From Synechococcus sp. CBW1108 (lineage in GTDB: Bacteria > Cyanobacteriota > Cyanobacteriia > PCC-6307 > Cyanobiaceae), in NCBI RefSeq assembly GCF_015840335.1, contig NZ_CP060395.1, forward strand, positions 2,021,277 through 2,085,276: a DNA stretch of 64,000 nucleotides, written 5' to 3'. Shown here piece after piece: positions 1-64,000 of this stretch. Made by a program: the position numbers and the translations under genes. Every line of letters begins with the position of its first letter. Position 1 is the stretch's first letter. A model generated the notes under the pieces. That model was not told the DNA's origin. It searched no databases and saw nothing but the letters and a program-made list of their open reading frames with translations.

Positions 1-2
1 GC

Positions 3-422
3 TCCGCGCTGCTGGTCGATGTCGTGCTTGTAGGCCATCAGGTCGGCCAGGCGGATCCGCCGGTGGGTGCCGACCTTGCGGAAGGGGATCTCCCCTTGCT
101 CCAGCCGCTCGATCAGGAAGGGCCGCGACACATTCAGCAGATCGGCGGCCTGCTGGGTCGTGAGCTCGGCATGCACCGGCACCAGGGTGACGGCATTGCC
201 CTGGGCCATCTGCACCAGGATTCCCTGGAGCAATTCCAGCACTGCGGCCGGGATTGGGACAGATGCGCGCTGTCCATCGTCCAGGTCCAGGGAGAGGCTG
301 GCTTGGCGCAGACCGTGGCTGGCACGGAAGCCGGCGAGATCTCGCAAGCTCGCCCCTGCGGCCTCAGCCGCCTCAGCCGTGGGGATCACGGGCTCAATGG
401 AGCTTGGGAGAGCGACGGCCAT
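3..422 (-). CDS. HTH (excisionase-type) DNA-binding protein, 3' end outside window
   Basis: The frame opens with ATG at 422-420 and runs off the left edge after about 140 codons. The C-terminal half carries a MerR/excisionase-like helix-turn-helix: [21 protein letters not shown] followed by [13 protein letters not shown] (about residues 90-125). Proteins of this size and layout are often antitoxins upstream of a PIN-domain toxin; a toxin would lie left of the window, so pairing is inference. The N-terminal half has no recognised domain. The start is the first ATG of the frame and sits 276 bases from the divergent primase-helicase gene. Confidence 0.7.
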
Positions 423-698
423 GGGCAACGGGGGAGGGCCACTCGCACAGTAATCGAAATAATCGCAGCATCCGCAGCATCTGCAAGAGGGTGGGCCGAA
501 CGGCTGATCGAGCAGCTGATTCCCGCCGGCAGGATCCCGGGCTGCAGTGATCGCACCAGGATCAAGCTCCGCACCGCGGGCTTCCTCCTGGTGGTCGAGG
601 TGCGGGTCACACGAGGTGCCGGTCCTTTTCGTGGCGGTGGGTCAGCAGTGGCGTAATGCTGTCTACCTCCAGGTTGACCAGCGCTGAGACCTCTCCTC

Positions 699-3041
699 AT
701 GGCCGACTCCAAGCCATCCGAGCTGGATCAGCTCCGCCTGGAGAACAGCAGGCTGATTGCCCTGCTGGAGGCTCACGGCATTGCCTGGCGCTCCACCGAA
801 CAACCCAGATCGGAGCCAACCCCGGACTCAGCCCAGCCTGCTGGCAGTGCCCCCGGTTCAGTGCAGCAGAAGGTGGCCCTGTACCGGCGTCTGTTCCGCG
901 GTCGTGATGACATCTACGCCCTGCGCTGGGAGAGCAGGACCAGCGGGCGATCGGGCTATGCGCCGGCCTGCGCCAATGAGTGGCGCCCAGGCCTCTGCGA
1001 GAAGCCTCGTGTGGCGTGCCGCGACTGCAGCCACCGGGAGCTGTTGCCGCTCAGCGATGCGGCGATCTACGGCCATCTGGCCGGAGACCACACCATCGGC
1101 CTCTACCCCCTGCTGGAGAACGACCACTGCCACCTGCTGGCCGTCGACTTGGACGAGCAGGACTGGCGTGACGATGCCCGGGCCTTTCTGCGCTCCTGCC
1201 GGGATCTGGATGTGCCGGCGGCCCTGGAGATCTCCCGCTCCGGGGAGGGGGCACATGTGTGGGTGTTCTTTGAGGAGGCTGTTCCGGCCCGTGAGGCCCG
1301 CCAGCTCGGGGCCGCCCTGATCAGTCACACCTGCGCTGCGTCACGCCAATTGCAGCTGAGCTCCTACGACCGGCTGTTCCCCAATCAGGACACCATGCCG
1401 AAGGGGGGCTTCGGCAACCTGATCGCCCTGCCGCTGCAGAAGGAAGCCCGGCAGCGGGGTTGCAGCGTGTTTGTGGATGACGACCTGAAGCCCTATCCCG
1501 ATCAGTGGGCCTATCTGGCAACCCTGCAGAGGCTGTCGGTGGCAGGGCTGCAGACCTTGATCCAGAGCGCCACGGGCGGTGCCCATCCTCTCGATCTGGC
1601 GTTCATCGACGAGGAGGACCTGGCGACCCCATGGAAACCGCATCAGGCGGCTCCAGCGATCAGGGGACCGCTGCCCACCTCACTCACGCTCACCCTGGCT
1701 GATCGCCTCTATGTGGAGCGCTCGAGCCTGCCGCAGCCACTGCTCAATCGCCTGATCCGCCTCGCCGCCTTCGCCAACCCTGCCTTCTACAAGGCCCAGG
1801 CGATGCGCCTGTCGGTGTGGGACAAACCGCGGGTGATCGGCTGCGCCGAGAACTTTCCCCAGCACATTGCCCTGCCGCGGGGCTGCCTCGAACCCGTGCA
1901 GACCCTGCTGCAGGAGTTGGGGATCAACTGGGAGCTGGTGGATGAACGCCAGGACGGCTCACCGATGGAGATGGCGTTCACGGGCCAGCTGCGCGCTGAC
2001 CAGGAGGCCGCCGTCGAAGCGATGCTGCGCCATGACATCGGAGTGCTGCAGGCACCGACGGCTTTCGGGAAAACGGTGGTGGCAGCAGCGATCCTGGCGC
2101 GCCGCAGGGTCAACACCCTGGTGCTGGTGCATCGGGCGGAGTTGCTGCGCCAATGGCAGGAGCGGCTCCAATCCTTTCTGGATGTCACTCCTGAGGCGAT
2201 CGGTTGCATCGGTGGAGGCAAAGCCAAGCCCACCGGCCAGCTCGACATCGCCGTGATGCAGTCGCTGGTGCGGAAGGGAGAGGTGAACCCTGTGGTGCAG
2301 GGCTACGGGCAGGTGATCGTCGACGAGTGCCACCACATCGCCGCCTCCTCCTTTGAAACGATCCTCAGGCAGGTGAAGGCCCGCCACGTGCTGGGCCTGT
2401 CGGCCACCCTGGTGCGCCGCGACGGCCTGCAGCCGATCCTGTTCATGCAGTGCGGCCCCATTCGCCACACCGCCCAGCGACCTGCCGGGGCGCCCCAGAC
2501 CCTGGAACTGGTAAGCCGCACCCATCAGCTCCCAGCACTACCGGCCGATCTGCCGATCCAGGAGCTGATGCGCCGGCTGGCGGAAGACCAACACCGAACC
2601 GATCAGATTGTGGCGGCGGCGCTGACTTGCTGGGGCGATGGTCGCAAGCTGCTGCTGCTGAGTGAGCGGACGGACCACATCACAGGGATCGCCCGCGCGC
2701 TGGCCGAGCAGGTGCCAAACCTGTTTCTGCTGCATGGTCGCCTGAGCGCACGCCTGCGCAGCGCCACCCTGGCCGCGCTGGAGCAGCTGGCTCCTGATGC
2801 GCCCCGCATCGTGCTGGCCACCGGGCGACTGGTGGGGGAAGGGTTCGACCATCCGCCGCTCGACACCCTGCTGCTGGCGATGCCCGTGTCGTGGAAAGGC
2901 ACGCTGCAGCAATACGCCGGCCGGCTGCACCGGCAGCAGAGCGGCAAGACCAGCGTCCGCATCATCGACTGGCTCGATCTCGGCCATCCGGTGCCGCAAC
3001 GCATGTGGGAGCGGAGGCTGCGGGGCTATCGGGCGACTTGA
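699..3041 (+). CDS. Archaeo-eukaryotic-type primase fused to SF2 helicase, 3' end clipped by IS
   Basis: This 780-residue protein begins with a short coiled coil (LDQLRLENSRLIALLEAHGI). Residues about 60-290 resemble the primase domain of TOTE-type conflict-system helicases: acidic LAVDLDEQDW near 150 and GEGAHVWVF near 181. An SF2 helicase follows: Walker A TAFGKT near 452, DECHH near 541, motif V/VI GEGFDH and QQYAGRLHRQ near 710-740. Such proteins are linked to mobile-element or conflict functions; the exact role is unknown. IS1595 copy 1 entered 6 bases before the present stop. Without the IS and one target repeat, the frame runs on from ATGGGGTAT to TGA at 4146-4148, so about 24 residues were lost. 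The helicase core is intact, so it may still work. Confidence 0.85.
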   Translation: MADSKPSELDQLRLENSRLIALLEAHGIAWRSTEQPRSEPTPDSAQPAGSAPGSVQQKVALYRRLFRGRDDIYALRWESRTSGRSGYAPACANEWRPGLCEKPRVACRDCSHRELLPLSDAAIYGHLAGDHTIGLYPLLENDHCHLLAVDLDEQDWRDDARAFLRSCRDLDVPAALEISRSGEGAHVWVFFEEAVPAREARQLGAALISHTCAASRQLQLSSYDRLFPNQDTMPKGGFGNLIALPLQKEARQRGCSVFVDDDLKPYPDQWAYLATLQRLSVAGLQTLIQSATGGAHPLDLAFIDEEDLATPWKPHQAAPAIRGPLPTSLTLTLADRLYVERSSLPQPLLNRLIRLAAFANPAFYKAQAMRLSVWDKPRVIGCAENFPQHIALPRGCLEPVQTLLQELGINWELVDERQDGSPMEMAFTGQLRADQEAAVEAMLRHDIGVLQAPTAFGKTVVAAAILARRRVNTLVLVHRAELLRQWQERLQSFLDVTPEAIGCIGGGKAKPTGQLDIAVMQSLVRKGEVNPVVQGYGQVIVDECHHIAASSFETILRQVKARHVLGLSATLVRRDGLQPILFMQCGPIRHTAQRPAGAPQTLELVSRTHQLPALPADLPIQELMRRLAEDQHRTDQIVAAALTCWGDGRKLLLLSERTDHITGIARALAEQVPNLFLLHGRLSARLRSATLAALEQLAPDAPRIVLATGRLVGEGFDHPPLDTLLLAMPVSWKGTLQQYAGRLHRQQSGKTSVRIIDWLDLGHPVPQRMWERRLRGYRAT

Positions 3042-4066
3042 TTACCCAGCTCGCTCCGCGCACCGCGAGCCTGGGCCGTAGACTGGTACGCACATACCAG
3101 TTCAGTCATGGCGCGCAACGTCATCCAGTTCCAGAAAGGCCTTTCACTGCCTGACTTCCAGCGGCTCTACGGCACCGAGGTGCAATGTGAGGCTGCTTTG
3201 GAGAAGGCGCGCTGGCCCGGTGGGTTCCGCTGTCCCCGCTGCAATGGCCATGAGCATGGGCTGGTCTATGGCCGCAGGCTCAAGCGCTATCAGTGCCGCA
3301 GCTGCGGCCATCAGGCCACGCTCACGGCTGGCACGATCATGCAGGCCACGAAATTGCCTCTGACCACCTGGTTTCTGGCCTTTTACATGATCGGGCAGGC
3401 CAAAACAGGGATCTCCTCGCTGGAGCTCAGCCGCCACCTGGGCGTGAACTACGACACCGCCTGGCTGCTGCACCACAAGATTCTGCGGGCGATGGCTGAT
3501 CGGGAGGAGGCTTACCTGCTGCGGGGAAAAGTCCAGATCGATGATTCCTACCTCGGCGGAGAACTGCCGGGCGGCAAGGCAGGTCGGGGTTCAGAGAACA
3601 AGATCCCCATCGTCGCGGCCGTCTCCTTGAATGAGGCGGGCCGGCTGATTCACGCCAGGATCACAGCCGTGAGTGGCTTCAGCTCAGAGGCCATCGCTGA
3701 GTGGGCCAAGCGCCATCTGGCGCCCGGCAGTCAGGTGCTCTCCGATGGCCTGGCCTGCTTTCGTGCCGTGACCACGGCAGGCTGCAGCCATCACGCCATC
3801 GTCACCGGTGGGAAGCACCCAAACGACTTGCCGCAGTTCCGTTGGATCAACACCGTGCTGGGCAACCTCAAGACCGGCTTCAACGGCACCTTCCACGCTT
3901 TCAATTTCGACAAGTACGCCAGGCGCTACCTGGGCGGCTTCTGCTTCCGGTTCAACCGGCGCTTCTCGATGGTTGCGATGACTGATCGCATTGCCAATGC
4001 GGTCTGTTGCTGCATGCCCTGCACGGAGCGGGATCTCAGGGTTGCGGAGGCTTATGGGTAATCAAG
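3037..4066 (+). mobile_element. IS1595-family insertion sequence, copy 1
   Basis: The 1030-bp element has imperfect terminal inverted repeats beginning CTTGATTACCCA and is flanked by the perfect 8-bp target duplication TCGGGCGA (3029-3036 and 4067-4074). Eight-base duplications are usual for IS1595. It interrupts the 3' end of the primase-helicase gene. Copies 2 (18248-19283) and 3 (57832-58861) are nearly identical, which suggests recent movement. Confidence 0.95.
3108..4061 (+). CDS. IS1595-family (ISXO2-like) transposase
   Basis: The 317-residue transposase has the family layout: an N-terminal zinc ribbon (CPRC near 42-45, CRSC near 62-65) and a C-terminal ISXO2-type catalytic domain with QIDDSYLGG, VLSDGL and the NTVLGNLKTGF block. 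It fills the element, starting about 70 bases from the left end and stopping 5 bases before the right end. The protein is identical to that of copy 3. It looks intact and probably functional. Confidence 0.95.
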   Translation: MARNVIQFQKGLSLPDFQRLYGTEVQCEAALEKARWPGGFRCPRCNGHEHGLVYGRRLKRYQCRSCGHQATLTAGTIMQATKLPLTTWFLAFYMIGQAKTGISSLELSRHLGVNYDTAWLLHHKILRAMADREEAYLLRGKVQIDDSYLGGELPGGKAGRGSENKIPIVAAVSLNEAGRLIHARITAVSGFSSEAIAEWAKRHLAPGSQVLSDGLACFRAVTTAGCSHHAIVTGGKHPNDLPQFRWINTVLGNLKTGFNGTFHAFNFDKYARRYLGGFCFRFNRRFSMVAMTDRIANAVCCCMPCTERDLRVAEAYG

Positions 4067-4123
4067 TCGGGCGATGGGGTATGAGCTGACCTCGACGCGG
4101 CTGCCCATCCCAGATGGAGGACA

Positions 4124-4146
4124 TGTACGGCCATGCCCCGTACAAT
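4124..4146 (+). promoter_or_regulatory. Operator-like inverted repeat overlapping a -10 box before the TacAT-like pair
   Basis: TGTACGG (4124-4130) and CCGTACA (4138-4144) form perfect 7-bp arms around a 7-bp spacer. The right arm overlaps TACAAT (4141-4146), a good -10 hexamer. Transcription would begin near 4153, which favours the antitoxin start at 4171 over the upstream in-frame ATG at 4114. Autorepression by the toxin-antitoxin complex is the usual arrangement; here it is inferred. Confidence 0.5.
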
Positions 4147-4170
4147 GATGAAGTCGCTCTCTGTGGTGCC

Positions 4171-4491
4171 ATGTCACCGGTCGAGACCGCGCTCCATGCG
4201 GCGATCGAAGCGATCGACGAGCCCCGCTCGGCTCGGATGGACCAGCGCACCAAGCCCTCGGTGAAGGCCAGCATTGAGGCCGCGGCTGACCTGATGGGCA
4301 TCGAGGCCTCCGCCTTCGTGGTCATGTCGGCGTATGCGCGTGCCCAGGAGCTGCTCAGTGGCAGGCAGCAGACCCTGCTCAGCCAGGGCGATCACCAGGC
4401 TCTGCTCGCCGCCCTCGACGAAGAGACCGCGCCAACGCCCGCTCTGCTAGAAGCCTGGCGGCTGCACCAGGACCAGGTCGTGCGCTCCTGA
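4171..4491 (+). CDS. DUF1778 (TacA-like) antitoxin
   Basis: The 106-residue protein has the ribbon-helix-helix/long-helix pattern of DUF1778 antitoxins (RTKPSVKASIEAAADLMG, then ASAFVVMSAYARAQELL) and a C-terminal toxin-binding tail containing LLAALDEE. It lies 4 bases before a GNAT toxin gene, the standard TacA-TacT order. The start at 4171 is preferred because a -10 box and operator-like repeat lie just upstream; a 19-codon extension to 4114 is open but would begin inside the old 3' end of the helicase gene. Confidence 0.8.
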   Translation: MSPVETALHAAIEAIDEPRSARMDQRTKPSVKASIEAAADLMGIEASAFVVMSAYARAQELLSGRQQTLLSQGDHQALLAALDEETAPTPALLEAWRLHQDQVVRS

Positions 4492-4495
4492 ACCG

Positions 4496-5041
4496 GTGGC
4501 TTACCGGATCGAAGCCTTTGACCCTGGCCTGCACGACACCAAAGACTTCCGCTGCGGCAGCGACAGCCAGGACAACTTTCTGCGCCGCACCGCCAAGCGC
4601 CAGCAGCGTGATGGCTACACCCGGCTCTACGTCGCCACTGACACCGCCCAGGCAGGAGAACCTCGGGCCTGTCTCGGCTTCTACGCCATCAATGCCCATG
4701 CCATCGGCGTGGCCGATGTGCCTGCCGATGCTGTCCCGCGGGCACCACGCTCGAATCTGATTCCAGGCGTTTTTCTCAGTCACCTCGCTGTCGACGGGAG
4801 ACACCAAGGCCAGGGGTTGGGGCGCATCCTGCTGGTGGATGCGATGCAGCAGTGCCAGCGGGCGGGGCAGATCCTCGGGGTGCGGCTGATGTTGCTCGAT
4901 GTGGCGGGCGCCGCTGGAGACGCGGAACGCGCACGCCTCCACAGCTTCTACGCGTCGATGGGGTTCCGGCCCCTGCCAGGTCGAGCAGAGCGGTTGTTCC
5001 TCTCTCTGAGTGCTCTGCCACCCCCGCGATCGGGCAGATAA
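4496..5041 (+). CDS. GNAT acetyltransferase toxin (TacT-like)
   Basis: The 181-residue GCN5-related acetyltransferase opens with YRIEAFDPGLHDTKDFRCG and has the acetyl-CoA signature LAVDGRHQGQGLGRILL near residues 95-112, then the FYASMGF block and a C-terminal strand. TacT toxins acetylate aminoacyl-tRNA and halt translation; this is transferred from the family. The start is GTG, 4 bases after the antitoxin stop, so the two are probably translated together. It is a little longer at the C-terminus than the second pair at 10200-10700. Confidence 0.82.
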   Translation: MAYRIEAFDPGLHDTKDFRCGSDSQDNFLRRTAKRQQRDGYTRLYVATDTAQAGEPRACLGFYAINAHAIGVADVPADAVPRAPRSNLIPGVFLSHLAVDGRHQGQGLGRILLVDAMQQCQRAGQILGVRLMLLDVAGAAGDAERARLHSFYASMGFRPLPGRAERLFLSLSALPPPRSGR

Positions 5042-5045
5042 GGCA

Positions 5046-5282
5046 TCAAAGGCGCAGATGTTTCCTGCTCCAGCCTGTGATGGTGGCCTCGACGTTCTCG
5101 AGGTGCCACTGCAGTGGGCCTCGGCCCTGAGTGCAGCCCCAGCGGCGGTAGTGCTTGCCCGGGGTGAGCACCCCGCGCAGCCGCAGCTGGCGGAGGGTTT
5201 CGCGGCTCATCCCCAGAGCTGTGCACGCTTCTGCCGTTGTGACCCAGACCCGCTGGCGCGATGAAGTTGTCGGCGTCTCCAT
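5046..5282 (-). CDS. Small helix-turn-helix DNA-binding protein
   Basis: This 78-residue protein has an N-terminal HTH (VTTAEACTALGMSRETLRQLR) and a basic, Trp-rich C-terminal part, similar to phage or plasmid excisionase/regulator proteins. Its start overlaps the last base of the KilA-N gene stop, so it is the last gene of the minus-strand phage-like operon that begins near 9408. It faces the tacT-like gene tail to tail with 4 bases between stops. A role in excision or operon control is only a suggestion. Confidence 0.65.
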   Translation of the reverse strand: METPTTSSRQRVWVTTAEACTALGMSRETLRQLRLRGVLTPGKHYRRWGCTQGRGPLQWHLENVEATITGWSRKHLRL

Positions 5283-6082
5283 CAGCCCCCTGCCAGCTGG
5301 GCGCGGAAGCGCTTGAGGGTCTCAATCAGCCAGGAGCGCCGGTAGCTCTTGACCTGTCGCGGGGCCCCATCAACGAACTGCTGGCGGCAAGGGGGCTCTT
5401 CGCCGAACTCTTCGCGGTAGGCCCTGGCCACGAGCTTGCCGGCAGCGCAGAACTGGTTGCGCGGCAGCGCTTGCTGGAACACCTCCCTCCAGGCATCTCC
5501 CAGGGTGAGCTCTTGGTCAGTCGGGGCGCCGGGCAGCAGTCCCGAGCTCGCGGTGAGCACGTTGCTGCGCACGATGTCCTTGAACAGGAGCTGGTCGCGT
5601 TGATCGAGGCCGCCCAGCTGCTCAAACAGGCCGATGCTGCGTTCCACCAGCGCGATCACCTCGACCTCTCGCAGCCGGGGCGGGGGCGATTCCACCGGCG
5701 CCGGGTGAGCCTGCTGGAGGCTCTCCAGAAACCAGCCGTCCATCCACACCGCGAACGGCGCGCTGATCCAGCGGGCCAGATCCACCGCGACCTGGGGATG
5801 GACCCAGGTACCACCACCGTGCCCCTGGCGGGACTGGATCAGATCAAACACCGGAATTTCCGTTGTTTGGGACAGAGCGTCCAAGTAGAGCTGGCAGCGG
5901 TCCGATTCCCGGTAGTCAGACCACCTCTTCTTGTTCGCCTTGCACATGGCCGTGGCATTGACGTAGCCGTCGACAGTTCGCCGAGAGATTGGCGTTCCGT
6001 TCCAGGAGCGGGAGACCAGAGCAGGGTGGTCCATCGAAACGAGAGGAGAAAAGGGATTTGACGACGTGGTTGTGGTGTTCAT
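5282..6082 (-). CDS. KilA-N domain protein
   Basis: Residues about 15-120 match the KilA-N DNA-binding domain of phages and large DNA viruses: VDGYVNATAMCKANKKRWSD, YLDALSQTTEIPVFDLI, GTWVHPQVAVDLARW and FAVWMDGWF. The rest of the 266 residues has a Pro-rich linker and a helical C-terminal domain not recognised. KilA-N proteins are typical of temperate phages and act as regulators or antirepressors; the function here is unknown. The gene overlaps its neighbours by 1-4 bases on both sides, within the minus-strand phage-like operon. Confidence 0.85.
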   Translation of the reverse strand: MNTTTTSSNPFSPLVSMDHPALVSRSWNGTPISRRTVDGYVNATAMCKANKKRWSDYRESDRCQLYLDALSQTTEIPVFDLIQSRQGHGGGTWVHPQVAVDLARWISAPFAVWMDGWFLESLQQAHPAPVESPPPRLREVEVIALVERSIGLFEQLGGLDQRDQLLFKDIVRSNVLTASSGLLPGAPTDQELTLGDAWREVFQQALPRNQFCAAGKLVARAYREEFGEEPPCRQQFVDGAPRQVKSYRRSWLIETLKRFRAQLAGG

Positions 6083-6387
6083 CGGTCTGAAAGCGGTGTC
6101 ACGGGGGGAACCTCACCGGCGTCAGCGCCGGCATCGGGTCGGAAAACGGTGTTGGTGCTGGCCATGGGCCGCGGCGGCACGGGGCCGGCGAGCACGAGAA
6201 GCAGGGTGCTGAGCTGAAATGCCAGCCCCAGCAGCACCAGAGCGCGCAGTGAGGCGAGGCTGCTGGCCGTGACGGCCACGGTGGTGGGCCGGCGGGTGCG
6301 GCAGAAGGCAGGCAGCTGTGGACCGGGCCGATGAAGGGGCCTGCCCCTCCAGGCCCCGGCGTTCTGGTCCTGGCGATCGAGTGGCAT
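6079..6387 (-). CDS. Small single-span membrane protein, unknown
   Basis: The 102-residue frame has one hydrophobic segment (SLRALVLLGLAFQLSTLLLV, about residues 48-68) after a basic N-terminus and ends in an acidic/Pro-rich tail. I do not recognise it. It is supported by position: its ATG shares one base with the stop of the ssDNA-binding protein gene (TGATG) and its stop overlaps the KilA-N start by 4 bases, as in the other gene pairs of this operon. Small membrane proteins in phage early operons can act in exclusion or lysis; nothing here decides. Confidence 0.5.
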   Translation of the reverse strand: MPLDRQDQNAGAWRGRPLHRPGPQLPAFCRTRRPTTVAVTASSLASLRALVLLGLAFQLSTLLLVLAGPVPPRPMASTNTVFRPDAGADAGEVPPVTPLSDR

Positions 6388-6974
6388 CAGAACAGCTCCT
6401 CGACCTCGTCGGCAGCGCCAGTGCTCCAATCACCGGCACCAGCGCCGGAGGTGGTGTAGCCCTCGACCTCCTCAAACCCGTCGGTGGGGTCGACCTGCTC
6501 GTAGGGCACGAACTCGACCACCTGGACGGCGCGCGGCTGGAAGGTCATGCCGCAGCCGTTCTCGCCGTCCCAGTCGTAGATGTCGAAGGCCACCACAACC
6601 TTGGAGCCGTTGCCGATGGCGGCGCCATCCCAGGGCTGCTTCTTGGCATCGACAATGCGGGGTCCCTCGGACAGCGAGCCATCGCGCCGCTGAAACTGCG
6701 GCACCTTGAAGCGCACCACGGTGATCTCGCTGGGCTTCTCCTTGTCGGGCTTCCAGGGGAAGCCCTTCTCGGCGCGGCGCTTGCGGCTGCCGTGCAGGGC
6801 GATGAACTGATCCTCCATCGCCAGCAGGAAGGATTGGGCCTTCTCGTCTCCGTTGGGGAGCAGCAGGTCGGTCGTCCAGGCCTTGGGTTTGCTCTTGTCG
6901 AGCTGATGCCTGGGGGTGATCAGGTGAGCCCAACGCACTTCAGCGAGGGGCTTGCGGAAGATGTCCTTAGCCAT
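6387..6974 (-). CDS. Phage-type ssDNA-binding protein (T7 gp2.5-like)
   Basis: The 195-residue protein resembles phage gp2.5-like single-stranded DNA-binding proteins: an N-terminal region with AEVRWAHLITP, an OB-fold-like core, the strand pattern NGCGMTFQPRAVQVVEFVPY near residues 145-165, and an acidic tail ending in EEVEELF, like SSB tails that dock replication proteins. Start ATG 6974 was chosen over the upstream in-frame ATG at 7031 because the core homology-like block begins here (MAKDIFRKPL). It overlaps the preceding gene by 8 bases. A role in replication with the primase and nucleases of the region is inferred. Confidence 0.75.
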   Translation of the reverse strand: MAKDIFRKPLAEVRWAHLITPRHQLDKSKPKAWTTDLLLPNGDEKAQSFLLAMEDQFIALHGSRKRRAEKGFPWKPDKEKPSEITVVRFKVPQFQRRDGSLSEGPRIVDAKKQPWDGAAIGNGSKVVVAFDIYDWDGENGCGMTFQPRAVQVVEFVPYEQVDPTDGFEEVEGYTTSGAGAGDWSTGAADEVEELF

Positions 6975-7212
6975 GGGATGAATCGGTGGAAATCTTGTGT
7001 TGATCGAAGGGAGGCAGGGGCGGCAGGCCAAAGCGCTCGCGCAGCAGGTGATGCACCGCTCCGCTGGCTGAGATGTTGTGGCGCTCCATCACCTCGCGGA
7101 TCCGCAGGTACACATCGGTGCGCACCTGGGTCTGGATGAAGTGGCGACCAGCCTGAGAGCGGGGCTGCTCTCCGTAGCGACGTGGCGGCCGGGGGCGATG
7201 GCTCTCGCTCAT
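6967..7212 (-). CDS. Small putative ribbon-helix-helix protein
   Basis: The 81-residue protein has a basic, Pro/Arg-rich N-terminus and a segment TDVYLRIREVMERHNISASG with the spacing of a strand plus two helices, as in RHH DNA-binding proteins. The assignment is weak. The gene overlaps the upstream hypothetical gene by ATGA and the ssDNA-binding protein gene by 8 bases, so it is clearly part of the operon. It could be an operon regulator. Confidence 0.5.
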   Translation of the reverse strand: MSESHRPRPPRRYGEQPRSQAGRHFIQTQVRTDVYLRIREVMERHNISASGAVHHLLRERFGLPPLPPFDQHKISTDSSHG

Positions 7213-7973
7213 GGGCCTGGCTGCGCTGGAGCTGTCGCCTGCACCTGGCCCTGCGCTTCTGCGAGAAAGAGCTCGATGAAGACGCTGTGCTGCCGCTGGG
7301 TGATGCGATCACCGATGGAGCGGGCATTGCGCGGCACCTGGAAGTGCTCGCGGAAGGCTTTGGTCAGCTCCTGACGGCTTGCCTGGGGCAGCTCGAGGAC
7401 GCGGCGGTGAACCTCGCTGACCTCCTCAGGGGTGAGGGGAGCGAGGCCTGGATCACCGTCTGCGGGACTGCCATCAGCACTGGAGTCAGCCAGGGGGACT
7501 GGCTCCTGTGGAGACGGATCGTTGGCTTGCCGATCTGGGCAAGCCTGCTGTGCAAGAGCCACATCAGGCTCTCCAGTTGCCTGCTCTTCCGTGTCTGCAT
7601 TGGGCTGTACAGCCCGAGCCTGTGAAGACACAGGAATGCCCAGCAGCATCGCCAGCATCAGGCCGGTGGTTTCGGCCAGATCGCTGGCCTCATCTGCCCA
7701 GGACTCACTGCAGAGCTCGGCCCCGGCGACATGCATCACCGTGACCTGCAGCCTGGAGCGCCCTTGCTGCTCACGCAGTTGGGCGGACCAGCCGATGCCG
7801 CTGCGGAAGGCGGGGCGGGCTGAGTGCACTACCTCCGCCAGATCAGCAGCGGTGATGGGGGACACCTCGGCCTGGAAGCTGGCCAGGGCATGGGTGAGCT
7901 GTTGCTCGGGGGTGGCGTGGCCCAGGTCAGCCGGCAGGGGCTCGGCGATCGCGGGCCTGGATGGTGGAACCAT
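7209..7973 (-). CDS. Hypothetical phage-like protein
   Basis: This 254-residue protein is not recognised with confidence. The N-terminal half (ITAADLAEVVHSARPAFRSG, then QVTVMHVAGAELCSESW) has a fold-like pattern seen in some phage recombination mediators; the middle is a low-complexity Asp/Pro/Ala linker; the C-terminal 65 residues are helical (LTPEEVSEVHRRVLELPQAS). The start was set at ATG 7973; another ATG at 8018 would lie next to the conserved 26-bp element at 8038-8063. Being next to an ssDNA-binding protein gene makes an annealing or replication role possible, but this is a guess. Confidence 0.55.
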   Translation of the reverse strand: MVPPSRPAIAEPLPADLGHATPEQQLTHALASFQAEVSPITAADLAEVVHSARPAFRSGIGWSAQLREQQGRSRLQVTVMHVAGAELCSESWADEASDLAETTGLMLAMLLGIPVSSQARAVQPNADTEEQATGEPDVALAQQACPDRQANDPSPQEPVPLADSSADGSPADGDPGLAPLTPEEVSEVHRRVLELPQASRQELTKAFREHFQVPRNARSIGDRITQRQHSVFIELFLAEAQGQVQATAPAQPGP

Positions 7974-8037
7974 GGCGGATCGAATCGGGCGGTTGCCCGC
8001 TGATCCGAAAATTAGCACTGTTCACTGATAGCCACAC

Positions 8038-8074
8038 TCACAGCGGCTGTTAATTCCTAATCATCACGCTGTGA
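8038..8074 (-). promoter_or_regulatory. Palindromic element, site 1 (26-bp block shared with 17233-17258)
   Basis: TCACAGCG (8038-8045) and CGCTGTGA (8067-8074) form perfect 8-bp arms around an AT-rich core. Bases 8038-8063 recur exactly, in the opposite orientation, at 17233-17258. Both copies read the same way relative to the gene just downstream (7209-7973 here, 17287-17721 there). This suggests a common operator or promoter of a phage-type regulator. It overlaps the stop of the gene at 8064-8816. Confidence 0.6.
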
Positions 8075-8816
8075 CTGGCTTCTTGCCTTTGCGCCCGCTG
8101 GGCTTGCTGCCCTTCCTGTTGGCCGCCTCCCACTGGTCCAGCCAGCGCTTGGGCAGGTACAGGTCGCCCTCGATCCACAGCGGGGCCAGCTCCTCCGGCT
8201 TGTAGTCCCCGAAGCCTGTGAGCACGGCGAAGAAGCGCTTGCGGTGCTCTTCGCTGGCCTCGACCGCCAGGGAGTTGAGGGCGTCGCTGGGCTCAAGGCC
8301 GTATTCGTCGACAACCCGGCGCATCTGGTTGCGCCACTTGGTGGAGAGCTCCGTGGCCTTGCGCTGACCAACGGTCGGCGCCGGAGTGGTGCGGAAGGCC
8401 TCCGGCACCTCCCTCAGGCCGCAGTAGCAGGCCCAGAGCTCCAGCGGCGTCCAGGCCGGGCAGTCGTCGTCACCCAGCGGGATGGCGCCCTCGAGCTTTT
8501 CCTTGATCGCCTGGCTCTTGACCGGGCCCCAGTCCTTCTCGGCGATGCGGCGATTGATCTCACCCAGCTGCCAGAAGGCTTTCTGGCGCAGCTCGCCGGC
8601 CTTGCCCTGCTCGATCACCGAGAGGTTGCCGTAGGAGATCGCCTCGAACCCGGCCTCCTCCGCCCAGCTGCAGGCGGTGTACTGGGTCCAGCCGTTGGTT
8701 CTTCGCCAATTCAGCAGCATCCGACCGAACGCTGCGCGGTTCTCCTTCTGGCGCTCAAGCAGCTCCGCGTAGGTGATGGCCACGTTCAGGATCCTGAATG
8801 GGATTTCCCGAACCAT
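8064..8816 (-). CDS. Putative XRE-like regulatory protein of the phage-like module
   Basis: The 250-residue protein has an HTH-like N-terminal region (RAAFGRMLLNWRRTNGWTQ, then YGNLSVIEQGKAGELRQKAF), which looks like a diverged XRE-type domain. The C-terminal part (SDALNSLAVEASEEHRKRFF, WIEGDLYLPKRWLDQWE) ends in a Lys/Arg-rich tail. A GTG at 8783 giving MAITYAELLERQ is an alternative start and fits the domain edge better. It lies between the 54-residue ORF and the palindromic element, same strand. It is a candidate regulator of the operon; this is inference. Confidence 0.6.
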   Translation of the reverse strand: MVREIPFRILNVAITYAELLERQKENRAAFGRMLLNWRRTNGWTQYTACSWAEEAGFEAISYGNLSVIEQGKAGELRQKAFWQLGEINRRIAEKDWGPVKSQAIKEKLEGAIPLGDDDCPAWTPLELWACYCGLREVPEAFRTTPAPTVGQRKATELSTKWRNQMRRVVDEYGLEPSDALNSLAVEASEEHRKRFFAVLTGFGDYKPEELAPLWIEGDLYLPKRWLDQWEAANRKGSKPSGRKGKKPVTA

Positions 8817-8863
8817 ACGGCAAACTTGGCACTCCTAGTCACCTCCTGACACGTACTGGCATA

Positions 8864-9028
8864 TCAGGTCTGACCTTGTCCGAGCCTCTGCAGGATCTGC
8901 TTGGCAAGCTGCCCAGTGATGATCTTCCCTGTCTCTGCCTGCAATCTCAGAGCAAGCGTGTAGGGGTGCTCGCCGGGGTGGGCCTGCGCGAGACGCTTCA
9001 GCCGCTGCTGCACTTCTGCCGGATCCAT
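8864..9028 (-). CDS. Small ORF (54 aa) coupled to the VRR-NUC gene
   Basis: This short frame starts with ATG at 9028-9026, sharing ATGA with the VRR-NUC stop, and encodes MDPAEVQQRLKRLAQAHPGE followed by a helical segment (KIITGQLAKQILQRLGQ). It has no recognised domain. The overlap and the codon use, which match the neighbours, support it as real. It may be a small DNA-binding or accessory protein of the operon. Confidence 0.5.
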   Translation of the reverse strand: MDPAEVQQRLKRLAQAHPGEHPYTLALRLQAETGKIITGQLAKQILQRLGQGQT

Positions 9029-9408
9029 CAGTGTCCCAGCGGCACTTGCCTCGGCACGGCAAGCAACTGCTCGGCTTCCTCCACAGAGCGGCAGGCCGCG
9101 GCCACGCCGCCGAGCTGCTGCACCAGCCGCAGGAAGGCCCGCTGCTCCGGGCTGAGCACGCCCTGGGCTGCCTTGACCTCAAGGGCCACGAACTGTGCCA
9201 GCCGCTGGCCGACCAGCTCGGGGGTGATTTCCAGGGAGCGCAGACCGATCAGGTCGCTGCTGCCCTTGCACAGCCCGAAGCGCACGAAGCGCCCCTGCTG
9301 GTCAACCAGGGCGCCGGTGTTGTTGCGCCAGAGCCGCACCGCTCCGCGGCCGCAGGCCAGGCGGATGCGCTGCTGGATCTCGTGTTCGCTGGGGGAGGAG
9401 GAGGCCAT
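9028..9408 (-). CDS. VRR-NUC domain nuclease
   Basis: The 126-residue protein fits single-domain phage VRR-NUC nucleases of the PD-(D/E)XK superfamily: LWRNNTGALVDQQGRFVRFG, the GLCKGSSDLIGL block carrying the catalytic Asp, and FVALEVKAAQG with the E-x-K pair, then LSPEQRAFLRLVQQLGGVAA. Such nucleases act on branched or flapped DNA. It is the first gene of the minus-strand phage-like operon; an inverted repeat at 9446-9467, about 40 bases upstream, may be its operator. Confidence 0.85.
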   Translation of the reverse strand: MASSSPSEHEIQQRIRLACGRGAVRLWRNNTGALVDQQGRFVRFGLCKGSSDLIGLRSLEITPELVGQRLAQFVALEVKAAQGVLSPEQRAFLRLVQQLGGVAAACRSVEEAEQLLAVPRQVPLGH

Positions 9409-9445
9409 GCCTCCTGTTGCCGGGCTGGTTGTCAGCGACTGGTAG

Positions 9446-9467
9446 GTATTGGCTGTTTTGCCAATAC
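9446..9467 (-). promoter_or_regulatory. Inverted repeat upstream of the minus-strand phage-like operon
   Basis: GTATTGGC (9446-9453) and GCCAATAC (9460-9467) are perfect 8-bp arms around a 6-base spacer, 38 bases upstream of the first gene of the operon. Position and AT-rich surroundings fit an operator; no clear -10/-35 pair could be fixed. Confidence 0.45.
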
Positions 9468-9538
9468 GTGACAGGTATTCGCTGAATTGCTTCGGCGGGC
9501 AATAGCTCGGTCAGCCAGCCAGCTGCTGTAGGCAGTGC

Positions 9539-9781
9539 TCACCAGAGCGCTTCTGGGCTCAACTCAGTCACCTCGGTGGCCATGCCATCGAGGATCGACG
9601 TGCGCATCCCAGGAATCGAGACCAGATGCAGGGTCTCCCAGATTGCGCGCCAGTGATCTTCCCCCAGCAGAACAGCGTTGCCCTGCTTCCCAATGATCAG
9701 CACCGGCTCATGGGACTGCCCCACCTCGTCAATCAGGGCGTGGAGCCGCTTGCGGGCTTCAGTGGCTGAAACGCAGGCCAT
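9539..9781 (-). CDS. YefM/Phd-family antitoxin without a toxin partner
   Basis: The 80-residue protein matches YefM antitoxins closely: VSATEARKRLHALIDEVGQS, PVLIIGKQGNAVLLGEDHWR and the ETLHLVSIPGMRTSI block. YefM binds DNA and neutralises YoeB RNases. The start was set at ATG 9781, the family position, rather than the 20-codon upstream extension. A yoeB gene would begin within a few bases of the stop at 9539, but no YoeB-like frame follows, so this is an orphan antitoxin. It may survive as a guard against a toxin elsewhere. Confidence 0.8.
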   Translation of the reverse strand: MACVSATEARKRLHALIDEVGQSHEPVLIIGKQGNAVLLGEDHWRAIWETLHLVSIPGMRTSILDGMATEVTELSPEALW

Positions 9782-9888
9782 GGCGCTCCTGCTGCCAATC
9801 CGTGAAAGCGTATTGCTGCTGACGACCTGCAGAGCTGTCATGACATTGTCTGGCAGGTGGGGCTAAGGTGGCGAAAGACGGTGCCGTG

Positions 9889-10203
9889 ATGACGTCATCC
9901 CCTTCGAGAAGCGAGAAGCTCGACCTGCGGCTGACGCCAGGTGCCAAGCAGACCCTGCAGCGGGCAGCCGCGGCAGCCCAGCGCAGCGTGAGCGAGTTTG
10001 TGTTGGAGAGCGCCCTGGCCAGCGCGGCTGAAACCCTGGCCGATCGCCAGAGCTTCCAGCTGGATGGGGAGCAGTGGCAGGCCTTCGTGGCTGCCCTGGA
10101 CGCTCCACCCCGGGTGCATCCGCGGCTGGTGCGGCTGCTGCAGGAGCCGAGCGTGCTGGAGCGGTGTGTTGCGGAACAGCCGCCTGCCGGTGGCGCCGGG
10201 TGA
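9889..10203 (+). CDS. DUF1778 (TacA-like) antitoxin, second pair
   Basis: The 104-residue protein has the DUF1778 pattern KLDLRLTPGAKQTLQRAAAA then SVSEFVLESALASAAETL, followed by the toxin-neutralising region FQLDGEQWQAFVAALDAPP. It is closer to the family standard than the first pair. The stop overlaps the GTG of the toxin gene by GTGA, so translation is coupled. ATG 9889 fits the family start; a GTG at 9868 adds 7 codons. Confidence 0.88.
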   Translation: MTSSPSRSEKLDLRLTPGAKQTLQRAAAAAQRSVSEFVLESALASAAETLADRQSFQLDGEQWQAFVAALDAPPRVHPRLVRLLQEPSVLERCVAEQPPAGGAG

Positions 10204-10700
10204 GCGGCTACCGGATTGAACCGCTCCAGGCCAGCCATGCCGTGGAGGCTTTTGATTGTGGCGAGGAACCCCTGAACCGCTTCCTGGTCCGCTTCGCTCT
10301 GGCAAATCAACGAGCGCGGGCCAGCCGGAGCTACGTGGCGCTGGATGGCGACGTCGTCGTTGGCTTCCATACCCTGGTGGTGGGTGAGGTGAGCCCAGAG
10401 CAGGCACCCGAGCGGATTGGCAAGGGGTTGGCGCGGCATCCGATCCCGCTGATGGTGCTGGCCCGGCTGGCCGTGGCGGTTGCGCACCAGGGGAAGGGCC
10501 ATGGGGCCGCCCTGCTGAAAGACGCGATCGGTCGGACGCTGGCGGCGGCCGAGATCGCCGGCATCCGCGCCTTGGCGGTGCATGCCAAAGATGAACGGGC
10601 CCGAGCGTTCTACGAGCATTTCGGCTTCCGGCCCTCGCCCACTGACCCGCTGCACCTGTTCGTGCTGCTCAAGGATCTGCAGGGCATCGCCGGCGGTTAA
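10200..10700 (+). CDS. GNAT acetyltransferase toxin (TacT-like), second pair
   Basis: The 166-residue GNAT protein has the TacT layout: YRIEPLQASHAVEAFDCGEE, PLNRFLVRFALANQRA, acetyl-CoA motif LAVAVAHQGKGHGAALLKDA near residues 90-108, and the C-terminal FYEHFGF block. It should acetylate aminoacyl-tRNA as in the family. GTG start inside the antitoxin stop. Its own stop overlaps, tail to tail, that of the FitA-like antitoxin gene by 4 bases. It is clearly diverged from the first pair at 4496-5041, so the two arrived separately. Confidence 0.87.
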   Translation: MSGYRIEPLQASHAVEAFDCGEEPLNRFLVRFALANQRARASRSYVALDGDVVVGFHTLVVGEVSPEQAPERIGKGLARHPIPLMVLARLAVAVAHQGKGHGAALLKDAIGRTLAAAEIAGIRALAVHAKDERARAFYEHFGFRPSPTDPLHLFVLLKDLQGIAGG

Positions 10701-10936
10701 AGGGTTGGCGAGGAGGAGGGCTCAGTCAGCTCCAGCTCCACGCCGCCGAGCAGGGCGAAGTGTGCATGGATGCGACTGCCCAGGCCCTGGCCACCAGCAA
10801 CGGGCTGCCGGGCTTCGAGGGCGGAGCGGAGGATCGTGCGGGCTTCCTCCTCCATGGATCGTCCATGGCGGGTGGCCTGAATGCGCAGTTGCTCCTTGGT
10901 GTGCTCGTTGAGGTTGCGGATCGTGAGCCTGGTCAT
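10697..10936 (-). CDS. FitA/VapB-type ribbon-helix-helix antitoxin, orphan
   Basis: The 79-residue protein starts with TRLTIRNLNEHTKEQLRIQA followed by GRSMEEEARTILRSAL, the signature of FitA-like RHH antitoxins that pair with PIN-domain FitB/VapC toxins. Downstream on its strand there is no toxin: its stop overlaps the convergent tacT-like gene by 4 bases. The toxin was probably lost when the TacAT-like pair or its flank was joined here. Confidence 0.8.
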   Translation of the reverse strand: MTRLTIRNLNEHTKEQLRIQATRHGRSMEEEARTILRSALEARQPVAGGQGLGSRIHAHFALLGGVELELTEPSSSPTL

Positions 10937-11112
10937 GGATGACTCTCGCTTGCGCTTACGGCAATGCTGTCAGTGCTAAGGCCTCTGACCGCGCGTAGCC
11001 ATCCCAGTACGGATCAAGTGCTGTGCTGACGAGCGGCTGAGTCGATGGCTGGTTGTCGTGCTCGCTGGGAGGAGGCCGCGCCCCCTGCCTCTGTGCCGCA
11101 CACCCGGCCTAG

Positions 11113-11375
<263 letters not shown>

Positions 11376-11376
<1 letters not shown>

Positions 11377-11822
11377 TGCTCTACATCGACACCTGCGTAC
11401 TGCTGGCGGTGCTGATGCCAGAAGTGCACTCCTCCGTCGCGGCGGCGTTTCTGGAGGAGGCCAGTGCACCGCTGGCGATCAGCTCCTGGAGCGTCACCGA
11501 GCTCCATTCCGCCCTCGGCCTGAAGGTGCGAACCAAAGCCCTGAGCCACGCGCAGGCCGAAACGGTGCTGCAGGGCTTTGAGCGCAGCCTGGCGCCGGGT
11601 CTGCTGGTGCTGGAGCTGGAGCCGCAGGACTTCCGCAATGCCAACGCCTGCCTGCGCGGCTGGAGCACGAGCTTGCGCGCTGCGGATGCTCTGCACCTGG
11701 CGATCGCCAGTGGCCGTGGCGCCACCCTCTGCAGCCTGGACGCACCGTTTGTCGCGGCGGCCCAACAGCTGGGCCTGGAGGCTGAACTCCTGGGAGCAGG
11801 TGGCAGGCCAGTCAGGGATTAA
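11376..11822 (+). CDS. vapC: VapC-type PIN-domain toxin
   Basis: The 148-residue PIN ribonuclease shows the acidic residues of the family: MLYIDTCVLLAVL (Asp5), WSVTELHSAL (Glu near 45), LRAADALHLAIA (Asp near 106) and CSLDAPFVAAA (Asp near 124). VapC toxins cleave tRNA or rRNA. ATG 11376 overlaps the antitoxin stop. Its stop overlaps by 4 bases, tail to tail, with that of the SF2 helicase gene, so the TA pair abuts the phage-like module without a spacer. Confidence 0.88.
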
Positions 11823-13237
11823 GCGCTGCGCTGCCGTGCCGCCCACACGTGCCGGGCCCAGCCGGGCTTGTAGCCCCGCTCATGCTCGCGCTGCAGCAGC
11901 TCCTCGAAGGTGCGGCAGCCAGCGGCCGGGTGCGTGCGCCGCGGTCGTTGCTGTTGCTGCTTGGGCTTGGGCCGGTGGCGAGCTGCACCTGTGACTTCCA
12001 CCAGTTCGCCCTCGACGTGCTGGAGCCCGCGGCGTTGCTCATCGCGCTCGTCGGTCAGGAACAGATGGCCGCAGTCGGGGCAAACCTGAGCCGCGCTGGT
12101 ACAGCTGCAGAAGCAGACCGGGCAATCCTTGATCGGAATCGAGACCCCCTCGCGCCTGCGGCGGCCGGCCAGGTTCCACTCGCGCTCATCGGTCGGTAGG
12201 CCGTGGCGGTGGGCGTTGCCGACGTGATCGAGGATCACCGCCTCGCTCTTTCCCGGTGCAGGCCGCAGGGCCCGGCCGACCATCTGCAAGTACAGCGACA
12301 GGCTGGCGGTGGGGCGCATCAGGATCGCGCCGCCGACGGAGGGGATGTCGGTGCCCTCGGAAATGATCATGCAGCTGCTGAGGACCTCCACCTCGCCGGT
12401 GCCGAGGCCAGCGATCAGGCGTTTGCGCTCCTCAGCAGGGGTGCTGCCGCTCACTGACGCAGCGCGAATTCCTGCACTGCGGAAAGCCGCGGCCATCTGC
12501 TCGGCGTGACAGGTCGTGCAGCAAAAGCAGATCGCTGTGCCAGGGCGCAGCCGGCGGCGGTAGTGGGAGACGGCATCGCCGATTGCGGCCCGGTCCCCAA
12601 AGGCGCGTGCTGCCTCCTCCAGATCGAAGTCGCCCATGCGGCGCCGGAGTTTGCTGTTGCGCGCTCCTGGCCAGGAGAAGACCCGTGGCCTGGCCAGCCA
12701 GCCCTGCTCCACCAGCCAGGCTGCTGAAGGCCCCAGCACCAGGGCCTCGAAATAGCCGCCGGCTTCCACGCCCAGACCCTTGCCGTCGAGGCGTTCCGGG
12801 GTGGCGCTCTTGCCGATCAGGTGGGCCTGGGGCCAGGCGTTGATGACCCGGCCCCAGACATTGCCGGCCACCAGGTGGTGGGCCTCGTCCTGAATGATCA
12901 GATCCGGCGCCGCCAGCAGCGCGAGCCGCCGGACCACGGTCTGCACTGAGCCCACAGCAACCTGGCGGCCCTGCAGCTGGTGGCCGGGGGCAATCACGTC
13001 GGGCTCCAGGCCCCAGGCCCGCACCGTGCCGGTGAGCTGGTCGATCAGCTCGGCCCGGTGGGCCAGCACCAGCACGCGCCGGCCCTTGCCGGCTGCCCCC
13101 TGCACGATCGCGCCGATCGTCTGTCCCTTGCCCGCACCGGTGGGCATAACGGCGCAGACCCGGCGGTGGACCTTGAGGGCGGCGCGGAGGTCGGCCAGCA
13201 GCTGCTGCTGGTAGTCGCGCAGGACGATCGGGGCCAT
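11819..13237 (-). CDS. SF2 DEAD/DEAH helicase with C-terminal zinc ribbon
   Basis: The 472-residue helicase (from ATG 13237) has Q-motif-like LRDYQQQLLADLRAAL, Walker A PTGAGKG (residues 32-38), DEAHH near 118, motif III-like KSATPERLDG, motif V EGTDIPSVGGAILMRPT and motif VI QMVGRALRP near 325. A four-cysteine ribbon (CPVC ... CPDCG) follows, then a Gln/Arg-rich tail. Phages and plasmids use such UvsW/RAD25-like helicases in replication or branch migration. It diverges from the primase operon across 13238-13339. Confidence 0.88.
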   Translation of the reverse strand: MAPIVLRDYQQQLLADLRAALKVHRRVCAVMPTGAGKGQTIGAIVQGAAGKGRRVLVLAHRAELIDQLTGTVRAWGLEPDVIAPGHQLQGRQVAVGSVQTVVRRLALLAAPDLIIQDEAHHLVAGNVWGRVINAWPQAHLIGKSATPERLDGKGLGVEAGGYFEALVLGPSAAWLVEQGWLARPRVFSWPGARNSKLRRRMGDFDLEEAARAFGDRAAIGDAVSHYRRRLRPGTAICFCCTTCHAEQMAAAFRSAGIRAASVSGSTPAEERKRLIAGLGTGEVEVLSSCMIISEGTDIPSVGGAILMRPTASLSLYLQMVGRALRPAPGKSEAVILDHVGNAHRHGLPTDEREWNLAGRRRREGVSIPIKDCPVCFCSCTSAAQVCPDCGHLFLTDERDEQRRGLQHVEGELVEVTGAARHRPKPKQQQQRPRRTHPAAGCRTFEELLQREHERGYKPGWARHVWAARQRSA

Positions 13238-13339
13238 GGACAAGGCGGCGGCTTTGCACTGAGCTGGAGGTCTCAGCAATGTTCAACTTATCAAGCCTTG
13301 CCGGGTGTGCTTAGGCTGTGCTCAGAACGTCAGGCATCC

Positions 13340-13534
13340 ATGGCCTCCTTCGCGCCGCCGCTGAGCGTCTCCATCACCGAGGCGCAGCTGGCTTGGCTTG
13401 ACCAGCGCCGCTTGCACGGAACCCTCAGTCGCTCGGCGGTGCTCCGCCAGGTGATCGACGCGGCGATCGCGGCAGAACAGGCCGGCTCGGCCGTGCCGGG
13501 GCCTGCGCTTGTGGCAACCGCTGAGCGTCGTTGA
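13340..13534 (+). CDS. Small RHH-like protein ahead of the primase gene
   Basis: The 64-residue protein contains SVSITEAQLAWLDQRRLHGT then SRSAVLRQVIDAAIA, a strand-helix-helix pattern like CopG/Arc repressors. It lies 15 bases before the primase gene and diverges from the SF2 helicase gene, a common place for a regulator of a replication operon. Function is inferred from the pattern only. Confidence 0.6.
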   Translation: MASFAPPLSVSITEAQLAWLDQRRLHGTLSRSAVLRQVIDAAIAAEQAGSAVPGPALVATAERR

Positions 13535-13549
13535 GCCGCAGCGACAGCC

Positions 13550-16240
13550 ATGACAACCGACGTGATGACTGCGGCCAATGGCCGCTGGCGGGACATCCTC
13601 GAGGTGTTGGCAGGGCTGCCTGTCGAGCAGCTCAGCAACCGCCACCAGCCCTGCCCCGCCTGCGGGGGGAGGGACCGGTACCGCTTTGACGACCGGGATG
13701 GCAACGGCTCCTGGTTCTGCAACCAGTGCGGCGGCAAGGACCACCTCGGCGGTGGTGGGACAGGCATAGACCTGCTGATGCGGGTGCGCCGCTGGAGCTT
13801 CCGCCAGGCCTGCGAGGAGGTGGAGCGCTATCTCGGTCTGGAGGCGCAAGGGAATGGCCGGCATCGGCCCCAGCCGGTGTCCAGCGGCAACGGCAGCGGA
13901 GGCAAGGTCCCTGCGGCCCTAGGACTTCCCGGCCACGCCAGTCGGCCCTGGCGTCAGCCTGAGGTGCCGCCTGCTGACGCCGCGCCACCAGAGCTGGAGC
14001 GGGGTGCGATCGCCCAGTGGTGCTATCGCGACGCCAGCGGCGCCCAGCTGTTCTGGATTCAGCGGCTCTGCCCTGGCCGCAGCGGCCGCAAGGGCTTTCT
14101 GCATCGGGTCTGGCTCGATGGCGGCTGGCACCGCCCCAGCCGCCGCGATCCCTTCTCCTGCGAGTGGCCGGCGCCTCGGCCCCTCTATGGCCTGCCGGGG
14201 CTGGCCCAACTCCCAGAGGCTCAGGTGTTGGTGGTGGAGGGGGAGGGCACGGCGGATGCGGCCGCGCTGCTGTTCCCCGATCACGTGGTGATCAGCTGGG
14301 CCAACGGCACCAATGCCATCGCCAAGGCCGATTGGCAGCCGATTGCGGGGCGGTCGGTGACGCTCTGGCCCGATGCCGACGCGCCAGGCCGCAAGGCCAT
14401 GGGGCGGCTGGCTGCACTGTTGCGCGAGCAGGACTGCTCTGTGCAGCTGGTAGACCCTCCGGCAGACCTGCCGCAGGGATGGGATCTGGCCGATGCCGAC
14501 TGGAGCACAGCGGAAGCTGCCGATCTTCTGCAGCAGTGGCTGCAGCCCCTGCCGGCAGATGAAGCAAGGCCGGGAGGGGCAGCAGACCCGGAAGACCAGG
14601 CGCCCACGTCCGCTGAGTCACCGGCAGGTGGTGGTGGCGGGGCGCCGTTCCAGTGCCTCGGCTACGACGGCGAGGCCAGCTACTACCGCTCCGGACGCAC
14701 CGGGCAGGTGCTGCGGTTGAGCCGTTCGGCCCACACCGCCACCCATCTGGTGGCCCTGGCGCCCCTGGCCCACTGGGAGACCCTCTACCCCAGCCGCACC
14801 GGCGTGAACTGGTCGGCGGTGGCCAGTGACCTCTACGAGCGCTCGATCGCTGCCGGCCTGTTCACGCCCGATCGCATCCGCGGCCGCGGGGCTTGGTGGG
14901 ATGACGGCCGCCCGCTGCTGCACCTGGGTGATCGGCTCGTCACCCCCGAGGGGGAGCACCTGATCACCACGCCCTTTCGCTCCCGCTACGTCTACCAGCG
15001 CATGCCGCGCCTCGATGGGCCAGGCGATGTGGAACCCCTCTCGGTGAAGGAGGCGGCGGTGATCGTGAGCATCGCCAACCGCTTCCACTGGGATGTGCCC
15101 GCCTCCGGCACCCTGCTCGTGGGCTGGGTGGTGCTGGGGCCGATCTGCGGCTCGCTGCGCTGGCGGCCCCATGTGTGGCTCACCGGCGGTGCGGGCTCCG
15201 GCAAGAGCGCGATCCTCGAGCGCTACATCACCCCCCTGCTGGGCGACTTTGCCCTGCCGGTGAGTGGCTCGACCACAGAAGCCGCGGTGCGCCAGTCGAT
15301 CTGCTCCGACGCCATGCCGGTGGTGTTTGACGAGGCTGAGAGCAACGAGCGGCCGGATCAGCAGCGGATGCAGGGGATCCTGGCGCTGGCGCGGGTGGCC
15401 AGCAGCGAGAGCGGGGCGGCCCTGCTCAAGGGCTCTCCGAGCGGTGAGGTGAGTCGCTACCGGGTGCGCTCGATGTTTCTGCTCAGCTCCATCGCCACCG
15501 CCCTCAAGCAGGGGGCGGACCGCAGCCGCTTTGCCCAGCTCACCCTGCGCAACCCCGCCGAGCTGCCCAAGGGCGAGCGGGAGGTGCACTGGGCCTTGCT
15601 GGATCGAGACCTGGACCGCCACATCTCACCCGAGTTGGGGCGCCGCCTGATCGCCCGCACCGTGGGCCTGATCCCGATGATCCGTCAGGCGGAAGGCGTG
15701 TTCACCCGCGCGGCGGCGCGGCACTTCGACTCCCAGCGCCTGGGCGATCAGTACGGCACCTTGATGGCCGGCGCCTGGTCGCTGCTCAGCGATGTCGTCC
15801 CCACCCAGGAGGAGGCCGAGCAGTGCATCGCCTGCCACGACTGGGAGAGCTACAGCCAGAGCACCGAGCTCAGCGATGAGCAGCGCTGCATCCAGACGAT
15901 CCTCCAGCACCAGTTGCGGGTGGAGTGCCCCGATCGCAGCGTCACCCGCACGATTGGCGAACTGGTGGAGCTGGCTGCCCACCAGACCCATGACCTGGAG
16001 ATCAGCGCCGAGCTGGCTGGGCAGGCCCTGGCCCGCCAGGGATTGCGGCTGGAGTCGCCCCATCTGCTGGTGAGCAACACGGCCGAACCGATCGCCCAGA
16101 TCTTGCGGGAGACGGCCTGGGCTCACGGCTGGGCGGTGGTGCTGTTGCGCCTGTCTGGTGCTCAACGCCGCGGGCCAGTGCGCTTCTGCGGCGCCGGCAT
16201 GGTCACGCGGGCGGTGGCGATTCCACTGGCGGTTCTCTGA
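13550..16240 (+). CDS. Zinc-ribbon/Toprim primase fused to a replicative-helicase-like ATPase
   Basis: The 896-residue protein has three parts. Residues 30-90 form a primase zinc ribbon (Cys35, Cys38, Cys57, Cys60). Residues about 220-330 form a Toprim domain with VLVVEGEGTADA near 225 and LWPDADAPGRKA near 272. Residues 400-800 resemble DUF927/P4-type helicase domains with Walker A GGAGSGKS near 545 and acidic VVFDEAESN near 590. This design can prime and unwind at a phage or plasmid origin. It looks complete and is the strongest evidence that the region was once an autonomous replicon. Confidence 0.87.
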   Translation: MTTDVMTAANGRWRDILEVLAGLPVEQLSNRHQPCPACGGRDRYRFDDRDGNGSWFCNQCGGKDHLGGGGTGIDLLMRVRRWSFRQACEEVERYLGLEAQGNGRHRPQPVSSGNGSGGKVPAALGLPGHASRPWRQPEVPPADAAPPELERGAIAQWCYRDASGAQLFWIQRLCPGRSGRKGFLHRVWLDGGWHRPSRRDPFSCEWPAPRPLYGLPGLAQLPEAQVLVVEGEGTADAAALLFPDHVVISWANGTNAIAKADWQPIAGRSVTLWPDADAPGRKAMGRLAALLREQDCSVQLVDPPADLPQGWDLADADWSTAEAADLLQQWLQPLPADEARPGGAADPEDQAPTSAESPAGGGGGAPFQCLGYDGEASYYRSGRTGQVLRLSRSAHTATHLVALAPLAHWETLYPSRTGVNWSAVASDLYERSIAAGLFTPDRIRGRGAWWDDGRPLLHLGDRLVTPEGEHLITTPFRSRYVYQRMPRLDGPGDVEPLSVKEAAVIVSIANRFHWDVPASGTLLVGWVVLGPICGSLRWRPHVWLTGGAGSGKSAILERYITPLLGDFALPVSGSTTEAAVRQSICSDAMPVVFDEAESNERPDQQRMQGILALARVASSESGAALLKGSPSGEVSRYRVRSMFLLSSIATALKQGADRSRFAQLTLRNPAELPKGEREVHWALLDRDLDRHISPELGRRLIARTVGLIPMIRQAEGVFTRAAARHFDSQRLGDQYGTLMAGAWSLLSDVVPTQEEAEQCIACHDWESYSQSTELSDEQRCIQTILQHQLRVECPDRSVTRTIGELVELAAHQTHDLEISAELAGQALARQGLRLESPHLLVSNTAEPIAQILRETAWAHGWAVVLLRLSGAQRRGPVRFCGAGMVTRAVAIPLAVL

Positions 16241-16531
16241 GGTTCAACGTCACAGTCATGACACCCCGCAACACCCCACCGTTATGCCCAGATCGACTGC
16301 GGCGCAGGCGATCCCAGCCGCTGTAACGCTGTAACGCTTTTCGCCGGGGGGAGACACCCTCACACACACATAGACACCCATGCACACCTGCGTAAGGACA
16401 CACTGCTGCTTGCTAATGCTTCTATTTATAGAAAGAGGGTTACAACGTCACGGGGTCTGCTCAAACCCTGCTCTGGAGCGGGATTTCGGCTGTGACGCCT
16501 GCTGTCACGGCCCGTTGCAAGGGAAACGGCC
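16241..16531. other. Non-coding 291 bp with small repeats (possible origin or operator region)
   Basis: The spacer between primase and exonuclease genes has CTGTAACG twice in tandem (near 16319-16334), CAACGTCAC twice (near 16245 and 16443), a CA-rich run, a short palindrome TTCTAT-TT-ATAGAA (16420-16433) in the only AT-rich patch, and a GTGAC/GTCAC inverted pair near 16493-16509. Repeats plus an AT-rich patch beside a primase gene fit a replication origin or control region. This is speculative. Confidence 0.3.
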
Positions 16532-17218
16532 ATGCTGACGGCGACCTGGCTGGATCCCATCCCCGGCCTCTGGCGGGATGAGGCAGCGCACCGGTACTGG
16601 TTGGGCGACCACCTGTTCCCCGTGTCGATCACCGGTGTGCTGGCCCACGGGCTGAGCGAGACCGCCAGACGCTCGATCGAGGCCAAGCGGCCGATCTGGG
16701 AGCCGCGCGGCACCACGGTGCATGCAGCCCTGGAGCGCTACAGCCAGGCCCGCTTCCTGGTGGGCAAGAGTGCAGCCGAGGCCCTGCTGGAAACCGAGAC
16801 CCTGCCGGGCCATCACCGATACCGGGACTGGATCCTGCCGCTGCTGCAGCTGCCGCTCTGGGATGAAGTGCAGGTGATCGCCAGCGAGCGGCTCACCTGC
16901 TGCATGACACGCAACGTGGCCGGGGCCTTCGATGGCGCCTACATCTCACCCGCCCTGAGTGAGCGGCGCGGGCGTGAGGTGCGGGTGCTCTACGACCTCA
17001 AGACCCTCTCGGCCCATGGACGGCCCTATTCCACGGCTGCGCAGCTCGGCGGCTACATGGTGCTGGAGGCTGCCCAGGGGAACCACTACGAGCTGGGCCA
17101 GACGATCTGGAGCAAGCCCGGCGAGGCGTTCGCCAGCATCTTCTACAGCCGTGAGCAGTGCCTGAGCGCCTGGGCCGCCGCCTGGAGCCGCTACTGCTCC
17201 GCATGCAGGCCCTTCTGA
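16532..17218 (+). CDS. PD-(D/E)XK (RecB-like) nuclease
   Basis: The 228-residue protein carries the RecB-family nuclease pattern: GTTVHAALERY (His near 66), AGAFDGAYI (catalytic Asp near 134), VLYDLKTLS (D-x-K near 155-157) and AQLGGYMVLEAA (Q-x-x-x-Y near 171). Cas4/lambda-exonuclease-like proteins of this size are phage recombination exonucleases. The partner could be the ssDNA-binding protein or the hypothetical protein at 7209-7973. No cas genes are nearby. Confidence 0.8.
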   Translation: MLTATWLDPIPGLWRDEAAHRYWLGDHLFPVSITGVLAHGLSETARRSIEAKRPIWEPRGTTVHAALERYSQARFLVGKSAAEALLETETLPGHHRYRDWILPLLQLPLWDEVQVIASERLTCCMTRNVAGAFDGAYISPALSERRGREVRVLYDLKTLSAHGRPYSTAAQLGGYMVLEAAQGNHYELGQTIWSKPGEAFASIFYSREQCLSAWAAAWSRYCSACRPF

Positions 17219-17219
17219 G

Positions 17220-17258
17220 CACAGCGAGAGCCTGATTAGGAATTAACAGCCGCTGTGA
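17220..17258 (+). promoter_or_regulatory. Palindromic element, site 2 (26-bp block shared with 8038-8063)
   Basis: CACAGCG (17220-17226) and CGCTGTG (17251-17257) flank an AT-rich core. Bases 17233-17258 are an exact inverted copy of 8038-8063. It stands just before the gene at 17287, in the same relative orientation as site 1 before 7209-7973. Confidence 0.6.
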
Positions 17259-17268
17259 TTGCGGCTCT

Positions 17269-17312
17269 CAGGACAGAGCCCATACAGTGAAGTCCTGGCG
17301 GGCTCTGTCCTG
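17269..17312 (+). other. Strong RNA hairpin around a GTG start
   Basis: CAGGACAGAGCCC (17269-17281) and GGGCTCTGTCCTG (17300-17312) are perfect 13-bp complementary arms with an 18-base loop that holds the GTG at 17287. It could hide a start site or act as an attenuator; there is no U-run, so it is not a standard terminator. Confidence 0.55.
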
Positions 17313-17721
17313 CTGGCCTGTTGCTGCTCTGTTCCTGGTGATGCCTGCTGCCCCTGTTGAAGCTGCCTCGGCGTCATCTGCAGTGCCGGATTCAGCGGGC
17401 GCCATCGATGCCCTGCTCGATGCAGTCACCGAGATCAAGGCGCAGCAGAAACAACTGGAGCAGCAGCTCGAACCGCTGCTGGAGGCGCTCAACGCGGCGA
17501 TGGCTGCCGGCCAGCTGGATCCCTCCTTCTCCCACAACGACTGGGCCTTCTCCCACAGCCTTGGCCGGCTGAGCTACGAGTTCCCGGCGCCGGTGCAGGA
17601 GATCGAGCAGCAGCTCAAGGCCGCAAAGGAAACGGCGATCCAGCAGGGCAGCGCCACCGAGAAGCGCGGCAAGCCCTTCTGGACCATCCGCCCCCCGAAG
17701 GCCCAGGACCAGCCGTTCTGA
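17287..17721 (+). CDS. Hypothetical phage-like protein with coiled coil
   Basis: Residues about 35-75 are coiled-coil-like (EIKAQQKQLEQQLEPLLEAL) and the C-terminus has EKRGKPFWTIRPPK. From GTG 17287 the N-terminus looks like a weak signal peptide; from ATG 17341 the protein would be cytosolic (126 residues). The ATG is equally plausible since the GTG lies in a hairpin loop. I do not recognise the family. It follows the shared 26-bp element and is 4 bases before the terminase-like gene. Confidence 0.55.
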   Translation: MKSWRALSCWPVAALFLVMPAAPVEAASASSAVPDSAGAIDALLDAVTEIKAQQKQLEQQLEPLLEALNAAMAAGQLDPSFSHNDWAFSHSLGRLSYEFPAPVQEIEQQLKAAKETAIQQGSATEKRGKPFWTIRPPKAQDQPF

Positions 17722-17725
17722 GCCG

Positions 17726-18247
17726 ATGCCCCCACGTGCCCACCACCAGGCCGCTGCCGATCCAGTGGAGGAGCTGCGCTCCGCACCCGATCAGCAGGAC
17801 GCCGACGGGGACGCGCTCTGGGAGCCGGTGGCGGTGGACCCCAGCCGGCCGATCAGCCAGACCAATCCACCGCGGCGTGCTCCCCACCACGTCCAGACAC
17901 CCAGGGCAACCGCTGGCGAAGTCGAACGACGGATTGCTGAGGCCCAGCTGTGGATCGCTCAGCGGCTGCCGCTGCTGGAGATCAGGGCAAAAGCGGGCGA
18001 AAGCTGGGGGGTCAGCAACGTCAAGACGATCAATCGCTATCTCGACCTGGCGCGCATGCGCATGGTGGAGGAGCTGATCTCCGATCGTCGCCGTCACCAG
18101 GCCGAGCAGATCTTTGCCCTCAACGACTGCGCCCGCCGCGCCATGGACGCCGAGCAGTTCAGTGCTGCTGTGGGTGCCTTCCGGGTGATCGCCGAGATCG
18201 GCGGCCTGCTGCGGGCGCCGATCAAGCCACCTGAGGCGAAAAGCTGA
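17726..18247 (+). CDS. Possible phage terminase small subunit-like protein
   Basis: The 173-residue protein has a disordered N-terminus and a helical C-terminal domain (GEVERRIAEAQLWIAQRLPL, WGVSNVKTINRYLDLARM, then IFALNDCARRAMDAEQF). The middle HTH-like pattern followed by long helices resembles small terminase subunits, which recognise phage DNA for packaging. No large terminase follows: IS1595 copy 2 begins at the base after the stop, and phage-like genes end here. Confidence 0.5.
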   Translation: MPPRAHHQAAADPVEELRSAPDQQDADGDALWEPVAVDPSRPISQTNPPRRAPHHVQTPRATAGEVERRIAEAQLWIAQRLPLLEIRAKAGESWGVSNVKTINRYLDLARMRMVEELISDRRRHQAEQIFALNDCARRAMDAEQFSAAVGAFRVIAEIGGLLRAPIKPPEAKS

Positions 18248-19283
18248 CTTGATTACCCAGCTCGCTCCGCGCACCGCGAGCCTGGGCCGTAGACTGGTAC
18301 GCACATACCAGTTCAGTCATGGCGCGCAACGTCATCCAGTTCCAGAAAGGCCTTTCACTGCCTGACTTCCAGCGGCTCTACGGCACCGAGGTGCAATGTG
18401 AGGCTGCTTTGGAGAAGGCGCGCTGGCCCGGTGGGTTCCGCTGTCCCCGCTGCAATGGCCATGAGCATGGGCTGGTCTATGGCCGCAGGCTCAAGCGCTA
18501 TCAGTGCCGCAGCTGCGGCCATCAGGCCACGCTCACGGCTGGCACGATCATGCAGGCCACGAAATTGCCTCTGACCACCTGGTTTCTGGCCTTTTACATG
18601 ATCGGGCAGGCCAAAACAGGGATCTCCTCGCTGGAGCTCAGCCGCCACCTGGGCGTGAACTACGACACCGCCTGGCTGCTGCACCACAAGATTCTGCGGG
18701 CGATGGCTGATCGGGAGGAGGCTTACCTGCTGCGGGGAAAAGTCCAGATCGATGATTCCTACCTCGGCGGAGAACTGCCGGGCGGCAAGGCAGGTCGGGG
18801 TTCAGAGAACAAGATCCCCATCGTCGCGGCCGTCTCCTTGAATGAGGCGGGCCGGCTGATTCACGCCAGGATCACAGCCGTGAGTGGCTTCAGCTCAGAG
18901 GCCATCGCTGAGTGGGCCAAGCGCCATCTGGCGCCCGGCAGTCAGGTGCTCTCCGATGGCCTGGCCTGCTTTCGTGCCGTGACCACGGCAGGCTGCAGCC
19001 ATCACGCCATCGTCACCGGTGGGAAGCACCCAAACGACTTGCCGCAGTTCCGTTGGATCAACACCGTGCTGGGCAACCTCAAGACCGGCTTCAACGGCAC
19101 CTTCCACGCTTTCAATTTCAATTTCGACAAGTACGCCAGGCGCTACCTGGGCGGCTTCTGCTTCCGGTTCAACCGGCGCTTCTCGATGGTTGCGATGACT
19201 GATCGCATTGCCAATGCGGTCTGTTGCTGCATGCCCTGCACGGAGCGGGATCTCAGGGTTGCGGAGGCTTATGGGTAATCAAG
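18248..19283 (+). mobile_element. IS1595-family insertion sequence, copy 2, no target duplication
   Basis: The 1036-bp copy has the same ends as copies 1 and 3. Its flanks differ (AAAGCTGA left, AAGCTCTT right), so there is no 8-bp target duplication. This points to a deletion or recombination after insertion. The right flank lies inside an IS3-family transposase gene lacking its 5' part; the left flank is the last phage-like gene. Confidence 0.9.
18319..19278 (+). CDS. IS1595-family (ISXO2-like) transposase, copy 2
   Basis: It equals the other two copies except for a 6-base duplication (TTTCAA) that adds Asn-Phe near residue 265 (FNFNFDKY instead of FNFDKY), giving 319 residues. The change lies beside the HAFNF segment of the catalytic domain, so activity could be altered. 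Zinc ribbon and acidic motifs are intact. Confidence 0.93.
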   Translation: MARNVIQFQKGLSLPDFQRLYGTEVQCEAALEKARWPGGFRCPRCNGHEHGLVYGRRLKRYQCRSCGHQATLTAGTIMQATKLPLTTWFLAFYMIGQAKTGISSLELSRHLGVNYDTAWLLHHKILRAMADREEAYLLRGKVQIDDSYLGGELPGGKAGRGSENKIPIVAAVSLNEAGRLIHARITAVSGFSSEAIAEWAKRHLAPGSQVLSDGLACFRAVTTAGCSHHAIVTGGKHPNDLPQFRWINTVLGNLKTGFNGTFHAFNFNFDKYARRYLGGFCFRFNRRFSMVAMTDRIANAVCCCMPCTERDLRVAEAYG

Positions 19284-20102
19284 AAGCTCTTTATTGGTTC
19301 AGAGAGCAGCTTCTATCGGGTGCTGCACCAGGCGGGTCAGTGCCACCGCCGGGGGAGGGCCAGGCTGCCTCAAGAACCGCGCTCGGTGCCGCGCCTCAGG
19401 GCGGATGGCCCGAACCAGGTTTGGAGCTGGGACATCACCTTTCTGCCGACCACGGTGCGAGGTGTGTGGCTCTACCTCTATTTGGTGGTCGATGTCTGGA
19501 GCCGCAAAGTGGTGGCATGGGATGTGGCCGAGGTGGAATCGGCCCAGATCGCAGCGGATCTGGTGCAGCGGGCCTGCCTCAAGGAGCGCTACCACCGCCC
19601 CAGCGGCTTTGGCAGCCGCCAGTGCCAGCAGCAGCCCCTAATACTCCACGCCGACAACGGCAATGCAATGCGTGGGGCCACGCTGGAATCACGGCTCGAG
19701 GAGATGGGCGTGCTCAGATCCTTCTCCCGGCCAAGGGTCTCAAACGACAACCCGTACTCGGAATCCCTGTTCCGTACGGTCAAATACCGGCCTGATTACC
19801 CGAGCCGGCCCTTTGCCAGCAAGGGCGAGGCCTGTGAATGGGTGGCAGCATTTGTGGATTGGTACAACCACCGGCACCACCACAGCGCGATCAAATTCGT
19901 GACGCCCCACCAGCGCCACAGTGGGGCTGTCGCGGCAATTTGCCAGCAGCGCACTGATGTCTACGAGGCCGCCCGCCGTGCCAATCCAACGCGCTGGAGC
20001 GGTGCCACCCGCTGCTGGAATCAACCGGCAGAAGTGTGGATAAACAAGCCAACAGAAGAGCCCGATCCGGTCCTGGCGCTACCCTTAATCAAGGCCGCCT
20101 GA
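19284..20102 (+). pseudogene. IS3-family OrfB transposase, 5' part missing
   Basis: From 19298 the frame matches OrfB of the complete IS3-family element at 46037-47712 (SESSFYRVLH, WSWDIT, ILHADNG, SNDNPYSESLF), keeping the DDE residues but lacking the N-terminal third and OrfA. The loss ends exactly at the right end of IS1595 copy 2. Its sequence is diverged from the 46-kb copy, so it is an older, separate insertion. An IS3-like end (GTGACAACTTTCCTGA) follows near 20111-20126. Confidence 0.9.
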
Positions 20103-20218
20103 ATGGCAGCCAAGGAGTGACAACTTTCCTGAAAGTCACCGGCCCCGGGGCGAAAGTTGATGGGTGCCCCTTGCGGGCATCGGGCTTGGCGAACACCCGC
20201 AGAAGCAGAATCGCTGCC

Positions 20219-20893
20219 ATGGAGCTCCATGCCGACCTCAACCAACGCGCCGTTCTGGACAGCAAAGCGTTGGAGTGGACCCCATCGCCCCTGCCGGGGG
20301 TGGAGCGACGCCTGCTCGATCGCCGCGGAGGGGAAGTGGCCCGGGCCACCTCAATCGTGCGCTATAGCCCCGGTAGCTGCTTTGAGCGCCACACCCATCG
20401 CGGCGGCGAGGAGATACTGGTGCTGGATGGCACCTTCTCGGATGAGCACGGCGATTACGGCGCCGGCACCTACCTGCGCAATCCCGTGGGCTCCAGCCAC
20501 GCCCCCTTCAGCACTGGCGGCTGCACGATCCTGGTGAAACTGCAGCAGATGCACCCGTCCGATCAGCAGCCGCTGGTGATCGACACCACCCAATCCGTCT
20601 GGTTGCCGGGCCTGGTGAGTGGGCTGGAGGTGCTGCCCCTGCACGCCTACGGATCGGAGCACGTGGCCCTGGTGCGCTGGGCACCGGGCACGATGTTTCA
20701 ACCCCACGGCCACCCAGGCGGCGAGGAAATCCTGGTGCTCACTGGTGTGTTCCAGGACGAGCACGGCACCTATTCGGCAGGCAGCTGGCTGCGCAACCCG
20801 CCCGCCAGCGTGCACCAGCCCTGGAGTGATGCGGGCTGCACCATCTGGGTCAAGACAGGCCATCTGCCGGCTACCCAGGGGCCCGATGGCTGA
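20219..20893 (+). CDS. Tandem-cupin protein of the ChrR type
   Basis: The 224-residue protein contains two ChrR-like cupin repeats, each with the metal-binding pattern around HTHRGGEEILVLDG (first, near 60-73) and HGHPGGEEILVLTG (second, near 165-178), plus a later Gly-x-x-Leu-Arg-Asn-Pro block in both. In ChrR this domain senses singlet oxygen with a sigma factor, but the zinc N-terminal anti-sigma domain is absent, so it is better called a cupin-fold protein of unknown substrate. ATG 20219 fits the domain start; it is the first chromosomal-type gene after the IS remnant. Confidence 0.8.
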   Translation: MELHADLNQRAVLDSKALEWTPSPLPGVERRLLDRRGGEVARATSIVRYSPGSCFERHTHRGGEEILVLDGTFSDEHGDYGAGTYLRNPVGSSHAPFSTGGCTILVKLQQMHPSDQQPLVIDTTQSVWLPGLVSGLEVLPLHAYGSEHVALVRWAPGTMFQPHGHPGGEEILVLTGVFQDEHGTYSAGSWLRNPPASVHQPWSDAGCTIWVKTGHLPATQGPDG

Positions 20894-21043
20894 GAAGCCT
20901 GAGGCCGGCAGCCGCAGCAAGTTCCGCTTGTCATCCAGGAGCTGTTCTCAGGAAACAGCCTTGGATAGTGCAATGGATTGTGAAATGGGTTGTGAGAATC
21001 GTGTGGTCACAGGGTCTTCAGTTGTGGGCGGAAATCAGACTTA

Positions 21044-21508
21044 ATGAAGAGAAAATCCAAACCGGTGCTGCTGGCCCTGGCGTTCTTGGCGGCTTGGGCT
21101 GGTGGCACGGGAATGGAAAATGTCCGCGCCGATGAGGGCCCCGGCGCTGCCGCCCTAGGCCTGAAGGTGGAAACCCTGAGCCGCAGCGATCGCTCCTGGA
21201 ATGGGGACCTATTGCCCAAGCTTAACGATGTCCAAGCCGAAGTAACCGTGCTGCGCATCACGGTGCCTGCCGGGGTAACCCTGCCTCGCCATTCCCATCC
21301 AGTGATCAATGCCGGCGTGTTGCTGCAGGGAAGGTTGCGAGTCGAAAGCGACGATGGCTCCAGCCAATCCCTGCAACCAGGCCAGGCCATAATCGAAATG
21401 GTGAACAAAGTGCACCGAGGCGTCAGCCTGGGTCCTGAGCCAGCGGTGGTCGTGGTGGTTTACGTTGCACCAAAGGGCAGCCCCATCACGGTGCCAGCGT
21501 CACCTTGA
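21044..21508 (+). CDS. Exported cupin-domain protein
   Basis: The 154-residue protein has a signal peptide (KRKSKPVLLALAFLAAWAGG, about residues 2-24) and a single small beta-barrel cupin domain: TLPRHSHPVINAGVLLQG (His pair near 82-84), LQPGQAIIEMVNKVHRG near 113. It probably binds a metal in the periplasm or thylakoid lumen; no substrate can be assigned. It is separated from the ChrR-like cupin gene by 150 bases on the same strand. Confidence 0.75.
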   Translation: MKRKSKPVLLALAFLAAWAGGTGMENVRADEGPGAAALGLKVETLSRSDRSWNGDLLPKLNDVQAEVTVLRITVPAGVTLPRHSHPVINAGVLLQGRLRVESDDGSSQSLQPGQAIIEMVNKVHRGVSLGPEPAVVVVVYVAPKGSPITVPASP

Positions 21509-22013
21509 TGGGGCTGACAACCGTCAACAGCGACCGCGGCTCCCGTGGCCTGTCGATGAACAGGGTGGTGAATCTCAGCGCCAGCGAACAAGAGCACGTG
21601 GCGCTGCACGCCCCTGCAGGCAAGGTCGGGAGCTCAGTGGGTGCGACAACCTGTGCGGCACTAACCCATGAATAGCTACTGGGGCCTACTCATGGGGGCA
21701 TCCGCGGCGGCGCCATACTTTGACCCCCATCTGCCCATTTTGTTCAGCCCAGATTCACGGCTAAAGGTAAAGGCCCCGGTGCTCGGCTGTGGTGCTCTGC
21801 CGTGGTGCCCGCCCCAAGGGGGACGGGAGCAGCTGGGGGTGAAGGGGCTGTTTCAACAAACCCGTTGCTACCGCCAAGTGATCCGAATGCCTGGCAGGAC
21901 TTTTATTGCCACCAGCAAATGCGCGGGGATGGCACACTGCGGAATTTCTAGTGCACTCCCGGGCGGGCTCCCGGGCACGGGCCTGGGGACAGCAAAACTG
22001 GCGAAATTGTCTC
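21508..22013. other. Mostly non-coding spacer
   Basis: A 55-codon frame (21508-21675) begins in the stop of the cupin gene (TGATG) and reads MGLTTVNSDRGSRGLSMNRV; nothing supports it beyond the overlap. The remaining 340 bases have no convincing gene or structured RNA that I can see. The end carries the promoter of the chemoreceptor gene. Confidence 0.35.
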
Positions 22014-22041
22014 TTGCAATAGGCACAAGATTAATTAGAAT
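22014..22041 (+). promoter_or_regulatory. Sigma-70-type promoter before the chemoreceptor gene
   Basis: TTGCAA (22014-22019) and TAGAAT (22036-22041) are separated by 16 bases in a locally AT-rich stretch, 65 bases before the start codon at 22107. The match is good but was found by eye. Confidence 0.45.
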
Positions 22042-22106
22042 GCCATTTGCCTATCGCGTGCCGTCTGCAGAGATTCCACGCCCATAGCCCTTGCGGAAAG
22101 CCCCTG

Positions 22107-23582
22107 ATGAACACGATGCGATTGCTCCGTTTGAGCACGCTGGGACCACTCTCTGGGCTCGTCATTCTTTCGATACTGGCATTCTTCAACCAACGATCCG
22201 TCAACCAAGCCCAGGCAAATCGCTACGAATCGCTGAAGTTAGCGTACGAATTGCGGGCCAGCTCAGACGAACTCACCAGACTGGCCCGAACCTATGTAGT
22301 GACCGGCAGCAAGGCCTATGAAGATCAGTACTGGCACATACTTGATGTGCGCAATGGTAGAAAAGCGCGGCCAGATGGCAGGACGGTTCCGCTGCGAAAG
22401 CTGATGCAGGAGCAGGGGTTTAGCGCCGAAGAGTTTGCCAAGCTGAAACAGGCCGAAGATAATTCAAACGCTTTAGTGACAACCAAAACCATCGCGATGA
22501 ATGCCATCAAAGGCAGATTTGCCGATGGCATGGGAGGCTACACGCGCCAGGCGGCGCCCAATCCAGATTTAGCCCGCCGCATAATGCACGATCCTAAATA
22601 TCACTCCGACAAGAAACTCATCATGGACCCCATAGGTGAGTTTGAGAACCTTCTCGATAGACGAACGGAAACAGCCGCCGAGAATGCCCGTCGGCTAGGC
22701 GATTCTGTGATGATTGTAGGCATGTTGATTGCCTCCACCGCCGCCATCTCAACTTGGTTCAGCCTGCGTCACCACGGAAACAAACTCCACGGCGCCATTG
22801 AGGAGCTCTCCTCCACTTCAGGATTTGTAGCCACAGGCGCCTCCCAGGTTGCCTCTTCCAGCCGCTACCTGGCCGATGGGGCCTCGGAACAGGTGGCGGC
22901 CCTCGAGGAAATCTCTGGTTCGGCAAGGGAGATGGGAAGCATGGCGACCAGCAACGCCGGGCGCACCCAGAACGCAAGTGAGCTGGTGTCACGCGAGCAG
23001 CAGAAATTCCAGGAAGCCACAGGGCAACTGGCCGAAATGGTGGGTGCCATGGAAGAAATAGACGCGGCCAGTGACCGCATCTCCAGGATCAACAAGGTGA
23101 TTGATGAGATCGCCTTTCAGACGAACATCCTGGCCCTCAATGCGGCGGTCGAAGCGGCCCGGGCCGGTGAGGCTGGCCTCGGCTTCGCAGTAGTGGCCGA
23201 GGAGGTGCGGAACCTTTCCCAGCGGAGCACCAAGGCGGCCCGCGAAACTGCAGCTCTAATCGAGGAATCGAGTGCCCGCACGCGGCTCGGCAGGACGAAG
23301 GTGGATCAGGTGGCCGGCTCGATTCGCGAACTCGCTGGCCAATCGGCTGAGGTGCGTTCCCTTGTTGAGGATGTACGGCTGGGAAGCCGTGACCAGCTGC
23401 AGGCGATCGAACGGATCGGTGCGGCCATTGACCAGATCGAACGGGTGACCAAGCAATCGGCCTCAGGGGCCGTTGAGGGCTCGGCGGCGGCAGAGGAGTT
23501 GACAGCCCAGGCCAAGGGGCTTCGCGACGTTGTCAGCATCCTCGAGATGATGGTGGAATCCCGTCCTCGCCCACTCCGCTGA
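22107..23582 (+). CDS. Methyl-accepting chemotaxis-like protein
   Basis: The 491-residue protein has a first membrane segment ([18 protein letters not shown], residues 8-25), an extracytoplasmic domain of about 170 residues, a second membrane segment near 205-222 and a signalling domain whose hairpin tip is [20 protein letters not shown], the conserved CheA/CheW-binding tip. No HAMP domain is evident. Such receptors in unicellular cyanobacteria often feed pilus-motility or other Che-like pathways; no che genes are in this window. Start ATG 22107 gives a normal N-terminus. Confidence 0.85.
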
Positions 23583-23630
23583 AGCATCACACCCCCAATA
23601 GCTCTATTTGCACTCCTCTTGCACTCCTGA

Positions 23631-24140
23631 ATGGAATTCCCCACTGCCCTGCCCAGCGGCGCTGAACTCCTGGCCCTGGAGCGCCAAAGTCGCGCTGGCG
23701 GCAGCGGAGTTGGCCTGGCCGAGCTGGTGGGCTGCTGGCGGCTGGAACAACTCTGGAGTAAGGCGGAGGCCAAGCCCCTGGGCGCAACCGCTGCCCTGCT
23801 GCGCCAACTTCAGGCCAGCCTGACGATCGCCGTGGTTGACGAGAGCCCGGCGGCGGAAAGGGGCCCACTTTTTTCGGTGCAAAACAGCGTGCAATTGGGA
23901 CCGATCCAGCTGCGCTTTCGCGGCCATGGAAGCCTGCGGGGCAAGCGGCCCCTGTTGGAATTCTGGTTTGAGGAGCTGGAGTTGCGGCTCGGCCCGCGCA
24001 GCATCTGGCGGCAAGCGATCCAGCGCCAGCCCCAGCCAAGGCGGCGACCCTTTTTTGCCCTGATCGCCAGTCAGCCCAACTGGCTGGCCGCCCGCGGACG
24101 GGGCGGGGGCTTGGCCCTCTGGCTGCGGAGTGCCAGCTAA
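23631..24140 (+). CDS. Conserved picocyanobacterial-type hypothetical protein
   Basis: The 169-residue protein (VGLAELVGCWRLEQLW, FSVQNSVQLGPIQLRFRG, LLEFWFEELELRLG) has the pattern of a small beta-barrel, faintly like fibrillin/PAP or lipocalin proteins of cyanobacteria. No catalytic motif is visible. It overlaps the next gene tail to tail by 4 bases. I take it as a real gene from its codon use and the conserved-looking hydrophobic pattern. Confidence 0.6.
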   Translation: MEFPTALPSGAELLALERQSRAGGSGVGLAELVGCWRLEQLWSKAEAKPLGATAALLRQLQASLTIAVVDESPAAERGPLFSVQNSVQLGPIQLRFRGHGSLRGKRPLLEFWFEELELRLGPRSIWRQAIQRQPQPRRRPFFALIASQPNWLAARGRGGGLALWLRSAS

Positions 24141-24370
24141 AGAGGGGCCTTCAACTCCCGCTGCAGCAGGGCAAAGAGATAGTCAGGCTCGCGGTATTGG
24201 CTCGGCAGACAGTTGTGCAGAATCTCAAGCCGCTGCCAGCAGACGGTGCGACGCACCTTGGCGATTGTTTTACCCTCCCGAATCAAAAGACGCATGGCCT
24301 TGCAATAAAGGGAGTAGTTGGCTTCCAGTTCACCGATGGTGAGCCCGGGTGCGGTTGGGGATGCGGTCAT
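24137..24370 (-). CDS. Small conserved cyanobacterial protein, unknown function
   Basis: The 77-residue protein contains LEANYSLYCKAMRLLIREGK and VCWQRLEILHNCLPSQYREP, which I recognise as the pattern of a small hypothetical protein common in Synechococcus/Prochlorococcus-type genomes. No function is known to me. It supports a picocyanobacterial host. The stop overlaps the neighbouring plus-strand gene by 4 bases. Confidence 0.65.
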   Translation of the reverse strand: MTASPTAPGLTIGELEANYSLYCKAMRLLIREGKTIAKVRRTVCWQRLEILHNCLPSQYREPDYLFALLQRELKAPL

Positions 24371-24474
24371 GGAGAAGGCAACCTTGGGATCCAGGCAGAT
24401 CCCTTGTGAACACAGGCTTTACTCTCTGCCCAACTACCGGTTTACCGATCCCCCCATCCGGGGACAATTCAGCT

Positions 24475-25470
24475 TCAACAGATGCGGGGCAGTAGCTCAC
24501 CGCTGAGGGGCACCAACAGTCGTTCGGTGCCCAGGGCCGTGGTGAGCAGCACCCGCGCTCCCTTGGTGGCCGGCCGCACGCTGCCGATCCAGGCACCGCC
24601 TCTGGCCGCCAGTAGGGCCTGGGCCTGATCGCGGGCCGATGGCGGCACCACCACCACAAAGCGACCTTCATTGGCCAGATGCAAGGGCTCAAAGCCCAGC
24701 AGCTCACAGGTGCGCGCCACGGCTTCCAGCACCGGCAGGCGCCCCTCCTCGAGTGCCAGCTCCACCCCGGCCGCCTCCGCCAGTTCCTGCAGGGCACTGG
24801 CCAGGCCGCCGCGGGTGAGGTCACGCAGGCAGTGGATCGCCACGCCTGCCTCCAGCAGGGCCCTCACCTGGGGCCAGAGGGGCGCGCAGTCGCTGAGCAA
24901 GGGCGGCTGCAGCGCCAGGCCGTGGCGCGCCGCCAGGATCGCCACCCCATGGCGGCCCAGGTCGCCGCTCACCAGCAGCTGGTCGCCTGGCTGGATCGCC
25001 GTGGGATCGATCGGCGCCGGCGCCTCCACCACGCCGATGCCACTGGTGGTGAGGAAGATGCCATCGGCCTTGCCCCGCTCCACCACCTTGGTGTCGCCCG
25101 TCACGATCGTGAGCTCGCAGGCCCGGGCTGCCGCCGCCATCGAAGCCACAACGCGCCGCAGCAGCTCCAGCGGCAGCCCCTCCTCCAGGATCATCGCCAC
25201 GCTGAGGTGCAGGGGCCGGGCCCCTGCCATCGCCAGATCATTGGCGGTGCCGATCACCGCCAGGCTGCCGATGTCGCCACCGGGAAATTCCAGCGGCTGC
25301 ACCACATAGCCATCGGTGCTGAAAGCAAGCGGACCCGGGGGCAAATCCAGCCGGGCCGCATCGTGGAGCACCTGGGCGTGATCGGCGTAGAGGAGCCGCA
25401 GCTCCTGGTCGATCAGCTGCTGCATCAGGGTGCCGCCACCGCCATGGGCCAGCTGGATGCGTTCACCCAT
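24475..25470 (-). CDS. hypE: Hydrogenase maturation protein HypE
   Basis: HypE dehydrates the thiocarbamate on its C-terminal cysteine to the thiocyanate that becomes cyanide on the hydrogenase iron. The 331-residue protein has the AIR-synthase-like fold: LAHGGGGTLMQQLI at the N-terminus, FSTDGYVVQPLEFPGGDIGS, IVTGDTKVVERGKADG, and the essential C-terminus PRIC ending in the active cysteine. It is the last gene of the maturation operon, 9 bases after hypD. It looks fully functional. Confidence 0.96.
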   Translation of the reverse strand: MGERIQLAHGGGGTLMQQLIDQELRLLYADHAQVLHDAARLDLPPGPLAFSTDGYVVQPLEFPGGDIGSLAVIGTANDLAMAGARPLHLSVAMILEEGLPLELLRRVVASMAAAARACELTIVTGDTKVVERGKADGIFLTTSGIGVVEAPAPIDPTAIQPGDQLLVSGDLGRHGVAILAARHGLALQPPLLSDCAPLWPQVRALLEAGVAIHCLRDLTRGGLASALQELAEAAGVELALEEGRLPVLEAVARTCELLGFEPLHLANEGRFVVVVPPSARDQAQALLAARGGAWIGSVRPATKGARVLLTTALGTERLLVPLSGELLPRIC

Positions 25471-25479
25471 GGCGATCCC

Positions 25480-26550
25480 TCATGGGGCCTGGCGCCGGTA
25501 GCGGTAGTAGGCGGCGCAGGCCCCTTCGCTCGACACCATCGGAGCCCCCAGCGGCTGCTCCGGGGTGCAGGCCGAGCCAAAGGCCGGGCAGTCGGTGGGG
25601 ATGGCGCGACCCTGCAGGATCGGGCCGCTGATGCAGGGGGTCTCAGGCTGGGGCCCGCCCTGGGCCGGGGCCAGGCCAAAGCGCTCCAGGGCGTCGAAGC
25701 CCCGGTAGGCCGGGGCAAAACCAAACCCGCCGCCGGCGATGGTGCCCAGGCCCCGCCAGGGCCGATCCACCACCACAAACACCTCCTTCAGCAAGGCCTG
25801 GGCCGAACCGTTACCCCGCTCCCGCACCACCCGGCCGTAGGCGTTGGCGAGGGCCGGGGTACCGGCCTCGAGCAATTGCACCAGCTGCACCAGGCCCGCC
25901 ATCACATCGGCCGGCCCAAAGCCCGTCACCACCACCGGCACCCGCTGGCGTGCCACTAACTCGCTGAGCTCGGCGGTGCCCATCACCGCAGCCACGTGGC
26001 CGGCCGCCAGGAAGCCCTGCACCTGGTTGGCAGGATCCTGCAGCAGCGCCACCATCGCTGGCGCCACCCGCACATGGGCCAGCAGCACACTGAGATTGGC
26101 CAGCCCCAGCTGCCGCGCCTGGCGCAACAGCAGGGCCGTGGCCGGTGCCGTGGTTTCAAAACCCACCGCCAGGAACACCACCTGGCAAGCGGGCGAGCCC
26201 TGGGCCAGGGCGATGGCCTGCAGGGGCGAAGTGAGCAGGCGCACATCGCCGCCGGAGGCCCGCACGCCGAGCAGATCAGCGCCGGCGGCGCTGCCTGGCA
26301 CCCGCAGCATGTCGCCGTAGGAGCAGAGGATCACCTCCGGCCTGGCCGCCAACTCCAGGGCCCCATCGATGAGCTCAGCCGGTGTCACACACACCGGACA
26401 GCCGGGCCCATGGATCAGCCGCAGCCCTGGCGGCAGCAACTGGTCGAGCCCCCAGCGCAGGATGGCGTGGGTTTGCCCGCCACACACCTCCATCACCGTC
26501 CAGGGGCGGCTGGCGCTGGCAGCCAGCTCGGCTGACAGATCTGCGCTCAC
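25480..26550 (-). CDS. hypD: Hydrogenase maturation protein HypD
   Basis: HypD is the iron-sulfur scaffold on which Fe(CN)2CO is built with HypC. The 356-residue protein has the conserved motifs CGGQTHAI (Cys23), GPGCPVCVT (Cys51, Cys54), AVGFETTAPATA near 140, FLAAGHVAAVMG near 195, and the C-terminal cysteine cluster in CPAFGSACTPEQP that binds the 4Fe-4S cluster. Its start overlaps the stop of the DHOD-like gene by ATGA. Confidence 0.96.
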   Translation of the reverse strand: MSADLSAELAASASRPWTVMEVCGGQTHAILRWGLDQLLPPGLRLIHGPGCPVCVTPAELIDGALELAARPEVILCSYGDMLRVPGSAAGADLLGVRASGGDVRLLTSPLQAIALAQGSPACQVVFLAVGFETTAPATALLLRQARQLGLANLSVLLAHVRVAPAMVALLQDPANQVQGFLAAGHVAAVMGTAELSELVARQRVPVVVTGFGPADVMAGLVQLVQLLEAGTPALANAYGRVVRERGNGSAQALLKEVFVVVDRPWRGLGTIAGGGFGFAPAYRGFDALERFGLAPAQGGPQPETPCISGPILQGRAIPTDCPAFGSACTPEQPLGAPMVSSEGACAAYYRYRRQAP

Positions 26551-27578
26551 CAGGGGCCCGGCGCCTGGCGGGCATCGGCCGGGCGGTAACCCTGGATGGC
26601 GCGCATGTATTGGGCCCGCTCGTATTCGGCCGGATTGGGGCAGCGCTGCTGGCTCATACAGCCGATCAGCTCGGCCACGCTGGCCACCTCGTGCTCCATC
26701 AGCCAGATGGAGAGCTCCTGCTCCAGGCCCGCCAGGCGATCGGGGCCGTGGCGCAGCAATGCCCCCACCACCTGGGTCACCGCAGCCCCCGCCATCAACA
26801 GCCGCACCACGTCGGTGCCCCGGTGCACGCCGCCACTGGCGGCCAGATCCACCGGCTGGCGGCCGTGGAGTAGGGCGATCCAGCGCAGCGGCAGGCGCAG
26901 GTCGTGGGGGGTGGAAAGCAGCAGGTTGGGCCGCACCTCCATGGTCTCGATGTCGATATCGGGCTGGTAGAAGCGGTTGAACAGCACCAGCCCATCGGCG
27001 CCCGCCGCGGCCAGGCGCCGGGCCATGGCGCTGAGGTTGGTGAAGAAGGGGCTGAGCTTCACGGCCAGGGGAAGGCGCACCTCGGCGCGCACCTGGCGCA
27101 CGATCTCCTCCACCTCGGCTTCGATGGCTGCGCTGGAGAGCTCGGGGTCGGTGGGAATCGCATAGATGTTGAGCTCGAGGGCCGAGGCGCCCGCCGCCTC
27201 GATTCGCCGCGCCGACTCCACCCAGCGGCCCGGACTGGTGCCGTTGAGGCTGGCGATCACGGGCACCCCAAGGCAGCCGCTGGCCTGCTCGAGATGGCGC
27301 AGGTAGAGGTCTTCCCCGCCATGGAAGATCGATGGCTCCGGCACGTAGGTGAGCGCCTCGCCATAGCTATCGGCTCCGGCTGTGGCATGGCGGTGCAGAT
27401 CGAGCTGCTCCTGCTCGATCTGCTCCTCAAACAGCGAATGCAGCACGATCGCCGCCGCCCCGGCCCGCTCCAGGGCCTGCAGCTGGGCCAACTCCTCGCT
27501 GAGGGGCGCGGCCGCACCCACCACCAGGGGGCTGCGCAGGGCCAGGCCGAGGTAGGTGGTGGAGAGGTCGGGGATCAT
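26547..27578 (-). CDS. Dihydroorotate-dehydrogenase-like FMN protein
   Basis: The 343-residue TIM-barrel protein resembles dihydroorotate dehydrogenases: STTYLGLALRSPLVVGAA, VPVIASLNGTSPGRWVE, ASALELNIYAIP, LPLAVKLSPFFTNL, LVLFNRFYQPDID and the FMN-phosphate site SGGVHRGTDVVRLLMAGA. Key pyrimidine-pathway residues cannot be confirmed, and its place between nifJ and hypD argues for a redox role linked to fermentation rather than UMP synthesis; this is inference. ATG 27578 overlaps the nifJ stop by ATGA, which decides the start. Confidence 0.85.
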   Translation of the reverse strand: MIPDLSTTYLGLALRSPLVVGAAAPLSEELAQLQALERAGAAAIVLHSLFEEQIEQEQLDLHRHATAGADSYGEALTYVPEPSIFHGGEDLYLRHLEQASGCLGVPVIASLNGTSPGRWVESARRIEAAGASALELNIYAIPTDPELSSAAIEAEVEEIVRQVRAEVRLPLAVKLSPFFTNLSAMARRLAAAGADGLVLFNRFYQPDIDIETMEVRPNLLLSTPHDLRLPLRWIALLHGRQPVDLAASGGVHRGTDVVRLLMAGAAVTQVVGALLRHGPDRLAGLEQELSIWLMEHEVASVAELIGCMSQQRCPNPAEYERAQYMRAIQGYRPADARQAPGPW

Positions 27579-30500
27579 GGCTGGGATTGGGGGTGGGCGA
27601 GGGCGCGATAGGTGGCCCAGCGGCATTCGAGCTCTTTCTGGGCCTGGCGCACCAGGGCCTGGGCCCGCTCCGGCTGGCTGTAGCGCAGCATGCGGAAGCG
27701 GTTTTCCTGCTCCATCGCCTCCTTGAGCGAGCGCTTTGGCGCCGGGCTGTCGAGTTGCAGGGGAGTCTCGCCGCGCTCGGCCCGGCGCGGGTCGTAGCGG
27801 TAGAGCAGCCAGCGACCCGAATCCACCGCCAGCTTCTGGTGCGCCATGCCCTGGGCCATGTCGATGCCATGGGCGATGCAGTGGGAGTAGGCAAGGATCA
27901 GAGAAGGGCCCGGGTAGCTCTCGGCCTCCAAGAAGACGCGGATGGTGTGCTCATCGCGGGCCCCCATGGCCACGCTGGCCACATAGACGGTGCCGTAGGT
28001 CATCGCCATCAGGCCCAGGTCCTTTTTGGGGGCCGCCTTGCCCGCGGCGGCAAACTTGGCCACCGCACCGCGGGGGGTGCTCTTGGAGGCCTGGCCACCG
28101 GTGTTGGAGTACACCTCGGTGTCGAGCACCAGGGCATTCACATCGCGGCCACTGGCGAGCACGTGGTCGAGGCCACCGAAGCCGATGTCGTAGGCCCAGC
28201 CATCGCCGCCCACCAGCCAGACACTGGTTTTCACCAGGGCATCGGCTAGCTCCAGCAGCTGGCGGGCCTCGGGCTGCTCCAGGACGGCCAAACGCGCCTT
28301 GAGCTCAGCCACCCGCTGGCGCTGCTCGACGATGCCCGCTTCATCGCTCTGGTCGGCGTTGCGGATCGCCGCGGCCAGGGGGGGCGGGAGTTGTTCCGGC
28401 TGCAGCTGGCCTGCCAACCGCTCCAGCAGATCGAGCGCCATCTGGCGCTGCTGGTCGCGCGCCACCCGCATGCCATAGCCGAATTCGGCGTTGTCTTCAA
28501 ACAGGGAATTGCTCCAGGCCGGCCCGCGCCCCTCGCCATTGGCGCTCCAGGGGGTGGTGGGCAGGTTGCCGCCATAGATCGAGCTGCAACCGGTGGCGTT
28601 GGCGATCAGCATCCGATCGCCGAACAGCTGGGAGGCGAGCTTGAGGTAGGGCGTTTCACCGCAGCCGCCGCAGGCGCCGGAAAACTCAAACAACGGCTGC
28701 TGCAGCTGTTGCTGGCCGATCTTGTGCAGGTTGAGATCAGCCCGGGGCACCTCGCTCAGCTGCAGGAAGAAGTCCCAGTGGCCGCGGGCCTGCTCGCGCA
28801 ACGGCCGCTGCGGCGCCATGTTGATCGCCTTGCGCTTCGGCTCGCTGCGGTCGCGGGCGGGGCACACCTCCACGCACAGGGCGCAGCCGGTGCAGTCTTC
28901 GGCGGCCACCTGGATGGTGAAGGTTTGGCCGGCGAAGGCGGGGTCGCGGGCGGGGGCGGTGCGGAAGCCCTCGGGGGCTGCGGCGAAAACCTCCGGAGCG
29001 CCCACCTTGGCGCGGATCACCGCATGGGGGCACACCAGCACGCACTTGCCGCACTGCACGCACAGGTCCGTTTCCCACACCGGCACCTCGGCGGCGATGT
29101 TGCGCTTCTCCCAGCGGGCCGTGCCCACCGGCCAGGTGCCGTCGCAGGGCAGGGCGCTCACCGGCAGGGCGTCGCCGCGGCGCTCCAGCATCGGCCCGAT
29201 CACCTCGCGCACAAACTCCGGGGCCGCGGCGAGACGGTCTTCGGGCGCTGGCAGGCAGGCGGGCCCGTCGAGGCTCGACCAATCGAGGGGCACCAGGTGC
29301 TCGAGGCTGGCGTCGAGGGCCGCCAGATTCATCGCCACCACCGCCTCACCCTTGCGGCGGTAGCTGGTTTCGATCGAGTGGCGAATCCGGGCGAGGGCCT
29401 CCTGGCGTGGCAGCACGCCGCTGAGGGCAAAGAAGCAGGCCTGCATCACCGTGTTGATGTGGGGCCCCATGCCCGCCTGGCGCGCCACTTGGTAGGCATT
29501 GATCTGCTGCACCTGAATCCCCTTGCTGCGGATCTGAGCGCGCAGGGCTTCCGGCAGCCGCGCCCAGGTGTCTGCTGGCGCAAAGGGACTATTGAGCAGC
29601 AGCACCCCCCCTGGCTCGATGCCGGCCAGCAGATCGAAGCGCTCCACAAAATCCCACTGGTGGCAGGCCACAAACGTGGGCCGCTGGATCAGGTAAGTGG
29701 AGCGGATCGGCTGGGGCCCAAAGCGCAGGTGCGACACCGTGACCGAACCCGACTTCTTGGAGTCGTAAACGAAATAGCCCTGGGCACACAAATCGGTGCC
29801 CTCGCCAATGATCTTGATCGCCGCCTTGTTGGCCCCCACCGTGCCATCGGAGCCCAGGCCATAAAACACGGCCCGCACCTCAGCTGCGTCGGTATGGAAC
29901 CTGTTGTCGAGGGGCAGGGAGCGGTGGGTGAGGTCATCGTCGATGCCCACCGTGAAGTGGTTGAGCGGGCGGGGCTGGCCAGCTGCCAGCAGGGGCCGCA
30001 AATGGTCAAATACCGCCTTCACCATCGCCGGGGTGAACTCCTTCGACGACAGCCCGTAGCGGCCGCCCAGCACCGCCGGCAGCGCAGTGGCGCCATGCAC
30101 CGCCGCCCACTCCTCGGCCAGGGCTGCCACCACATCTAGGTAGAGGGGTTCGCCGGGGGCGCCGGGCTCCTTGCAGCGATCGAGCACGGCAATCGCCTGG
30201 ATGGTGGCCGGCAGGGCCTCCACCAGCAGCCGGGCCGCAAAGGGCCGAAACAGGCGCACCTTCAGCACCCCCACCCGCTCGCCGGCGGCCTGTAGCGCCT
30301 CAGCCGTTTCCACGGCGGTTTCGCAGCCGGAACCCATCAGCACCAGCACCCGCTCGGCAGCGGCGGGGCCGACGTAGTCGTAGGGGCGGTAGGGGCGACC
30401 GCTGAGCTCGCCAAAGCGCGCCATCGCCTCGATCAGATGGTCCGGGGCCGCGTCGTAGAAGCGATTTACCGATTCGCGCGCCTGGAAGTAGACGTCGGGG

Positions 30501-31177
30501 TTTTGGCTGGTGCCGCGGATCACCGGCCGATTGGGGCTGAGGGCGCGGGCGCGGTGGGCGCTGATCTCCGCCGCGGGCATCAGCTCGAGCAGCTGGCTGT
30601 CGCTGATCGGCTCAATCTTCTGGATCTCGTGGGAGGTGCGAAAGCCATCGAACACATGCAGGAACGGCAGCCGGCTGAGCAGGCTGAGCCGGGCAGCAAT
30701 GGCGGCAAAGTCGCCGGCCTCCTGCACCGACGCCGAGCAGAGAATCCCGCAACCGCTGCCGCGGGTGGCCATCACATCGCTGTGGTCACCAAAGATCGAC
30801 AGGCCCTGGGCCGCCAGCGAGCGGGCCGCCACGTGCAGCACCGCCGGGGTGAGCTCCCCCGCCAGCTTGTAGAGGTTGGGGATCATCAACAGCAGCCCCT
30901 GGCTGGCCGTGAAGGTGGTGGTGAGCGCCCCGGCCTGCAGGGCGCCATGCACCGTGCCAGCAGCACCCGCTTCGCTCTGCAGCTCCACCACCGCCGGCAC
31001 GCTGCCCCAGAGGTTGGGCCGCCCTTCCGCCGCCCAGGCATCAGCCAACTCACCCATCGGCGAGGCCGGCGTGATCGGGTAGATGGCGATCACCTCATTG
31101 AGGCGGTAGGCCACCCGAGCCACGGCCTCGTTGCCGTCAATCGTGTTCTTGGTGGTAGTGAGCTGGGGGCTGCTCAT
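27575..31177 (-). CDS. nifJ: Pyruvate:ferredoxin (flavodoxin) oxidoreductase
   Basis: The 1200-residue enzyme oxidises pyruvate with CoA to acetyl-CoA and CO2 and reduces ferredoxin or flavodoxin. All domains are present: N-terminal IDGNEAVARVAYRLNEV with YPITPASPMGE, the gamma domain YGLGSDGTVGANKAAIKIIG near 430, two 4Fe-4S motifs (CVQCGKCVLVCP near 705, CTGCALCVEVCP near 765), and the C-terminal thiamine-diphosphate domain (GGDGWAYDIGFGG near 990, VYSNTGGQASKSTP). The gene overlaps hypC and the DHOD-like gene by 4 bases each, so it is translated with the hydrogenase maturation genes. Reduced ferredoxin/flavodoxin is a known donor to cyanobacterial Hox enzymes. Confidence 0.97.
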   Translation of the reverse strand: MSSPQLTTTKNTIDGNEAVARVAYRLNEVIAIYPITPASPMGELADAWAAEGRPNLWGSVPAVVELQSEAGAAGTVHGALQAGALTTTFTASQGLLLMIPNLYKLAGELTPAVLHVAARSLAAQGLSIFGDHSDVMATRGSGCGILCSASVQEAGDFAAIAARLSLLSRLPFLHVFDGFRTSHEIQKIEPISDSQLLELMPAAEISAHRARALSPNRPVIRGTSQNPDVYFQARESVNRFYDAAPDHLIEAMARFGELSGRPYRPYDYVGPAAAERVLVLMGSGCETAVETAEALQAAGERVGVLKVRLFRPFAARLLVEALPATIQAIAVLDRCKEPGAPGEPLYLDVVAALAEEWAAVHGATALPAVLGGRYGLSSKEFTPAMVKAVFDHLRPLLAAGQPRPLNHFTVGIDDDLTHRSLPLDNRFHTDAAEVRAVFYGLGSDGTVGANKAAIKIIGEGTDLCAQGYFVYDSKKSGSVTVSHLRFGPQPIRSTYLIQRPTFVACHQWDFVERFDLLAGIEPGGVLLLNSPFAPADTWARLPEALRAQIRSKGIQVQQINAYQVARQAGMGPHINTVMQACFFALSGVLPRQEALARIRHSIETSYRRKGEAVVAMNLAALDASLEHLVPLDWSSLDGPACLPAPEDRLAAAPEFVREVIGPMLERRGDALPVSALPCDGTWPVGTARWEKRNIAAEVPVWETDLCVQCGKCVLVCPHAVIRAKVGAPEVFAAAPEGFRTAPARDPAFAGQTFTIQVAAEDCTGCALCVEVCPARDRSEPKRKAINMAPQRPLREQARGHWDFFLQLSEVPRADLNLHKIGQQQLQQPLFEFSGACGGCGETPYLKLASQLFGDRMLIANATGCSSIYGGNLPTTPWSANGEGRGPAWSNSLFEDNAEFGYGMRVARDQQRQMALDLLERLAGQLQPEQLPPPLAAAIRNADQSDEAGIVEQRQRVAELKARLAVLEQPEARQLLELADALVKTSVWLVGGDGWAYDIGFGGLDHVLASGRDVNALVLDTEVYSNTGGQASKSTPRGAVAKFAAAGKAAPKKDLGLMAMTYGTVYVASVAMGARDEHTIRVFLEAESYPGPSLILAYSHCIAHGIDMAQGMAHQKLAVDSGRWLLYRYDPRRAERGETPLQLDSPAPKRSLKEAMEQENRFRMLRYSQPERAQALVRQAQKELECRWATYRALAHPQSQP

Positions 31178-31401
31178 GGCTCCTCGGCGGGATCGTCATC
31201 GAGCACGACGCTCAGGGCCATCCCCACATGCACCAGTACCCGATCGCCCACCGCCGCCTCCGGCAAACAGGCCAGGCTCACAACCTGGCGCACGCCACCG
31301 AAATCCACCTCGGCCTGGCGCCAAAGGGCCCCATCGCCGGCGCCTGCCTCTGGGGCCGAGTCAGTGATCACCAGGATCACCCCAGGGGTCGCCAGGCACA
31401 T
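31174..31401 (-). CDS. hypC: Hydrogenase maturation chaperone HypC
   Basis: The 75-residue protein starts MCLATPG, whose N-terminal cysteine (after Met removal) carries the iron centre between HypD and HoxH. The small beta-barrel (VDFGGVRQVVSLACLPEA, GDRVLVHVGMALSVVLDD) is standard. The ATG shares its base with the hypF stop (TGATG) and its stop overlaps nifJ by 4 bases. Confidence 0.96.
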   Translation of the reverse strand: MCLATPGVILVITDSAPEAGAGDGALWRQAEVDFGGVRQVVSLACLPEAAVGDRVLVHVGMALSVVLDDDPAEEP

Positions 31402-33761
31402 CAGCAGACCGCCGCGCTTTCCTTCGTTATAGGCTGATCAACCAGAGCTGCCCAAAGCTGGCCTAGGGCCAAGCCGCCGTCGTTGCTGGGCAGCTGCTCG
31501 GCCCAGCGGGGCACCAAGCCCGCCGCGCGCAGGGCAGCGGCGCTGCTCTCCAGCAGCAAGCGGTTCTGGAAGCAGCCACCGGCTAGCAGCACGGTGGTGG
31601 CACCAAGGCGCCCAGCCGCCTGAGCTGCCGCACTGGCCAAGCCGGCCGCCAGGGAAGCGTGGAAGCAGGCAGCGCTCTCCTGCGGCGCCACCCCAGCCAC
31701 GCCCGCGTTCAACAAGCTCTGCAACAGGGGCTGCCAATCGAGCCAGCCAAGCTCCAGCCCAGCAGCCGGCAGCAGCGGCATGGGCTGGGGCAGGGACAGT
31801 GGCAGCGGCAGGGGGGCCTGCAGAGCTAGGCCCTCCAGCAGCAGACCCGCCTCCCCCTCGAAGCTGCTGCGCTGGCAAAGATCCAGCAGGGAGGCCGCCG
31901 CATCAAACAGGCGGCCAGTGCTGGAGCAAAGCGGGCTATGGCAGCCGCTGGCGATGGCCTGCAGCAGCAGCTGCCAGTCGCCGGGGCTGAAAGCAGCCCG
32001 GCAGGCAGCGGCCCCGGGATGGCCCAGGGCCTCCGGGCCGGCCGCGGCGAGCAGCCCCAGGGCGGCGCGGCGGGGTTCGGCCATGGCCCGCTCGCCGCCG
32101 GGCAGGGGAAAGGGGCGCAGGCAGGCCCAGCGCTCAGCCCCGCTGGCCGTGAGCCAGAGCAGCTCGCCGCCCCAGAGCCGGTGGCCGCTCGCCCCGACCG
32201 GCTCGCCATAGCCGAGGCCGTCGCAGGCCCACACCAGCAGGGGCAGCGGCAGGCCGTGCTCGGCCGCCACCGCCAGGCCGTGGGCGCGGTGGTGCTGCAC
32301 CAGCTGCAACGGCAGCCCCAGCCGCCGGGCCGCCGCCGCGGCCAGCTGGTGGCTGGCGTAGCCGGGATGGCCATCGCAGGCCAGGGCAGCGAGCCCGGGG
32401 CCAGGTCGCGCCAGCAGCTGCTCGAGCCCCTCGCCCAGCAGCTGCTGGGGCAAGGGCCCAGCCAGATCACCCAGCAGCGGCGCCAGCCAAACGCGGCCGC
32501 CGCGGGCCAGGGCCGGCGCACTTTTGAGATCACCGCCAAGGGCCAGGGCGTTGCCGGGCGGGGCCTGCAGAGCCAGGGCCTGGGGGGCATAGCCGCGGGC
32601 CCGGCGCAGCAGCACCGGCCGCCCTTCGATCAACTGCAGCACCGAGTCGTCGAGGCGGCGGGCGATCGGGCGGTTGTGCAGCAGGAAGCCATCGGCGATG
32701 CCGGCGAGGCGATCGAGGGCCTCGGCCGGATCGAGGCAGAGGGGCTCGCCGCTGCGGTTGCCGCTGGTGGCCACCAGGGGGCGGCCAAAACCCACCGCCA
32801 GCAGCTGGTGCAATGGCGAAGCCGGCAACATCACCCCCAAAGCGGCGCTGCCGGGGGCCACCCCGTCGAAGGGTTGGCGCTGGCCTGGCCGGAGCCGCAG
32901 CAGCACGATCGGCGCGGCCGGGCGCTGCAGCTGGAGCCTTTCAGGCTCCGATAGCTCCACCAGGGGAGCGATGGCCTCCAGATCGGCCACCAGCAGGGCC
33001 AGGGGTTTGGCCGGGCGCTGCTTGCGCCTGCGCAGCCGGGCCACCGCCGCGCCGTTGCTGGCAGCCACCAGCAGCTGGAAGCCGCCCACCCCCTGCAGGG
33101 CCAGAATCCCGCCCGCCGCCAGCAGGGCGAGGGCTGCCGCCAGGGGATCCCCGCAGCCGGGGCTAGGCCCCTGCCACTGCAACTGGGGCCCACAGGCGGG
33201 GCAGCCGATCGTTTCGGCGTGGAAGCGGCGATCGCCTGGGTCGTCAAACTCCTGCTGGCAGGCAGGGCAGAGCGGAAAGTCGGCCAGGGTGGTGTGGGCG
33301 CGGGCGTAGGGCTCGGCGCTGGCGATTGAGTAGCGCGGCCCGCAGCGGCTGCAGCTGATGAAGGGGTAGCCGTAACGGCGGTTGCCAGGGTGGTGGAGTT
33401 CGGCCAGACAGGTGGGGCAGGGGGCCAGATCGGCGGCGAGGGCCGGGGCGATCAGGCCGGCGCCCAGGGGTTGGGCGGTGGCGGCGGCGATGCGCAGGCC
33501 AGGCGGCGCCGGAACGAGGGGCGGGAGCCACTCGGGCGCCAGTGGCTCAAGAGCGCCGGGGGGCTGCAACGCCTCGGGCAACCGCCGCACCAGCAGCTCC
33601 AGCGAGCGGCGCTCCCCCTGCAACTCCAGCCTTACGGCGCCAGCGACGTTTTCCACCTCGCCCACCAGCTGCAGCTCGGTTGCCAGGCGGTGCACCAGGG
33701 GCCGAAAACCCACCCCCTGCACTACGCCACGGCACCAGAGGCGCAGCCGGGCCGCGCTCAT
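31401..33761 (-). CDS. hypF: Carbamoyltransferase HypF
   Basis: HypF makes carbamoyl-adenylate from carbamoyl phosphate and passes the carbamoyl group to HypE. The 786 residues show an N-terminal acylphosphatase domain (CRGVVQGVGFRPLVHRLA), two zinc fingers (CPTC ... CSRCG near 113-140 and CPAC ... CPACG near 163-190), a YrdC-like domain near 200-385 (RKQRPAKPLALLV, VATSGNRSGEPL) and a Kae1-like C-terminal domain (VQHHRAHGLAVAAEHG, AGGCFQNRLLLES). It overlaps hypB by 4 bases and hypC by 1. Complete. Confidence 0.96.
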   Translation of the reverse strand: MSAARLRLWCRGVVQGVGFRPLVHRLATELQLVGEVENVAGAVRLELQGERRSLELLVRRLPEALQPPGALEPLAPEWLPPLVPAPPGLRIAAATAQPLGAGLIAPALAADLAPCPTCLAELHHPGNRRYGYPFISCSRCGPRYSIASAEPYARAHTTLADFPLCPACQQEFDDPGDRRFHAETIGCPACGPQLQWQGPSPGCGDPLAAALALLAAGGILALQGVGGFQLLVAASNGAAVARLRRRKQRPAKPLALLVADLEAIAPLVELSEPERLQLQRPAAPIVLLRLRPGQRQPFDGVAPGSAALGVMLPASPLHQLLAVGFGRPLVATSGNRSGEPLCLDPAEALDRLAGIADGFLLHNRPIARRLDDSVLQLIEGRPVLLRRARGYAPQALALQAPPGNALALGGDLKSAPALARGGRVWLAPLLGDLAGPLPQQLLGEGLEQLLARPGPGLAALACDGHPGYASHQLAAAAARRLGLPLQLVQHHRAHGLAVAAEHGLPLPLLVWACDGLGYGEPVGASGHRLWGGELLWLTASGAERWACLRPFPLPGGERAMAEPRRAALGLLAAAGPEALGHPGAAACRAAFSPGDWQLLLQAIASGCHSPLCSSTGRLFDAAASLLDLCQRSSFEGEAGLLLEGLALQAPLPLPLSLPQPMPLLPAAGLELGWLDWQPLLQSLLNAGVAGVAPQESAACFHASLAAGLASAAAQAAGRLGATTVLLAGGCFQNRLLLESSAAALRAAGLVPRWAEQLPSNDGGLALGQLWAALVDQPITKESAAVC

Positions 33762-34477
33762 CGCGCCAGGGCGTTGATCAGGGCGTCGAGGCCGGCGCCG
33801 CTGCGGGCCGAGGTTTCCAGCACGCGGGCGTGGGGGGCGACCCGGGCGATGGCGGCGTGGGCGGCGGCGCGATCGAAGCCCACCGCTGCGGCCAGGTCGA
33901 TCTTGGTGATCAGCACCAGATCGGCGCCGTGGAAGATCGGCGCGTATTTGAGCGGCTTGTCTTCGCCTTCGGTGGTGGAGAGCAGCACAACCCGCAGGCT
34001 CTCGCCCAGGTCATAGGCGCCAGGGCACACCAGGTTGCCCACGTTCTCGATCACCAGCAGCTCGAGCTGCTCAAGGCTGATGCCCTGGTGGTGGAGGCGA
34101 TGCAGGCCCTCCGCCACCATCGGCGCCTCCAGGTGGCAAGCCTGGCCGGTGGTGATCTGCACCGCCGTAAGCCCGGCCGCCTGCAGGCGGCGGGCGTCGT
34201 TGTCGGTGGCCAGATCGCCAACGATCACCGCCAGGCGCGGCGCCACGCCCGCGGCGCTGGCCAGGCGCTGGGCCAGGGCTTCGAGCAGGGCGGTTTTACC
34301 CGAGCCAGGCGAGGAGAGCAGGTTCACCACCGTGACGCCTGCAGTTTCGAAGCGCTGACGCAGGCCGGCCGCCTGGGCATCGTTGCGCTGCAGCAGGGTC
34401 GTGTGCAGGGGCAGCTGGCGGGTTGGTTCTGGCAGCGGCTCAGGCGCCGGCTGTCCGCAGGAGCAGTCGCGGCACAT
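33758..34477 (-). CDS. hypB: Hydrogenase nickel-incorporation GTPase HypB
   Basis: HypB delivers nickel to the large subunit with HypA. The 239-residue protein has an N-terminal MCRDCSCG metal motif, P-loop SSPGSGKT (residues 55-62), ENVGNLVCPGAYDLGE, the metal-sensing G-domain stretch TTEGEDKPLKYAPIF and TKID for guanine. It lacks a His-rich nickel-storage stretch. It begins the hypB-F-C-nifJ-DHOD-D-E run; hypA is separated from it by a TA pair. Confidence 0.96.
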   Translation of the reverse strand: MCRDCSCGQPAPEPLPEPTRQLPLHTTLLQRNDAQAAGLRQRFETAGVTVVNLLSSPGSGKTALLEALAQRLASAAGVAPRLAVIVGDLATDNDARRLQAAGLTAVQITTGQACHLEAPMVAEGLHRLHHQGISLEQLELLVIENVGNLVCPGAYDLGESLRVVLLSTTEGEDKPLKYAPIFHGADLVLITKIDLAAAVGFDRAAAHAAIARVAPHARVLETSARSGAGLDALINALAR

Positions 34478-34586
34478 GGGGACACGGGGCTGGGGCCATC
34501 TCCAGGCTAGAAGCGCAGAGCGGTGCAGGCAGCGGCATCATTTGATGATCAAAATGCCTGAACGTGTTGCCCTGAAAGGTTCCCCG

Positions 34587-34800
34587 ATGCGCACCACCTT
34601 CATGCAGCTCAAACAAGCCCTGCAGGCCCTGGTGCAACGGGAAAATGCCATGCGCCTCGCCGCCCTCGGCGGCAGTGAGCCCAGCCTGGAGCCGATTCCC
34701 CGGCGGAGGAGCACCCTTTGATCCTCATCGACACCTCCGGGTAGGTGATCGGCGAACTCGCCTGCAGCAAATGCCCCTCTAGACCCATGGCCGAGGCCTG
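34587..34800 (+). pseudogene. vapBC remnant
   Basis: MRTTFMQLKQALQALVQREN followed by AALGGSEPSLEPIPRRRSTL looks like a VapB antitoxin (MRTT ... ALVQRE ... RRLAALGG) with about 20 residues missing from its RHH part. Right after, LILIDTSG (from 34720) is the start of a PIN toxin, cut by a stop; VIGELACS (34746-34769) is a later PIN segment. Both genes therefore carry internal deletions. The unit is on the plus strand, opposite the intact vapBC pair beside it. Confidence 0.55.
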
Positions 34801-34818
34801 GCGGAGATGGCGGCGGCT

Positions 34819-35223
34819 TCAGCTAGGACGATGCAACCGCTGCAGACGCAGCGAACTCACCAAGGCCACGGCCTCAAAGTCGGCATCAAAGCTCACCAGC
34901 ACGGCATTGTGATGCAGAGCCACGGCGGCCACCAGCAGGTCGAGGCTCAGCACCGTGCGGCCGATGGCACGGCAGTCCTGGCCCAGCACAGTCGCCTGCC
35001 TCCAGAGGTCTGGCGGCGTGGACAAGGATGGCAATGTGGCGAACTGGGCCTCTAGCCGCTGGGCCTCGTCCGGTCGGGCCGAGCGCAGCAGCTCAAAGCG
35101 GACCGGCTCGGCGAGATGGGCCGCTGGATCGAGCACAAACGGGGCGATGAACTGCTTCAAGGCCAACGGGCTCCGGGCCCGGGTGAAGTCGATCCAGAGA
35201 CTGCTATCGAGCAACAGCGTCAT
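34819..35223 (-). CDS. vapC: VapC-type PIN-domain toxin
   Basis: The 134-residue PIN ribonuclease has LLLDSSLWIDFTRARSP (Asp6), EPVRFELLRSA (Glu near 43), SLDLLVAAVALHHNAVLVSFD (Asp near 95 and 113). It overlaps the antitoxin gene by 4 bases (ATGA). VapC toxins cleave tRNA or rRNA; the target here is unknown. The pair sits between hypA and hypB. Confidence 0.88.
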   Translation of the reverse strand: MTLLLDSSLWIDFTRARSPLALKQFIAPFVLDPAAHLAEPVRFELLRSARPDEAQRLEAQFATLPSLSTPPDLWRQATVLGQDCRAIGRTVLSLDLLVAAVALHHNAVLVSFDADFEAVALVSSLRLQRLHRPS

Positions 35224-35450
35224 CGGGCCAGAGCCTGGTCCCGGTCGCGGTCGCGCTGTCGATCAGCCTCAAAACTATCCAGCTCCACCCCCCACTCGCC
35301 GCTGAGGAAACGCTGGGCGATGCGGGCGCGTCGATGCCGCTGCAGAGCCTCCTCCATCAGCAGACGAATGGCCGGACCTTTTTTGCGCTCACCCGTGAGC
35401 TCGAGGACTTCAGCCATCTCCTCCTCGGAAAGCTCAACCGTCACTTTCAT
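35220..35450 (-). CDS. vapB: VapB-type antitoxin
   Basis: The 76-residue protein (MKVTVELSEEEMAEVLELTG, then KKGPAIRLLMEEALQRHRRA) fits the short DUF2191-like VapB antitoxins: an N-terminal RHH region and a C-terminal acidic/basic tail that would bind the PIN toxin. Its stop overlaps vapC. An AT-rich stretch upstream (35451-35480) probably holds the promoter. Confidence 0.8.
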   Translation of the reverse strand: MKVTVELSEEEMAEVLELTGERKKGPAIRLLMEEALQRHRRARIAQRFLSGEWGVELDSFEADRQRDRDRDQALAR

Positions 35451-35507
35451 TGTTTTGTCTTTTAATAATCAGATTTTGACATGGACATAGCAGGGAATCA
35501 AGCACCC

Positions 35508-35849
35508 TCACACCACCTCCAGGCTCAGCAGCCGCAGGTCGCGGCCACGCAGCAACTGACGGCTAATCGCACCACAACGGGGACAGTCGCAGCAGCCATC
35601 CAGGGCGGGGAAAGGGGCGTCGCAGGCGGAGCAATGGCATTCGGCCGCTTCGATCTCGATGCGCAGCTCCGCGCCAGCGGCGATCGTGCCGGCCATCACC
35701 ACCGTGTGGGCGAAGTGCAGCGCCTCAGGCTCCACCCCTGCCAGGCTGCCGATGCGCAGGCTTATCGCCGTGATCCGGCTGGCACCGTCGGCGTGGGCCG
35801 CCGCCAACACCTGATCGCGCACCGCCTCCATCAGGCTGAGTTCATGCAT
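35508..35849 (-). CDS. hypA: Hydrogenase nickel chaperone HypA
   Basis: HypA binds nickel through its N-terminal MHE and has a structural zinc site. The 113-residue protein starts MHELSLMEAV and has Cys73/Cys76 (CSAC) and Cys89/Cys92 (CPRC). It hands nickel to HoxH with HypB. In most genomes hypA adjoins hypB; here 1 kb of toxin-antitoxin sequence lies between them. Confidence 0.95.
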   Translation of the reverse strand: MHELSLMEAVRDQVLAAAHADGASRITAISLRIGSLAGVEPEALHFAHTVVMAGTIAAGAELRIEIEAAECHCSACDAPFPALDGCCDCPRCGAISRQLLRGRDLRLLSLEVV

Positions 35850-36243
35850 GGCCCAGCAGGGTCAGGTATTGCGCCGGGGCACGCACTGACGATCAAAACT
35901 CCAGGTTGGAAGTCTGCCTCAATTCATCGACCATACGGGTCCGTGCTTCGATCGTAAGGCCCAGCTCTCGGGCAATACTTGGACGGCGCTCCACCAACTC
36001 CTTAGCCGCTTCAGGGATGATCAAGATGACCTCGAGATCTTCAGTGGCATGGATCGCCACAGGGCTGGGCCGATCATTGAACAGGGAAATCTCGCCAAAA
36101 CAATCCCCCTTCGATAGGGAATAGGCAATACGCCTATTCCCTGAACCATCGAGAAGCGAGGCATCAGCCTTGCCCGCGATCATGAAATAAAGACCCATTA
36201 CCCTATCTCCCTCTGCGTAAACCTTCTCACCAGCCGCATACGT

Positions 36244-38003
36244 AGGGCTTGCTGAGGAACCAATATCCATTGCGCTGCAGTTGATTCCAGGGGTGGTCTC
36301 ACGTTAAAATGAGCCAAATGTAGCCATTCCTGGCTTAGAACAATCTGCTGACACGCCAATGTACGTTTTTCAGCACGCAGGTCAGCTATCGATCGAGGAG
36401 TTTTACACGCCCTTCGGCGGCAAGCTGGATGCCAATAATCGCTGGGTTCTGCTTCGTAACCTGATTCCATGGATGCCACTGGAAAGCCAGTATGCACCCC
36501 GATTCAGTGCCAAGACAGGAGCACCGGCCAAGCCGTTTCAGATGGCGTTCGGTGCGCTGTACATCCAGCAACGCCTGGGAGTGACAGACCGCGAAACGGT
36601 TCAGCTGATCACGGAATCACCGTATCTACAATTTTTCATTGGCTTGAGTGCGTACCAGGCAATGCCGCCGTTTGATCCATCAATGATGGTGCATTTTCGT
36701 AAGCGCATTGGCCCTGATCTGATCAAGATCTGCAATGACATGACCAAGGCCAATGGCATTGCGATGATTAAAGAGATGCTGGTTTCGGCTGAGGAAGATG
36801 CTAGCGAAGAAGAAGAGGAGCAACAGCTTGCTGCCATCGACGAAGCGCTAGGGGTGAAGCCTGCAACGTTGGATCCTGAAAGTAACTGGGGTACTCTGAT
36901 TCTTGATGCAACCTGCGTGCCTGATGACATTCCCTACCCAGTAGATCTGAGGTTGCTCAACGAAGCGAGAGAGGCCACTGAGAAGATCATCGACGAACTG
37001 TTCAAGCAGTTGCAGGGAAAGATCAATCGTAAACCCCGCTGCAACCGGGATAAAGCTCGGAATCGGTTTCTGGCGATCATCAAGAAGAAAAAGCCCAAAT
37101 CCGCCGAGATCCGTGAAGTCAAGCGCTTTCAGCTCAACGAGATCCGGAGAAACCTCAGAGCAATTTATCAGATGATCCATTGCGGTGCCATGCTTTTGGA
37201 GCTTGGAACCCAGCTCTACCGCAAGCTGCTGATCACCAGTGAACTGTACCGGCAGCAGCAGGAGATGTATGAGGCTGATAGCCGGCGCATCGACGATCGG
37301 ATTGTCAATTTGTCAAAACCACACGTGCGGCCGATCGTGAGGGGCAAGGCGGGAAGGCGAACAGAGTTCGGTGCGAAGATCTCAATATCAGATGATAATG
37401 GTTTTGTAGATGTTGATCGCATAAGCTGGGACAACTACAATGAAGCCAACGACCTAATCGCACGTGCCAAGCAATACAAGGAAGAGCGAGGGTACTATCC
37501 AGCGCGAATCTGTGCCGATTCAATCTATATGACATTAGGCAACAAGAAGTTCTGCGCAGAAAATAACATCAGACTCAGTGGCCGTCCACGCAAGAAGCAG
37601 GTCGAGGCCGAGGTGCAGACAGCAGAGCAACAAGAGCTTTTTAAATCAGACTTGAGAAAGCGTTCCGTGATCGAGGGAAGAATCGGAACGAGCAAACGGA
37701 AATATGGACTGGATCGGATAATGACCAAGCTGATTGAAACATCAAGAACGGTGATCACTATGGCGTTCTTTGTGATGAATGCCGAGAAGATTCTGAGGCT
37801 ACTGCGCTTCTCGTTCTCTATTCTTGTTTCTGTGTACATCCTGATGCTCTATTTGTTTGCATCCTGGCGCCGTCCAGCGCCTCTGTGGGCTGCTTAGTCA
37901 GCTTCTGGGAGTAAAACTGAGGTCACCAGCGCTTGGCGCTGCAGGCTGAGATCGCGGCCATTTGCGCGCCCGAAAATCCCGAAAACGAAATTCAGCAAGC
38001 CCT
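36244..38003 (+). mobile_element. IS5-like (DUF772/DDE) insertion sequence, copy A
   Basis: The 1760-bp element is bounded by 12-bp inverted repeats AGGGCTTGCTGA/TCAGCAAGCCCT and the 4-bp target duplication ACGT (36240-36243 and 38004-38007). It interrupts the channel pseudogene. Copies B (50128-51854) and C (57357-60153) are close relatives. The ISfinder family was not determined; a 4-bp duplication and the transposase type suggest an IS5-related group. Confidence 0.92.
36359..37897 (+). CDS. DUF772/DDE transposase, copy A
   Basis: The 512-residue transposase has an N-terminal DUF772-type domain (LSIEEFYTPFGGKL, APAKPFQMAFGALYIQQRLG, MMVHFRKRIGPDLI) and a DDE catalytic domain: LILDATCVPDD, then ICADSIYMT and VIEGRIGTSKRKYGL for the three acidic residues. 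A charged linker with an acidic run (EEDASEEEEEQQ) lies between. The hydrophobic C-terminus (SFSILVSVYILMLYLFASW) is odd for a transposase but is shared by all copies. Intact. Confidence 0.9.
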   Translation: MYVFQHAGQLSIEEFYTPFGGKLDANNRWVLLRNLIPWMPLESQYAPRFSAKTGAPAKPFQMAFGALYIQQRLGVTDRETVQLITESPYLQFFIGLSAYQAMPPFDPSMMVHFRKRIGPDLIKICNDMTKANGIAMIKEMLVSAEEDASEEEEEQQLAAIDEALGVKPATLDPESNWGTLILDATCVPDDIPYPVDLRLLNEAREATEKIIDELFKQLQGKINRKPRCNRDKARNRFLAIIKKKKPKSAEIREVKRFQLNEIRRNLRAIYQMIHCGAMLLELGTQLYRKLLITSELYRQQQEMYEADSRRIDDRIVNLSKPHVRPIVRGKAGRRTEFGAKISISDDNGFVDVDRISWDNYNEANDLIARAKQYKEERGYYPARICADSIYMTLGNKKFCAENNIRLSGRPRKKQVEAEVQTAEQQELFKSDLRKRSVIEGRIGTSKRKYGLDRIMTKLIETSRTVITMAFFVMNAEKILRLLRFSFSILVSVYILMLYLFASWRRPAPLWAA

Positions 38004-39158
38004 ACGTATTGAGAACCGCATCCTTGGCCAAATCCCCAAACGACTCCACCTCAATCGCCTCCAACACGGGCATCTGCTGCAGGTCCTTGGAAAATTTGCT
38101 GACTCGCGCCAGATCCGTCGAAGCTGCTTCGGCCTGATAAACCTCTCGAACGGGATAGGCAATTTTCAATCGATAACGCTGGTTGGCATACCACACTCTG
38201 GCTTGAAACTAATCACGCACAGCGGGACGATCTTGGTAGCCATCAACAAAAAATGTAACCCTGTAGGAAATACCCGAATCTTCATACTTATAGGTGCCAA
38301 CTTTGATGCCAGGCTGCTCCAAAATGCCTGGAGTAGAAAGGGCCGTCTCCCTCAGCACCTGCTTCACGAGGTTAGGAAGGTGGGCATAGGCATAAGCGAG
38401 GAAGACTTCCTCTCTATGGGCCCTGATCGGCTGGCTGTAATTGCTGATAATCTGCTTACCAATGATGAGATGGGGAATAGTGATCTGCACCATGTCAATC
38501 GTTTCGATGCGAACCGAACGTCAATTGATATCGGTCACCTTCCCCTCCAAGTCACCCACTCTTAACCAATCACCTTTCTTGAAAGGCTGCTCAAACAGCA
38601 GGGTGATTCCGGCAGCAATGCTCCCCAGAGTGTCCTGGAGCGCTAGACCAATCACCACAGAGCCAATACCCAGAGCTGTCACCAGCCCACCAAGATCAAT
38701 CTTCCAGGTGGCCGATAGAATTATCGCCGCACCAACAAGGATCAGAACAACCCGTGCTAGGTCCCGAAAAAGTTTGGGAATACGCGCCTGCCAACGTTCG
38801 CTGACATCAACCTGATCAACGGTGGTGCCGACAGGAGACTGCCGGGTTACATCAGAATCAAAGAAAAGTAGGATGTCGAAAAGAGATAATGCTGCAACAA
38901 GCGTGCAGATCCACAGCACAGTCTCGTTAAAGCGAATAACCCAACTTTCCGGATCGAGATGCCCGATATAGGTGAGAAAAATCAACGACGCCAGGGAGGG
39001 GATCAGCAGGTTGCGAAGAATCTGCAGTGTTCCCGAGAGAGGCCGGCCCTGCTGGTGAAGATATTGAATGGCCTCACTGAGCAGCAGCTCCGTGACAGGA
39101 AACCCAATGGCCAGCAGCAGAGCTGATTTGGTAAACGTATCGTTGCCAAATTCCATAC

Positions 39159-41302
39159 TCAGGCCACCTCAGACTGTTGCTTAGCGGCACCGACGAGACG
39201 CCACATCGGAATCAATGACTGGAGTGATCCCGAATATGGGTCGGGATTTAACTTGTCAAAATAGTAGACGTCCTGAAGGAATTCAAACACCGGCTGCGAC
39301 ACCAGAATTGAACCCCTAGAGGGCTTGCCTTGGGCCAGAATACTATTCGCAGTAGATACTGTATCACCCCAAATGTCATAGGTCATCTTGCTTGAGCCAA
39401 CAGTTCCAATAACAACATCACCAGAATGGATACTACTGATAACATCAAAGTCGGTGCCATGATCATGGTTGAAATGCTTCACCTGCTTCTGGAGCTCCAG
39501 GGCAAACCTGACCATTCGACCCATGTGATCCAGGCGTCCGCCCACAAGCCCCGAAGCAGATACATAGCAATCTGCTACAAACTTAATCTTATCTACACCA
39601 CATTCATCTGCAGCAGAGTCGAAACGGCAGACCAAGTCATTGACCAAGCGCACTCTCTGCTCAGTGCTAATAGAATGCGCAAATGCATCTAATCCGATCA
39701 CCTCAGTTAACATGACTGAGGCATTCTCAACAGGGTCAGCGATGATATTTTCCCCACTAAGCAAGCGCTGAGCCACTGAAGACGGGAGCAACTTCTGCAA
39801 CAGATTCCAGCGCTCAAGGCTCAGCATCTCAATAGTCTTTGTTTGTGTATCGAGCCCATCAACCATCCCTGCTAAAGCCGTGGCTAGCTCCCAAAACTCT
39901 CCTGGGTTTTCGGAGGCAGCAAGAGCGTTGATCTCACCACTACTAATATCTTTGGCACAACCGATCAAGCGCATGACCGGTTGAATAAATACTGAAGAGA
40001 GGAGCAAGGATGCAACCGTAATAAAGAGAATAATCAGGGATCCCCAGAAAAGGATATTGCGCTTAAACTCATTTATGGGTGCATAAGCCTCATCAAGATC
40101 CATTTCCGAGAGCACGGCCCAATCCAGACCATTGAGATTCAAGGGTGAGTAGGAACTCAAAACTTTGACCCCCCGATAATCATCGACAATCATGGTGCCT
40201 TCGCGCCGCTCCAAGGCATTCCTGGTGGCCTCAGTGTCCATCTGCTGCTCAAGGATGGATGTGCCATAGTGTTCAATATCATCAATCGTTTGCGATTTGA
40301 CGTTGAGAGCACTCAACGTTTCAAGATAGCCAGCAGGATCCTCCACTAAAAATTTGGAAACCGAACGCATGGCGCTATCAGCTCCCACCAAATAGGCTTC
40401 ACCAGAACGACCAAGACCGTCCTTTGCCCAGTTGTTGTTGCCGGTCATCACCCTATTGATTTCGTCAACAGGCACCTGCAGGCCAAGCACGCCTATAAAT
40501 TCATCTCCATCAAATATTGGCGACGTAATAAAGGCAGCCGGCGCACCATAGGAAGGCTTGTAGTGGGCAAAATCTACAATTTTTACAAACCCCTTTGCTT
40601 TTGCATTAATAGCCGCATTGACTGCATCTGCAAGGTTACTATCGCGATAGAGCCCAGTCGCCAGACTCATGCCAAAGTCAACTTCCTTGCCAATTGAGTA
40701 AATAATTACCCCGCTATCGGGATCCACTAGGAACAGGTCATTGTAGCCAAATAGATCATGGTATTTTGACGAGCGTGGGTGGCATAAGGCGCGAGCCTTG
40801 CTGTATTCGCTGCCATCTCCGGCATCGGCAAGACGCTGCTTGCTACCAGCAGGATTTGAATTGCTGGCAATATAGTGATACTGCAGATATTGGCCGGCGC
40901 TGTTATGGGGCTCATAAAGGCCAGCGATTGGTGCCCCTTCGTGAAGATCAGCCAAGCGGGGGAGGAACTGATCTTTATAATAGCTATCTATGGAATTTAA
41001 CCAGGCCTCTGGAATGGCTTTGGCATCAAGCCCCGATAAGCTCTCTTGAAATCCTTCATGGCATTCACCACCATCAGATCTTCACTTAGCGCTTCAGCCT
41101 GATGATTCAAGGTATCAAAGTATGACTGCATCTGATAGGCCTTCGAGGCACGCACGCTGGTCAATTGCTCGAAGATCCTTTGCGTGAGATGGACCTCGCC
41201 ACTGTGGTAACCGAAATAGGCAATGGCCAACATTGCAGAAACGCCGACACTAAGCAGCATCAGCATCAGCTGGGATCGCAGGCTAGGGCGAAACTTGATC
41301 AT
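39159..41302 (-). pseudogene. Cache-domain receptor with class III cyclase-like domain, frameshifted
   Basis: N-terminal membrane helix (SQLMLMLLSVGVSAMLAIAY), periplasmic Cache-type sensor, second helix (ILFWGSLIILFITVASLLL), HAMP-like linker and a class III nucleotidyl cyclase homology domain. A 1-base loss near 41035-41045 breaks the frame (about residue 90); with one base added the gene is 715 codons. In the cyclase domain the first metal Asp is Glu (MLTEVIGLDAF) and the transition-state Asn and Arg are missing (WGDTVSTANS), so it was probably catalytically weak already. It lies 2 bases upstream of the channel pseudogene. Confidence 0.85.
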
Positions 41303-41453
41303 CGGCACTGATCCATGGGGCATAATTTATGCGGTAAATCGACAAGCTAGGATTTGCTGAGTAGGGCGATCCGGGTCGGGCAAAACCAGAAATGAGCATC
41401 TTGAACCAGCAGAGGTTGATACTTTCAACTCCTCACTTTATAGATCCAGAACA

Positions 41454-42197
41454 TCACACCAAGCTGACAACTCCTGTGCCAATATCACAATAGGAACTGT
41501 GAATTGTCAGCTTCCCTTCTGCTTCTGCGGATTTCAGTACATCGCTGCGTCTGGTGAGCTCGGTGGCTGAATAGCGAGCGTTGGCCTGCACAGCTTTGCT
41601 CAGATCGTCACCACTTTGAAGACTGGCCTTGATCGGTGCCACTAGCTGGTCGAGCAAAGGCGTCAGCGGTGCCTTCTCCATGGCCGCCTTTACAGCACCA
41701 CAGCCACTATGACCAATCACCAGGATCAATGGAGTGCCGAGAACGGACACGGCATATTCCAAGGAAGCAATGGCGTCATCAAAAGCTGTGTTGCCGGCAC
41801 ATCGCACTTCGAAGAGCTCACCGGAAGCACAGGCAAACAACCAGCTGGGATCTACCCGGGAATCCGAGCAGGACAGTGTGGCCGCAAACGGCTTCTGCCC
41901 CTGGGCAAGCGCCACAGGATCAATCTGGCATTCGTTCTGCCAGATGGTGTTGAGCGCCTGCATGCGCTCAACCGGTGTGGCGATAGCACTCGCAGCGGCC
42001 CAAGCCTTGGCGAAGCGCCCATTGCCGCTCATCAGGCGACTCAAGGCATCTTTTGGGGTGCATACCTGAAGGCTGGCGAGCAACTCGCCATCGATCGGAT
42101 CGGAGGCCCAGGCACGTCGGGCCCCGATCATCGACCAGGCAGCCGTTGCCACACCGAACGCCGTGCCCGCTAGAAGATCGCGACGGTTCATCCCCAT
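41454..42197 (-). CDS. Beta-carbonic anhydrase with Tat signal
   Basis: The 247-residue protein begins MNRRDLLAGTAFGVATAAWS, a twin-arginine signal peptide cut near ASD at 31-33. Zinc ligands are in CSDSR (Cys110, Asp112, Arg114) and HSGCG (His163, Cys166), as in beta-class enzymes. It would interconvert CO2 and bicarbonate in the periplasm or thylakoid lumen. The N-terminal part after the signal (PKDALSRLMSGNGRFA) is the normal family start. It is intact between two damaged loci. Confidence 0.9.
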   Translation of the reverse strand: MGMNRRDLLAGTAFGVATAAWSMIGARRAWASDPIDGELLASLQVCTPKDALSRLMSGNGRFAKAWAAASAIATPVERMQALNTIWQNECQIDPVALAQGQKPFAATLSCSDSRVDPSWLFACASGELFEVRCAGNTAFDDAIASLEYAVSVLGTPLILVIGHSGCGAVKAAMEKAPLTPLLDQLVAPIKASLQSGDDLSKAVQANARYSATELTRRSDVLKSAEAEGKLTIHSSYCDIGTGVVSLV

Positions 42198-42369
42198 AAA
42201 ACCCAGCCGGCTGCAGGCAGGCTAAACAACAACCCTCAGACAACACTAAAAGCGCAAACAAAGCAGCAAAAAATTTGGAAAGCAGGGCCTAACAGACCAC
42301 CTTTCCGCATTAAAGAGAACAAATTACGGGGCCAGTGCCACTCCAATGGACGCAGGTATGAGGCCCAGC

Positions 42370-42804
42370 TCATGCATGGTGCGCCAGCCAGCCCTGCATG
42401 AGCGCCTGGGCCTGGGGCAGGGCTGCCTGGAGCTGGGCCGAGAGAGTGTTGCCGTGCTCAAAAGCATGGGCCGGCACCTGGAGCAGGCAGGCTGCAGGGG
42501 CGCGGCCATAGAGCGCCTGACTGATGGCCAGCAACTGGGCGGGCTCGAGCCGGTGGGTGTCCGGCGCTCCCGCCCCGGCCGGGATCACCTCCACCAGCTG
42601 GGGGGCACCACCTGCCGGAGCTAGCCAGGCATCGATAAACAGCACCGCCTCCAGCTCACCCAGCTCCGCTGCCAGCTCTGGAGTGAGCTGCTGGACGCTG
42701 CGGCCACCAGCCTGCTCAGCCAGCAAAGCGCCGACGCCATCGTCACCGCGGAGGGGATTGCCGATGCCGATCACCAGGCGGGTGTGCTGGGGACGGGCGG
42801 GCAT
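42370..42804 (-). CDS. hoxW: Hydrogenase maturation endopeptidase
   Basis: The 144-residue HybD/HoxW-type protease removes the C-terminal peptide of the large subunit after nickel insertion. It has VIGIGNPLRGDDGVGALLAE (metal Glu/Asp region), LFIDAWLAP and the HAFEHGNTLS segment. The substrate here should be HoxH, whose tail after DPCLSCSTH is 25 residues. In many cyanobacteria hoxW follows hoxH closely; here the cassette array lies between. Confidence 0.9.
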   Translation of the reverse strand: MPARPQHTRLVIGIGNPLRGDDGVGALLAEQAGGRSVQQLTPELAAELGELEAVLFIDAWLAPAGGAPQLVEVIPAGAGAPDTHRLEPAQLLAISQALYGRAPAACLLQVPAHAFEHGNTLSAQLQAALPQAQALMQGWLAHHA

Positions 42805-42893
42805 GGGCAGGGGGGAAGGACACCTCAGTGTGGCGATGGCTGACCTCGAGCTACTGATGGTCAGATCGCCGAACCCATTTCAGGAATTCAGGC

Positions 42894-43155
42894 TCAGGGA
42901 TTCAGGAGGTTTTCAAGGCTCTCGCCACCAGGGAACGACTCACGGCTGCGGAGAACGGCATGGTCCCTTCCCCTGCTGGTGGTGCCGCTTTCCGGAGTGT
43001 TGCTGGAGAAGCTGCCGACCAGGCCGAAGCTCTCCGCAAGGGCTGCCAGGCTTGACGACCTCGATTTGGCTGAGGCTGAGGGCCTGGCAGAGGCTGTCGA
43101 GCCTTGCCTCGATGCCGTCATCGAGGCGCACTGAGATGGGTCCGTGTAGCACCAT
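42894..43155 (-). pseudogene. Ribbon-helix-helix antitoxin remnant (frameshifted)
   Basis: MVLHGPISVRLDDGIEARLD then SLCQALSLSQIEVVK looks like a CopG/RHH antitoxin N-terminus. Near 43048-43060 the frame is lost by a one-base gain; in the next frame LAALAESFGLVGSF continues to a plausible C-terminus (GGESLENLLNP). No toxin partner is visible. It is the most distal cassette-like gene of the array, next to hoxW. Confidence 0.45.
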
Positions 43156-43189
43156 CCCGGAGGTATTACGAACACTGGCAAAGCCAGGC

Positions 43190-43618
43190 TTACCTACGCG
43201 ATCCCTTCGGTGGCATCGGCGAACCCAAGCCCCTGCGGGAAACAATGCCTTCGGGATCACTGACATAGATGGATGGGCCTTCACCTTCTGCTCCGTAGCG
43301 TGACTGCACTGGGCTGACTGTTGCACCATTCGCCTGAAGGTGGCCACGAATGGCCTCGGCATCAAACGGCTCTACACGGAGGCAGAAGTGGTCGAGATTT
43401 CTGCCTTCGACTCCAGGGGCCGCGCCACCGGCACTGCCGAGCTTGCCAGTTACAGGGACGAGATCGATAAGTGAACGGCCAGCACGAAGCTGTATTAGGC
43501 CAATCTCTTCTTGCCGAAGCTCGACTTAGCAACCGAGTGCTCCGCAATAGAACCGAAGCATTTTGTCCAAGTCGACGACGCGAAGGACTATGTGATCGAG
43601 CTCACGTATGTGGATCAC
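43190..43618 (-). pseudogene. VOC-family (glyoxalase-like) protein with internal stop
   Basis: From GTG 43618 the frame reads VIHIRELDHIVLRVVDLDKM and LRFYCGALGC, then TAA at 43528-43526, then VELRQEEIGLIQLRAGRSLI, GRNLDHFCLRVEPFDAEAI and YGAEGEGPSIYVSDPEG, a typical vicinal-oxygen-chelate protein. The last residues after DPEG diverge from the family (VSRRG instead of a VELKG-like end). One nonsense change and a worn C-terminus make it a likely pseudogene of an array cassette. Confidence 0.75.
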
Positions 43619-43637
43619 GGATTCGTCTCCTTGAGGC

Positions 43638-43715
43638 GGCGAACGCTTGCCATCACCTGCCCGCAGAGGGCCTCAAGAGAAGATCCTCGGAAGACAGAGT
43701 GAATTGCAGTGGCGG
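43638..43715 (-). repeat. Degenerate attC-like site
   Basis: Read on the minus strand: L'' GCAATTCAC and L' GTGATGGC pair with one extra T in L'' and one mismatch, then AAGC and the R' core GTTCGCC. The R'' box (CCGCCAC, 43715-43709) has lost the TAAC core. The L'/spacer is nearly the same as in the sites at 44384 and 45394, so it belongs to the same attC family. Confidence 0.55.
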
Positions 43716-43744
43716 GACAGGTACATGGCTGTGTAGCCAGAACT

Positions 43745-44086
43745 CTACACAGCGAACATCGCCTGCAGAACAGCCAGTAGCTCATTCAGCGTAGTCTCCG
43801 ACAGACTCCCCAATCGCCTGACGAGACGTTCCCGATCTACAGCCCTTAGCTGATCAGCCACAACGTGACCGTCTTTGCCATCAAAACTGCATCGCACACG
43901 AAAAGGGTATGGATGTCCACCAGTGGTAAGAGGCGCGACAATGAAAGTACGAAGATGAGCATTGAGCTCATCCGGTGACACTACGACACAAGGCCTTGTC
44001 TTCCTGATTTCAGATCCTCGCGTGGGATTCAATGCAACAAAGTAGATATCCCCTCTTGAGACGCATTCTTGAGTCACCATGACCAC
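43745..44086 (-). CDS. mazF: MazF-type endoribonuclease toxin
   Basis: The 113-residue protein has the MazF/PemK fold: SRGDIYFVALNPTRGSEIRK, TRPCVVVSPDELN, FIVAPLTTGG and HVVADQLRAVDRERLV. The GDIY and TRP blocks hold the active-site residues. It cleaves single-stranded RNA at short motifs. Its start overlaps the antitoxin gene by 13 bases; a second ATG at 44080 fits equally. The pair occupies one cassette of the array. Confidence 0.9.
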   Translation of the reverse strand: MVMVTQECVSRGDIYFVALNPTRGSEIRKTRPCVVVSPDELNAHLRTFIVAPLTTGGHPYPFRVRCSFDGKDGHVVADQLRAVDRERLVRRLGSLSETTLNELLAVLQAMFAV

Positions 44087-44322
44087 TCTTCATCATCAAA
44101 CCGAGTGGCGCTCATCTCATCGAGAAGTCCCTCCGCCTCGAAAGACGATGCCGCCTCTGCCCAGCCAGCCCTCGGATGTGCCGATGGCTTGATGGTCAGA
44201 ACCCCTGGAGCAGCCTCGATCTCGACTTCGTCAGTCAGCCCCGCAACCTCAAGCAGCGGCTTAGCGAGACGGATGCCTCTCGAATTGCCGATTTTGACCA
44301 GCTTCGCTCGAACCACGGCCAC
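44074..44322 (-). CDS. mazE: MazE/AbrB-type antitoxin
   Basis: The 82-residue protein starts with the AbrB-like swapped-hairpin DNA-binding domain (AKLVKIGNSRGIRLAKPLLE) and ends in an acidic tail (EMSATRFDDEEWSW) that would occupy the MazF active site. It precedes and overlaps mazF, the standard order. Confidence 0.88.
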   Translation of the reverse strand: MAVVRAKLVKIGNSRGIRLAKPLLEVAGLTDEVEIEAAPGVLTIKPSAHPRAGWAEAASSFEAEGLLDEMSATRFDDEEWSW

Positions 44323-44383
44323 ACCCTGCAGACGTGCTCACATTGTAGCCACGCTTGCGACTTCAGCGCATCCCGCTTGCTCT

Positions 44384-44472
44384 GCCCAACGCTGCCATCA
44401 CCAGCCCGCAGGAAGCCATACGGTGAATTAAGAAGTGGGTGAGGGCAGGTCTAGTGAACGGCGATGTTATAC
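44384..44472 (-). repeat. attC recombination site of an integron cassette
   Basis: Read on the minus strand (89 bp): R'' GTATAAC (44472-44466), L'' GCCGTTCAC, inner stem CCTGCCC ... GCGGGC, L' GTGATGGC, spacer AGC, R' GTTGGGC (44390-44384), a perfect GTTRRRY core. L'' and L' pair with one G-T wobble and a single extra T in L''. The stop codon of the GIY-YIG gene (TAA 44469-44467) lies inside R'', as is common for cassette genes. Confidence 0.8.
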
Positions 44473-45312
44473 GGCTTCCAGCTGCTTCAACGTTTGTCCT
44501 TGGCGGTCCTTCCATGCGGTGAGACCGTTGGCATGCCCGCCATGCACCACAGCTGCAGCCGCGCTTGGGCTAGAGAACTCAACATCTCTCGTGAAGACAA
44601 GGAAGTTGTTTTCAACAGAGAGCGCACCTTCTGCTTTCAACTTTTGCCTCATATTCATAGCCCAGGGATACTTGTGAGCCGAGGGCCTCTCTACAAGCAC
44701 AGCTTGTGAACCAGCTAGTATAAGAAATCCATTCGGCGTCAGATGCCCCTTCGACTGGAGTCCCTTAATCTCACACAAAAGAATCTGAATTTCACGCCCG
44801 GCCTCGGCCTTGACAGCGGTGGGAACTAGCAGCTCAATACCAAGCACTGGTAGCAGCTGATTAACCTTCTCCAGATAAGTCTCTAAATCAGCTCGATCAG
44901 ATTCGGGAAGCCGAGCGCCACTACCCTGACCATTAACCAACTGTGCTCGGCCAGCGGCACGCGCCTGCTCAATGAGCTTGCCCTCAAGATACCTGATATG
45001 TGACTTCGTGAGATTCTCGTCCTTGCTTACAAAGAAAACAAGGTGATTCCAAAAGTCCTTCTGCAGATGCGCTTTGAGCCTATCTCGTATACACTCGGCC
45101 TCACCGATGTAGATCGCGGGCTGTCCACTATCTGGATCTGAACCCGATAAAAAGTAAATTCCAGAGCCTTCAGCCTCATCTCGCGAAATGATTCCATCAA
45201 ATTCACTCCTGGGACCGGCAACAGCCTTGCCAGTCCAATTCGACAACTCCGCAGTACGCAGCCTCTTTGGATCGCCGTGTACCAAGAAGATTTTTATGGT
45301 GGCGCTGGTCAA
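44467..45312 (-). CDS. GIY-YIG nuclease with C-terminal DUF4357
   Basis: The 281-residue protein has an N-terminal GIY-YIG nuclease domain: GSGIYFLSG near 49 and PAIYIGEAECIRDRLKAH near 65-82 (GIY, YIG and the catalytic Arg), then HIRYLEGKLIEQAR with the metal Glu near 110. The C-terminal part (GFLILAGSQAVLVERPSAH) matches DUF4357. Such proteins are found in phage- and defence-linked genes, but function is not established. It has its own cassette, flanked by attC sites at 44384 and 45394. Confidence 0.85.
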   Translation of the reverse strand: MTSATIKIFLVHGDPKRLRTAELSNWTGKAVAGPRSEFDGIISRDEAEGSGIYFLSGSDPDSGQPAIYIGEAECIRDRLKAHLQKDFWNHLVFFVSKDENLTKSHIRYLEGKLIEQARAAGRAQLVNGQGSGARLPESDRADLETYLEKVNQLLPVLGIELLVPTAVKAEAGREIQILLCEIKGLQSKGHLTPNGFLILAGSQAVLVERPSAHKYPWAMNMRQKLKAEGALSVENNFLVFTRDVEFSSPSAAAAVVHGGHANGLTAWKDRQGQTLKQLEAV

Positions 45313-45393
45313 CTAGTCATCTGGCACTGCCCACAGCAGACTTTACTGCCCATCAGAGCAGCATGCAGCTGGTTTGATCGGCCCGTCCCATCC

Positions 45394-45482
45394 GTATAAC
45401 GCTGGCCATCACTTGGCCGCAGGTATACCCAGCAGAGAAGATATCCTTGCGGTGGCGGCTCAGGTGAATGGCGGTGTTAGCT
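45394..45482 (-). repeat. attC recombination site of an integron cassette
   Basis: Read on the minus strand (89 bp): R'' AGCTAAC (45482-45476), L'' GCCATTCAC, inner stem GCCGC ... GCGGC, L' GTGATGGC, spacer CAGC, R' GTTATAC (45400-45394). L'' and L' pair perfectly apart from one extra T in L'', the hallmark extrahelical base. The TAA of the DUF2442 gene (45479-45477) lies in R''. Confidence 0.82.
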
Positions 45483-45737
45483 GACCAGTGCCCTTAGCTG
45501 GGGCGCTGGCGCACCACGAAGCAGGCCTTCCACACTTAAATCCTCATCAACATCTGGCCATCGGATTCCATAGCCTGCCCCAGCAATCACCCAGTTTTCA
45601 CGCTCCTGGGAAGTTGCATGCAGAAGCCCTGGAAACCAAGCCAAAGGGATCGAGATCGATCGACCGTCAGCCAGGTCGACGATCAGCCTGTCCTCTGTTA
45701 GGGCAACGTCAGTGACCTGCTCACCAGGGTTAGCCAT
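45477..45737 (-). CDS. DUF2442 protein
   Basis: The 86-residue protein (LTEDRLIVDLADGRSISIPL, AWFPGLLHATSQERENW, GYGIRWPDVDEDLSVEGLL) is a clear DUF2442 member. DUF2442 proteins are usually paired with DUF4160 proteins, as here, and the pair is suspected to be a toxin-antitoxin or host-interaction module; no activity is proven to my knowledge. The two genes overlap by 8 bases. Its stop codon is inside an attC. Confidence 0.85.
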   Translation of the reverse strand: MANPGEQVTDVALTEDRLIVDLADGRSISIPLAWFPGLLHATSQERENWVIAGAGYGIRWPDVDEDLSVEGLLRGAPAPQLRALVS

Positions 45738-45963
45738 GAAACTCCTCCCATGCCTTCAGCAGGATAGCTCTGTTCATGCTGATCAGCCGTTCAATTTCAC
45801 GCAGCTCTCCGGCGCGAAAACCAAGGCTTGAGGCTAGCGCAACAGGAATAAGCGAGACTTTGCATGACGTTTTATCTCTATCAACATGAACATGTGGAGG
45901 CCCATTTGGTTCGTGACTGTAGAAGTAGACCCTGTAAGGTCCGCTCCTTAGAATTGTCGGCAT
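45730..45963 (-). CDS. DUF4160 protein
   Basis: The 77-residue protein has the family pattern SGPYRVYFYSHEPNGPPHVH then DKTSCKVSLIPVALAS and ELREIERLISMNRAILLKAW. It precedes DUF2442 in one cassette. An AGCTAAC core box (46014-46020 on the plus strand, R' GTTAGCT on the minus strand) lies about 50 bases upstream, the end of the preceding attC, which the IS3-family element cuts. Confidence 0.85.
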   Translation of the reverse strand: MPTILRSGPYRVYFYSHEPNGPPHVHVDRDKTSCKVSLIPVALASSLGFRAGELREIERLISMNRAILLKAWEEFHG

Positions 45964-46091
45964 CCGAAGCCACCACCATCACACCCACGATACCAACCAC
46001 GGCTTTCCTGTGCAGCTAACGCTGTCCCCCCCGCCGTCAGGAAAGTTGTCGCCCGTGCTTTTGACCACGCGGGGGCTCAAGGAGATGACCA

Positions 46092-46598
46092 GTGCGGTGT
46101 TACAGCGAGGCTGTCAAAGCTGATATCAGGAAGCGGATGAGTCCGCCTGCTCGGCAGAGCGTGGCGAGGATTTCTGAGGACACAGGCATACACATCGCCA
46201 CTCTCTACGCTTGGCGCAAGGGCTGGCGCTTGGAGGGTGAGGTGGTGCCGGCATCGCAGAAGGACCCTGAGGGCTGGAGCGCTGCCGACAAGTTCACGGT
46301 GGTGCTGGAGACCGCCGGATTGAACGCCACCGAGCTCAGCGTCTACTGCCGCGAGCGGGGCCTTTACCCGGAGCAGGTGCAGCGCTGGCGGCAGGCATCG
46401 CAGGATGCCAACGAGAAGCCGGTGCTGACCCTGAAAGAACAGAGGGAGCTGGAGAAGCTCCGCGCCCAGGACCAGCGGGAGATCAAACGGCTGCAGAAGG
46501 AACTGCGCAAGAAAGAGAAAGCCCTGGCAGAAGCGGCGGCGCTGCTGCTGGTCACAAAAAAGATGCAGGCCCTCTGGGGAGAGGCCGAGGAGGACTGA
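46092..46598 (+). CDS. IS3-family OrfA
   Basis: The 168-residue protein has an HTH (ARISEDTGIHIATLYAWRKG), a second helical domain (GLNATELSVYCRERGLYPEQ) and a C-terminal leucine-zipper-like coiled coil (LEKLRAQDQREIKRLQKELR). OrfA binds the IS ends. Near its 3' end the heptamer A-AAA-AAG (46556-46562) can cause -1 frameshifting into the orfB frame. Confidence 0.88.
   Translation: MRCYSEAVKADIRKRMSPPARQSVARISEDTGIHIATLYAWRKGWRLEGEVVPASQKDPEGWSAADKFTVVLETAGLNATELSVYCRERGLYPEQVQRWRQASQDANEKPVLTLKEQRELEKLRAQDQREIKRLQKELRKKEKALAEAAALLLVTKKMQALWGEAEED
46556..46562 (+). other. Slippery heptamer for -1 frameshift between orfA and orfB
   Basis: A AAA AAG lies in the zero frame of orfA (codons ACA AAA AAG). 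A -1 slip moves the ribosome into the orfB frame, which is open from here to 47683, giving an OrfAB fusion, the usual transposase of IS3 elements. Confidence 0.7.
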
Positions 46599-46645
46599 CC
46601 TCCGCGGCTGATCGCCGGAGGGCACTGGAGATCCTCGACGGCGCC

Positions 46646-47683
46646 GTGGCCGCCGGTGCCACGGCGGCGCGGGTTGCGGAGCGCATGGCCATCAGCCTGC
46701 GCACCCTGCAGCGCTGGAGGCGCCAGTTTGCGGGTGATGGGGACGGTGGGGACCGCCGTAAAGGCAGCGCCCGCCACGTGGGACATCGGCTGAGCCACCA
46801 GGAGCGCCAGCAGATCCTGGTGGTCTGCAATGAGCCGCAGTACGCCTCGCTGCCACCGGCCCAGATCGTGCCCGATCTGGCCGATCAGGGCGAGTTCGTG
46901 GCCTCCGAGAGCAGCTTCTACCGCGTGCTCCACGCCCACCAGCAGGTGCAGCGCCGCGGACGGGCCAGACCGCCGCAGGAGCCAAGGCCGGTGCCCCGGC
47001 GACGTGCTGATGGCCCCAACCAGCTCTGGAGCTGGGACATCACCTACCTGCCCACCAGCGTGCGGGGCGTGTGGCTATACCTCTACCTGGTGGTGGACGT
47101 CTGGAGCCGCAAAATCGTGGCCTGGGACATCGCCGAGCGGGAGGAGGCCCAGGTGGCCGCTGATCTGATCAGCAGAGCCTGCATCCGGGAGCGGGTCAGC
47201 AAGCGCCGCCAGCGCCGGCTGGTCCTGCACGCCGACAACGGCAGCGCCATGCGCGCCGCCACGCTGGAGGTGCGGCTGGAAGAACTCGGGGTGCTGCGCT
47301 CCTTCTCCAGGCCACGGGTGTCCAACGACAATCCCTACTCCGAGGCGCTGTTCCGCACTGCCAAATACCGGCCCGACTACCCCAGCAGACCCTTTGCCGG
47401 CAAGGAGGAGGCCTGCCAGTGGGCAGCGGCATTCGTGCACTGGTACTGCCACGAGCACCGCCACAGCGCGATCAAATTCGTGACGCCGCAGCAGCGGCAC
47501 AGCGGCCAGGCCCCTGACATCTGCCAGCAGCGCACGCTGGTCTATGAGCAAGCCCGCCAGCGCCATCCAAAGCGTTGGTCAAGGTCCATCCGCTGCTGGC
47601 AACAACCCGACGTTGTCTGGATCAATGAACCACCAGATGACATAACAGCCGAGGAAGAGTTACTCTTTCGACAGGTGGCCTGA
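46646..47683 (+). CDS. IS3-family OrfB transposase
   Basis: The DDE integrase-type transposase has an N-terminal HTH part (TAARVAERMAISLRTLQRWR), LWSWDITYLPTSVRGV (first Asp), VLHADNGSAM (second Asp) and SNDNPYSEALF (Glu). The frame stays open upstream to the slippery site at 46556, so the natural product is probably the OrfAB fusion; the GTG at 46646 is only the first visible start. Intact, unlike the relative at 19284-20102. Confidence 0.9.
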   Translation: MAAGATAARVAERMAISLRTLQRWRRQFAGDGDGGDRRKGSARHVGHRLSHQERQQILVVCNEPQYASLPPAQIVPDLADQGEFVASESSFYRVLHAHQQVQRRGRARPPQEPRPVPRRRADGPNQLWSWDITYLPTSVRGVWLYLYLVVDVWSRKIVAWDIAEREEAQVAADLISRACIRERVSKRRQRRLVLHADNGSAMRAATLEVRLEELGVLRSFSRPRVSNDNPYSEALFRTAKYRPDYPSRPFAGKEEACQWAAAFVHWYCHEHRHSAIKFVTPQQRHSGQAPDICQQRTLVYEQARQRHPKRWSRSIRCWQQPDVVWINEPPDDITAEEELLFRQVA

Positions 47684-47712
47684 ATAGGCGCCGACCGGCG
47701 ACATCTTCCTAA

Positions 47713-49335
47713 GAAACACCCACGGCCTACAGGGATCTCGGCCAGTCATCCGGTTGGGACCAGCTGGTAACCAAGCGCTTTTGCACGCCGTTCCAGCCCA
47801 CGCACGTGTCGCTCTTGTGATGCCTTCTGGTAAGCAGAAGCGCCCGGCTCTTGAAAAGCCATGCCATATCTCAGCATTTTATAGTAAAGAATGGCAATCT
47901 TGCGAGCTGTGGCTATCAATGCCTTCCCTTTACCAACCCTTGCAGATAGTCGCCGCTGGAATGCACCCAAGGCAGTGTTAGTTCTGCTGATTGGCACTGC
48001 TGCCATCCAAAAAGAACTGCCGGCCCTGGTAGCCCCCTGTCGTGTCCGCGAGGAAAGCACTCGGCCACCAGAGATCTTATTCTGCGGGCTCAACCCAAGC
48101 CATGAGACAAAATGCTTGGCGCTAGGCCAGCGGCTCATGTCGAGCCCACACTCACTGATCAAGGTGATCACCGTTGCAGGCCCGAGACCAGGCAGGCTTA
48201 ATAGGTCATGGCCTGCCAACGATGTGATCAGGGCCTGAGGATTGAACGAAAAGCCATTGCTCCTGATTTGGCAGTCGCTTGCTTGTTTTTCAGGCTCAAC
48301 ATAGTCGCCCCCAGCTAACTCATTCAGGACGACTTGGCCGGCCAATTCGCATTCTCGAATCTTTTCTGAATAAGCATCGAACATCTCTACTGCAACCTTA
48401 AGTTCAAAGAGATGTTCTTCTTGATAGTTGCCATCGAGAGCGGCAGCGATCGTTGCTTCTGTCTCCTTGCAGCGGCGATCGCGCAGTGTAGCCAGCTTCT
48501 CTGGATTTCGTTCTCCTGAAAGGATGGCATCAATGACTCTGCGAGCAGTCTGACCAGTGATGTCTTTCACAACATGATGTAGCTGTAGGTTCATTTGCAT
48601 GAGGGCTTTCTGCATGTGCTGCTGATGCGAGGAGCGGTAACGCACTAAAATGTCACGCTGCCGAAAGTAGGCTCTCAGCTTGGCGATGCAGGGATCGGGC
48701 TGGAAGCTCGCGCGAACAAGACCATGGCTGTGAAGTTGCTGCAACCACTGAGAATCACTGATATCAGTCTTGCGACCGGGGACATTCTTTGCGTGCCGAG
48801 CATTAACCAGAAAGACTTCGATGCCTCGACCCACGAGTATTTCGTAGAGTGGAACCCAGTAGATTCCAGTTGACTCCATGGCTACCGTCTTGATGTCGAT
48901 GGCGAGCAACCATTCAGCTATAGACTTCAGATCATTAGTAAAGCTTGAGAATTTCAGCACTGGGTCATCGTCAAGCTCTGCTGGTACCGCTACAACATGG
49001 AACCGACTACCGATGTCTATTCCTGCGGAGCGTGGATTGACCACTCTGAGGCGCGCACGTCGGCGGCGCGAGGGGGAAGAACTTCCTGGCATACATCCGC
49101 TGCAATGGGTCTGAGGAGGGAGGCCAGGCAGATTCCGCGCTAAAAAATGAACAGTTTCCTAATCGGGATCAGCACCTGGATTTCTCCAGAAGTGTCGTCG
49201 CCAGGGCAGGGAGCGCTGTGGGAATCCAGACCACGTTTCCTTTCGGGAACAAGCCTCCAAAGATGTCATCGGTCATGGCCTGACGTCCCCATGACCAGTC
49301 TGGCAGAGGCCTTTGGACTTGGCCGTGGGTGTTTC
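47713..49335 (-). mobile_element. IS110/IS1111-type insertion sequence next to an attC site
   Basis: The 15-bp inverted repeats GAAACACCCACGGCC (47713-47727) and its complement (49321-49335) flank the transposase gene; subterminal repeats mark the IS1111 subgroup. The ends lie a few bases outside. About 230 bases upstream of the transposase start are non-coding and may encode a bridge RNA. The left end lies about 45 bases from an attC (49381-49464). IS1111-attC elements are known to target attC sites. Confidence 0.7.
47746..49092 (-). CDS. IS110-family DEDD transposase
   Basis: The 448-residue protein has the N-terminal RuvC-like DEDD domain (SAGIDIGSRFHVVAVPAEL with the first Asp, AMESTGIYWVPLYEIL with Glu, KTDISDSQWLQQLHSHGL with the Asp pair) and the C-terminal Transposase_20 domain (LLSLPGLGPATVITLISE, FVSWLGLSPQNKISGG, catalytic-Ser region TRAGSSFWMAA). 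Such enzymes recombine DNA under guidance of an IS-encoded bridge RNA. Intact. Confidence 0.9.
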   Translation of the reverse strand: MPGSSSPSRRRRARLRVVNPRSAGIDIGSRFHVVAVPAELDDDPVLKFSSFTNDLKSIAEWLLAIDIKTVAMESTGIYWVPLYEILVGRGIEVFLVNARHAKNVPGRKTDISDSQWLQQLHSHGLVRASFQPDPCIAKLRAYFRQRDILVRYRSSHQQHMQKALMQMNLQLHHVVKDITGQTARRVIDAILSGERNPEKLATLRDRRCKETEATIAAALDGNYQEEHLFELKVAVEMFDAYSEKIRECELAGQVVLNELAGGDYVEPEKQASDCQIRSNGFSFNPQALITSLAGHDLLSLPGLGPATVITLISECGLDMSRWPSAKHFVSWLGLSPQNKISGGRVLSSRTRQGATRAGSSFWMAAVPISRTNTALGAFQRRLSARVGKGKALIATARKIAILYYKMLRYGMAFQEPGASAYQKASQERHVRGLERRAKALGYQLVPTG

Positions 49336-49380
49336 GGACGCGAGGGCGTGCTCAGGGGTACTGGTACGTTTCCTGAAAGT

Positions 49381-49464
49381 TACCGTCCCTGAGTGGCAGG
49401 CAAGGACTTTAGAGCGCAAGCAGGGAATCGGGGGTGGCCTGTCCACTCCAGGGGCTTGTTATCC
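49381..49464 (-). repeat. attC recombination site, R' end altered
   Basis: Read on the minus strand: R'' GGATAAC (49464-49458), L'' CCCTGGAGTGG, inner stem CAGGC ... GCCTG, L' CCACTCAGGG (49396-49387). L'' and L' pair perfectly except for one extra G in L''. The R' side reads GGTAAC instead of GTT, probably changed by the nearby IS insertions. The matching core may be the AGCTAAC at 46014, beyond the two ISs. HicB stops 7 bases before R''. Confidence 0.72.
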
Positions 49465-49470
49465 GTTCCT

Positions 49471-49803
49471 TTATGCCGTGACACTTCTCTGGAGTGCTTC
49501 TTGAGCGAGCGTATTGAGACTCTTTCCCTGCACCTCCGCAGTCATCGCCAATTTCTCGTGTAGTTCAGGCGGAATCCGAAGATTGAATTTGCCTGAAAAT
49601 TGTCTGCGCGGCTCGATTCCTTGCTCCTTGCAGACCTCAAGAAAGACATCCAATGACTTTTTGAACTCTCGGCGAAGCTCATCTGGACTGGATCCATAGA
49701 AGTCCGCTCCTCCAGAAAGGCCAAGAATTTCCCCGCGAAACTGATTCGTTTCTTCGTCGTACTCAATTCTGGCGTGGTAGCCATCCACATTCATCAGGTT
49801 CAT
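49471..49803 (-). CDS. hicB: HicB-family antitoxin
   Basis: The 110-residue protein has an N-terminal degenerate RNase-H-like fold (GYHARIEYDEETNQFRGEIL, GADFYGSSPDELRREFKKSL) and a C-terminal RHH domain (FNLRIPPELHEKLAMTAEVQ then SLNTLAQEALQRS), the HicB design. It neutralises HicA and represses the operon. It follows hicA with a 4-base overlap. In this window the pair is the cassette nearest hoxH. Confidence 0.9.
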   Translation of the reverse strand: MNLMNVDGYHARIEYDEETNQFRGEILGLSGGADFYGSSPDELRREFKKSLDVFLEVCKEQGIEPRRQFSGKFNLRIPPELHEKLAMTAEVQGKSLNTLAQEALQRSVTA

Positions 49804-50054
49804 GGTGTCACTCCGTGTTCTTCAAACCATTTGCGGATTGAAGCAACAGCACCCTTGTCTGTATCAGGCGATGGGTGGGGTCTGTGAAAGACCCTGACTT
49901 CGCCAAACAGAACGACCGCGACTCGGCTGCCCGCCCTCTCACTGACATTCCCACCAAGCTCCTGAAACAGGGCTTCGATGTCCCTCCACGGCAAACTGCC
50001 GCTTGCAGGTCGGGAGAAGATCAGCTCAAGGGTTCGCTGGCGCTTTCGCTTCAT
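49800..50054 (-). CDS. hicA: HicA-family mRNA interferase toxin
   Basis: The 84-residue dsRBD-like protein fits HicA: RTLELIFSRPASGSLPWRDI, ALFQELGGNVSERAGSRVAV and FHRPHPSPDTDKGAVASIRK, with the catalytic His in the FHRPHP segment. HicA cleaves mRNA. A core-like box GTTATCC (50122-50116, minus strand) lies about 60 bases upstream. Confidence 0.9.
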   Translation of the reverse strand: MKRKRQRTLELIFSRPASGSLPWRDIEALFQELGGNVSERAGSRVAVVLFGEVRVFHRPHPSPDTDKGAVASIRKWFEEHGVTP

Positions 50055-50127
50055 CCCGGCATAGTACTGCCTAATGGTACCAGGTGCGACTTCCGTTCAG
50101 ATATTTGCAGGATACGGATAACTTATT

Positions 50128-51854
50128 AGGGCTTGCTGAGGAACCAATATCCATTGCGCTGCAGTTGATTCCAGGAATGGTCTAACGTTAAAATGAGCCA
50201 AATGTAGCCATTCCTGGCTTAGAACAATCTGCTGACACGCCAATGTACGTTTTTCAGCACGCAGGTCAGCTATCAATCGAGGAGTTTTACACGCCCTTCG
50301 GCGGCAAGCTGGATGCCAATAATCGCTGGGTTCTGCTTCGTAACCTGATTCCATGGATGCCACTGGAAAGCCAGTATGCACCCCGATTCAGTGCCAAGAC
50401 AGGAGCACCGGCCAAGCCGTTTCAGATGGCGTTCGGTGCGCTGTACATCCAGCAACGCCTGGGAGTGACAGACCGCGAAACGGTTCAGCTGATCACGGAA
50501 TCACCGTATCTACAATTTTTCATTGGCTTGAGTGCGTACCAGGCAATGCCGCCGTTTGATCCATCAATGATGGTGCATTTTCGTAAGCGCATTGGCCCTG
50601 ATCTGATCAAGATCTGCAATGACATGACCAAGGCCAATGGCATTGCGATGATTAAAGAGATGCTGGTTTCGGCTGAGGAAGATGCTAGCGAAGAAGAAGA
50701 GGAGCAACAGCTTGCTGCCATCGACGAAGCGCTAGGGGTGAAGCCTGCAACGTTGGATCCTGAAAGTAACTGGGGTACTCTGATTCTTGATGCAACCTGC
50801 GTGCCTGATGACATTCCCTACCCAGTAGATCTGAGGTTGCTCAACGAAGCGAGAGAGGCTACTGAGAAGATCATCGACGAACTGTTCAAGCAGTTGCAGG
50901 GAAAGATCAATCGTAAACCCCGCTGCAACCGGGATAAAGCTCGGAATCGGTTTCTGGCGATCATCAAGAAGAAAAAGCCCAAATCCGCCGAGATCCGGAG
51001 AAACCTCAGAGCAATTGATCAGATGATCCACTGCGGTGTCATGCTTTTGGAGCTTGGAACCCAGCTCTACCGCAAGCTGCTGATCACCAGTGAACTGTAC
51101 CGGAAGCAGCAGGAGATGTATGACGCTGATAGCCGGCGCATCGACGATCGGATTGTCAATTTGTCAAAACCACACGTGCGGCCGATCGTGAGGGGCAAGG
51201 CGGGAAGGCGAACAGAGTTCGGTGCGAAGATCTCAATATCAGATGATAATGGTTTTGTAGATGTTGATCGCATAAGCTGGGACAACTACAATGAAGCCAA
51301 CGACCTAATCGCACGTGCCAAGCAATACAAGGAAGAGCGAGGGTACTATCCAGCGCGAATCTGTGCCGATTCAATCTATATGACATTAGGCAACAAGAAG
51401 TTCTGCGCAGAAAATAACATCAGACTCAGTGGTCGTCCACGCAAGAAGCAGGTCGAGGCCGAGGTGCAGACAGCAGAGCAACAAGAGCTTTTTAAATCAG
51501 ACTTGAGAAAGCGTTCCGTGATCGAGGGAAGAATCGGAACGAGCAAACGGAAATATGGACTGGATCAGATAATGACCAAGCTGATTGAAACATCAAGAAC
51601 GGTGATCACTATGGCGTTCTTTGTGATGAATGCCGAGAAGATTCTGAGGCTACTGCGCTTCTTGTTCTCTATTCTTGTTTCTGTGTACATCCTGATGCTC
51701 TATTTGTTTGCATCCTGGCGCCGTCCAGCGCCTCTGTGGGCTGCTTAGTCAGCTTCTGGGAGTAAAACTGAGGTCACCAGCGCTTGGCGCTGCAGGCTGA
51801 GATCGCGGCCATTTGCGCGCCCGAAAATCCCGAAAACGAAATTCAGCAAGCCCT
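50128..51854 (+). mobile_element. IS5-like insertion sequence, copy B
   Basis: The 1727-bp copy has the same 12-bp ends as copy A and a 4-bp target duplication TATT (50124-50127, 51855-51858). It is 33 bases shorter than copy A because of an in-frame loss of 11 codons in the transposase. It lies in the cassette array upstream of hicA. Confidence 0.92.
50243..51748 (+). CDS. DUF772/DDE transposase, copy B, 11-codon deletion
   Basis: The 501-residue protein is nearly the same as copy A but lacks 11 residues between AEIR and RNLRAI (near residue 250), where the direct repeat GAGATCCG probably caused the loss. The DDE motifs (LILDATCVPDD, ICADSIYMT, VIEGRIGTSK) are kept. Activity is uncertain because the lost stretch is in the linker between domains. 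Confidence 0.9.
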   Translation: MYVFQHAGQLSIEEFYTPFGGKLDANNRWVLLRNLIPWMPLESQYAPRFSAKTGAPAKPFQMAFGALYIQQRLGVTDRETVQLITESPYLQFFIGLSAYQAMPPFDPSMMVHFRKRIGPDLIKICNDMTKANGIAMIKEMLVSAEEDASEEEEEQQLAAIDEALGVKPATLDPESNWGTLILDATCVPDDIPYPVDLRLLNEAREATEKIIDELFKQLQGKINRKPRCNRDKARNRFLAIIKKKKPKSAEIRRNLRAIDQMIHCGVMLLELGTQLYRKLLITSELYRKQQEMYDADSRRIDDRIVNLSKPHVRPIVRGKAGRRTEFGAKISISDDNGFVDVDRISWDNYNEANDLIARAKQYKEERGYYPARICADSIYMTLGNKKFCAENNIRLSGRPRKKQVEAEVQTAEQQELFKSDLRKRSVIEGRIGTSKRKYGLDQIMTKLIETSRTVITMAFFVMNAEKILRLLRFLFSILVSVYILMLYLFASWRRPAPLWAA

Positions 51855-51858
51855 TATT

Positions 51859-52037
51859 ATTGGGCGGATCCGCATAAATCCCCCTTCCTGGCTCTTTGAC
51901 AAGCATAAGAACGATCTGCCCCTCCTAGCAATTGGCTAATACCCCAGTTCTCGCAGTTACTTCTGTGCCCTTGCCGCCGAGATGGGGAGTGTTATGCCGG
52001 TCCGCATAACGCCGTTCGATGGCATACACAGCCCCCC
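51859..52037. other. Array edge beside hoxH with paired core boxes
   Basis: GTTATGC (51991-51997) and GCATAAC (52004-52010) form an inverted pair 6 bases apart. On the minus strand this is an R'-type core GTTATGC directly followed by an R''-type GCATAAC, as where one attachment site ends and the next begins. No L boxes that pair convincingly were found. It lies 28 bases after the hoxH stop. No gene is seen here. Confidence 0.45.
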
Positions 52038-53543
52038 TCAATCCCTTACCCGCTCCGCCAGCACCCGGCCGGACGCATCCACCAAAGCAATCCGCAGCGG
52101 CATCTCGCCGGCCGCATGGGTGGAGCAGGAGAGACAGGGATCGAAGCAGCGGATGCCCGCCTCCACACGGTTGAGCAGGGGCTCGGGGATCTCGGCGCCC
52201 GCGGCCACCGGGGCGGGAATGAATTCGCGGGCGATCTGGGCCACGGTGCGGTTCATGGCCAGGTTGTTCTGGCCCGTGGCAATGATCAGGTTGACGCGGG
52301 TGATCAGGCTGTCGTCGTTGACGCAGTAGTGGTGAAACAACGTGCCCCGCGGCGCCTCGCTCACCCCCACCGCCCCATTGGCGTTGAGGCTGGCATGGGC
52401 GCGGATGCGGCCACCCATCAACGCGTCGCCGGCCACCAGCTGCTCGATCCCCTCCAGGCAGGCCACGATTTCCACCAGCCGGGCGTGGTGATAGGCAAAC
52501 GAGGAGGTGATGATGCGGCCGCCACTCCCAGGGGTGCCGCTGCGCTGGCGCAGCTCGGCCAGCTCCGCATCAGCCCAGGCGGTGCCGATCCGCTCGCACA
52601 CATTCAGCCGCGCCAGCGGACCCACCCGATACATCCCCTCCGGATAGCCGAGCGGCTTGTAGTAGGGGAACTTGAGATAGCTCCAGCTCTCCACCGCCTC
52701 GCCCAGGAAGCTGGCGTAATCGTCTTCCGAGAGGCCATCGGCCACGATCCGGCCGTGGCTGTCGATGAAGCGGATCGCCCCCTCAATGCACTCCCAGCCG
52801 CCATCGGGTGTCACCAGGCCCATGAACAGCGACGGGAAGTCGCCAAAAGTGAGCTGCTCACGCTGCAGTGGCCCATCCAGCAATTTTTTGTAGAGCTCCA
52901 GCGCCGCGGCCGCGGTGGCCCTGGCCTCCGGTAGCCGTTCCAGGATCCAATCGCGGGCTATGGCGCTGAGGGGCGAGCGCACCCCACCGGGCACGGCCCA
53001 GGCCGAGTGGATCTTGCGGCCCGCCAGCAGCTCAATGATCTGCTGGCCAAACTGGCGCAGGCGGATGCCGGCGCGAGCCAGCTCGGGATCGGCCGCCATC
53101 AGGCCAAACACATTGCGCTTGGCCGGATCGCTCTCCCAACCCAGCAGGAAATCGGGGCTGCTGAGGTGGAAAAAGGAGAGGGCATGGCTCTGGCAGATTT
53201 GGGCCAGATTGAGAAGCCGCCGCAGCTGGCGGGCCGCCGGTGGCGGCTGCACCCCCAGCAGCTTGTCGCCGGTTTTGGCCGCGGCCAGCAGGTGGCTCAC
53301 CGGGCAGATGCCGCAGATGCGGGCGGTGATGCCCGCCATCTCCGTGAAGGGCCGGCCCTCACAGAAGGTCTCGAAGCCGCGATACTCCACCACGTGGAAG
53401 CGAGCGTCGGCGATCCGGCCGGCCCCATCGAGGTGCAGGGTGATCTTGGCGTGGCCCTCGATCCGGGTCACCGGGTCGATCGTGATCATGCGGGGCGTGG
53501 GATCCGAGCTCACAGCGATCTCCCTCTGCCGAATGCCGATCAA
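52038..53543 (-). CDS. hoxH: Bidirectional [NiFe] hydrogenase large subunit HoxH
   Basis: HoxH holds the Ni-Fe(CN)2CO active site. The 501-residue precursor has the two nickel motifs: RICGIC (Cys77, Cys80) and DPCLSCSTH (Cys470, Cys473, His476), followed by a 25-residue tail that HoxW should remove after His476. The N-terminus [16 protein letters not shown] is canonical; an internal Met19 is an alternative start. It is separated from hoxY by the efflux/channel module (53585-60996), and from hoxW by the cassette array. Confidence 0.96.
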
Positions 53544-53584
53544 TCAAATCCCAGCATGGCCGCGATCCGCGCCAGAGGTGCACC

Positions 53585-54190
53585 TCAGTCCGGCGCACCC
53601 CCCAGGGAGCCAGACGGGCTGGGGAGACGGCCTTCCACTTCGAGCCGCATGGTGATGATCCGCTGCACCACGTACACCAGCTGGGCCGTGCTCCAGCCGG
53701 CCATCAACACACCATTCACCGCCTCGGCAACGCTGAGCAGGCGCCAGCACACCGGCAGGGTCATGTCGCCATAGCCAACGGTGGTGAAGGTGATGCCGGA
53801 GAAATAGAGGCTGCCCTCCAACCCCGAAAACAGGCCCAGCCCCTGATACAGCAGGGCCCAGAGCAGGATCTCCACCCACAGCGCCAGGGCCGTGAGCAGG
53901 GCCATGGCCAGGATCATCAACAGGCGCCGCCGACTGCGCGGCGCGCACCAGGCATCCAGCCGTTGCCGGTGGGTGAGCTCTGCCTGGACCACCGTCACCA
54001 ATGTGTGAATGATGGCGGTGAGGATCAGCATGCCCACCGCGATGCCCAGCTGCGCCGGCAACCCCAGGCACACTCCAGGGGGCTGGGGCGGCCTGCCCTG
54101 GCCCCAGGCAGGTGCGGCCGCGGCCAGCACGCCCAAGGCAACGGCAGCCGCAAGCCGGCGATGGCGCTGCAGCAGCGGGATCCAGGCCAT
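53585..54190 (-). CDS. Two-helix potassium channel
   Basis: The 201-residue protein has an N-terminal hydrophobic segment, a helix at LGIAVGMLILTAIIHTLVTV, a helix LLMILAMALLTALALWVEIL, a pore loop with selectivity filter TVGYGD near 150 and a last helix. The filter identifies an Ion_trans_2-type K+ channel; no RCK domain is present. ATG 54190 shares one base with the FUSC gene stop, so it is the last gene of the hlyD-small-FUSC-channel run. Confidence 0.85.
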   Translation of the reverse strand: MAWIPLLQRHRRLAAAVALGVLAAAAPAWGQGRPPQPPGVCLGLPAQLGIAVGMLILTAIIHTLVTVVQAELTHRQRLDAWCAPRSRRRLLMILAMALLTALALWVEILLWALLYQGLGLFSGLEGSLYFSGITFTTVGYGDMTLPVCWRLLSVAEAVNGVLMAGWSTAQLVYVVQRIITMRLEVEGRLPSPSGSLGGAPD

Positions 54191-55317
54191 CAGGAAGCCT
54201 CCGCCCGCGACAACTCCGGCGGGAGCGGCTCGGCCAAGGGCACCCCGAGCCAGCGCGCTTCCTCCCGCGCCGCCGGCAGCAGCCGTTGCAGCTGCTCGCG
54301 GCTGGCTGCTGGATCTGCTCTGAGCTGGTTGTAGCGACGCAGCGCACTGTTGGGAAACAGCAGCAGCCCCACCGCCAGCGCCAGGCCACAGCCCATCAGG
54401 TAATCCATCCAACGGTTGGGGATGTACCAGGCCACCAGCGGCCCGTAGCCCACAAACGCCACCCCGCTCGAGATCAACGCCGTGCGCAGATAACTCGCCT
54501 TGTTCAACGCCATCAGCAACGCGGCGGTGCCGCCCATCACCAGGCCGTTCTGCAGCGCCCCGATCCCCAGGGTATTGAACACCAACAACGGCATCAGGAT
54601 GCCGAACGACACACCCACCATCCGGTCGCGCACCCGGCCGAGGGTGTCGCCGATGCTGTCGTTCAGCAACAACACCACCCCGAAATAGAGATATTTCGGG
54701 GTCACCGCTCCCACCCCCTGGCCGATGGCCAGGGCCAAGCTGGCAAACACGAGCTTGCGCCAAAAAAACGCCGACTGCAGGCCTGCGATCACCCGCTCAG
54801 CCAGCGGCGGCTCAGCCTGCTCCGAGCCGGGGCCCGCTGCTGGGCTCTCAGAGGCGGTGATCACGGCAGGGGAGAAGGCCAGCTGCAGCGCCGTGGCGAT
54901 CACCATGCCCAGGCCAATGGCCAGGAGCTGCTGGCCCCAGTCACGCCAGCTGGGGGCGCTGCTCAGCAGCGGCAGCACGCCAGCCACCGCCACAACGCCC
55001 GAAAGCATCCGCAATTTGCCGGGCAGCAGCAGAGCGAACAGCTGCATCAACGCCGCCACCAACCCGAACAGGAACACCTGGGGCACCGCGCTCAGGGCAA
55101 GCGCCAGCACGACGCCCACCGCCATGCAGACCCCCACCACTACCAGCAATACCGGATAGATCGCCAGGGGCCAGCGGCTGAAATCCGGTCGCACGATCAG
55201 GGCCGCGATCACCGCGCCGTAGGCGATGGCCTCACCGCTGAGGCCAATGCCATCGCAGACAGCACTGGTAAGGCCAACCGCCAGAGCGATCACCAGAGCC
55301 CCGCGCAGCTGCACCAT
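54190..55317 (-). CDS. FUSC-family membrane protein (aromatic-acid efflux type)
   Basis: The 375-residue protein has two sets of membrane helices separated by a hydrophilic stretch (SPAAGPGSEQAEPPLAERV), the layout of half-size FUSC proteins. SPKYLYFGVVLLLNDSIGDT-like repeats (TPKYLYFGVVLLLNDSIGDT at about 208) and RVRDRMVGVSFGILMPLLV fit the FUSC/YccS motif. Relatives (AaeB-type) export hydroxylated aromatic acids with an AaeA/HlyD partner, which is present next door; the substrate is not known. Confidence 0.82.
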   Translation of the reverse strand: MVQLRGALVIALAVGLTSAVCDGIGLSGEAIAYGAVIAALIVRPDFSRWPLAIYPVLLVVVGVCMAVGVVLALALSAVPQVFLFGLVAALMQLFALLLPGKLRMLSGVVAVAGVLPLLSSAPSWRDWGQQLLAIGLGMVIATALQLAFSPAVITASESPAAGPGSEQAEPPLAERVIAGLQSAFFWRKLVFASLALAIGQGVGAVTPKYLYFGVVLLLNDSIGDTLGRVRDRMVGVSFGILMPLLVFNTLGIGALQNGLVMGGTAALLMALNKASYLRTALISSGVAFVGYGPLVAWYIPNRWMDYLMGCGLALAVGLLLFPNSALRRYNQLRADPAASREQLQRLLPAAREEARWLGVPLAEPLPPELSRAEAS

Positions 55318-55494
55318 TCAGGCCCGGGGGGGCCGCAACGCCCGGGCCCAGCCCACCAGCAACACCACCAGCAGCAGCGCCACCCAAAACCACAGCCGCG
55401 GCGGCGAGCTGATGGCGGCGATTACCAGCAGCAGCAGCGCGATCCAGGGGGCCGGCTGCCGCCAGGGCTTCAACCAACGCTCAAGCTTGCTCAT
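55318..55494 (-). CDS. Small membrane protein of the efflux operon
   Basis: The 58-residue protein (from ATG 55494) has a basic amphipathic N-terminus (SKLERWLKPWRQPAPW) and a membrane stretch (IALLLLVIAAISSPPRLWFW ... VALLLVVLLVGWA). In size and place it resembles AaeX/DUF1656-type small proteins that accompany FUSC/HlyD efflux pairs. It lies 13 bases after the HlyD stop and directly before FUSC. Confidence 0.6.
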   Translation of the reverse strand: MSKLERWLKPWRQPAPWIALLLLVIAAISSPPRLWFWVALLLVVLLVGWARALRPPRA

Positions 55495-55507
55495 CGCTCC
55501 GCACCTC

Positions 55508-56668
55508 TCATCGCTCCGCACCACCCAGCCAGCGCAGGAACGGCAACACAAAGCTCACCAGGGAGCGCCGCTCCACCTCCACCTTGGCCCGCGCGGGCGT
55601 GCCGTTCTCCAGCGGTAGATCGGGCCCCCGGCCGCTGCTCCAGCGGAGTCCACTCGGGTTGTCGGCCGGCTCCAGTTCCACGGTCACCAGTTGCACCGGT
55701 GAACTGATCTTGTCGGCGGCGGTGGCCAGGGGGTCACCGCCCTCACCAAAGGCCGCCTGGCGGCTGCGGGCAATCAGACTCATCGCCACGTCTGGATCCC
55801 CCACCACCCGGCTCACCTCGGCCAGATCGGCTGTGGCGGGCGAGATGGCCACAATTTTTCCCTCCACAGAGCCGTAGCGCTCGGCCGTGCCGCCATAGCG
55901 CTCGCGGGTCTGCAGCAGCGGATCGAGCTGGATCGACTCGCCCAGCCGCAGGCGCACCGCATCGGCATCACTGAACAGGGCGGTCGCCAGGCGCGGGCGG
56001 CTGGATTGCAGGGGCCCGGGGCCCAGGGTGCCCAGCCGCTGGCCCGGCAGCACCGCCTGACCAGGACTGACGGCCAGGCTCAACAGCCGGCCCGCGCGCG
56101 GCGCCAGCACCGCTTGGGCATCCTCCTGACCCTCCAGTTCGGCCCGGTTGGCATCGAGCTGGGCCAGCTGACCCTCCAGGGCTTTAATCTGACTTTGGTT
56201 GCGCAGGTAGAGATCCTGGGCTCCCACCCACAGCGGGCTGTAACGGGGGATCACCTCATCGCGGCGCAGGGTTTCGAGCGCCTGCAACTGCTTCTGCACC
56301 GGCTGGTTGGTGGTGCGCAGGGTGGCGATCTGGGCCCGGATCGCCTGCTGCTGCCGGTCGATGGCCTGCCCCTGTCGCACCAGGGCATCGGGGTTCGCGC
56401 CCACCGCCCCAGCGCCCGGCGCCGCCTGGTCCACCCGATTCAGCGTGGCCAACACTTCGCCCTGACGCACTGCATCGCCGACCCGGCGGGGCAAGGCCTG
56501 TACCTGGCCTGCCGATCGCGCATAAAACCCGACGCGGCTGTCCGGTTGGAGCAGCACCGCACTGCCCTCCACCTTCACGGCCACGCCCGGAGAGAGGGCC
56601 CAGGCTCCACTGATCGCCGTCACCAGAGCCATCGGCAGCAGGCTCAGGGCCCGGTCCATTGCTGCCAT
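55508..56668 (-). CDS. HlyD-family periplasmic adaptor
   Basis: The 386-residue membrane-fusion protein has one N-terminal membrane helix, a lipoyl half (YARSAGQVQALPRRVGDAVR, QGEVLATLNRV), a coiled-coil hairpin (about 95-195), the second lipoyl half (VLAPRAGRLLSLAVSPGQAV) and a C-terminal beta-barrel. It would link the inner-membrane FUSC transporter to the outer-membrane TolC-like channel, which is encoded divergently 87 bases away. The N-terminal ATG at 56668 or 56659 may be used. Confidence 0.85.
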   Translation of the reverse strand: MAAMDRALSLLPMALVTAISGAWALSPGVAVKVEGSAVLLQPDSRVGFYARSAGQVQALPRRVGDAVRQGEVLATLNRVDQAAPGAGAVGANPDALVRQGQAIDRQQQAIRAQIATLRTTNQPVQKQLQALETLRRDEVIPRYSPLWVGAQDLYLRNQSQIKALEGQLAQLDANRAELEGQEDAQAVLAPRAGRLLSLAVSPGQAVLPGQRLGTLGPGPLQSSRPRLATALFSDADAVRLRLGESIQLDPLLQTRERYGGTAERYGSVEGKIVAISPATADLAEVSRVVGDPDVAMSLIARSRQAAFGEGGDPLATAADKISSPVQLVTVELEPADNPSGLRWSSGRGPDLPLENGTPARAKVEVERRSLVSFVLPFLRWLGGAER

Positions 56669-57831
56669 GCCGCCCTACTGCGCTGCCACGGAAGAAGTGG
56701 CCTTACCGTACCGGCAATTGTTCCTGTTGCAGCTTTGCGTCGGCGATCCTGCTGGATGAGTGCGCTCGCAGCGGTGATCCTGGGGCTGGCGCCGGGCCAG
56801 GGGGCTCTAGCAGCCACCCCTCCCCTGATGCTCAGCCGCCAGCAGGCCCTTGAGCTGGGATTGGGCGCGTCCCTGAGCCTGCGCAGCCAGGTGCTGAAAG
56901 TGGAGGAGAACCAGGCCCTGGTTGGGTTGGCCCGCACCCGTTTTCTGCCCAAACTCGATCTGGTGGCCCTGGGCACCTTTGCCCAGGTGAACACTGACAT
57001 CGGCTTCATTTCCAACCTGCCCACAATCGGCGACCTGAGCCTCAACCTCGGTGCCGACGGTTCGGCCCTGATCAACAACACCTTTGTGAATCTGGGTTTG
57101 ATCTTGCGGATGCCGTTGCTGGATTTTGGCCGCAGCCCACTAAAGCAGGCTGCCCAGGCCGATCTGCAGGCGGCCCGCGCCGAGCAGGAGGAGCAGCAAC
57201 GCCGGGCCCGCTTTGAAATCCTGAGCCGCTATCTCTCTGCCCAATTGAGCGCCGCCCAGATTCCGGTATGGGAAAGCTCGCTGGCGTTGTCCCGCCAGTT
57301 GCTGCGCGACGTAAATGCAATCCGCCGCGAGGGCCTTGCCCCACGCATTGATACCTAGGGCTTGCTGAATTTCATTCGCGGGTTTTTCGTCCGCGCCAAG
57401 GGCCGCGACTCAGCCTGCAGCGCCAAGCGCTGGTGACCTCAATTTTACTCCTAGAAGCTGACTAAGCAGCCCACAGAAGCGCTGGACGGCGCCAGGAGGC
57501 GAGCAAATAGAGCATCAGGATGTACACAGAGACAAGAATAGATAATAAGAGGCGCAGTAGCCTGAGAACCTTCTCGGCATTCATCACAAAGAACGCCATC
57601 GTGATCACCGTTCTTGATGTTTCAATCAGCTTGGTCATGATCCGATCCAGTCCATATTTCCGTTTGCTCGTTCCGATTCTTCCCTCGATCACGGAACGCT
57701 TTCTCAAGTCTGATTTAAAAAGCTCTTGTTGCTCTGCTGTCTGCACCTCGGCCTCTACCTGCTTCTTGCGTGGACGGCCACTGAGTCTGATGTTATTTTC
57801 TGCGCAGAACTTCTTGTTGCCTAATGTCATA

Positions 57832-58861
57832 CTTGATTACCCAGCTCGCTCCGCGCACCGCGAGCCTGGGCCGTAGACTGGTACGCACATACCAGTTCAG
57901 TCATGGCGCGCAACGTCATCCAGTTCCAGAAAGGCCTTTCACTGCCTGACTTCCAGCGGCTCTACGGCACCGAGGTGCAATGTGAGGCTGCTTTGGAGAA
58001 GGCGCGCTGGCCCGGTGGGTTCCGCTGTCCCCGCTGCAATGGCCATGAGCATGGGCTGGTCTATGGCCGCAGGCTCAAGCGCTATCAGTGCCGCAGCTGC
58101 GGCCATCAGGCCACGCTCACGGCTGGCACGATCATGCAGGCCACGAAATTGCCTCTGACCACCTGGTTTCTGGCCTTTTACATGATCGGGCAGGCCAAAA
58201 CAGGGATCTCCTCGCTGGAGCTCAGCCGCCACCTGGGCGTGAACTACGACACCGCCTGGCTGCTGCACCACAAGATTCTGCGGGCGATGGCTGATCGGGA
58301 GGAGGCTTACCTGCTGCGGGGAAAAGTCCAGATCGATGATTCCTACCTCGGCGGAGAACTGCCGGGCGGCAAGGCAGGTCGGGGTTCAGAGAACAAGATC
58401 CCCATCGTCGCGGCCGTCTCCTTGAATGAGGCGGGCCGGCTGATTCACGCCAGGATCACAGCCGTGAGTGGCTTCAGCTCAGAGGCCATCGCTGAGTGGG
58501 CCAAGCGCCATCTGGCGCCCGGCAGTCAGGTGCTCTCCGATGGCCTGGCCTGCTTTCGTGCCGTGACCACGGCAGGCTGCAGCCATCACGCCATCGTCAC
58601 CGGTGGGAAGCACCCAAACGACTTGCCGCAGTTCCGTTGGATCAACACCGTGCTGGGCAACCTCAAGACCGGCTTCAACGGCACCTTCCACGCTTTCAAT
58701 TTCGACAAGTACGCCAGGCGCTACCTGGGCGGCTTCTGCTTCCGGTTCAACCGGCGCTTCTCGATGGTTGCGATGACTGATCGCATTGCCAATGCGGTCT
58801 GTTGCTGCATGCCCTGCACGGAGCGGGATCTCAGGGTTGCGGAGGCTTATGGGTAATCAAG
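57832..58861 (+). mobile_element. IS1595-family insertion sequence, copy 3, nested
   Basis: The 1030-bp copy is inserted in the transposase of IS copy C, with the perfect 8-bp target duplication ATGTCATA (57824-57831, 58862-58869). Nesting gives the order of events: tolC, then IS5-like copy C, then this IS1595 copy. Confidence 0.95.
57903..58856 (+). CDS. IS1595-family (ISXO2-like) transposase, copy 3
   Basis: The 317-residue protein is identical to that of copy 1, with zinc ribbon (CPRC, CRSC) and catalytic motifs (QIDDSYLGG, VLSDGL). It is complete and likely active. Its direction is opposite to that of the host IS and the same as that of tolC. Confidence 0.95.
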   Translation: MARNVIQFQKGLSLPDFQRLYGTEVQCEAALEKARWPGGFRCPRCNGHEHGLVYGRRLKRYQCRSCGHQATLTAGTIMQATKLPLTTWFLAFYMIGQAKTGISSLELSRHLGVNYDTAWLLHHKILRAMADREEAYLLRGKVQIDDSYLGGELPGGKAGRGSENKIPIVAAVSLNEAGRLIHARITAVSGFSSEAIAEWAKRHLAPGSQVLSDGLACFRAVTTAGCSHHAIVTGGKHPNDLPQFRWINTVLGNLKTGFNGTFHAFNFDKYARRYLGGFCFRFNRRFSMVAMTDRIANAVCCCMPCTERDLRVAEAYG

Positions 58862-61009
58862 ATGTCATATAGATTGAATCGGCACAGATTCGTGCTGGAT
58901 AGTACCCTCGCTCTTCCTTGTATTGCTTGGTACGTGCGATCAGGTCGTTGGCTTCATTGTAGTTGTCCCAGCTGATTCGATCCACATCGACAAAGCCATT
59001 ATCATCTGATATTGAGATCTTCGCACCGAACTCTGTTCGCCTTCCCGCCTTGCCCCTCACGATCGGCCGCACGTGTGGTTTTGACAAATTGACAATCCGA
59101 TCGTCGATGCGCCGGCTATCAGCGTCATACATCTCCTGCTGCTGCCGGTACAGTTCACTGGTGATCAGCAGCTTGCGGTAGAGCTGGGTTCCAAGCTCCA
59201 AAAGCATGGCACCGCAATGGATCATCTGATCAATTGCTCTGAGGTTTCTCCGGATCTCGTTGAGCTGAAAGCGCTTGACTTCACGGATCTCGGCGCATTT
59301 GGGCTTTTTCTTCTTGATGATCGCCAGAAACCGATTCCGAGCTTTATCCCGGTTGCAGCGGGGTTTACGATTGATCTTTCCCTGCAACTGCTTGAACAGT
59401 TCGTCGATGATCTTCTCAGTGGCCTCTCTCGCTTCGTTGAGCAACCTCAGATCTACTGGGTAGGGAATGTCATCAGGCACGCAGGTTGCATCAAGAATCA
59501 GAGTACCCCAGTTACTTTCAGGATCCAACGTTGCAGGCTTCACCCCTAGCGCTTCGTCGATGGCAGCAAGCTGTTGCTCCTCTTCTTGTTCGCTATCATC
59601 CTCCTCCGCCGAAACCAGCATCTCTTTAATCATCGCAATGCCATTGGCCTTGGTCATGTCATTGCAGATCTTGATCAGATCAGGGCCAATGCGCTTACGA
59701 AAATGCACCATCATCGATGGATCAAACGGGGGCATTGCCTGGTATGCACTCAAGCCAATGAAAAATTGTAGATACGGTGATTCCGTGATCAGCTGAACTG
59801 TTTCGCGGTCTGTCACTCCCAGGCGTTGCTGGATGTACAGCGCACCGAACGCCATCTGAAACGGCTTGGCCGGTGCTCCTGTCTTGGCACTGAATTGGGG
59901 TGCATACTGGCTTTCCAGCGGCATCCATGGAATCAGGTTACGAAGCAGAAGCCAGCGATTATTAGGATCTAGTTTGCCGCCGAAGGGCGTGTAAAACTCC
60001 TCGATCGATAGCTGACCTGCGTGCTGAAAAACGTACATTGGCGTGTCAGCAGATTGTTCTAAGCCAGGAATGGCTCCATTAGGCTCATTTTAACGTGAGA
60101 CCATCCCTGGAATCAACTGCGGCGCAATGGATATCGGTTCCTCAGCAAGCCCTACCTATCAGGCCGAAGCCCTGCTGCAAGCCGACCTGCAGGGATTGGC
60201 AGAGGCCCAGGCCCAGCATGAAATCGCCCTCAGTGCACTGGCCCGCGTGCTGAATCTGGCGGCCGAATCCCGCGTCGAACCCGCTGACCCCCTCCAGACG
60301 GATCCGGCTTGGGGCCACAGCTTGGGCGACAGCCTCAGCAAAGCCGTGGAGCAGCGCCCTGCCCTGGAAAGCCTTTCGCAACTCCAGCAGGCCCAGCAAG
60401 CCAACGTGCAATTGGCCCGAGCTGGACGGTTGCCCAGCGTCGGCCTTCTGGTGGGAGGGGGCATCAGCGGCAACTGGCTCAATGTTCCAAATCTCAGCAC
60501 TACCCCCTCTGTCAGCAGCAGTGGCGCTGGCGTGACTTTGCCAACCGTCAACACGAGCGGCAATGCCTCGGGCAGCTTCGTCGACTGGGGGGCCGCCATC
60601 AGCGTGCGCCAGCCCATCTTTGACGGAGGCCTCAGCCGCGAGTCGATTGCCCTGGCCCAGCGCCGTGCGGCCCAGGCGGAGATCGCCCTTCAGCAGGCCC
60701 AGCAGGCCATCATCCAAAACGTGGAAACCTGGTTCGCCACCCACCGAGCAGCGGCCGCCCAGACCGCTGCCGCGCGGGCGGCCATCGTGGCGGGAGAACG
60801 GTCGGTGCAGGATGCCCTTCTGCGCTATCGGGCCGGCCTCTCCTCTCTGACCGAGCTGTTGGTCGCCCAGCGCAACCTGCAGGTGGCCCGCTCAGCTGAG
60901 GCCCTGGCGATCTACCGCTGGAACCTGAGTCGGGCTGGACTGGAATTGGAAACTGGCCTGGTGGACGACCCATCGGCGGGCAGCCCGGCGGGCTGATCCC
61001 GGCCCGCCC

Positions 61010-61588
61010 TCAGCCAAAACCCAGCATGGCCGGGCCTTCCATCGGTGGCGCCTCGCCACGCAGCAGGGCCTCGAGAAAGGTCCGGATCCGCTCAGCCGAA
61101 GGCGGGCAGCCCGGCAGGAAATGATCCACCGGGATCAACTCATGCAGGGGCAGCACCCGCTCCAGCAACTCAGGCACGATGCCCGGAGCATGGGGATGCT
61201 GGGCGCCGGTGTCGGCCAGCTCCACATAGCCGCGCTTCAGCACGCTCTGGCGGCTGCCGCCCTCGACGCCGGCCCAGAGGTTGCGCATGCCCGGCACGTT
61301 GGCACTGACGGCGCAGTCGCCGAAGGAGACCACCACCTTGCTGCGGGCCCGCAGCTGCAGGGCGAGTTCAAGGTTGTCGGCGTTGGCCACCGCCCCCTCC
61401 ACCAGACACAGATCCACACCCTCGGGAAACACCTTGATGTCACTGGCCACCGGCGAGTAGACGATCTCCACCCGCTCGGCGAGCTCAAAGAGCCATTCGT
61501 CCAGATCGAGGAACGACATGTGGCAGCCGCTGCAGCCCGCCAGCCACACCGTGGCGAATCGCAGCTTTGGGGGTGTGGCAAGGGTCAT
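61010..61588 (-). CDS. hoxY: Bidirectional hydrogenase small subunit HoxY
   Basis: HoxY carries the proximal 4Fe-4S cluster next to the HoxH active site. The 192-residue protein has [18 protein letters not shown] (Cys19, Cys22), [18 protein letters not shown] (Cys near 96) and [12 protein letters not shown] (Cys near 160), the four expected ligands. It follows hoxU by 15 bases, a gap made by a 19-bp tandem duplication. It ends 14 bases from the convergent tolC end. Confidence 0.96.
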
Positions 61589-61616
61589 TGGTTATGCCAA
61601 GGGTCATTGGTTGTGC
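61579..61616. repeat. 19-bp tandem duplication at the hoxU/hoxY junction
   Basis: Two 19-bp units (61579-61597, 61598-61616) differ at one base. Each contains, on the minus strand, CCAATGACCCTTG: the first unit met in the sense direction ends hoxU (TGA), the second starts hoxY (ATG). A single unit would give the usual ATGA stop/start overlap. Confidence 0.85.
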
Positions 61617-62323
61617 CAGTGGTGCTCGGTGCGCGCCTCGACCAGCTGGTGGGCCCGCTCGGGGTGGGGCTGCTTCTCGCCGCTGCCATCCTCCTTGCGA
61701 AACAGGGCGCCGGTGGGGCACACATCGACGCACTTGCCGCAGTTGGTGCAGGCCGCCACCTCCCCCCAGGGCTGATCGAGGCCGGCGATGATCGAGCAGG
61801 AGCTGCCCCGATAGCCCACATCCCACACGTGGACTGCCTCGATCTCATCGCAGACCCGCACGCAGCGGGTGCAGAGGATGCAGCGATGGTGATCCAGGCT
61901 GAACAGGGGGTGGGAAGCGTCCACCTGGCGCCGGGGGTACTGGTAGGGGAAACGGGAGTGGTCCATGCCCACCTCCACCGCCACGGCCTGGAGCTCGCAG
62001 GCGCCGTTGGCGACGCAGACGGCGCACACATGGTTGCCTTCGGCGAAGAACAGCTCCACCGCCATGCGCCGGTAGGTGTCCAGCTCGGGGGTATGGGTGT
62101 GGACCACCATCCCATCGGCCACGGCGGTGACGCAGGCGGGCTCCAACTTGGGATGGCCCTCGATCACCACCAAGCAGAGGCGGCAAGCCCCCACCGGCGT
62201 GAGGCCATCGAGGTGGCAGAGGGTGGGCACCTGCAGGCCCGCCGAGCGGATCGCCTCCAACACAGTGGCGTCCCCGGCGGCGCTCACGGCGCGTCCATTG
62301 ATCTGGAGCTGCAGTGTTGTCAT
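61604..62323 (-). CDS. hoxU: Bidirectional hydrogenase diaphorase subunit HoxU
   Basis: The 239-residue iron-sulfur protein matches the N-terminal part of complex I NuoG: a 2Fe-2S domain (LCHLDGLTPVGACRLCLVVI, EPACVTAV), a His/Cys 4Fe-4S segment (HVCAVCVANGACELQ) and two ferredoxin-type motifs (CILCTRCVRVCDEI near 148, CTNCGKCVDVCPTG near 190). It passes electrons between HoxF/E and HoxY. It overlaps hoxF by 4 bases. Confidence 0.96.
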   Translation of the reverse strand: MTTLQLQINGRAVSAAGDATVLEAIRSAGLQVPTLCHLDGLTPVGACRLCLVVIEGHPKLEPACVTAVADGMVVHTHTPELDTYRRMAVELFFAEGNHVCAVCVANGACELQAVAVEVGMDHSRFPYQYPRRQVDASHPLFSLDHHRCILCTRCVRVCDEIEAVHVWDVGYRGSSCSIIAGLDQPWGEVAACTNCGKCVDVCPTGALFRKEDGSGEKQPHPERAHQLVEARTEHHWHNQ

Positions 62324-63780
62324 GGCACGACGGGAGCCGAAATAGCAGCCTCGTATTCGGCGCGGAAAAACCGCAGGGTGCTCAGCACCGGATTGGGGGC
62401 CGACTGGCCCAGGCCGCAGAGGCTGGTGGCCTTGACCATGCCGCAGAGTTGCTCGAGCTGCACCAGATCAGCAGCCGTCGCCCGGCGCTCGACAAAACGA
62501 TCCAGCAGCTGGGCCAGCTGCACCGTGCCGGCCCGACAGGGCAGGCACTTGCCGCAGCTTTCATCGACGCAGAAACGCATGAAATAGCGGGCCAGCTCCG
62601 GCATCGCCATCGCCCCATCGATCACCACCATGCCGCCGGAGCCCATGATCGAGCCCAGCGACTGCAGGCTCTCGTAATCCACCGGGGTGTCGAGCAGCGC
62701 CGCCGGCACGCAGCCGCCGGAGGGGCCGCCGGTCTGCACGGCCTTCACCTGCCCCGGTGGGCTCTGGCCCATGGCCTCGACGATGGTGCGCAGGCTGGTG
62801 CCCATCTCCACCTCAATCAGGCCCGTGTGCGGGATGGCGCCGGAAAGGGCGAAAACCTTGGTGCCCTTACTGGTGGCCGTGCCCATGGCGGCATACCAGT
62901 CACCGCCCTCCCGCAAGATCGCCGGCACGGCAGCAAAGGTTTCCACGTTGTTGATCAGGGTGGGCAGGCCCCACAGGCCCGACACCGCCGGGTAGGGCGG
63001 CCGTGGCCGGGGCGTGCCCCGCCCCCCCTCAATCGAGTGGAGCAGGGCCGTTTCCTCGCCACACACGTAGGCCCCGGCACCGATGCGCAGCTGGATCGGC
63101 AAGCCCGCCAGCACCCCACGGGCCTCGGCGGCACCGATGGCGGTGCGCAACCGCTCAATCGCCAGCGGATATTCGGCCCGCACGTAGATGAAGGCCTCGG
63201 CGGCGCCGACGGCATGGGCGGCGATCGCCATGCCCTCCAACAGCCGGTGGGGATCCCCCTCCAGCACCGCCCGGTCCATGAAGGCGCCGGGATCTCCCTC
63301 ATCGGCGTTGCAGACGACCGCCCTAGTGGGGCTGGCCTGGGCGGCCACCAGCTGCCACTTGCGGCCGGTGGGATAGCCCGCACCGCCGCGGCCCCGCAGG
63401 CCACTCCGCGCCACCTGCTCGATCACCGCTTGCGGCGCCAGCTGCCGGCAGCGATCCAACGCGGCGTAGGCGCCCTGGGCAATCGCATCGTCGATCGAAT
63501 CGGGATTGACCAGGCCGCAGCGCTCCAACACCACCGATCGCTGCAGAAGAAAAAACGGATGGGCCAGATCCAGGCGCCGCTCCCCCGCCACTCCAGCCAC
63601 CAGCTCAGTGGAGCCATCGGCATGGTCGGCCGCCGCCAGGGGGCCCATGCCGCAGAGCCGCAGGCAACCCACCGGCTTGACCCGATCAGCACCCACCTCC
63701 GCCTCAAGCCGCTGCCTCAGGGCCGCCGCCCCGGCTGCCCGACAGGCCGTGGCATCGCAGCAGCGCCAGCTCACGCCCAT
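62320..63780 (-). CDS. hoxF: Bidirectional hydrogenase NAD(P)H/FMN subunit HoxF
   Basis: The 486-residue subunit has an N-terminal thioredoxin-like 2Fe-2S part (CDATACRAAGA, VGCLRLCGMGP), the NADH site GLRGRGGAGYPTGRKW, the FMN site CNADEGDPGAFMDR, GAYVCGEETALL and the C-terminal 4Fe-4S ligands (ESCGKCLPCRAG, CGLGQSAPNP). It exchanges electrons with NAD(P)H. The N-terminal part is shorter than in many HoxF proteins. It overlaps hoxU by 4 and hoxE by 10 bases. Confidence 0.96.
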   Translation of the reverse strand: MGVSWRCCDATACRAAGAAALRQRLEAEVGADRVKPVGCLRLCGMGPLAAADHADGSTELVAGVAGERRLDLAHPFFLLQRSVVLERCGLVNPDSIDDAIAQGAYAALDRCRQLAPQAVIEQVARSGLRGRGGAGYPTGRKWQLVAAQASPTRAVVCNADEGDPGAFMDRAVLEGDPHRLLEGMAIAAHAVGAAEAFIYVRAEYPLAIERLRTAIGAAEARGVLAGLPIQLRIGAGAYVCGEETALLHSIEGGRGTPRPRPPYPAVSGLWGLPTLINNVETFAAVPAILREGGDWYAAMGTATSKGTKVFALSGAIPHTGLIEVEMGTSLRTIVEAMGQSPPGQVKAVQTGGPSGGCVPAALLDTPVDYESLQSLGSIMGSGGMVVIDGAMAMPELARYFMRFCVDESCGKCLPCRAGTVQLAQLLDRFVERRATAADLVQLEQLCGMVKATSLCGLGQSAPNPVLSTLRFFRAEYEAAISAPVVP

Positions 63781-64000
63781 GGCAGCGCCTCCGGCTGGCC
63801 CATGGCCAGGGCTCCATCGACCACCAGCACCGGGGCCTGGCCGCAGGCCCCCATGCAGCTTGTGGTCTCGAAGGCCACCCCCCGCTGCCGCAGGGCGGCC
63901 TCCAGCCGCTCAGCCCCCCGCACGAAACAGGCGGTACCCCGGCAGACAACGCAGCGATGGGGCGGCGGCGGGTCGAGGCGAAACAGGTGGTAGAAGCTCG
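63771..64000 (-). CDS. hoxE: Bidirectional hydrogenase subunit HoxE, N-terminus outside window
   Basis: The C-terminal 75 residues of HoxE are present: FYHLFRLDPPPPHRCVVCRG with the first 2Fe-2S cysteines (C-x4-C, CRGTAC), and TTSCMGACGQAPVLVVDG with the second pair (C-x3-C). It is the NuoE-like ferredoxin subunit proposed to contact the electron donor. The stop TGA is at 63773-63771, inside the start of hoxF. The gene continues beyond the right edge. Confidence 0.92.
   Translation of the reverse strand, partial: SFYHLFRLDPPPPHRCVVCRGTACFVRGAERLEAALRQRGVAFETTSCMGACGQAPVLVVDGALAMGQPEALPWA

What the first reader, a model, noticed from the sequence alone, without database searches (positions are those of the whole stretch)
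47713..49464. IS110/IS1111-type element beside an attC, with a candidate bridge RNA
A DEDD transposase gene is bounded by 15-bp inverted repeats and lies about 45 bases from a well-paired attC whose R' half looks displaced. Known: IS1111-attC elements insert specifically in attC sites, and IS110 enzymes use a bridge RNA from the IS non-coding end. The ~230 non-coding bases at 49093-49335 (minus strand) are the candidate. A cyanobacterial attC-targeting IS110 would give a natural guide/target pair.
Basis: partly seen in the sequence, partly recalled or inferred. Interest (0 to 1): 0.72.

Follow-up and report, generated by a model that had tools for sequence, protein, structure and literature searches.

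The report
RNA-guided jumping gene inside another
A cyanobacterial jumping gene that was thought to have landed in an integron site has really landed in the end of a different jumping gene, and it appears to carry a short RNA whose sequence spells out that landing site; its relatives carry RNAs matching other sites, so the guide looks naturally rewritable.

Summary
The element is real: an intact 448-aa IS110-type DEDD transposase gene with perfect 15-bp subterminal repeats. It does not target attC. Copies in related genomes fix its ends at 47706-49368. Both flanks belong to an IS3-family element (46029-49385), and that IS3 element split the attC (halves at 46015-46028 and 49386-49463, TCCC duplicated). 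The target is the IS3 terminal inverted repeat, CAGGAAA|GATGTC.

The upstream non-coding region carries a bridge-RNA-like structure supported by compensatory changes in 37 relatives (0 of 500 shuffles as good). Its target loop spells AGGAAAGATGTCA. That 13-mer occurs exactly 19 times in the 3.23-Mb genome, always in IS3 left ends; 22 of 23 one-mismatch hits are IS3 right ends. The attC matches 7 of 13, about chance.

Across eight guide types in relatives, the left target guide follows the left flank (2 of 40,320 permutations as good), and a donor guide follows the element's own end. Most relatives target the IS3 frameshift A-run; the cyanobacterial lineage targets IS3 ends.

The architecture mixes IS110 traits (RNA upstream, long protein) and IS1111 traits (long repeats, right-then-left guide order). 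The mechanism is inferred from sequence; no RNA or transposition was measured.

The parts
47706..49368 (-). IS110-type element, 1663 bp (CGTACC...TTAGGAA in the sense of its gene)
   Evidence: Shared ends and diverging flanks in copies of G023, G083, G080, G134, G064; empty sites
47746..49092 (-). DEDD transposase/recombinase gene, 448 aa, intact
   Evidence: ORF and Pfam PF01548 and PF02371; candidate DEDD residues D26, E73, D110, D113 and S341-G342 invariant in relatives; IS621 match E 2e-12
47713..47727 (+). subterminal inverted repeat, 7 bases from the downstream end of the element
   Evidence: 100% complementary 15-mer
49321..49335 (-). subterminal inverted repeat, 33 bases from the upstream end of the element
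   Evidence: 100% complementary 15-mer
49133..49297 (-). candidate bridge RNA (region aligned; true ends unknown)
   Evidence: Covariation in 37 relatives
49259..49268 (-). right target guide UGACAUCUUU, complementary to AAAGATGTCA
   Evidence: Run of 9 pairs with the own right flank against 3-5 with others; genome-wide match
49235..49243 (-). left target guide AAAGGAAAC, equal to the left flank AGGAAA
   Evidence: Guide follows flank over eight types
49154..49162 (-). left donor guide UUAGGAAAC, equal to the element's own downstream end TTAGGAA
   Evidence: Changes in step with that end in relatives
49229..49232 (-). 3' side of the stem that closes the target loop (GGUC)
   Evidence: 98.6% paired, 3 of 4 pairs with compensatory changes
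49271..49274 (-). 5' side of the same stem (GACC)
46029..49385 (+). IS3-family element, interrupted in its right terminal repeat by the IS110-type element
   Evidence: orfA 46092-46598 and orfB 46646-47683; ends as in 18 intact 1710-bp copies
46025..46028 (+). TCCC, left copy of the IS3 target duplication (exact limit ambiguous by one or two C)
49386..49389 (+). TCCC, right copy of the IS3 target duplication
46015..46028 (+). left part of the attC split by the IS3 element
   Evidence: Joined attC resembles four other attC-type copies of the genome
49386..49463 (+). right part of the same attC

Best explanation
A gene-cassette attC was first split by an IS3-family element, with a TCCC duplication. 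The right terminal repeat of that IS3 element was then the target of an IS110-type element. The IS110-type element most likely works as an RNA-guided recombinase. Its upstream non-coding region would be transcribed, probably from the circle junction, into a bridge RNA (seekRNA) of the kind known from IS621 and ISEc11. One loop holds a right target guide (UGACAUCUUU) and a left target guide (AGGAAA), which together specify AGGAAA|GATGTCA in IS3 ends. A second loop holds UUAGGAA, equal to the element's own downstream end (donor). The DEDD enzyme would join donor and target at an AA core. Shown by sequence: the nesting, the ends, the target, the intact gene, and covariation of RNA structure, left target guide and left donor guide with their DNA partners. 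Inferred: transcription, binding, the circular intermediate, catalysis.
For: Ends fixed by copies in other genomes. The insertion junction recurs in IS3 ends of at least five genomes, in left and right ends. Unoccupied IS3 ends identical in 20 of 20 bases to the joined flank of the G083 copy. The guide-encoded 13-mer occurs 19 times in 3.23 Mb, all IS3 left ends, against about 0.1 expected; 22 of 23 one-mismatch hits are IS3 right ends. RNA stems covary: score 0.439 against 0.198 in shuffles, 0 of 500. The left target guide follows the flank in eight types, 2 of 40,320 permutations as good. The donor guide follows the element's own end. Homology to IS621.
Against: No RNA, circle or transposition was measured. 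The right guide is clear for the window's copy and one IS3-frameshift relative but not for most other types. No right donor guide was recognised. One close relative (L027, G134) sits in an ordinary gene, with a match on the left side only. Of about 40 IS3 ends in the genome only two are or were occupied. Guide positions were chosen after looking at the sequences.
Confidence: 0.87

Rival explanations
1. An IS1111-attC type element that inserted into, or next to, the attC.
For: The attC starts 17 bases from the element's end, and attC-targeting IS1111 elements are known (PMC11187229).
Against: The flanks are IS3 sequence on both sides. The guide matches the attC 7 of 13, about chance. The long non-coding region lies upstream, not downstream, of the gene. 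No relative examined sits in an attC.
Confidence: 0.02
2. The site is chosen by the enzyme itself or by the IS3 repeat as a protein-recognised site; the match of RNA and target is inherited chance.
For: Close relatives share both guide and target by descent, so they are not independent; no experiment was done.
Against: Guide and flank change together in eight types spread over distant bacteria. The donor guide changes in step with the element's end. The 13-mer is matched in full. RNA-dependent targeting is established for IS621, ISEc11 and ISEc21 (PMC11208160, PMC11187229).
Confidence: 0.07
3. The IS110-type element is in an IS3 end by chance, because IS3 copies are numerous in this genome; there is no site selection.
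For: The genome holds 18 intact IS3 copies, and IS-in-IS nesting is common.
Against: The same junction to the base occurs in at least five genomes, in left and right IS3 ends and in one orientation relative to the IS3 end; the flanks join to an intact IS3 end without extra bases.
Confidence: 0.02

Closest known systems
IS621 (IS110 group; bridge RNA and structure known; PMC11208160, PMC11208158)
   Same: DEDD recombinase with the same two domains (E 2e-12); RNA in the upstream end; a target loop and a donor loop; target guides overlap a dinucleotide core
   Different: Protein 448 aa against 328; 15-bp subterminal repeats against 2-3 bp; guides in the reverse order in the loop; AA core; target is an IS3 end, not a REP element
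ISEc21 (IS110 group; seekRNA shown; targets a conserved stretch inside IS3-family transposase genes; PMC11187229)
   Same: Upstream non-coding region; target inside IS3-family elements; natural retargeting in a relative
   Different: Different site in IS3 (terminal repeat here); guide order reversed; long subterminal repeats; longer protein
ISKpn4, ISPst6, ISPa25 (IS1111 group, attC-targeting; PMC11187229)
   Same: Long subterminal repeats; top-strand match 5' of the bottom-strand match in the RNA
   Different: They insert in attC and have the RNA downstream of a shorter gene; this element does neither
IS1383 in the inverted repeats of IS1384; IS4321/IS5075 in terminal repeats of Tn21-family transposons (titles in the reference list of PMC11208160)
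   Same: An IS110/IS1111-type element that selects the terminal repeat of another mobile element
   Different: Different host elements; their sequences were not compared here

Membership tests
IS110/IS1111 superfamily (DEDD recombinases) | RuvC-like DEDD domain (PF01548) and PF02371 domain with the SG motif | tested here: met
   Both Pfam models above cut-off; candidate D26, E73, D110, D113 and GLSPQNKISGG invariant or conserved
IS110/IS1111 superfamily (DEDD recombinases) | No duplication of target bases; constant orientation in a defined site | tested here: met
   Joined flanks equal empty sites without extra bases; same orientation relative to the IS3 end in all copies read
IS110 group | Long non-coding region upstream of the gene | tested here: met
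   49093-49368 upstream, 47706-47745 downstream
IS110 group | Subterminal repeats absent or very short | tested here: not met
   15 of 15 complementary
IS110 group | Left (bottom-strand) guide 5' of right (top-strand) guide, as in IS621 and ISEc21 | tested here: not met
   Right guide at 49259-49268, left guide at 49235-49243, RNA on the minus strand, so right comes first (compare)
IS1111 group | Subterminal repeats of about 7-17 bp | tested here: met
   15 bp
IS1111 group | Extensions of 7 (or 6) and 3 bases beyond the repeats | tested here: not met
   33 and 7 bases
IS1111 group | Long non-coding region downstream; protein of 330-350 aa | tested here: not met
   Upstream; 448 aa
IS1111 group | Top-strand match 5' of bottom-strand match in the RNA | tested here: met
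   definition
IS1111-attC subgroup | Insertion in attC | tested here: not met
   Flanks are IS3; guide does not match attC
Bridge RNA / seekRNA | Conserved structured RNA encoded in the non-coding end | tested here: met
   (0 of 500 shuffles)
Bridge RNA / seekRNA | Left target guide and left donor guide match their DNA partners and change with them | tested here: met
Bridge RNA / seekRNA | Right target guide matches | tested here: inconclusive
   Clear for the window's copy and L076, not for most other types
Bridge RNA / seekRNA | Right donor guide | tested here: inconclusive
   Looked for by eye in the aligned second loop; none recognised; IS621's is discontinuous too
Bridge RNA / seekRNA | RNA is made, binds the enzyme and is needed for movement | not testable with these tools
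   Needs experiments

The most novel reading that the evidence does not exclude
This subfamily of roughly 430-450-aa IS110-type elements represents a bridge-RNA architecture not described in the papers read here: RNA upstream of the gene, but with IS1111-like long subterminal repeats and guides in reverse order. It would have specialised on functional sites of another IS family (the IS3 frameshift A-run and, in cyanobacteria, the IS3 terminal repeats) by rewriting its guide loop.
Probability: 0.45. Interest if true: 0.65.

Novelty: new variant of a known kind. Interest (0 to 1): 0.5.

Why it matters
It gives a family in which guide and target have changed together several times in nature, so rules of guide pairing can be read from sequence. 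It also offers a candidate enzyme from the long-protein IS110 subgroup, outside the elements tested in the two founding studies read here. It shows one mobile element apparently using an RNA guide to seek out the essential ends of another, which presumably immobilises that copy.

Tried and rejected
attC as target: rejected. Single-sequence folding of the DNA attC region and of the RNA: uninformative (z -0.10 and 0.17). Rfam: no match. Viral contigs: only two distant relatives. A first pattern for unoccupied sites (TYAGSAARNTGTC) assumed two A in the core and gave mostly chance hits in genes; the correct site has three A. A script to count in-frame IS3 frameshift junctions failed because orfA ends soon after the site; it was replaced by a simple right-flank motif count, 48 of 67, which has no control. 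The right guide could not be shown across all types. A simple right donor guide was looked for by eye and not found. Structure prediction and a transposase tree were not run: the Pfam and IS621 matches already fix the fold family, and no named reference set was at hand. A Paracoccus mobilome paper was checked for an earlier IS110-in-IS3 report and gave nothing.

Full report
What is there. The ORF at 47746-49092 (-) encodes a 448-aa protein with DEDD_Tnp_IS110 and Transposase_20 domains, full length, with the candidate catalytic residues invariant in relatives. Perfect 15-bp inverted repeats lie at 47713-47727 and 49321-49335. The window lies in a single-contig genome of 3.23 Mb, which holds one more, truncated copy, 77% identical over about 670 bases; no other intact gene of the family was found there.

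Where the element ends. Relatives in the same bacterial family were collected from 400 genomes. Four identical copies in G023 and single copies in G083, G080, G134 and G064, read in the sense of the transposase gene, share CGTACC (CGAACC in G023) on the upstream side and GTTTCTTAGGAA on the downstream side and diverge outside, apart from the target itself. The element is therefore window 47706-49368, 1663 bp, and the 15-bp repeats are subterminal, 33 and 7 bases from the ends.

What it is inserted in. To the left lie orfA (46092-46598) and orfB (46646-47683) of an IS3-type element. To the right, the 17 bases after the element end are TTTCCTGAAAGTTACCG, the right end (one base different) of the IS3 copies that are abundant in this genome. 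The genome holds 18 intact IS3 copies of 1710 bp, with left end GGTTTCAGGAAAGATGTCAC and right end ACTTTCAGGAAAGTTGTCAC. The IS110-type element sits inside the right end of a diverged IS3 copy. That IS3 copy sits in an attC: the left part GCTAACGCTGTCCC is at 46015-46028 and the right part starts TCCCTGAGTGG at 49386, with TCCC as the duplication. Joined, they make an attC like other attC-type copies of the genome, and the joined sequence folds better than the right half alone (-15.8 against -12.7 kcal/mol, a longer sequence). So the order is attC, then IS3, then IS110-type.

Target of this lineage. The truncated copy of the same genome also has an IS3 right end as its left flank (CGGTGACTTTCAGGAAA). 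G083 and G064 are in IS3 left ends, G080 beside IS3 orfB sequence, G023 three times in IS3 left ends and once 208 bases beyond an IS3 orfB. G134 is the exception, inside an ordinary gene at CAAGGAAA|CGATGG. The joined flank of the G083 copy equals, in 20 of 20 bases, the left end of unoccupied IS3 copies of the window's genome.

The RNA. In most of 80 relatives from genome contigs, the upstream region keeps the motif CCCG-N6-AAC-N-TGG and, further down, CCCG-N-TTAGGAA. Alignment of 37 of these regions supports a stem that closes the first loop and a hairpin in the second. For ten named pairs, 89% of cells are standard pairs, 55 cells have changes on both sides, and the covariation score is 0.439 against 0.198 (sd 0.018) in shuffles, 0 of 500; slid versions reach at most 46% paired. 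RNAalifold finds the same stem on its own. The structure was named with the alignment in view, so the slid control favours it somewhat, and the shuffles do not keep relatedness.

Guides and their partners. In the first loop the window's RNA reads UGACAUCUUU (5' side) and AGGAAA (3' side). The first is complementary to AAAGATGTCA, the right part of the IS3 end; the second equals the left part. Together they spell AGGAAAGATGTCA. This 13-mer occurs 19 times in the genome, all IS3 left ends; with one mismatch there are 23 further hits, 22 of them IS3 right ends. By chance about 0.1 exact hits are expected (13 bases, both strands of 3.23 Mb). The joined attC matches 7 of 13 at best. In relatives the 3' side of the loop follows the left flank: AGCAAA in G023 and in a Nitrosospira copy (flank GGCAAA there), TTAAAAAA in copies at the IS3 frameshift run, TTCAGAG in G526, ATGTGAG in G727, TAGAG in G490, AGTTAG in G573. 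With one representative of each of eight types, 52 of 64 positions agree with the own flank against 28.6 on average; 2 of 40,320 permutations do as well. Across 74 distinct loci, most of which have an A-run, the agreement exceeds all 10,000 shuffles. In the second loop, TTAGGAA equals the element's own downstream end; in relatives with TCAGGAA, TGAGGAG, TTAGAAG or TTAGGAG ends the loop changes in step, with a few exceptions. The right target guide is clear for the window's copy (run of 9 with its own flank, 3-5 with other flanks) and for one IS3-frameshift relative (7 against at most 5), but not for most other types. A right donor guide was not recognised. The sequences are related and the positions were picked after inspection, so the numbers support but do not prove pairing.

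The wider subfamily. Most relatives sit at the A-run where IS3-family orfA and orfB overlap (GACATCCTAAAAAA|GGCCACCGCGTACTTCGCC): 48 of 67 right flanks with a recognisable end show this motif (a motif count without a control). In G170 and G140 copies the joined flank GAGTGGCTCAAAAAAA|AGTCTC is identical to 51 sites present in G023. The lineage of the window thus differs from most of its relatives in its target, the IS3 terminal repeat instead of the IS3 frameshift site; which came first was not tested. Four copies in G526 sit in a short hairpin repeat instead.

Comparison with what is known. IS621 has its RNA in the upstream end, with the left guide 5' and the right guide 3' (PMC11208160). ISEc21, an IS110 member, also has the bottom-strand match first, and its target lies in IS3-family genes; IS1111 members have the top-strand match first, the RNA downstream, subterminal repeats with extensions of 7 and 3 bases, and proteins of 330-350 aa (PMC11187229). 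The element here has the RNA upstream and a long protein as in the IS110 subgroup, but long subterminal repeats and right-then-left guide order as in IS1111. The PMC11187229 authors note exceptions in RNA location themselves, so the mixture is a variant, not a new kind. Selection of another element's terminal repeat has precedents (IS1383 in IS1384; IS4321 and IS5075 in Tn21-family repeats; titles in the reference list).

Mechanism, and what is only inferred. By homology with IS621 and ISEc11 the element should excise as a circle, transcribe the RNA from the joined ends, and recombine at a shared AA core with an IS3 end that pairs with both guides. Insertion separates the IS3 tip from the rest of its terminal repeat and should disable that copy. 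None of these steps was measured.

Verdict. Observation partly right, target wrong, kind of mechanism probably right. Interest 0.5: RNA-guided, IS-on-IS targeting has precedents, but the clean guide/target genome count, the natural retargeting series and the mixed architecture make this lineage a useful test case.

Noticed in passing
window 45395-45485, 45477-45963, 49471-50054; G000 678465-679822 and 2913005-2914121: attC-type sites next to small two-gene pairs (a HicA/HicB-like pair at 49471-50054 and a second small pair at 45477-45963, named by eye from their sequences); no integron integrase over the family cut-off in the whole genome, so this looks like a cassette cluster without an integrase.
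   Followed up: partly
window 50243-51748: A further transposase gene (DUF772 and DDE_Tnp_1_2 domains) next to the cassette region; the region is dense in mobile elements.
   Followed up: no
G000, 18 places paired: An IS3-family element with 18 intact 1710-bp copies and several lone ends, so a recent burst in this genome.
   Followed up: partly
L143, L147, L150, L151 (G526): Four identical relatives inserted in a short hairpin repeat (AGTCCTCTTCAGAGGACT); their guide reads TTCAGAG and their donor end TGAGGAG, both matched in the RNA.
   Followed up: partly
L082, L055, L093: Right flanks that begin with the element's own start or repeat its own end, which suggests tandem or dimer insertions.
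   Followed up: no
L081:2400-2580 against E. coli genomes: A stretch of up to 181 bases around the start of the Salmonella relative's gene matches a place beside a PTS ascorbate transporter gene in E. coli genomes, probably a remnant of such an element.
   Followed up: no
G000:215471-215483 (L131): A lone IS3-end-like sequence CCCCCGGTTTCAGGAAGATGTCACC, one A shorter than the guide-specified site, with no intact IS3 element recognised beside it.
   Followed up: no
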